A DNA stretch of 64,000 bases from Corallium rubrum. Lineage: Eukaryota > Cnidaria > Anthozoa > Scleralcyonacea > Coralliidae. Under the pieces are notes generated by a model, which saw nothing but the letters and a program-made list of their open reading frames with translations, was not told where the DNA came from and searched no databases. The position numbers were made by a program, and so were the translations under genes. Of the stretch, positions 1-64,000 are shown piece after piece. Positions within the stretch are counted from its first letter, which is position 1. The number at the start of each line of letters is the position of its first letter. The stretch is from positions 39,650,559 through 39,714,558 of the forward strand of contig OZ035998.1 in assembly GCA_964035015.1 (NCBI GenBank), read 5' to 3'.

Positions 1-714
1 ATATCCCCTGTCTCCGAAATGTTTTGGTGCGAAACTTTGTCGGAAATATAGAATTTAACGACTAACTGCATGAAGATATATCCCAATACGGCTGTTGAGC
101 CGGACACCGCGGGTCTAAAGTATACCCCTGAATCGTCTGCAGGTTTGTGCCATTTTGGAAACTTATACCGTTAGATAGAGCGTTAAATTCTGTACAACAA
201 ATGTGAATTAGAAAAAATCATAGAATAGCAACGGAGAAAAATCTATTTGAACTGAGATGAGCGCCAAATATCAAATGGCAATTATCGGGTCAAACGCAAT
301 CATATTTAATGCAATTTAAAGTATCCCTGAATCGTCTGTAGGTTTGTGCCATTCACGAAACTCCTACAGTTAGATAGAACGTTAAGTTATGTACAAGATA
401 TCTGAATTTGAAAAAAATCGTATAGAATAGAACCCTGAGAATCGTAGTATTTTAATCCAAAACTTTGCCGCTTCGGAGGACTTCGTGATATGGCGGACAA
501 AATATTGTAAACACGATCGGATTAAAAATACTTGTTTCCATCGTTCAAACTGACAGCTCGTAGGTGACGCCAAAAGATTCTGAGCTTTGATTGGCCTGAT
601 TTAATCATCGCGCATTGGTTATAGTTACACAACAGCACACACTACAGGTCAGTGGTTACACAAAAAAGTTAACAGGACACACATACACACATACACATAC
701 ACACATACACACAC

Positions 715-782
<68 letters not shown>

Positions 783-1147
783 CACGATAGCAACATATCT
801 GCTGCGCAGATACAAAAACCGCGCAGGAGGGCTTTATCGGATATAAAACGAGGCGATAGCCGAGTGTTTTTGAGTCGATAAAGCCCGTACTGCAAGGTTT
901 TTAAATGACTTCTAAAATTGATCACTTCATACGTTTATTGGCGTACTAATTTTGAAAATTAAACTTATCTCAGCCAATAAAACCCAGCGAGAAACTTAGA
1001 GCGAGTCTATATCACATATATAGATCCGATACCCTTATGATTTTTCTTTGTGTTTTCCTCATGAGTTATTAATGAATTTTAGGAATAATTATTAATGAAT
1101 TATATATATATATGCAGATAAAAACGTTTTGTTTTATTCATTTCCAG
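1..1147. other. Left flank, probably intron of the M13 gene
   Basis: No exon was recognised here. A stretch at about 120-240 is repeated, diverged, at about 321-440 (both contain ctgaatcgtctg and ggtttgtgccatt), a two-copy tandem duplication of roughly 200-bp period. A hairpin at about 826-890 contains ggctttatcg facing cgataaagcc. A short TA run lies at 1099-1112. Confidence 0.6.
677..781. repeat. (CA)n microsatellite
   Basis: Nearly pure CA dinucleotides with scattered CATA interruptions at the left end. Open frames through it on both strands are artefacts of the repeat. Confidence 0.97.
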
Positions 1148-29419
<28,272 letters not shown>

Positions 29420-30807
29420 CATGGTTTTGTCTACAGTGTAGTTTATACAACACAATCTTTTTATAGTGTCATTTGGTCCAAATGAGAGGATTTATAGATT
29501 AAATATGTGCGTGAGAACATGACGTTTTAAAATCTACCAATGTTCAACATTAAATGTTTGACAACAAACTTACCTAGACTTAGCTAGAGTACTTTCGTTC
29601 TTATTGAAATTTTTTGCTAACTAAAGATGTTTTGTTTAGTAAAGCAACAACAGTTATTTTTGTATTGTGTTTCACAATTTCCCATTTGTTTATTAAAAGA
29701 TGTTCGTCTTGGAATCGTCATGCAGAATTTTGTCCAAATTCAGCGAGACACTTCTTGTAAGTTCTTTTTGTGTCTGTATATAAAACGCAACACTTATTTG
29801 TACTAACTGACCTCATTATTCATGCTAAAAAAACTCACAGTGGAACAAGTTGAGTTTTCCAAAGTTAAAGTTTTTTGTTTTTACTTTTCCGACTACAACT
29901 TTCTGTTATTAACACAGTATTTATGACATAAAGTCGGAGTTTGTTAAACTACCTATCAGACGAAAATTAATTCTGGCTTATTTGAAAGTGTTCTTTGGTT
30001 TGATAATAGCAAGGACATAGACCACTTTCATAATAGCGACTAATTTGAAATTTTGAATATTCTTCTATGTTCATTTTAATAATAAGCTTTTCTAGCCTCG
30101 TTTGTGTGTCTGCAATTCAAAAACATCTTTGCTTCATAACGAGGCCAAAAAGCTCATTTAAGATGAGCATAAAAGAATATTTCAAGTGTCGGCCATTGTG
30201 AAAGTAGTCCATGTAACTTTAGATTCTCCACGATAAGTCATATCCCGTGATCAAACAAACTAAAATATCAACAACAAAGCAAGGAAATGAAAAAGTGCAA
30301 AAGGTGTTACTCTGTCATTTTAAATATTCTTTCAAATAAGACAGATTTAATTTTCGTTTTATTTTGCTAGCTACATGTATTGTCAAAACCCATGAAGATT
30401 GACCGCTCATATTTCATTATTTAAATTGTCATAAAAAATAATTGAATTGCCCATCAACAAATAAAGGGTTGTTGTAAACGTCTACAAATTGAGATCCCTA
30501 TATACTCTGTGATTGGATGGTCTATAATTGCCATGATATAATATTTCATTGATTCATTGGCAAACCGCGGAGCTGACAGCTATAAGTTCTAGAATCTAGA
30601 ATCTAGATGTTGAGTTTACGGAGGGTGAAAACACCTCAAAACACAGGAATGACCAACTTCAACAACTCTACTCACCTGTGTCCAACTCGCGAGAATGGGG
30701 TCATGCACTAACTTGGCTTCCCTTATCCAATCACTGTGATCCAATCCTTGACGCTCAAACGAAGAAAAATTTATGGACGACTCGCAGTCAACCTGAGATA
30801 CTATTGC
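29420..30807. other. Downstream of the M13 gene, 3' UTR and beyond
   Basis: AT-rich sequence following the M13 stop. No convincing polyadenylation signal close to the stop could be assigned; an aataaa lies near 30462. No repeat or gene recognised. Confidence 0.4.
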
Positions 30808-30953
30808 TGGGTTGCAGGTTACGTCATGGCGGCCATGTTGGTTGGTAGGTGCAAAAGAATATTATTAGATGGAATAGATGCTATTGTACCTACCAACCAA
30901 CATGGCTGCTGTGTCTTTGTCCTCTAAATTTCAGGGGATTGATTGCAACCCAC
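30808..30953. repeat. Hairpin-forming inverted repeat
   Basis: Arms at 30828-30854 (gccatgttggttggtaggt core) and 30884-30909 (acctaccaaccaacatggc core) pair over about 24 of 26 bases across a loop of about 29 bases. Outer short arms gggttgca and tgcaaccc near 30810 and 30943 suggest a small MITE. Confidence 0.7.
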
Positions 30954-32667
30954 CAATAAGGACTTTAAGATGCTGGAGGACGACGAAGCACTGACCTCTA
31001 TGACTATATGACTGGATTGCGTGATCCTATTACTTTTGAGTTGGGAAAAGTGTGACCATTTTCAATTTCAAAATGCCGGCATTTATAGGTCCTTCTGGTC
31101 GCTGACCGATACGCAAGGACCGGACTGTTGAAACTTGTCGTTGCTCGTTATAGGTATAGTCCGGTAAACGCAGAGATTTCCATCGTTCTGTCTATTTTCC
31201 CGTCCTTAAAACACGAAAGCCGGACGATAAACTACCAGACGGTCCAGACTGGGATAGTGGAAGACCGTCAAAATCCGTCAGTCAGAAGCCCTTCGTCTTC
31301 TAAAATGATGACTTTATCGAGTTATAACGACACTTGGAAAAGGTTAATTGATTAAAGACACTCTAAGGAGAACTCGGCTACGCCTCGCTTCTTTACGATT
31401 TTCTCGTGTGCTTCATCGCTTGCCCTTCTTACAGTAATAGAGCTGGCGACATAAAACAAAATGTTTGTAGAACTTCCATATATTAATTGTTTATTTTATT
31501 GCTGATTATTTGTGCCGCGTACACCCGCGACATCTACAACCCTACAGCAATAATTGTCTAGTAATTAATTGTGTTGTAGTTCAGAGCTACAATAAGACTA
31601 CTTATCATGAAAATGGTAAATGTCCCGAGTCGCTCAGCAAAAACGTAAACTGATATTTTGTTTATACAAACTCGAAATCATGTTCTACTGATATTCCTAT
31701 TTGGTCAAACAATTAATTCAGTACGCCTTTTCAGTCTTGGTTCCACAATTAACAATGACCAATTGCTGCCACAGTGAGCAAGCCTGAAGCGAGCGAGCAA
31801 TGCAACAGGCCTAAATAACGTAGTAGGGCTTTTTTCAAATCTTTCATTAGCGCATTGCATTGTGGTTGAAAATGAAACTGACCACAATGCAATGTGTTTA
31901 TTAAACTTAATCGTCGAACTTTAGCCAATTTCAATTGTGGGAAGTTGAACTTCATTAATTTTTACTTTGGTGAAACATTGCCATGTGCATTAATCCCATC
32001 CATTTATTACCTCGGTGAGTTATATCTTGACAGCACTGCAAGTTCAGGGGGCCGTTCTGGGTATGTGCAAGCTGACCTGAGAAGTGACTCACTTTTGGGG
32101 GAAATGGTTGGTAAATTGGTATAGGCCATGCAGTTAAAACCAAATTGGTCGGTAAATTTAGGATTTAAAACCTTAAAATATATAAACCTGCCTGGGTTTC
32201 ATTGGTAAATCATGGTTTTTGCTAGTTAATTTTGCTCCCCCCCCCCCCCATCAAAATGTCCTTGGCACACCACTACACAAGACTATTATCGATGAATGTT
32301 CGTTTTTCCTTTGGTTAATTATTATCAAAGTCTTGTTACTTCTTCAAGGTGACAAAAGTCACTTACTGTGGAAATTTTTTAAATCTCATACTTTCTAGAA
32401 TTCTATTTTATTTTATTCTACTTATGCTAACTTAATTTTGACAATTTAGCACTATATAGTAACAAATTGACAAGAAGTTGTAATAATAACATAGACATGC
32501 TAAAATGCATAACTGCATTGTTAAATAAATAAAACAAGTAGTATAAAATACTTATCTTCACAGAAAGACCTGACTAAACTGTTTAGACGAAGATGAAGCC
32601 TATGCTATATATTACCTATACTAACATAGCTCTTGAATAATTTTGCCTACTATATCATTAACACCTA
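30954..32667. other. Intergenic, no recognised gene
   Basis: Short open frames only (for example 31894-32124), with no family resemblance. A C-run sits near 32237-32250. Confidence 0.4.
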
Positions 32668-32872
32668 ATCGCACAAGTTCTCGTAAATTAATGTTTAATT
32701 TCACAAGTGTTTACAAAATCTTGCAAATTACATTTGAAAACACTCGTGAAACTAAACCTTAATTTGCCTCGGCCCCATGCGATTTCCCATAAGTTGCAAT
32801 TGGTCATGGTTTCGAGTGCAATTTGGAAAAAAAAAACATGCATGCACGAGTGAGTTTTTCAAAGACTATGCG
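32668..32872. repeat. Small palindrome plus fragment of the 16051-16214 MITE
   Basis: About 32668-32790 is an imperfect palindrome (aatcgcac ... tgcgattt; tttcacaagtgttt facing aaacactcgtgaaa). 32803-32872 matches the left arm of the MITE in intron 10 (catggtttcgagtgcaattt, then cacgagtgagtttttcaaag). Confidence 0.65.
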
Positions 32873-33539
32873 GTACTTCCTACCACTACTCAAGAAAATT
32901 TACTTAAACACTAAGAATCTTCTAGTTTTCTTGCAGGCGCTTTACTTGACAATAATAAGGATTATTATATGGCAGCAGCGCTGAGCGGTCCGAATACGGA
33001 AATCCTGTAATTTGATTGGTTCATAAGCGGTCGGATATTTCCCGTATCCGCCCGCTCAGAGCGGAAGCTGCCGTTCGGGACCGTAAGTTAATTTTATAAA
33101 CAAAATGGCAGTCATGTCAGTATATCGGCAACAAGATGGATTATAATTTTAGAACTACTCATTGTTGAAATATATCGTGCAGGTATGTTGTTAGAAATTT
33201 TATAAGCTTTCATTTGATGTATAGTTCGAGTTTCCACGTTTTGTGAACGTTTTTAAAATGTCCAAAACGTTCGTAACATTGTTCGTAATAATATAACATT
33301 TACTTCTCACAAGTATTAGAATTTCGGATGATTTTTTATTCAACTACTTAACGTACGATCTTGAGCAATATGTCAAACAAAAGCAATTGAAAAATACTAT
33401 TTGGGGTAGAAAGTTCAGGATTCTAACTCAACGGAAAGTACTTTAAAAATGGGAAAATGTCTGCCATTTTCGTTTAGTTCGCAAGAAAGATAGATCGAAT
33501 TTTCACAGAACGTTCACAACATTTATGGCCATATAATAA

Positions 33540-33699
33540 ACTACTTATTGACCTCGCTTGTTCGGTCTGTACTAGTGAAATATCGGACCTCTGTTTTTTG
33601 CACAGACCTCAACTCGCTGCGCTCGTCTCGGTCCGTACTAAAAAAACATCGGTCCGATATTTTACTAGTACAGACCTCACGCTCGGTCAATAAGTAGTT
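33540..33699. mobile_element. Palindromic MITE
   Basis: Arms actacttattgacctcgc and gctcggtcaataagtagt; inner arms ggtctgtactagtgaaatat and atattttactagtacagacc; a further internal pair around cacagacctcaactcg. About 160 bp. The gap between 32873 and 33539 shows nothing recognised. Confidence 0.75.
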
Positions 33700-34119
33700 A
33701 ATAATTAGCTTCAAATTTGAACCAGTGAACTCTATATATACCAACACCACTGCCAAACGTTTTGCGCATATGTGACGTCCAAGCTCGGAAAAAGAGCGGG
33801 AAAACACTGAAATATTTGTACTGGCCCGAGAGTCCGACACAAAAGTTAAAATTATAAGCATACTATGAAAAAGAGATCTATATAAGGTAGGTAATTTGTG
33901 CATGGCTTCCTTGTCAATATTGTAACATATTCTGAATTTACCCCTGAATTTAACCCGTAATTTTCTTTACCCTTTTTATAAAACACAAATGAATAGTCGA
34001 ATCTTACTTAGTCTTCACTGTCTTCTGCAATGTTTACTCAGCGAATTCACGCGTGCGCAAACGTTTGGCAGCGGTGTTATATATGGAAGGCCGACTCCAT
34101 TCAATTACAGTCTGGACGA

Positions 34120-36117
34120 ATAAGTGAGGCAAAAAATGGCGGACATGGGGAATTTTTGTACGTCAGTTGCAGGCCGTACGCGGTCAACTTGGATGTCAGT
34201 CTTAGTCTTTTTTCTCGCGGCCGATGCTGCCTCCTCCGCAGGTCCTCGTTGCAGGCAGCGGCCGATGCACGTTTGTCGAGCTGTGCCCCCCCTTTTTTGG
34301 GGGGGGGGGGGGCAGAATATGTTTGCCCCCCACCCCACCCTTTTTTTTAACAAGGCCAGTAATAAAGTTATGATTAACAAAATCACTAACCCCAGCTAAC
34401 CCACGACTTTTAATAAAGATATAATAAAGAAATTTGAATGTAGATATTCAATGTCCAGAAAAGTGTTGTCTTTTGAGTATTTTATGACGTTTTTGGACCT
34501 TTAGAATTCTATAAATCCTTGTCCTAAAATGCAGGAAATGGAATTTCAGAGCTAGATTTCAAAATTTCCCGGGGGAGCATGCCCCTGGATCCCCCTAAAA
34601 ATGTTGGGCCCCCCACTTTTACGAAAGAGCAATGAACCGAAAGCCAAGTTCTTAACAAATATATACTGGTGGCAATTTTGGAGGGATCGAGCGGTTTTTC
34701 TGGATTTTACGGAGCTTCAAATGAAGGCATCCGAACTATTAGAGAGCTTAAACAAATACAACGCGAACGTCAAGGTCAACGTCCTTAATACAATAGAATT
34801 TTCTTCACACAACAAAGGAGATAAATAATTTTTAGTCCCAACGCCGTTCTAGTTCTACATACATTCTTTTCACGTCTTTAAGGCGGTTTTCCACTAGGCG
34901 AGAAATGTCGCGCGAAGCCACATTTTCTTTTGTCTCGCAAGCACTCGAGTGGAACTAATTAGCCAAGACAAAAGAAAAATGTTGAGTCGGTCGACAAATG
35001 TCGCCTAGTGGAAAACCGCCTTTAAGCCTGGTTTTCATATGTCGCCGATCGTCGGCGATTTGTGATTTAGATGCATGTTAAAACGGGAAGTGCAGCAGCA
35101 TGTTAAGTAATAAAGAACAATGCACAAAAGCAGTGCTTTTATTCTTTTACTTAACATGCATCGAAATCATGGGTCGGCGACGATCGGCGACATATGAGAA
35201 CCAGGCTTAAAGGCAGTTTTCCACTAGGCGAAAAATGTCGCGCGAAGCGAAGATCTTCGGCGTGAATTTCAAAAGTGCTCGGTGCCATACACCTATACAA
35301 GTCAGTGGGTGGTGCCGGCGCCAGCGTGAGTCTTGACCTCCCTTGGCGCAGCACCTGAACACGTGGCTTTTCTTCGGCGCGGGGTTGACATGGAATGCAC
35401 CCAGGCTCGAGTGGAACTAATTAGCCAAACAAAAGAAAAATATCGAGTCGGTCGACAAATGTCGCCTAGTGGAAAACCGCGTTAAGGACAACAATTATTG
35501 TTGATTACCCCATGAAACGGCGATCTCCGTAGTTAAGTTTGACTTCAAAATATGCAACGAAATTCTTTAGGACTAGCTCTATAAGGTTTTGGATGTCGAA
35601 AAACATACTTTAAGTATTCAATACTACGTAGATCTATGTACTAGGAAATGATTCGTGGCTTCTGCCAGATACTGAACTTTACATTGCCGTCGTCGTCCTA
35701 GCTGGCTTAAGTTTCCGGTCCTATATTCTCTGTCAATCAGGTATAAAACGGTTAATTGACCGTGAGTGGGACTCACCGAAATATATAGCTAAAACCCGAC
35801 TCGGAAAGTCACAACCATCAGCAAATACAAAGCAGAAACAAAAATATAAGAACAACATACGCAGTCCATCCCCCAAAGCAGGGGCTCTGGACTGTTCTAC
35901 ATGAGGACACCTACAATATTTTAGCAAATTTTAAACAAATCGATAATTATGGCATTCTGCGAGACGCAGGACATGCACCTACAACTTTGAAAAGCTTCCA
36001 GAGCCTCTGCCCCAAAGCAAATGATAACACTGCTCCCGAGAGGGTGTACGTTTGGGCAGACTGACATCCAAGATGACCGCCAAAAATCCCCCATTGCCGC
36101 CATGTTTTGCCTCACTT
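34120..36117. mobile_element. Long diverged inverted repeat hosting a MITE chain
   Basis: 34124-34205 (gtgaggcaaaaaatggcgga ... cttggatgtcagtc) is the diverged inverse of 36050-36117 (gactgacatccaagatg ... gccatgttttgcctcac), so this may be an older element of about 2 kb. A GC-rich stretch near 34281-34340 (C-run, G-run, C-run) and aaaatttcccgggggagcat near 34560 resemble the end of the outer element at 55980. No transposase seen. Confidence 0.5.
34878..35485. mobile_element. Chain of three MITEs sharing TTAA junctions
   Basis: TTAA sites at 34878, 35022, 35207 and 35482 separate three elements. The first (34882-35021) and third (35211-35481) have gg(c/a)ggttttccactaggcg-type ends of the family seen at 18964-19111. 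The middle one (35026-35206) has ends gcctggttttcatatgtcgc and gcgacatatgagaaccaggc. The third is longer because a GC-rich segment of about 130 bp (around 35262-35400) sits inside it. Confidence 0.85.
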
Positions 36118-36490
36118 TTTTAATGGCTGTCAGCCTGAGTTCACTGATTTGAACGAAATGTTTTCTTTATTCCAAATGTTGGCCACCATCTTTGTTTATT
36201 TCGTGCAGGAAGAGCCTGTGTGAGAATGGTAAATGTCATCCGCCAAAATCATGCTGTAGAACGTGATTGGCTCTTCAATTTTTATTGTTTTTGATTGGTT
36301 CATTGGCTTGAAAAATTTGCACTATTTTCCTTTTTTCTGCACTGTAACTTAAACTGTGCATGCACTGCTCTTAGCCAATCAAAATTGAGAAATTTTTTCA
36401 TGTATATTATTATGTCCAGAAGATGTCGAAGTACATTTATCTTAATAGTGTAACAAAAGTAGCGTGCCGCGTAGACAGTGTAGAAACAAC

Positions 36491-36661
36491 AATCGAAATA
36501 TAGTAAGGTTAGATATACTGCTGAAACAGAGAACGTAGGAGTCTAACGTTTCGAGCGAAGGCCCTTCGTCAGAGAGAAACGTTTCTCTCTGACGAAGGCC
36601 CTTCGCTCGAAACGTTACGTTCTCTGTTTCGGCAGTATATCTAACCTTACTATATTTCGAT
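36491..36661. mobile_element. Intact palindromic element with CGAAGGCCCTTCG core
   Basis: Arms aatcgaaatatagtaaggtt and aaccttactatatttcgat, inner arms tctctgacgaaggcccttcg in both orientations. About 171 bp folding as one hairpin. A second copy, split by a retrotransposon, lies at 60253-60338 plus 62472-62503. Confidence 0.8.
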
Positions 36662-37794
36662 ACATGTATCTTATCACGGTCGGTGCTCGGCAACATTCCG
36701 ATTTTCCTCGCTCTATCCGCTGTACCTGTTGCTTTCTTTTTGGAAACACAGGCAAAAGTTCGTAATAGTTTACTCCTTCAATAGTTTAAATTACCTTATT
36801 ATACGAAATTAACGATGCACTAAATTATCGTGACTTAATGTAGGACTTTTAAAATCTATTTATAGTAACGCGAATCTGGTCTCCATGGTAAACACCGTTA
36901 ATTAAATTAACGCGATTTGGAAAAATAAAAACAAAACTCAACAGCAATTCTATACGAATTTACATTGTTACATCAAAATGTTATGGTAATGACTACCGGT
37001 AATGTCTTTAGGCATATGGGTCTAAAGATGGGGCAAATCCAGTACTTCTATTAAATGCATGATGGAGAGATTATTGAATCCGATAGTGATAGTGACGGCC
37101 GTGAAGAGGACAACTGATATTTTTTCTTACCGACCTTGGTATACTGTATTTTTGTTGAAGAGAGTTGGTTTTATTAAAACAAATCAAGGACTTGAAATTT
37201 ACGATGACACAAATTAATGTAAATTAAATTAACGCGAAATTTTAAAATTCGCGTTAATTTAGTACAACGTTAATTTCCTATATTAATTAAATTACGAAAA
37301 GATGCCCTCTTTATTAGCCAATCATATTCAAGTAATTTTGCCCTGTATAAACCGTGAAACACGTGGCAAAATCGGAAGCTTCATGTCTCGCTTGAATACG
37401 CTCAAATGATAGTATCATAATAGAACATGAAGGACTGAAATAATATATTCGTCAGTACAAACACAATACTTATCTTGATAGCAATACTTGGCCAAACTCT
37501 CAAAATTCCTTTCGGACAAACCATGTTTATAAATTTTCACACTTCCATGCTCATAGGGATAATAGAGGGTATAGGCGAGGACTCCAGGCGGTAAAGTCGT
37601 TATCCCTCACGAGCGTCGAAAAACCTCTGGCACCCAGGGTAACGAACGCACAATATTTTGGGCTCGCTTTTATGAAAGTTGCCTATCTAACCATGCCTTA
37701 TTCAAGATGGCTGCTTACTCAAATCTATGATCCCGTGATGTGCATTGTGTCAGAAACAACTCCACAATTTTTCGATGACATGATGCCGACTGAC
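36662..37794. other. Intergenic, no recognised gene
   Basis: AT-rich; ttaacgcga motifs recur (36908, 37228, inverse near 37250). A short acidic frame near 37065-37118 (ESDSDSDGREEDN then stop) could be the C-terminus of a lost transposase but nothing upstream supports it. Confidence 0.35.
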
Positions 37795-38987
37795 TATAGC
37801 AGGGGCGGATCTAGACTGTATCAACTGTATCGTATGATACAGTCAGATTTTCACTTAATAATTAAATTAAATTAAATTAAAACAAATTAAAAATCGAATA
37901 ATTACAATTCGGAAGTAGCTTTTTCAAAGTTCAGCAACATCATTTTCAAATTCTTTGATGTTAATGTACGCAATTTTTCAAAGCTTAAAATCAGTTCTGT
38001 TCCACGACCAGCGAGACGAACTCGCACAGGAAATTCTCGGTAGCCCGCAAAAATTGCCCGTAAGTGCACCCCCACCAGCCTGCGTTTCCTTGCCAGTGAA
38101 GCATCGCGCAAAAGGCGCTCTCGTCTCGATTCTTTAATGGCGATGTGTTACCGATGAGGTTACGATTGATACAGTTGTGCTAAATATAGTAACTGTAGCG
38201 ACTGTATCTGATACAGTTGACTGTATCAAACCAATCAAAATGCTTGATTTTGGTCACGTTTTGCTACAGTTTCCACACTTCCGATACAGTTGACTGTATC
38301 GGAGCAGTCTCCGACGATCTAAATATGATTACGGCGTGATGTGATTTAGTTTATGCAACTTTGCGAGCGGCAAGCGCCTCTAACTCACAAGCTCCTCTAA
38401 CAGTGTTCTACAACAGCTGTTGTGTGTCTTGGATAATGGAAGTTATTCTCCGGAGGAAAAGGCGAGTAGATTACTCCCTCTTAAGCGTATTGTGAGAAGT
38501 GTCTTACAGCCGAATTTGCTGTGTCTAATTTTGCGAAGCTACAGTTCCCTCGCCGCCAGGAATCGCGCTCTTCAAATCAGCACCCAGTGAGGTATGAAGT
38601 TCGTGAATAATAAATATCTTAGCTACTATAAATATTATGCACCAAATTTGGAGTATGCTAAATTGCTAATGAGAGTGACTGAGACTGTCCTTGACTTGTG
38701 TATATTTATTTACATTAAAATGAAGACTTACTCGAGTCGGCGTAAAGCCAAGTCTGAGTGGGCAGTTGCTGTTCTGATATGCTTTTGAAAATATCATTAA
38801 TTTAGTTCATGAACCTCTCTGTATACTAGTGTCTGTGTCATCATCGTTTTGATCACAATGGCATTAACACATTTAGAATGTGCAATTCTGAGTATAATAT
38901 TACAACGTCCAGGTAGCCCACGCATTTAGAATGGGAATATAACTATTATTTATAAAAGTAGATGTCGTCTGGGCTTGTTATAGCCTA

Positions 38988-38995
38988 ATTAATTT
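38988..38995. repeat. Left 8-bp target-site duplication
   Basis: attaattt directly before the left terminal inverted repeat; identical to 55717-55724. Confidence 0.88.
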
Positions 38996-39342
38996 AACCC
39001 CGTGAAGTTAGCTGCCAATTCGCCAGCTGCCAATTCACTGCCAATTAAGATAGCTGCCAATTCAATTTCGCGATGACGCTTCCAGGGGGGAGCGCTCGAG
39101 CAGCAGTCGGCTTCGCAGAATAATCGGTTTCGCCGGTCTTTTAACTTGTTCAATCCAACTTTAACAAAAAATAATAACTCACAATCGATAATTTAAGACA
39201 TTTACGTGCATATAAACAATACTTCTTCAAGTAAACTTATGTTTTAAGATTGCTAGACTTTAATATATTCTCCTTCGAATTAATAACAAACTATTAGTCT
39301 GACAGCCGAGCAGTAATTTGTCGCTACAATGTTTTCTGATAG
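38996..39342 (+). repeat. Left terminal inverted repeat of the satellite element
   Basis: About 345 bp matching the reverse complement of 55374-55716. The outermost 65 bp hold four spaced copies of (g)ctgccaattc, which look like subterminal transposase-binding repeats. Further in are a GC-rich segment (gggggagcgctcgagcagca) and an AT-rich segment. Confidence 0.88.
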
Positions 39343-41795
39343 GTAGATGGGAAATCCGAAAACAGCGTTAGATTCCCCGTAAAACTCTGCATCGATCAGT
39401 ATGAAGCTCACCTTTACAATTTTAAATTGATTGATTTGACTCAAGTCCAAAGACAATTTTTCTGTTTACGCGCGTTAAAGTGCATGACGTATCAAAATAT
39501 AGTGTTACACAGTCTTTTCAAGCTACAAAATTTTCTGATCAGTAGATGGGAAATCTGAAAACAGCGTTGGATTCCCCGTAAAATTCTGCATCGATCAGTA
39601 TGAACCTCACCTTTACAATTTTAAATTGATTAATTTGACTCAAGTCCAACGACAATTTTTCTGTTTACGCACGTTAAAGTGCATCACGTATCAAAATATA
39701 GTGTTACACAGTCTTTTCACGCTACAAAATTTTCTGATCAGTAGATGGGAAATCCGAAAACAGCGTTGGATTCCCCGTAAAATTCTGCATCGATCAGTAT
39801 GAACCTCACCTTTACAATTTTAAATTGATTAATTTGACTCAAGTCCAACGACAATTTTTCTGTTTACGCACGTTAAAGTGCATGACGTATCAAAATATAG
39901 TGTTACACAGTCTTTTCACGCTACAAAATTTTCTGATCAGTAGATGGGAAATCCGAAAACAGCGTTGGATTCCCCGTAAAATTCTGCATCGATCAGTATG
40001 AACCTCACCTTTACAATTTTAAATTGATTAATTTGACTCAAGTCCAACGACAATTTTTCTGTTTACGCACGTTAAAGTGCATCACGTATCAAAATATAGT
40101 GTTACACAGTCTTTTCACGCTACAAAATTTTCTGATCAGTAGATGGGAAATCCGAAAACAGCGTTGGATTCCCCGTAAAATTCTGCATCGATCAGTATGA
40201 ATCTCGCCTTTACAATTTTAAATTGATTAATTTGACTCAAGTCCAACGACAATTTTTCTGTTTACGCACGTTAAAGTGCATGACGTATCAAAATATAGTG
40301 TTACACAGTCTTTTCACGCTACAAAATTTTCTGATCAGTAGATGGGAAATCCGAAAACAGCGTTGGATTCCCCGTAAAATTCTGCATCGATCAGTATGAA
40401 TCTCGCCTTTACAATTTTAAATTGATTAATTTGACTCAAGTCCAAAGACAATTTTTCTGTTTACGCGCTTTAAAGTGCATGACGTATCAAAATATAGTGC
40501 GACACAGTCTTTTCACGCTACAAAATTTTCTGATTCGTAGATGGGAAATCCGAAAACAGTGTTGGATTCCCCGTAAAATTTTGCATCGATCAGTATGAAG
40601 CTCACCTTTACAATTTTAAATTGATTGATTTGACTCACGTCCAAACACAATTTTACTGTTTACGCGCGTTAAAGTGCATGACGTATCAAAATATAGTGCG
40701 ACACAGTCTTTTCACGCTACAAATTTTCTGATCAGTAGATGGGAAATCCGAAAACAGCGTTAGATTCCCCGTAAAATTCTGCATCGATCAGTGGGAAGCT
40801 TACCTTTACAATTTTAAATTGATTGATTTGACTCAAGTCCAAACACAATTTTACTGTTTACGCGCGTTAAAGTGCATGACGTATCAAAATATAGTGCGAC
40901 ACAGTCTTTTCAAGCTACAAAATTTTTTGATTGGTAGATGGGAAATCCGAAAACAGCGTTGGATTCCCCGTAAAATTCTGCATCGATCAGTATGAAGCTC
41001 ACCTTTACAATTTTAAATTGATTGATTTGACTCACGTCCAAACACAATTTTACTGTTTACGCGCGTTAAAGTGCATGACGTATCAAAATATAGTGCGACA
41101 CAGTCTTTTCACGCTACAAAATTTTCTGATCAGTAGATGGAAAATCCGAAAACAGCGTTAGATTCCCCGTAAAATTCTGCATCGATCAGTATGAAGCTCA
41201 CCTTTACAATTTTAAATTGATTGATTTGACTCACGTCCAAAACCAATTTTTCTGTTTACGCGCTTTAAAGTGCATGACGTATCAAAATATAGTGTTACAC
41301 AGTCTTTTCAAGCTACAAAATTTTCTGATTGGTAGATGGGAAATCCGAAAACAGCGTTAGATTCCCCGTAAAATTCTGCATCGATCAGTATGAATCTCAC
41401 CTTTACAATTTTAAATTGATTAATTTGACTCAAGTCCAAAGACAATTTTTCTGTTTACGCACGTTAAAGTGCATGACGTATCAAAATATGGTGTTACACA
41501 GTCTTTTCAAGCTACAAAATTTTTTGATCGGTAGATGGGAAATCCGAAAACAGCGTTGGATTCCCCGTAAAATTCTGCATCGATCAGTATGGAGCTCACC
41601 TTTACAATTTTAAATTGATTGATTTGACTCACGTCCAAACACAATTTTACTGTTTACGCGCGTTAAAGTGCATGACGTACAAAAATATAGTGCGACACAG
41701 TCTTTTCACGCTACAAAATTTTCTGATCAGTAGATGGGAAATCCGAAAACAGAGTTAGATTCCCCGTAAAATTATGCATCGATCAGTATGAAGCT
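39343..41795 (+). repeat. Left array of 199-bp satellite units
   Basis: The anchor gtagatgg recurs at 39343, 39542, 39741, 39940, 40139, 40338, 40537, 40735, 40934, 41133, 41332, 41531 and 41730, a period of 199 bp with one 198. Twelve full units and a partial one. All are of one subtype (tgcatgacgtatcaaaatat, then cacgctac or caagctac). 199 is not a multiple of three and the frames across it do not persist. Confidence 0.96.
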
Positions 41796-43779
41796 TTAAA
41801 TTTAGCAACACCCCCAAGTAATGGAAACAATGTTCCGGATCAAATTATTCAAATATTTGTTTTTGTATTGTATACCACACAAACTGCATCTAGCGGCTTC
41901 CGCAGAAGGACAAACCAACCATTGATTTACGCGTATTGCAAATCTGTGCAATGTTGTTTTTTTCCGAATAAATTTTTTTTTTAAATATTTCGAAATATCG
42001 ATATTTTAATAAAATATTTCAGAGTTGTACCACTATTCAGCAAAATTAAGGTGTTTGATATGCTATTGTTCCCATATTATTTGACATTCCGATTTTTACC
42101 GAGACGAATAAAATTTTCTCGACACGACACACTTCCTTAGCATTTATTCTACCTATAGCTAATGATAAAAACAAGCAACGATGGGCAACTAATTAAATAT
42201 CAGGTAAAACAATTTTATTTGACAGGGAAGAATAGTTTTTACAATAAATACAAACCATGCCAAAAAACAAAATTTATAACAAAAAAAAATTCTTTATTAC
42301 ATATCAAGACAGTATATTTAACTATAGAAATACATCAACGCAACAAACTCCTCACACGCTTTTACACGATGGGCCAATCACTGATTTAAATCACGTAAAT
42401 CTTCAGAAAATAACAAAAAAATCACAAATTAAATATCGAATAAAAAAATCGAGAGAAAAATCAAGAAATCATGACAAAATCACATACCCTCTCTTTCAAA
42501 TAAGCATCCGATTAGTTTTTCTTAAAATATTATAACGCCCCCGTCTCATGTAGTTCTCATAAATGGCTTCTGTCATCAAACCGAAGTAAATATAGTGCAG
42601 TAAAATCGGACTGTCAAGATAAAGCAAAAAAAACAAATCTTTATTCGAAAATATTCAATCAATAAAAAAAACTTGTATCATGCTCCAGTCGTCCCATATA
42701 CACAGCAAAAACAAATGATACTCCCAAAGACTAAAGCGACCAGTAATGGTTTCAATATATAATTTCAAAGCTCATGAACAAAAAAGAAAACAATAATTTA
42801 CGCTCTGTATGATTGTAAAATAATATTCTTTTTACATGCATGGACGTAGTGAAAATGATCTTGTTTCAGATTTTGAAATCGTTTCTGTTTAACAATGATA
42901 GAAAAATCAACGTATTAAAATTAATAGCTCGAAAACTATATATAAGTGATAATCTAACTAAAATAAAACCAGTACAATCTGATAACCATGAGAAAATAAC
43001 GGGCAAGGTTTCAGTAAAAAATATGAAAAACAAGACACCTGCTCAGGCGTTCACTCGAGCTGTACTGATTAATGGGAGGCCGCCTGAGAAGTGGGAGGGG
43101 GGGGGGGCACCGCCAAAAAGGGGCACCTTGGTTATTTTCAAAATAATTGCATAATTTCTTGGTCAGAGGCATTTCTTTTCGAAATAGAATACTTCAATTA
43201 GCCCCAATGTGCTGGAAATTTACATTATATCATATTTTACAAATAACTCTTTTACGTCAACGCTCAGACAAACGCGGCGCAGTAACTCTTTTCTATACAG
43301 CAAATAGCAATGTCATACTTCTATGAAAAGGGTACATTAATTCTTCCCGGGATAGACAATATACCGCAGTTAAATTTAACCACCACATGCAACATTTATA
43401 AAAAGCGAATTTTTATTTGAGAAAAAGGGCACATTTTCCAATTTTTTTTTCCACCGCTTCCACGGCCTCTGATGGCCGCTTGGCCTAGCCTGTAAGTATG
43501 CATAGGCTATTTCGTGGTTGAGTTGTGGCCTATGCACGGAACAGTGCAAGGCCAACAGGGTGCACATAATCGTTTATTAAAAAGTACAAAATACTCAGAG
43601 ACAATCTGAAGCGATTTTAATACGAAACAATACAAAGTACAGTGCAGAATTCAAGCGACATAGATCTAGAATATATTTTTATAGAAAAATATTTTGAAAC
43701 AAAAGGTTATAATACCCCGTTTGCTATGCGTGTGTTCATTGGTCATTGGTCATCACAAGGAGATTTTCATACTGGCAGA
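41796..43779. other. Core of the satellite element, no recognised coding sequence
   Basis: AT-rich, with frames up to about 104 codons (42840-43154) that match no transposase I know. Near 42320 agaaatacatcaacgcaaca resembles the end of the inverted-repeat element at 58139 (agaaatacatgaatgcaaca), so a diverged copy may sit in the core. G-run at about 43097-43107. Confidence 0.5.
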
Positions 43780-46700
43780 TGCAGAAATTTATCGGAAATT
43801 CAACGGTCTTTTCGCATTTCCCATCTACCGATCAGAACATTCTGTAGCTTAAAAAGACTGAGTAGCACAATGTTTAGATACGTCATTCACTTTAACGCCC
43901 GTAAACAGAAAAATTGTCTTTGGACTTGAGTCAAATCAATCAATTTAAAATTGTAAAGGTGAGGTTCATACTGATCGATGCAGAATTTTACGGGAAATCC
44001 AACGCTGTTTTCGGATTTCCCATCTACTGATCAGAAAATTTTGTAGCCTGAAAAGACTATGTAGCACTATATTTAGATACGTCATTCACTTTAACGCCCG
44101 TAAACAGAAAAATTGTCTTTGGACTTGAGTCAAATCAATCAACTTAAAATTGTAAAGGTGAGGTTCATACTGGTCGATGCAGAATTTTACGGGGAATTCA
44201 ACGCTTTTTTCGGATTTCCCATCTACCGATCAGAAAATTTTGTAGCGTGAAAAGACTGTGTAACACTATATTTTGATACGTCATGCACTTTAACGCGCGT
44301 AAACAGAACAATTGTCTTTGGACTTGAGTCAAATCAATCAATTTAAAATTGTGAAGGTGAGGTTCATATTGATCGATGCAGAATTTTACGGGGAATCCAA
44401 CGCTGTTTTCGGATTTCCCATCTACTGACCAGAAAATTTTGTAGCCTGAAAACACTATGTAGCACTATATTTAGACACGTCATTCACTTTAACGCCCGTA
44501 AACAGAAAAATTGTCTTTGGACTTGAGTCAAATCAATCAATTTAAAATTGTAAAGGTAAGGCTCATACTGGTCGATGCAGAATTTTACGGGGAATTCAAC
44601 GCTGTTTTCGGATTTCCCATCTACCGATCAGAAAATTTTGTAGCGTGAAAAGACTGTGTAACACTATATTTTGATACGTCATGCACTTTAACGCGCGTAA
44701 ACAGAAAAATTGTCTTTGGACTTGAGTCAAATCAATCAATTTAAAATTGTGAAGGTGAGGTTCATATTGATCGATGCAGAATTTTACGGGGAATCCAACG
44801 CTGTTTTCGGATTTCCCATCTACTGACCAGAAAATTTTGTAGCCTGAAAACACTATGTAGCACTATATTTAGACACGTCATTCACTTTAACGCCCGTAAA
44901 CAGAAAAATTGTCTTTGGACTTGAGTCAAATCAATCAATTTAAAATTGTAAAGGTGAGGTTCATACTGGTCGATGCAGAATTTTACGGGGAATTCAACGC
45001 TGTTTTTGGATTTCCCACCTACCGATCAGAAAATTTTGTAGCGTGAAAAGACTGTGTAACACTATATTTTGATACGTCATGCACTTTAACGCGCGTAAAC
45101 AGAAAAATTGTCTTTGGACTTGAGTCAAATCAATCAATTTAAAATTGTGAAGGTGAGGTTCATACTGATCGATGCAGAATTTTACGGGGAATCCAACGCT
45201 GTTTTCGGATTTCCCATCTACTGATCAGAAAATTTTGTAGCCTGAAAAGACTATGTAGCACTATATTTAGATACGTCATTCACTTTAACGCCCGTAAACA
45301 GAAAAATTGTCTTTGGACTTGAGTCAAATCAATCAATTTAAAATTGTAAAGGTGAGGTTCATACTGATCGATGCAGAATTTTACGGGAAATCCAACGCTG
45401 TTTTCGGATTTCCCATCTACTGATCAGAAAATTTTGTAGCCTGAAAAGACTATGTAGCACTATATTTAGATACGTCATTCACTTTAACGCCCGTAAACAG
45501 AAAAATTGTCTTTGGACTTGAGTCAAATCAACCAATTTAAAATTGTAAAGGTGAGGTTCATACTGATCGATGCAGAATTTTACGGGAAATCCAACGCTGT
45601 TTTCGGATTTCCCATCTACTGATCAGAAAATTTTGTAGCCTGAAAAGACTATGTAGCACTATATTTAGATACGTCATTCACTTTAACGCCCGTAAACAGA
45701 AAAATTGTCTTTGGACTTGAGTCAAATCAATCAATTTAAAATTGTAAAGGTGAGGTTCATACTGATCGATGCAGAATTTTACGGGGAATTCAACGCTGTT
45801 TTCGGATTTCCCATCTACCGATCAGAAAATTTTGTAGCGTGAAAAGACTGTGTAACACTATATTTTGATACGTCATGCACTTTAACGCGCGTAAACAGAA
45901 AAATTGTCTTTGGACTTGAGTCAAATCAATCAATTTAAAATTGTAAAGGTGAGGTTCATACTGATCGATGCAGAATTTTACGGGGAATCCAACGCTGTTT
46001 TCGGATTTCCCATCTACTGATCAGAAAATTTTGTAGCCTGAAAACACTATGTAGCACTATATTTAGACACGTCATTCACTTTAACGCCCGTAAACAGAAA
46101 AATTGTCTTTGGACTTGAGTCAAATCAATCAATTTAAAATTGTAAAGGTAAGGTTCATACTGGTCGATGCAGAATTTTACGGGGAATTCAACGCTGTTTT
46201 CGGATTTCCCATCTACCGATCAGAAAATTTTGTAGCGTGAAAAGACTGTGTAACACTATATTTTGATACGTCATGCACTTTAACGCGCGTAAACAGAAAA
46301 ATTGTCTTTGGACTTGAGTCAAATCAACCAATTTAAAATTGTAAAGGTGAGGTTCATACTGATCGATGCAGAATTTTACGGGGAATCCAACGCTGTTTTC
46401 GGATTTCCCATCTACTGACCAGAAAATTTTGTAGCCTGAAAAGACTATGTAGCACTATATTTAGATACGTCATTCACTTTAACGCCCGTAAACAGAAAAA
46501 TTGTCTTTGGACTTGAGTCAAATCAATCAATTTAAAATTGTAAAGGTGAGGTTCATACTGGTCGATGCAGAATTTTACGGGGAATTCAACGCTGTTTTCG
46601 GATTTCCCATCTACCGATCAGAAAATTTTGTAGCGTGAAAAGACTGTGTAACACTATATTTTGATACGTCATGCACTTTAACGCGCGTAAACAGAAAAAT

Positions 46701-49700
46701 TGTCTTTGGACTTGAGTCAAATCAACCAATTTAAAATTGTAAAGGTGAGGTTCATACTGATCGATGCAGAATTTTACGGGGAATCCAACGCTGTTTTCGG
46801 ATTTCCCATCTACTGATCAGAAAATTTTGTAGCCTGAAAACACTATGTAGCACTATATTTAGATACGTCATTCACTTTAACGCCCGTAAACAGAAAAATT
46901 GTCTTTGGACTTGAGTCAAATCAATCAATTTAAAATTGTAAAGGTGAGGTTCATACTGGTCGATGCAGAATTTTACGGGGAATTCAACGCTGTTTTCGGA
47001 TTTCCCATCTACCGATCAGAAAATTTTGTAGCGTGAAAAGACTGTGTAACACTATATTTTGATACGTCATGCACTTTAACGCGCGTAAACAGAAAAATTG
47101 TCTTTGGACTTGAGTCAAATCAACCAATTTAAAATTGTAAAGGTGAGGTTCATACTGATCGATGCAGAATTTTACGGGGAATCCAACGCTGTTTTCGGAT
47201 TTCCCATCTACTGACCAGAAAATTTTGTAGCCTGAAAAGACTATGTAGCACTATATTTAGATACGTCATTCACTTTAACGCCCGTAAACAGAAAAATTGT
47301 CTTTGGACTTGAGTCAAATCAATCAATTTAAAATTGTAAAGGTGAGGTTCATACTGATCGATGCAGAATTTTACGGGAAATCCAACGCTGTTTTCGGATT
47401 TCCCATCTACTGATCAGAAAATTTTGTAGCCTGAAAAGACTATGTAGCACTATATTTAGATACGTCATTCACTTTAACGCCCGTAAACAGAAAAATTGTC
47501 TTTGGACTTGAGTCAAATCAACCAATTTAAAATTGTAAAGGTGAGGTTCATACTGATCGATGCAGAATTTTACGGGGAATCCAACGCTGTTTTCGGATTT
47601 CCCATCTACTGACCAGAAAATTTTGTAGCCTGAAAAGACTATGTAGCACTATATTTAGATACGTCATTCACTTTAACGCCCGTAAACAGAAAAATTGTCT
47701 TTGGACTTGAGTCAAATCAATCAATTTAAAATTGTAAAGGTGAGGTTCATACTGGTCGATGCAGAATTTTACGGGGAATTGAACGCTGTTTTCGGATTTC
47801 CCATCTACCGATGAGAAAATTTTGTAGCGTGAAAAGACTGTGTAACACTATATTTTGATACGTCATGCACTTTAACGCGCGTAAACAGAAAAATTGTCTT
47901 TGGACTTGAGTCAAATCAATCAATTTAAAATTGTGAAGGTGAGGTTCATACTGATCGATGCAGAATTTTACGGGGAATCCAACGCTGTTTTCGGATTTCC
48001 CATCTACTGATCAGAAAATTTTGTAGCCTGAAAAGACTATGTAGCACTATATTTAGATACGTCATTCACTTTAACGCCCGTAAACAGAAAAATTGTCTTT
48101 GGACTTGAGTCAAATCAATCAATTTAAAATTGTAAAGGTGAGGTTCATACTGATCGATGCAGAATTTTACGGGGAATCCAACGCTGTTTTCGGATTTCCC
48201 ATCTACTGATCAGAAAATTTTGTAGCCTGAAAAGACTATGTAGCACTATATTTAGATACGTCATTCACTTTAACGCCCGTAAACAGAAAAATTGTCTTTG
48301 GACTTGAGTCAAATCAACCAATTTAAAATTGTAAAGGTGAGGTTCATACTGATCGATGCAGAATTTTACGGGGAATCCAACGCTGTTTTCGGATTTCCCA
48401 TCTACTGATCAGAAAATTTTGTAGCCTGAAAAGACTATGTAGCACTATATTTAGATACGTCATTCACTTTAACGCCCGTAAACAGAAAAATTGTCTTTGG
48501 ACTTGAGTCAAATCAATCAATTTAAAATTGTAAAGGTGAGGTTCATACTGATCGATGCAGAATTTTACGGGGAATTCAACGCTGTTTTCGGATTTCCCAT
48601 CTACCGATCAGAAAATTTTGTAGCGTGAAAAGACTGTGTAACACTATATTTTGATACGTCATGCACTTTAACGCGCGTAAACAGAAAAATTGTCTTTGGA
48701 CTTGAGTCAAATCAATCAATTTAAAATTGTAAAGGTGAGGTTCATACTGATCGATGCAGAATTTTACGGGGAATCCAACGCTGTTTTCGGATTTCCCATC
48801 TACTGATCAGAAAATTTTGTAGCCTGAAAAGACTATGTAGCACTATATTTAGATACGTCATTCACTTTAACGCCCGTAAACAGAAAAATTGTCTTTGGAC
48901 TTGAGTCAAATCAATCAATTTAAAATTGTAAAGGTGAGGTTCATACTGGTCGATGCAGAATTTTACGGGGAATTCAACGCTGTTTTCGGATTTCCCATCT
49001 ACCGATCAGAAAATTTTGTAGCGTGAAAAGACTGTGTAACACTATATTTTGATACGTCATGCACTTTAACGCGCGTAAACAGAAAAATTGTCTTTGGACT
49101 TGAGTCAAATCAATCAATTTAAAATTGTAAAGGTGAGTTCATACTGATCGATGCAGAATTTTACGGGGAATCCAACGCTGTTTTCGGATTTCCCATCTAC
49201 TGATCAGAAAATTTTGTAGCCTGAAAAGATTATGTAGCACTATATTTAGATACGTCATTCACTTTAACGCCCGTAAACAGAAAAATTGTCTTTGGACTTG
49301 AGTCAAATCAACCAATTTAAAATTGTAAAGGTGAGGTTCATACTGATCGATGCAGAATTTTACGGGGAATCCAACGCTGTTTTCGGATTTCCCATCTACT
49401 GATCAGAAAATTTTGTAGCCTGAAAAGACTATGTAGCACTATATTTAGATACGTCATTCACTTTAACGCCCGTAAACAGAAAAATTGTCTTTGGACTTGA
49501 GTCAAATCAATCAATTTAAAATTGTAAAGGTGAGGTTCATACTGGTCGATGCAGAATTTTACGGGGAATTCAACGCTGTTTTCGGATTTCCCATCTACCG
49601 ATCAGAAAATTTTGTAGCGTGAAAAGACTGTGTAACACTATATTTTGATACGTCATGCACTTTAACGCGCGTAAACAGAAAAATTGTCTTTGGACTTGAG

Positions 49701-52700
49701 TCAAATCAATCAATTTAAAATTGTAAAGGTGAGGTTCATACTGATCGATGCAGAATTTTACGGGGAATCCAACGCTGTTTTCGGATTTCCCATCTACTGA
49801 TCAGAAAATTTTGTAGCCTGAAAAGACTATGTAGCACTATATTTAGATACGTCATTCACTTTAACGCCCGTAAACAGAAAAATTGTCTTTGGACTTGAGT
49901 CAAATCAATCAATTTAAAATTGTAAAGGTGAGGTTCATACTGATCGATGCAGAATTTTACGGGAAATCCAACGCTGTTTTCGGATTTCCCATCTACTGAT
50001 CAAAAAATTTTGTAGCCTGAAAAGACTATGTAGCACTATATTTAGATACGTCATTCACTTTAACGCCCGTAAACAGAAAAATTGTCTTTGGACTTGAGTC
50101 AAATCAACCAATTTAAAATTGTAAAGGTGAGGTTCATACTGATCGATGCAGAATTTTACGGGGAATCCAACGCTGTTTTCGGATTTCCCATCTACTGACC
50201 AGAAAATTTTGTAGCCTGAAAAGACTATGTAGCACTATATTTAGATACGTCATTCACTTTAACGCCCGTAAACAGAAAAATTGTCTTTGGACTTGAGTCA
50301 AATCAATCAATTTAAAATTGTAAAGGTGAGGTTCATACTGGTCGATGCAGAATTTTACGGGGAATTCAACGCTGTTTTCGGATTTCCCATCTACTGATCA
50401 GAAAATTTTGTAGCGTGAAAAGACTGTGTAACACTATATTTTGATACGTCATGCACTTTAACGCGCGTAAACAGAAAAATTGTCTTTGGACTTGAGTCAA
50501 ATCAATCAATTTAAAATTGTGAAGGTGAGGTTCATATTGATCGATGCAGAATTTTACGGGGAATCCAACGCTATTTTCGGATTTCCCATCTACTGACCAG
50601 AAAATTTTGTAGCCTGAAAACACTATGTAGCACTATATTTAGACACGTCATTCACTTTAACGCCCGTAAACAGAAAAATTGTCTTTGGACTTGACTCAAA
50701 TCAATCAATTTAAAATTGTAAAGGTAAGGTTCATACTGGTCGATGCAGAATTTTACGGGGAATTCAACGCTGTTTTCGGATTTCCCATCTACCGATCAGA
50801 AAATTTTGTAGCGTGAAAAGACTGTGTAACACTATATTTTGATACGTCATGCACTTTAACGCGCGTAAACAGAAAAATTGTCTTTGGACTTGAGTCAAAT
50901 CAATCAATTTAAAATTGTGAAGGTGAGTTTCATACTGATCGATGCAGAATTTTACGGGGAATCCAACGCTGTTTTCGGATTTCCCATCTACTGATCAGAA
51001 AATTTTGTAGCCTGAAAAGACTATGTAGCACTATATTTAGATACGTCATTCACTTTAACGCCCGTAAACAGAAAAATTGTCTTTGGACTTGAGTCAAATC
51101 AACCAATTTAAAATTGTAAAGGTGAGGTTCATACTGATCGATGCAGAATTTTACGGGAAATCCAACGCTGTTTTCGGATTTCCCATCTACTGATCAGAAA
51201 ATTTTGTAGCCTGAAAAGACTATGTAGCACTATATTTAGATACGTCATTCACTTTAACGCCCGTAAACAGAAAAATTGTCTTTGGACTTGAGTCAAATCA
51301 ACCAATTTAAAATTGTAAAGGTGAGGTTCATACTGATCGATGCAGAATTTTACGGGGAATCCAACGCTGTTTTCGGATTTCCCATCTACTGATCAGAAAA
51401 TTTTGTAGCCTGAAAAGACTATGTAGCACTATATTTAGATACGTCATTCACTTTAACGCCCGTAAACAGAAAAATTGTCTTTGGACTTGAGTCAAATCAA
51501 TCAATTTAAAATTGTAAAGGTGAGGTTCATACTGGTCGATGCAGAATTTTACGGGGAATTCAACGCTGTTTTCGGATTTCCCATCTACCGATCAGAAAAT
51601 TTTGTAGCGTGAAAAGACTGTGTAACACTATATTTTGATACGTCATGCACTTTAACGCGCGTAAACAGAAAAATTGTCTTTGGACTTGAGTCAAATCAAT
51701 CAATTTAAAATTGTGAAGGTGAGGTTCATATTGATCGATGCAGAATTTTACGGGGAATCCAACGCTGTTTTCGGATTTCCCATCTACTGATCAGAAAATT
51801 TTGTAGCCTGAAAAACTATGTAGCACTATATTTAGATACGTCATTCACTTTAACGCCCGTAAACAGAAAAATTGTCTTTGGACTTGAGTCAAATCAATCA
51901 ATTTAAAATTGTAAAGGTGAGGTTCATACTGGTCGATGCAGAATTTTACGGGGAATTCAACGCTGTTTTCGGATTTCCCATCTACCGATCAGAAAATTTT
52001 GTAGCGTGAAAAGACTGTGTAACACTATATTTTGATACGTCATGCACTTTAACGCGCGTAAACAGAAAAATTGTCTTTGGACTTGAGTCAAATCAATCAA
52101 TTTAAAATTGTGAAGGTGAGTTTCATACTGATCGATGCAGAATTTTACCGGGGAATCCAACGCTGTTTTCGGATTTCCCATCTACTGATCAGAAAATTTT
52201 GTAGCCTGAAAAGACTATGTAGCACTATATTTAGATACGTCATTCACTTTAACGCCCGTAAACAGAAAAATTGTCTTTGGACTTGAGTCAAATCAACCAA
52301 TTTAAAATTGTAAAGGTGAGGTTCATACTGATCGATGCAGAATTTTACGGGGAATCCAACGCTGTTTTCGGATTTCCCATCTACTGACCAGAAAATTTTG
52401 TAGCCTGAAAAGACTATGTAGCACTATATTTAGATACGTCATTCACTTTAACGCCCGTAAACAGAAAAATTGTCTTTGGACTTGAGTCAAATCAATCAAT
52501 TTAAAATTGTAAAGGTGAGGTTCATACTGGTCGATGCAGAATTTTACGGGGAATTCAACGCTGTTTTCGGATTTCCCATCTACCGATCAGAAAATTTTGT
52601 AGCGTGAAAAGACTGTGTAACACTATATTTTGATACGTCATGCACTTTAACGCGCGTAAACAGAAAAATTGTCTTTGGACTTGAGTCAAATCAATCAATT

Positions 52701-55373
52701 TAAAATTGTGAAGGTGAGGTTCATATTGATCGATGCAGAATTTTACGGGGAATCCAACGCTGTTTTCGGATTTCCCATCTACTGACCAGAAAATTTTGTA
52801 GCCTGAAAACACTATGTAGCACTATATTTAGACACGTCATTCACTTTAACGCCCGTAAACAGAAAAATTGTCTTTGGACTTGAGTCAAATCAATCAATTT
52901 AAAATTGTAAAGGTAAGGTTCATACTGGTCGATGCAGAATTTTACGGGGAATTCAACGCTGTTTTCGGATTTCCCATCTACCGATCAGAAAATTTTGTAG
53001 GGTGAAAAGACTGTGTAACACTATATTTTGATACGTCATGCACTTTAACGCGCGTAAACAGAAAAATTGTCTTTGGACTTGAGTCAAATCAATCAATTTA
53101 AAATTGTGAAGGTGAGTTTCATACTGATCGATGCAGAATTTTACGGGGAATCCAACGCTGTTTTCGGATTTCCCATCTACTGATCAGAAAATTTTGTAGC
53201 CTGAAAAGACTATGTAGCACTATATTTAGATACGTCATTCACTTTAACGCCCGTAAACAGAAAAATTGTCTTTGGACTTGAGTCAAATCAATCAATTTAA
53301 AATTGTAAAGGTGAGGTTCATACTGGTCGATGCAGAATTTTACGGGGAATTCAACGCTGTTTTCGGATTTCCCATCTACCGATCAGAAAATTTTGTAGCG
53401 TGAAAAGACTGTGTAACACTATATTTTGATACGTCATGCACTTTAACGCGCGTAAACAGAAAAATTGTCTTTGGACTTGAGTCAAATCAATCAATTTAAA
53501 ATTGTGAAGGTGAGGTTCATATTGATCGATGCAGAATTTTACGGGGAATCCAACGCTGTTTTCGGATTTCCCATCTACTGACCAGAAAATTTTGTAGCCT
53601 GAAAAGACTATGTAGCACTATATTTAGACACGTCATTCACTTTAACGCCCGTAAACAGAAAAATTGTCTTTGGACTTGAGTCAAATCAATCAATTTAAAA
53701 TTGTAAAGGTAAGGTTCATACTGGTCGATGCAGAATTTTACGGGGAATTCAACGCTGTTTTCGGATTTCCCATCTACCGATCAGAAAATTTTGTAGCGTG
53801 AAAAGACTGTGTAACACTATATTTTGATACGTCATGCACTTTAACGCGCGTAAACAGAAAAATTGTCTTTGGACTTGAGTCAAATCAATCAATTTAAAAT
53901 TGTGAAGGTGAGTTTCATACTGATCGATGCAGAATTTTACGGGGAATCCAACGCTGTTTTCGGATTTCCCATCTACTGATCAGAAAATTTTGTAGCCTGA
54001 AAAGACTATGTAGCACTATATTTAGATACGTCATTCACTTTAACGCCCGTAAACAGAAAAATTGTCTTTGGACTTGAGTCAAATCAATCAATTTAAAATT
54101 GTAAAGGTAAGGTTCATACTTTTCGATGCAGAATTTTACGGGGAATTCAACGCTGTTTTCGGATTTCCCATCTACCGATCAGAAAATTTTGTAGCGTGAA
54201 AAGACTGTGTAACACTATATTTTGATACGTCATGCACTTTAACGCGCGTAAACAGAAAAATTGTCTTTGGACTTGAGTCAAATCAATCAATTTAAAATTG
54301 TGAAGGTGAGTTTCATACTGATCGATGCAGAATTTTACGGGGAATCCAACGCTGTTTTCGGATTTCCCATCTACTGATCAGAAAATTTTGTAGCCTGAAA
54401 AGACTATGTAGCACTATATTTAGATACGTCATTCACTTTAACGCCCGTAAACAGAAAAATTGTCTTTGGACTTGAGTCAAATCAACCAATTTAAAATTGT
54501 AAAGGTGAGGTTCATACTGATCGATGCAGAATTTTACGGGGAATCCAACGCTGTTTTCGGATTTCCCATCTACTGACCAGAAAATTTTGTAGCCTGAAAA
54601 GACTATGTAGCACTATATTTAGATACGTCATTCACTTTAACGCCCGTAAACAGAAAAATTGTCTTTGGACTTGAGTCAAATCAATCAATTTAAAATTGTA
54701 AAGGTGAGGTTCATACTGGTCGATGCAGAATTTTACGGGGAATCCAACGCTGTTTTCGGATTTCCCATCTACTGATCAGAAAATTTTGTAGCGTGAAAAG
54801 ACTGTGTAACACTATATTTTGATACGTCATGCACTTTAACGCGCGTAAACAGAAAAACTGTCTTTGGACTTGAGTCAAATCAATCAATTTAAAATTGTGA
54901 AGGTGAGGTTCATACTGATCGATGCAGAATTTTACGGGGAATCCAACGCTGTTTTCGGATTTCCCATCTACTGATCAGAAAATTTTGTAGCGTGAAAAGA
55001 CTGTGTAACACTATATTTTGATACGTCATGCACTTTAACGTGCGTAAACAGAAAAGTTGTCTTTGGACTTGAGTCAAATCAATCAATTTAAAATTGTAAA
55101 GGTGAGGTTCATACTGATCGATGCAGAATTTTACGGGGAATCCAACGCTGTTTTCGGATTTCCCATCTACTGATCAGAAAATTTTGTAGCGTGAAAAGAC
55201 TGTGTAACACTATATTTTGATACGTCATGCACTTTAACGCGCGTAAACAGAAAAATTGTCTTTGGACTTGAGTCAAATCAATCAATTTAAAATTGTAAAG
55301 GTGAGCTTCATACTGATCGATGCAGAGTTTTACGGGGAATCTAACGCTGTTTTCGGATTTCCCATCTACCTAT
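43780..55373 (-). repeat. Right array of 199-bp satellite units, two subtypes
   Basis: About 58 units in reverse orientation to the left array, 199-bp period (for example cggatttccc at 44012, 44211, 44410). Subtype A has tagcgtgaaaagactgtgta and cgcgcgtaaacag; subtype B has tagcctgaaaagactatgta and cgcccgtaaacag. A and B alternate singly or as A-B-B-B, while the three units next to the right end are all A, as in the left array. The core-proximal first unit is diverged. Repeated 85-codon frames are artefacts. Confidence 0.96.
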
Positions 55374-55716
55374 CAGAAAACATTGTAGCGACAAATTACT
55401 GCTCGGCTGTCAGACTAATAGTTTGTTATTAATTCGAAGGAGAATATATTAAAGTCTAGCACTCTTAAAACATAAGTTTACTTGAAGAAGTATTGTTTAT
55501 ATGCACGTAAATGTCTTAAATTATCGATTGTGAGTTATTATTTTTTGTTAAAGTTGGATTGAACAAGTTAAAAGACCGACGAAACCGATTATTCTGCGAA
55601 GCCGACTGCTGCTCGAGCGCTCCCCCCTGGAAGCGTCATCGCGAAATTGAATTGGCAGCTATCTTAATTGGCAGTGAATTGGCAGCTGGCGAATTGGCAG
55701 CTAACTTCACGGGGTT
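55374..55716 (-). repeat. Right terminal inverted repeat of the satellite element
   Basis: Reverse complement of 38996-39342 with few differences, including the mirrored ggcagct-containing subterminal repeats. The edge satellite unit next to it shares the private variants of the left edge unit (gcagagttttacgggg, aatctaacgctg). Confidence 0.88.
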
Positions 55717-55724
55717 ATTAATTT
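55717..55724. repeat. Right 8-bp target-site duplication
   Basis: attaattt directly after the right terminal inverted repeat; identical to 38988-38995. Confidence 0.88.
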
Positions 55725-56156
55725 ATAAAGTATGATAGCTTGCCGATACAGGTATGTTGACCTATATATTGAGTATTAAATAATCTACAGTAACATAAAC
55801 AGCTTTAGTTGTTGACAATATTTATTACCAAACTTTTTATAATACAAGTTAACTTTAATTTGTCGTTTTTAGTTATTTATATTCATGAAAAATTTAAGTT
55901 GCGTGTGCCGCTGTATTTTGTCTAAACATTCCCTCAGACTGCAGGAAATCGCATTTCCGGTGTCTTAATTTTCAAAATTTTCCGGGGGGGAATACCCCCG
56001 GACCCCCCTACTTTGGTGTCATCACAAATACGATACAGTCAGATTTTCTCCTAGATCCGCCCCTGTATAGTAAGCTAGTCGACACAAAAATGACACCTTT
56101 GTCGTCATGATAACGGAATTTGATGAAAGGAGAGAGCTTAGATCATAGATAATAGA

Positions 56157-56457
56157 AGGGGAACTGGTAGGAAACTTACGAAACCGGAAACGATGTTTGC
56201 ACAACTTGCTATGGTAATTATACACTTATAAGGGGCTAATGCACCTAATGGGTGGTCCTACGCACATGGCTACAATCAGACACTACTGACTTAAGTGATA
56301 TTACACTATTGTTTAATTTCAGCAATGGTTGATCCTGGCCATGTGGGATCACTCGTTAGTGCATTAGCTGCTTAATATAAGTGTATACTTACCATAGCAA
56401 GTTGTGCAAACATCGTTTCCGGTTTCGTAAGTTTCCTATCCAGTTCCCCTTCCCCAT
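56157..56457. repeat. Inverted repeat with about 100-bp arms
   Basis: aactggtaggaaacttacga onward (56161-56243) is the inverse of 56357-56455 (to tcgtaagtttcctatccagtt), including gcaaacatcgtttccgg. Spacer of about 110 bp. Probable MITE; no duplication established. Confidence 0.65.
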
Positions 56458-56484
56458 TACCTATGCTTGGATGAGATCACGTCA

Positions 56485-56690
56485 ACCTCGTCCCCAGGGC
56501 CATTTGTGGGGGCTGGGCCAAGATGGCGGCCAAAAACAAAATGGCGGAAAGAAATGGCCCTGGCACAGGCTGCAAAAAATGAGTCATGGGTTGTCTGGCG
56601 ATGGATCAGGATTATCCCAGAGCCTTCGTTTGCGCGGCCAGCGTGAGAAGGCTCTGGGAACGAGATTGGGGCCAGCCTTGCTATTCCATT
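56485..56690. mobile_element. GC-rich imperfect inverted repeat (CCTCGTCCCCAGGGCC type)
   Basis: Begins acctcgtccccagggcc; inner ggccctggcac and gattatcccagagccttcg face gaaggctctgggaacgaga. Resembles the CCTCGTACCC family and 29015-29270 but is diverged. No coding sequence. Confidence 0.5.
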
Positions 56691-56709
56691 GCCACGCACC
56701 AATTTTCTG

Positions 56710-57020
56710 AAAAATAGCTTTAGCTATAGAGGTGCCGTTCTTTGGAATAGCCTTCCTATTGGGTTGCGACAGGTTAAAACTCTAAGTGAATTTCGCTGTG
56801 GCTGCAGCAGTTTCTTATCTTAACCATTTTTATCTAAATTTTAAGATAGTTTATATTATTCTGTATATAGTCATATGCACGGCACTCGTGGAAAGCAGGT
56901 TGTTTCGTTTTTAGATTTTGTAATTTTAATTGTTTCATGTCATTTCTGTAAATATGTATAGATGTACGTAATTTATTTTTTTTGTAAATCCTGATGAGTC
57001 TATCGTGTTTAAATAAAGCT
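56710..57020 (+). pseudogene. 3' end fragment of a non-LTR retrotransposon
   Basis: 56710-56823 reads KNSFSYRGAVLWNSLPIGLR and then QVKTLSEFRCGCSSFLS before a stop, the typical C-terminal end of CR1/Rex-type RT proteins (sySyRGa.lWNsLP...). A 3' UTR with aataaa at 57012 follows. The 5' part is missing. Confidence 0.75.
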
Positions 57021-58136
57021 TACTTGCTTCCTTTCGCGTGTAAGGAATTTTTTCACGAGAACATTAGCATACCAACGACTGTTCTTTTGTTGAAAGACAA
57101 AACAGCAGTCAAGGTTCATCGATGCTGACTGTAGGGGTGCCAAAGAAATACAAAACGCAATTATCAAAATAATGTTGTGAAATCCAAAGAACTTTATTAA
57201 TAACTCGTCCCTAGCAGGACATTCTATACCAATCGGATGTAATATTTTTTGAACGATACAGCAACCAACGATAAGCTACTTGAAGAAGTCTGATTGGTTT
57301 TACATTTAGTGATTACGACATTACTGATCAGAAATGGCTGTACGTGAGCAATAAATAATTCAACCAGCTTAACCAAGCAAAGTGAATCAACTCAATGTGA
57401 TGCTCTGAGATAAGCCAGCTTATTTCAGTAGCCCAAAAGGTACGCAAAACCATGAGATATTTTATTATAGTACGTCTAAAATGTGTATTATTACAGCTTA
57501 AACGCGGAATTGTTAACGAGTATACATATACGTAAATCGTCTATAATCTAAATTAACATTGAGTTGCTGGTAATACTACATTATACAGAGATTATGAGGG
57601 ACCATTTATACACATGTTGGATTGATCTGAAGTCGATTCAAGTTGAAAGCGACCTGAATCTGAAGGCTCGAATACAAACAGGGATCGATCTAAACGACTT
57701 TAAGATCGGTCTAAATCAATGTGAACGCTTTCTTCAAGCAAACCTGGATTGATTGATTGAATTTGAATCGATCATATGCTGTAAGTGGAACCCTTTCCCT
57801 TCAAGAGAAGCGACTTAAAAGTTGTTCTTCTTTTGGGGCAGTGTTTGTGGTAACTGCAGGTAGGGGATTTGTATATTTATTTTGCTGATTGGATTCATTG
57901 TATTAAGTGCCAAGACCGGCAATACGTTTGAATAAAAGCCCTTTTATAGTCACTCGTCCGTTAAACTTAATCTAATTATATAAAGTTTAATACATTGTGT
58001 TGTTTTCATGTTTTCGCTTAAACCTAAATGATATACAGCTCCACTTATATTCGTGCTTACCTTTCACACTAACTTGTAAAACTTATCTGGACGTGGTGTT
58101 TTTCATTGACTATGTATATGCACTTCTTATTATTTA
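57021..58136. other. Intergenic, nothing recognised
   Basis: No gene, array or clear inverted repeat seen. A loose gattgatc/gatcgatc-rich patch lies at 57620-57775. Confidence 0.4.
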
Positions 58137-58138
58137 TA

Positions 58139-59685
58139 CTAGAAATACATGAATGCAACAACCCCTCACCCACTTTTACATGCTTTTTTGAAACACCCCC
58201 CACCCACCCACCCCCTGATTAAAAAAAGCACTCCTGATTATACAGCCAATATAAAAACAAACAAATATAAAAACAAATAATATTAAATCCTTGGGATATT
58301 AAATTATACAATTTATGGATAGGTCGATAGGATGACAAAACTGATTTAAATCATTTAATGAAAGTTGAACATATCAAAGCAAAACTTAGATTTCATTATT
58401 AAATTCTGGTTGTAAAAAATATATTGTTTTTAGGAGGTTTCAAAAGGGATTATTTCTAGCAAGCCTTCAAATGGCTTCTCTATGCATGTACATTTTGCAA
58501 AGGCAGAATTAAAAGTTGACAGCTCAAAAATTACATTTATAATAGAGTCTGAGATAAAAACAATTCAGTAGAATCGGATTCCAGAAAGAAGTATTAAACA
58601 GACGTTTCAGTCGAAAACTTGGAATCACAGCCAAGAAAACCGACAAAGCCCACGTCCACCACGGTTAATATAAGCATGATATAAGCCTAAGATAGTGTTT
58701 TAAGTTAGTTTTAGTTAAGCTGACTGATGGTTAATTTGGACGAGCAAAGGGAGAGCACGAAAACGTGAAGCTGCATGTATATTGTTTTAGGACATAAGGA
58801 CAAAATACAAGTCCCCCACCGTTATAAACTTGAAATTCTGCAATTCAGATCGAGGTTTTGTTTACCATACGGCGTTTGGTTTCTTCAGGACCTCTGGTTT
58901 CGCTTCAACATATATTAAACCGGCTGTTTGTATCCTTTCCTTCGTTGTTCTCTTTTATTATTTAAGTAGAGCAGGCTCCATTTCGTTAAACGAAAGCAAA
59001 ATACTGACAGATTTTTAGTTTTCTTGTCGCTAGTCACCAGTGTCCAACTATTCTTACCGCGTGTCACCGTTACCAAACATATATATATATATATAAATAA
59101 ATAAATAAATAAACTATTTCCCAGATTTCGGCTCCCTCGCTTTTTCTCCACGCGTGTAAAATGGACTCCACGCGTGTCGAGATTAGCACCCTCACCGGGC
59201 TCCGGGCCTTCGCCCCGTCGCCCGGCTCGGGGAATACTCATGAGCCGACTTTGCCGATTTTCTGGGCAGTATTTCCAAATTTTCGCCAGAAACGTTGTCT
59301 GTTTAATATTTCTTTCTGGAATCCGATTCTACTGAATTGTTTTTATCTCAGACTTTATATTATAAATGTAGTTTTGGAGCTGTTAACTTTTAATTCTGCC
59401 TTTGCAAAACATGTATGCAGAACAGCAGATGGAAGCCATTTAAAGACTTGCTAAAAATAATTCCCTTGGAAACCTATAAACAATGAATATATGTTTTACA
59501 GCTATAGTTCAATTAATGAAACCTCAGTTTTGCTTTCATATATTCAATTTTCAAATCAGAAATCTGAAAGTAAACATGCATATCAGGAAGGCTTTAATAT
59601 TTTAATCAGAGAGTGTGTGTTTCAAAAATACATATAAAATTTAAAGATGATCTGTGTGTCATTAATACAACAAAAACCGAAATTA

Positions 59686-59723
<38 letters not shown>

Positions 59724-59773
59724 AAAATGCATATAAAGCAGGGCGAGGGGTTGTTGCATTCATGTATTTCCAG
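58139..59773. mobile_element. 1.6-kb TA-flanked inverted-repeat element with poly-C/poly-G tracts
   Basis: Left end ctagaaatacatgaatgcaa and right end ttgcattcatgtatttccag are inverted, TA at 58137-58138 and 59774-59775. Inverted arms of about 470 bp: cagtagaatcggattccaga near 58567 faces tctggaatccgattctactg near 59316. Poly-C at about 58195-58215 mirrors a 31-base poly-G run at 59689-59719. The middle has a GC-rich block (59150-59230) shared in inverse with 9030-9115, and TA/AAAT microsatellites at 59077-59112. No transposase. TA duplication fits Tc1/mariner. Confidence 0.78.
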
Positions 59774-59775
59774 TA

Positions 59776-60252
59776 AGTTAAAATATTCGCGTCCGATTTT
59801 TATGGGCACGGAGAACGAGGGATGTATCATACATCCCGACGTTCGAGGGATTTATTACAGTATTGAGGAGGTTTTCCAACAAAGTTTTGCCTAATTTTTC
59901 CACCTTGGACAAAGATTTTCCTTGTTTCTTTCTTCATTTCGCATCTAATTATTATTCAAGGGCTTTATGCGATATAAAGCCCTCGGAAGAACTAACTACA
60001 ACATAGAAACACGAAAAATGTTTTAAATAATATATAAGTAGAATTAAATATATAAGTAGAATATATAAGTAGAATTATTAGTGTAAGCAGTGCCAGTGGT
60101 TGACCCGAAATCTTGCGCTATTCCCAACCACTGCACACTTCTATTTTAGATCAAGTAACTTATCTTATTTATTTATACTATATACAAAGTAACAACCTAC
60201 ATTAATGTAATACGAAATAAAAGTAGCGTGCAGTGTAGGCAGTGTTGAAACA
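59776..60252. other. Intergenic, small palindromes
   Basis: agggatgtatcatacatccc (59818-59837) and gggctttatgcgatataaagccc (59960-59982) are short palindromes. A tataagtagaat module repeats near 60033-60077. No gene recognised. Confidence 0.45.
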
Positions 60253-60338
60253 ACAATCGAAATATAATCTTCGTCAGAGAGGGACGAAGGGCCTTCGCTC
60301 GAAACGTTAGACTACTTCGTTCTCTGTTTCAGCAGTAT
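60253..60338. repeat. Left part of a palindromic element split by a retrotransposon
   Basis: aatcgaaatata, cgaagggccttcgctcgaaa and cgttctctgtttcagcagta correspond to the intact palindrome at 36491-36661. The remaining right arm (atctaaccttactatatttc) lies at 62477-62500, beyond the retrotransposon. Confidence 0.8.
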
Positions 60339-62471
60339 TTATTTATTTATTTTATTTTATTTTATTTGCTTTGCCATACTCAAACAATACGTACAGACAT
60401 CGACAAAAACAACTGGCAGGGCAACCGCAACAGCTTACGCCAATTACTGCGGTCCCTAAAGATTACAACAAATACAACTACAGTACACCAGATAATTACA
60501 AACATTAAGCTAAAAACAACACGATATCGATTTAGTTAGATCACGAGCTTTGTTGCATTTGATGCATATCGATTTCCATGTTCGTGGATCATCTGCATTA
60601 AAACAGTGTTCTAGTGCTAAATTATAGTAATTATATAGTCCTTTTTTAAAGTCTTTTAAAGTTATACATTTAATTGTTAAGTTCCTTGGCAATACGTTCC
60701 AGATTCTAGATGTCCTAATTAAAAATGATTTCTGATACGTAGATGTTTTACATTTTGTTGTCTGAAATTGTAAAACAGTTTGGGTTTGCTGATCGTGTAG
60801 GTCTATTTGAATTTTGAGGTTCTGGTAGTATGTCACTGCTTAAGTTAATAATGTTATGATTTGATTTGAAAAGGAACAACATGTCAAGGTATTCGTGCCA
60901 GTAACATAAAGGAAGTAGATTTAACGTTAAGAGACGATGGTTATAACTGATGTCACAGAAGAAGGGTAGGTCCATTATATATTTTGATGCGCGTCTTTGG
61001 ACGCGTTCCGTGCGCTTGATAAGGTCGATAGACTGTGGAGCCCAGACTTGCAATGCGTAAGCGAGTTGGGAACAGACGAGAGCTAGATAAAGTGTTCGAC
61101 GGACAGAGAAGTTCTTGATTTTTATCGTGGACCCAGTAATTTGTTGGCTTGGGCGCACTGGTGGAGGACTTGTTTGGACCAGGTAAGTGTGGAAGAGGTC
61201 CAGACGCCGAGGTCACGTTCGCAGTCTGTGGTGTTCAAAATGGTATCTTGCAGCTTGTAATGATACTCAATTTTATTATGTTTTCTGGTAATTCGTAGTG
61301 TCTCACATTTAGCTGTGTTGAGAAGAAGATTAGCATTGGCGGAGCAGGTTTGGAAGTTCGTAAGATCATTCTGCATAGAAGATGCATCAGACTCTGAATT
61401 TATTTCCTGGAAAATCTTTGTGTCATCAGCAAAAGTTACGATTTTTGAATTACAAACGGATTTGGAAAGATTGTTCTGATACAATAAAAATAGTAGCGGG
61501 CCAAAGATTGAACCTTGCGCACTCCGGAGGTTACTGGTAGTGGTGATGATGTTGCACCAAGTACTGTAGTCTTTTGGCGACGGTCTTTGAGGTAAGAGCT
61601 GAACCAATTCAGAATGCTATCTCCAAATCCAAAATCGCGAAGTCGATTAAGAAGTTGCATGTGGCTGACTCTATCAAATGCCTTTGACATATCCAAATAG
61701 ATTACATCTACCTGTTTGCCGAGATCAAGCTGACGACCAATATAATCAAAGACTTCAATGAGCTGTGTAACACAGGATTTTCCAGGAACAAAGCCATGTT
61801 GACCAGTGTAGATCTGTTCGAAAACGCGGTCTTTGATTTTGTTAAAAACGCATCTTTCCAGTACTTTTGAGATAAGAGAAAGAAGAGAGATTGGCCGATA
61901 GTTTTCTACATTCTCTTTATTATCTTTTTTATGGACAGGAACAACATTTGCCAGTTTCCAGTCGCGTGGTAACACACCAGTGCTTAGAGACTTGTTGAAC
62001 AGGGCAGTGAGTGAAGGAGCAATTTGATGAGCGGCTACTGTCAATAATCGTGCTGGAATCCCATCCAGGCCTTGAGCTTTATTACTATCCAGATTATTTA
62101 AGACAGAGACAACATCCTCTTGTGTAAGGGTAATATTCTCCACGATAGTATTGTCAGATTGTCCTTGACGAGGTTCAGTATAAACAGTACTACAGTTTTC
62201 AATATTTGGATCAGTGGTAAAGATAGATGTAAAGTAGTTGTTGAAGAGAGTAGCAATATCTGCTGCGTTTTCTGCGTACGTCCTATCAGTTTCAGTTACT
62301 TTCATAGAGAGCTTTTCAGGAATGTTGCGAGTCTTGGAGTTGAGCTTAAATAGCGACCAGAAGCGTTTGGGATTGTGTCCACGGTAGGCACAAATAGAGT
62401 TGATGTACTTGGAGCGACTGTCACGCAACATGCGTTTGATTGAGGCACGAATGTTTTTAAACATTAAGGTT
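60339..62471 (-). pseudogene. 5'-truncated non-LTR retrotransposon (CR1/L2 group), RT domain
   Basis: On the - strand from 62464: MFKNIRASIKRMLRDS, AADIATLFNNYFTSIF, NKAQGLDGIPARLL, VENYRPISLLSLISKVLERC, VIYLDMSKAFDRV; then after a frameshift near 61500 the catalytic VTFADDTKIF and CERDLGVWTSSTLTWSKQV; then after another shift TLYLALVCSQLAYALQVW and RVQRRASKYIM, ending near 60510 with a CxxC...CC-type tail. The endonuclease is missing. A (TTTA/TTTTA)n tail lies at 60339-60370 (an A-rich tail on the coding strand). AGTAT flanks both sides (60334-60338, 62472-62476), consistent with target-primed insertion. Few lesions, so relatively young. Related to 17880-20899. Confidence 0.9.
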
Positions 62472-62514
62472 AGTATATCTAACCTTACTATATTTCGATT
62501 AATGTAATACGGCT

Positions 62515-62825
62515 ATGACCTTAACCCATCACCATCCGTATCGTTCGTCTTCGACCGATGCGGACTTGATGGTATTTTACTATCGCCAAACGATTTTACT
62601 CGTCAAAGAAAGAACCGCTAATTAGGAAAGGGTTAAACCTGAGTCGTGAGAACGGCTAAAGTACTATACGTTTATATAATAGATTAGTGGCAAAAATACT
62701 TTACGAGTAACAATGAGTCCACATATACATATTTTTTCATTCTGCTTGTACGATACCAGATATTACTTTTCGTAAAGTTGATTCACTTATATAATTAGCA
62801 CCAACTTCTGCATTTAGTCCGCAAA

Positions 62826-62862
<37 letters not shown>
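62515..62862. other. TTAACCC-type repeat relic and (TTA)n microsatellite
   Basis: 62519-62635 runs from ccttaaccca through aacgattttactcgtc to gaaagggttaa, resembling the TTAACCC MITE family of intron 8 and intron 10. A TTA trinucleotide run of about 11 units lies at 62828-62861. No gene. Confidence 0.5.
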
Positions 62863-62864
<2 letters not shown>

Positions 62865-62870
62865 GAGGAT

Positions 62871-63009
62871 ATTACACGGTGGTGCGAAGATATGGATTTT
62901 ATCTTCGAGTGGTGAAATATTTTACGAATGAGCGTAGCGAATGAAATATCGTAAAATATCGTTTTTACCACGAGAAGATAAAATTCATATCTTCAAGCCA
63001 GCGTGTAAT
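62871..63009. mobile_element. Palindromic MITE
   Basis: Arms attacacggtggtgcgaaga and tcttcaagccagcgtgtaat; inner arms gattttatcttcg / gagaagataaaattc and gaaatattttacga / atcgtaaaatatcg. Folds as one hairpin of about 140 bp. Confidence 0.75.
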
Positions 63010-63827
63010 TTTCTTTTCAATGCAAAAAGAGGTAAAATTCTTAATGATGTCATCGATATCTTCACTAGTGAGTAGTGAGGATATGGAAAATACGACACTG
63101 CAAACTTTCTAATAAAACACTCGCATCTATATAATAAAACCACAACATTCATCGTTATTGGTCTGGCTATAATGGTAGAATCGATTTCCAAAGTGCAAAC
63201 CTAAATCTTGCATGTATCAACAAGATCCCAAATAATTCAAGATAAATTTATGGATACATCAAGTTGATTTCTGTTTTTTGAACTAATTTTAGCTTGTTCA
63301 TCAAAAAAGAAAAAACTTTATGTAAGAGTTATATGTAGGCTTCGCCCTCACAACGACATTTTAATTTCAAAGAAAGATGACATGTGACGTCAATGAATCC
63401 ATGACTTTGGCGGCAAACGCTGCGGGAGATTATCATGAAAATTAATGAAGACTTTCGGACAGTTAGGGTACAAGGAGTAGCGTTTGACGTTTTTCCTGTG
63501 CCTTGCATGGAACTGCCCGTTTCCATACTGCAGGCAGTAATTTGAGAAGAACAATTGAATGTTTTTGCTTGTTGTATAGAATTGTTTTCCTGTAACAGGA
63601 AATTCCAAGAATCGGGTATTTGAGCAGATTTAGGTTGCGCGCCACGGGAAAATCAATTGCGTTCACAACATTCGACATCGTTGATATCGGGGTAGTAAAT
63701 TACAACTTTAGAAATTACCACCACAAATGCGAACTACTTAGCCCCAAAACTAAAATCAAATGGCAGACGTTGTAATCTAACTCTGAGCCACAGTGTCCGA
63801 GTTTGTCACTATGGCAATACCTAAAAT
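63010..63827. other. Intergenic, nothing recognised
   Basis: Short minus-strand frames of 65-72 codons overlap each other in different frames and match nothing I know. Confidence 0.35.
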
Positions 63828-63965
63828 CCCGAAAGTAGCGGCCCCCCAAGTAGCGGCAGATTTCTGATGTCTTAAAAATTTCCGAAAGTAGCGCCCCTCC
63901 CGAAAGTAGCGGGGTCCCCGAAAGTAGCGGCCCCTCGTAAGTAGCGGTCCCCCGTAGCAGCGGCT
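63828..63965. repeat. AAGTAGCGGCCCC-type short repeat at the right edge
   Basis: At least six spaced copies of (c)gaaagtagcg or aagtagcgg followed by C- or G-runs, ending in gctcttttgaagagcgagct, an 8-bp inverted pair. Probably the start of a longer element cut by the window end. Confidence 0.6.
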
Positions 63966-64000
63966 CTTTTGAAGAGCGAGCTCCGCGTTATGCAGTTAAT

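Follow-up and report, generated by a model that had tools for sequence, protein, structure and literature searches.

The described systems closest to the element reported here are Tetris, Tm1, Galileo and Muta1. Tetris is a foldback element of Drosophila virilis with TIR-220 repeats; in the available part of that account its ends are common to a MITE (DAIBAM), and its larger arrays are suggested to disrupt the element (PMC4079207). Tm1 is a Mutator/Foldback family of Meloidogyne (PMC3169594). For the Mutator-like elements (MULEs) of Aedes aegypti, the accessible text describes reinsertion of Muta1 with target site duplications (TSDs) of 8 or 9 bp and without sequence preference, TSDs of 8-9 bp in all 14 of 14 families, terminal inverted repeats (TIRs) longer than 100 bp in 12 of the 14, and short subterminal repeats in 10 of those 12 (PMC5225508). 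Against this background we describe a family of elements in Corallium rubrum whose arms are opposed tandem arrays, starting from one copy in a 64,000-nucleotide stretch of DNA (the window).

Structure of the window element and its family

The window element extends from position 38996 (AACCCCGTG...) to 55716 (...CACGGGGTT). Flank comparison places one copy of ATTAATTT on either side (38988..38995 and 55717..55724, both unstranded), and the arrangement CCTA-ATTAATTT / element / ATTAATTT-ATAA bears out the perfect 8-bp target duplication that had been proposed in an earlier sequence-only reading. The element comprises the unique part of the left TIR (38996..39321, plus strand, 326 bp, delimited by end comparison and genome matches), a left arm of 12.4 units of a 199-bp repeat (39322..41795, plus strand; 13 units counting the partial one, 95% matches), a core of ~2 kb (41796..43765, plus strand), a right arm in which that repeat runs the other way for 58.4 units (43766..55389, minus strand; 59 in our unit counts), and the unique part of the right TIR (55390..55716, minus strand), with 2 differences from the left one. 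Tandem Repeats Finder assigned both arrays a period of 199, and the two opposed arrays and their core had been read correctly. The inverted ends, taken earlier as identical, are near-identical (418 of the 420 first bases agree, and array sequence makes up the last ~95 of these 420), and the TIR, proposed at 345 bp, is real with a unique part of 326-327 bp, the longer figure running ~20 bp into the first unit. The longest inverted-repeat pair of the element is 1,733 nt at 96%.

The outermost 68 bp of the TIR are nearly invariant in the alignment of the subfamilies seen and contain CTGCCAATT four times (39012..39062, plus strand, read from the sequence); we infer that these 68 bp are a candidate transposase-binding region. 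Homology between TIR and 199-bp unit was rejected, the best local score (18) being at chance level (null mean 18.5). The longest ORF wholly inside the window core is 104 aa, with nothing convincing in its coding content, and a coding core was rejected for this copy. Rfam returned no match at gathering scores, and plasmid records yielded none to the TIR, a hit there being hardly to be expected. The window also holds a LINE ORF, whose best named match is to the octocoral Paramuricea clavata (78%).

The window element is one copy among many of a mobile foldback-like family. We found 273 element ends genome-wide at ≤3 mismatches, compared with 0 for the reversed control, and the TIR was present at all 40 places scored among 234 candidates; the genome search that had been proposed as a check thus places the TIR well outside the window too. 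The 100 ends listed among the 273 include 33 inverted pairs of exact ends, of 0.4-69 kb (median 10.9 kb). The size of 16.7 kb and arm asymmetry of ~5:1, which had been thought unusual, are ordinary within the family, where the asymmetry runs either way. Left and right TIRs have 1-3 differences over 327 positions in E02, E05, E10 (the window copy), E17, E18, E19 and E20, and pairwise core divergence is 0.2-1.2% among 10 full-core copies. The same architecture was found in 13 other copies, each with its own unit variants, and then in six more.

Exact TSDs flank 17 of the 24 copies tested (12/15, 5/7 and 0/2 in the three sets that make up the total). A check for an 8-bp duplication at each copy had been proposed; it is exact in 11, while six have an exact 9-bp TSD and the other seven no exact one. 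E01 was omitted from this test, its left end not yet being known at that point; the 9-bp TSD of E04 presumes that the last TIR base was substituted, and would be 10 bp if that base was lost; E03 has a 9-bp TSD with one mismatch. None of 210 mismatched flank pairs shared ≥7 bases flush with the ends, compared with exact matches of 8-9 bp in 12 of 15 true pairs. Because the TIR recurs and this control gave 0/210, the observation in the window is far beyond chance, and its reading as a foldback-like element that has transposed, flanked by a genuine TSD and represented by many sister copies, holds. As in foldback elements, the long TIRs are built of tandem units and vary in length among copies and between the two ends of a copy, and transposition is documented by the exact TSDs (17/24) and by the 273 ends at different sites. 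The family has fixed termini, TIRs, TSDs, many copies, mirrored tandem-unit arms and variable arm lengths.

Mobilising enzyme and element interiors

The hAT and P superfamilies produce a constant 8-bp TSD, and Merlin elements TSDs of 8-9 bp. All three had been named as candidates from the window alone, and the family TSDs separate them: 9-bp duplications in 6 of the 17 exact cases argue against hAT and P and point towards Mutator or Merlin. Transposition of hAT or P type would explain the exact 8-bp TSDs at the window copy and 10 others, but we consider it very improbable in view of the six exact 9-bp TSDs, the 9-bp duplication with one mismatch in E03, and AACCCCGTG ends that differ from hAT and P termini as we know them. 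An enzyme of the Merlin superfamily agrees with the TSD length and is quite unlikely on other grounds, MULE domains being plentiful in the genome and long TIRs, subterminal repeats and varied interiors being MULE-typical in the available text on the Aedes elements (PMC5225508). The 11 TSDs of 8 bp and six of 9 bp lie within the MULE range (8-10 bp; 8 or 9 in animal Muta1), and the unique TIR of 326-327 bp is longer than the 100 bp characteristic of MULEs. The genome has at least 98 matches to PF10551 (MULE; 150 of 223 candidates scored), many with open frames. None of the 98 falls between the ends of any of the 33 pairs or closer than 30 kb to any of the 100 ends listed among the 273, no transposase is linked to the family in that set, and MULE loci L029-L036 carry no TIR like the family's (best 14 bases, over loci of ~3.3 kb that may stop short of the element ends). 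The element is probably mobilised by a MULE transposase encoded elsewhere.

Some interiors carry possible captured foreign fragments, of the kind found in Pack-MULE-like non-autonomous copies. The core of E01 reads by eye as a LINE reverse-transcriptase fragment, Pfam giving no RT match; that of E11 includes an exon-like piece with a weak PWP3A-B_C match below cut-off; and that of L053 has an RT-like ORF by reading of the sequence. Polinton-type ORFs, also recognised by reading, occur in 2 of 12 sampled centres (integrase-like in L064, PolB-like in L066). C25 has 188-bp arrays at both ends (L068, L069) and C56 one at its left end (L070), its right end retaining only the first ~69 bp of the TIR; both lack an exact TSD. 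Because of these terminal arrays and the exact family TSDs of 8-9 bp, Polinton parentage was rejected, and we read the Polinton-type ORFs in C25 and C56 as nested insertions, less clearly so for C56.

The middle of the element may also change orientation. When E05 is compared with E20, TIR-side units match better with the arms swapped (19 vs 42 differences), whereas core-side units match better between the same arms (7 vs 61). The middle of E05 has likely been inverted, in what may have been a recombination between its opposed arms; the TIR-side test gave mixed results in other copy pairs.

Origin and growth of the arms

The cores of the window copy and E17 have 6 differences in 1,959 sites; their right arms hold 59 and 9 units, respectively, with boundary units common to both. 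All 58 full units of the window right arm are 0-4 nt (mean 1.7) from one of E17's 8 full units, although the E17 arm may have contracted rather than the window arm having grown. Of 103 multi-copy unit types, 30 are common to several elements and 73 occur in one element alone, 72 of the latter in a single arm; 132 of 604 units have their nearest unit solely in another element. The longest identical unit run is 6 inside an arm and 3 between elements, and 8 of the 11 arms with ≤9 full units lack identical twins. Arms reach 72 counted units in E19 and ~77, estimated by length, in E04. Longer arms have closer nearest units (Spearman -0.88), in part because they hold more units, and mean pairwise unit distance has no trend with arm length (-0.12, p 0.55). 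Arms of the older-subfamily copies (units: E01 6/8, E11 10/8, E14 14/22) and of the diverged small copies L049 and L050 are not longer than those of young copies; growth is therefore not steady with age. These patterns suggest that each arm lengthens locally, independently of the other, at the landing site; the earlier idea that the element carries the amplification from site to site would give way to one of local change, arm by arm. We infer a short-arm ancestry of the elements, which short-arm collinearity backs in part (of 74 pairs compared without E14, 18 reach p≤0.05 and 5 reach p≤0.01).

The account we favour, and hold to be fairly probable, is that of a non-autonomous foldback DNA transposon, probably MULE-mobilised, that inserts with short arms, each of which then changes on site. 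A transposase would bind the nearly invariant terminal 68 bp, and a copy with about 8-16 units in each arm would insert and generate an 8- or 9-bp TSD. Each arm would afterwards grow or shrink alone as blocks of one to several units are duplicated, through unequal exchange or replication slippage, and recombination between opposed arms could flip the middle. With each arm changing by itself after insertion, one insertion would therefore seed two independent satellite-like arrays.

The arrays might instead have been full-length before transposition, a 10-30 kb unit moving with its arms and copy differences arising mainly by contraction. This would fit the exact TSDs around very long-arm copies (E19 with 72/19 units, E04 at 33.9 kb, the window copy with 13/59) and the fairly short arms of older-subfamily copies; we think it rather unlikely, given that most expanded blocks occur in a single element, and there in a single arm (72/73 types), that identical runs common to compared elements never exceed 3 units, and that the window right arm resembles a multiplied E17 arm. 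An assembly error is a scarcely credible source of the 58-unit array, for all the difficulty that tandem repeats pose in assembly. Of its 58 full units, 41% lack an identical counterpart within the arm, which rules out a single repeated block, and the architecture recurs in the 13 and six other copies, with separate unit variants in the 13.

The sequence-only reading took the element to be carrying a satellite. Capture of a host satellite by a transposon that then dispersed it would agree with the satellite-like length and homogeneity of the unit and with the chance-level similarity between it and the unique TIR, but is improbable in light of where the unit occurs. We saw no 199-bp array outside such elements, with 654 of 1,083 unit tags inside elements, 426 unlocated and 3 in a C68 array of which the outer end is unseen; the 100 tags listed among the 1,083 all fall within three elements. 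Moreover, the corresponding position in a sister subfamily is taken by a diverged unit of 188 bp, and the arm repeat is therefore an old part of the family. With the 426 unlocated tags in mind, the 199-bp unit is probably the element's own arm rather than a separate satellite, which keeps apart two ideas: a transposon spreading a satellite, and one whose own arm turns satellite-like after landing.

How satellites originate and how fast they grow is seldom easy to tell, since arrays carry neither a clock nor a known starting state. Here there are many insertions with a common start, two separately changing arms, and a non-repeated core and TIRs that date each copy, and growth rate, duplication block size and the role of orientation should therefore be measurable. 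We give even chances to the broader interpretation that satellite birth is seeded by insertion, each transposition planting two short mirror arrays that expand independently and very fast, with arms that also let the middle flip. If so, a gain of tens of units takes place over ~0.3% of core divergence, satellite growth is repeated as a natural experiment at every landing site and in every arm there, timed from within by core and TIRs, and the birth of satellite DNA could be observed in this family.

Comparison with described elements

The likeness to Tetris described here is one of structure. Both are non-autonomous foldback elements with an outer domain, tandem units in each TIR (~220 bp in Tetris) and a middle domain; in both the units form longer satellite-like arrays, the Tetris TSDs of 8-10 bp are like the 8-9 bp here, and in the available part of the source no transposase was found for Tetris, which is tentatively placed with Mutator (PMC4079207). 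As described there, Tetris TIRs reach at most 1,735 bp, with 3 vs 4 units in two alleles, whereas arms here reach 72 counted units; the long Tetris arrays (up to 66) are satDNA arrays, whereas the long arms here lie inside TSD-flanked elements; and Tetris unit and TIR have 37 bp in common, in contrast to the lack of unit-TIR similarity here.

Muta1 and the Aedes aegypti MULEs likewise have 8- or 9-bp TSDs, long TIRs, subterminal repeats, and non-autonomous derivatives with varied interiors, but in the accessible text their subterminal repeats are 9-15 bp, compared with ~200-bp units in kb-scale arms here, and Muta1 has a known active transposase, whereas none is linked to our family (PMC5225508). 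Tm1 resembles the family in its composite TIRs, unequal at the two ends through tandem units, its TSDs of 8-10 bp, MITE-like members and variable interior; it differs, in the portion of the report available, in having units of ~14 bp in 1-9 copies, asymmetric 7-bp outer motifs and a known transposase-bearing member (PMC3169594). Galileo has long TIRs, subfamilies, ~210-bp tandem repeats in one of them, and two TIRs that change independently within a copy; unlike the family here, it belongs to the P superfamily with a P-type transposase and, in the sections available, has at most 3 units, TIRs of at most ~1.26 kb and 7-bp bounding sequences (PMC3573991). The Cg_HINE Helentrons of the Pacific oyster are also dispersed and non-autonomous, with arrays of ~140-180 bp units, but are of the Helentron class with mostly ≤5 and, in the available text, at most 29 monomers, whereas in our family long TIRs, flanked by TSDs, enclose two arrays of opposed orientation (PMC7492417). 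We found no element with arms of such length in the literature consulted, which is not proof of absence, and set beside these systems the family is in our view a foldback element in a new form of very large size.

The window element and its genomic copies

The element at positions 38996-55716 of the window (itself bases 39650559-39714558 of contig C8 in a genome of 474 Mb and 312 contigs) consists of a terminal inverted repeat (TIR), an array, a core, a mirror array and a second TIR. The sequence-only reading had described TIRs, about 12 and about 58 opposed units, a core of about 2 kb and an 8-bp duplication, all of which is borne out: the TIRs measure 326 bp (left) and 327 bp (right), 12.4 units of 199 bp on the left and 58.4 in the opposite orientation on the right enclose a core of 1,970 bp, and ATTAATTT stands on both flanks. 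Aligned over 420 bases, the ends agree at 418, and their inverted match continues to 1,733 nt (96%). Four copies of the CTGCCAATT motif, all in the outermost 68 bp of the TIR, are candidate binding sites. A search of the core for coding capacity found no convincing gene.

Elsewhere in the window, a 112-bp inverted repeat (16598-17257; arms 16598-16709 and 17146-17257, 96%) adjoins a 112-bp tandem duplication (16938-17149, 98%), a chromosome-internal run of about six telomere-type ACCCTA units lies at 12769-12804, and LINE fragments with long reverse-transcriptase-like ORFs lie at 24610-27511 and 60748-62512, the latter with its best named relative in Paramuricea clavata (78%). Immediately right of the element is a 271-bp MITE-like sequence with 63-bp inverted ends (56168-56438; 98%).

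The genome-wide search with the terminal repeat that the same reading had proposed revealed many copies. All 40 scored places (234 candidates) matched the TIR, and 273 ends in all (137 forward, 136 reverse) fitted a 23-base terminal pattern when three mismatches were allowed (reversed control, 0). The 100 matches listed are all exact and combine into 33 plus/minus pairs, which span 408 bp to 69 kb with a median of 10.9 kb; this set leaves out copies with one mutated end, and its two longest pairs (44 and 69 kb) may join unrelated ends. At C37:221289-437890, five exact family ends alternate in orientation within ∼217 kb. We compared the window copy with 13 more elements, complete or nearly so, and examined seven small pairs, parts of the copies E04 and E24 (the latter on C186), and 701 bp from the centers of 12 pairs, with the ends of two of these.

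Exact flush target-site duplications (TSDs) flank 12 of the 15 elements with both ends known (8 bp in seven, 9 bp in five, that of E04 presuming a substituted last TIR base); E03 has a 9-bp TSD with one mismatch, and no clear TSD was found at the flanks of E13 or E14. E01 is outside this set, its outer left end (C1:6773063) having been identified only later. With five of the seven small pairs (8 bp in four, 9 bp in one) and neither of the C25 and C56 copies, the total is 17 of 24, against a control in which none of 210 mismatched flank pairs shared at least 7 bases. The expected 8-bp duplication at each copy thus held in part, since 11 of the exact TSDs are 8 bp and 6 are 9 bp.

Arms, cores and the 199-bp repeat

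The order array, core, mirror array is found in all 14 elements first analyzed, enclosed by TIRs at both ends (the E06 right TIR is cut by the sequence examined, and the E01 left TIR is partial). Unit counts (left/right, oriented by the core wherever it is common to copies) are 13/59 in the window element, 12/45 in E02, 10/17 in E20, 9/10 in E22, 16/9 in E18, 17/25 in E05, 44/27 in E13, 41/47 in E06, 72/19 in E19, 14/9 in E17, 50/8 in E03, 14/22 in E14, 10/8 in E11 and 6/8 in E01. Among counts so varied, and pairs with a median of 10.9 kb, the 16.7-kb size and ∼5:1 asymmetry once considered unusual do not stand out. E04 spans 33.9 kb; its left array covers about 15.4 kb (∼77 units estimated by length, 5.3 kb being unread), and its right array, beyond the core, is broken by a nested LTR retrotransposon (L044, about 1278-7069; Bel/Pao-like by inspection), which probably inserted recently into an already long element because its 203-bp LTRs are identical. 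In L049 mirror arrays abut head-on with the core absent, and L052, a copy of 408 bp flanked by an 8-bp TSD, lacks arrays altogether.

A sister subfamily (L053, L054 and L055) has the family ends and a 188-bp unit. Over the outermost 68 bp, the TIRs of these three and of the window element do not differ (L049 and L052 each depart by a single base, and the L050 right end has a deletion). Over ∼280 bp, the L053-L055 TIRs are 79-84% like that of the window element, and the two units have a block of about 70-75 bp in common, the rest being less similar. Of the 12 sampled centers, seven consist of 188-bp arrays or the corresponding core; among the remaining five, four hold a PLE-like, an integrase-like, a PolB-like and a gag-like ORF (by inspection), and one yielded nothing.

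Cores vary as well: that of E22 has an internal deletion, that of E14 is shortened, that of E01 is a LINE fragment and that of L053 holds an RT-like ORF (the last two by inspection). An exon-like piece with a splice acceptor and a weak PWWP3A/B C-terminal domain match (L010:2925-3215, L046:853-1799, L047 and L048) occurs in two elements, in the cores of E11 and the C13 copy (L046), and at two further loci, on C68 and C104; host-gene capture is possible. Polinton-type integrase-like and DNA polymerase B-like ORFs (by inspection) in L064 and L066, the centers of pairs C25:6862216-6886671 and C56:3879807-3901283, are probably nested insertions, but the C56 copy is rearranged at its right end. The start of the C25 insert (L068:843-893) resembles TIR positions 79-128 in inverse orientation, suggesting that part of the TIR may be common to another mobile element. 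Nested in E05 (L021:2428-7405; C1 about 24258228-24263205) is a near-perfect 4.98-kb palindrome (self-complementarity, 99.7%); each arm carries a C2H2-finger-like ORF, the ends read AGTAGC..., the TSD is CATGCA, and the whole looks Polinton derived.

A 20-base tag carried by 530 of the 604 full units occurs 1,083 times genome-wide, or roughly 1,200 units and 0.25 Mb, assuming equal tag frequency elsewhere; the 100 places listed fall in E01 (10), E02 (45) and E03 (45). Elements account for 654 of the 1,083, with 547 in the 14 elements above and 107 in further copies where the sequence examined includes one or both TIRs (E04 middle, 68; E04 left end, 4; C186 end, 7; L049, 11; L051, 12; L046, 5); three lie in a C68 array whose outer end is outside the sequence examined, and positions of the other 426 were not located. 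No array free of elements was found among the located tags, so the repeat is, as far as seen, part of the element. Of the proposal that a mobile element carries and amplifies a satellite, the transposed family stands, and the repeat appears to be the element's own.

How the arms change

The 604 full units comprise 408 distinct sequences. Of 103 multicopy types, 73 are private to one element (72 of them to a single arm) and 30 occur in more than one element. Runs of identical units extend over at most 3 units between elements and at most 6 within an arm. For 309 units the closest unit is found in the same arm alone, for 15 in the opposite arm of the same element alone and for 132 in another element alone, with 148 ties. 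Nearest-unit distance falls with arm length (Spearman, -0.88; 28 arms), in part because longer arms simply hold more units; mean pairwise unit distance has no trend with arm length (-0.12, P = 0.55). Eight of the 11 arms with ≤9 full units lack identical twins.

Sister copies are informative here. The cores of the window element and E17 differ at 6 of 1,959 sites, their right TIRs have two private bases in common, and their right arms have the same outermost and innermost full units, with 59 units against 9; each full unit of the window right arm is within 4 nt of some E17 right-arm unit. We read these patterns as arms growing in place through block duplication, though the E17 right arm may instead have contracted. 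Arm length does not increase with the age of a copy, which requires that growth be balanced by loss or decelerate with unit divergence. The left arms of the window element and E17, nearly equal at 13 and 14 units, have turned over too despite their similar number, with exact E17 left-arm matches for only 3 of the 12 full window units. The cores of E20, E03 and E05 are equally close (4-5 of ∼1,979 sites), with arms of 10/17, 50/8 and 17/25. Collinearity of short arms between copies is partial (18 of 74 pairs at P ≤ 0.05, 5 at P ≤ 0.01, E14 left out).

In all 10 pairs compared, the units next to the core correspond same arm to same arm. On the TIR side, E05 units are nearer to the opposite arms of E20 (19 versus 42 differences) and E03 (32 versus 46), which inversion of the E05 middle through recombination of mirror arms would explain; alternatively, the ends may have undergone gene conversion. 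The remaining eight pairs favor the same arms in six, tie in one and slightly favor swapped arms in one (E20 and E17), a mixed outcome that makes the TIR side noisy.

Mobilization and relation to known elements

A Mutator-like element (MULE) is the probable source of the mobilizing enzyme, judging from the mixed TSD lengths, the long TIRs, the subterminal motifs and the diversity of cores. Of 223 candidates for the PF10551 domain, 150 were scored and yielded 98 matches, many with long open frames; the 33 pairs contain none of these matches, and none was found within 30 kb of the 100 ends listed. Taken together, we consider it fairly probable that this is a nonautonomous foldback transposon, probably MULE mobilized, that inserts with short arms which then grow arm by arm.

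In the parts of the literature compared, Tetris (PMC4079207) is closest in build, Tm1 and Galileo in TIR behavior, and Muta1 (PMC5225508) in TSDs, its reinsertion likewise yielding TSDs of 8 or 9 bp. As far as this literature shows, the arm scale within TSD-flanked copies, the evidence from sister copies for arm-by-arm growth and the apparent restriction of the repeat to the element are new.
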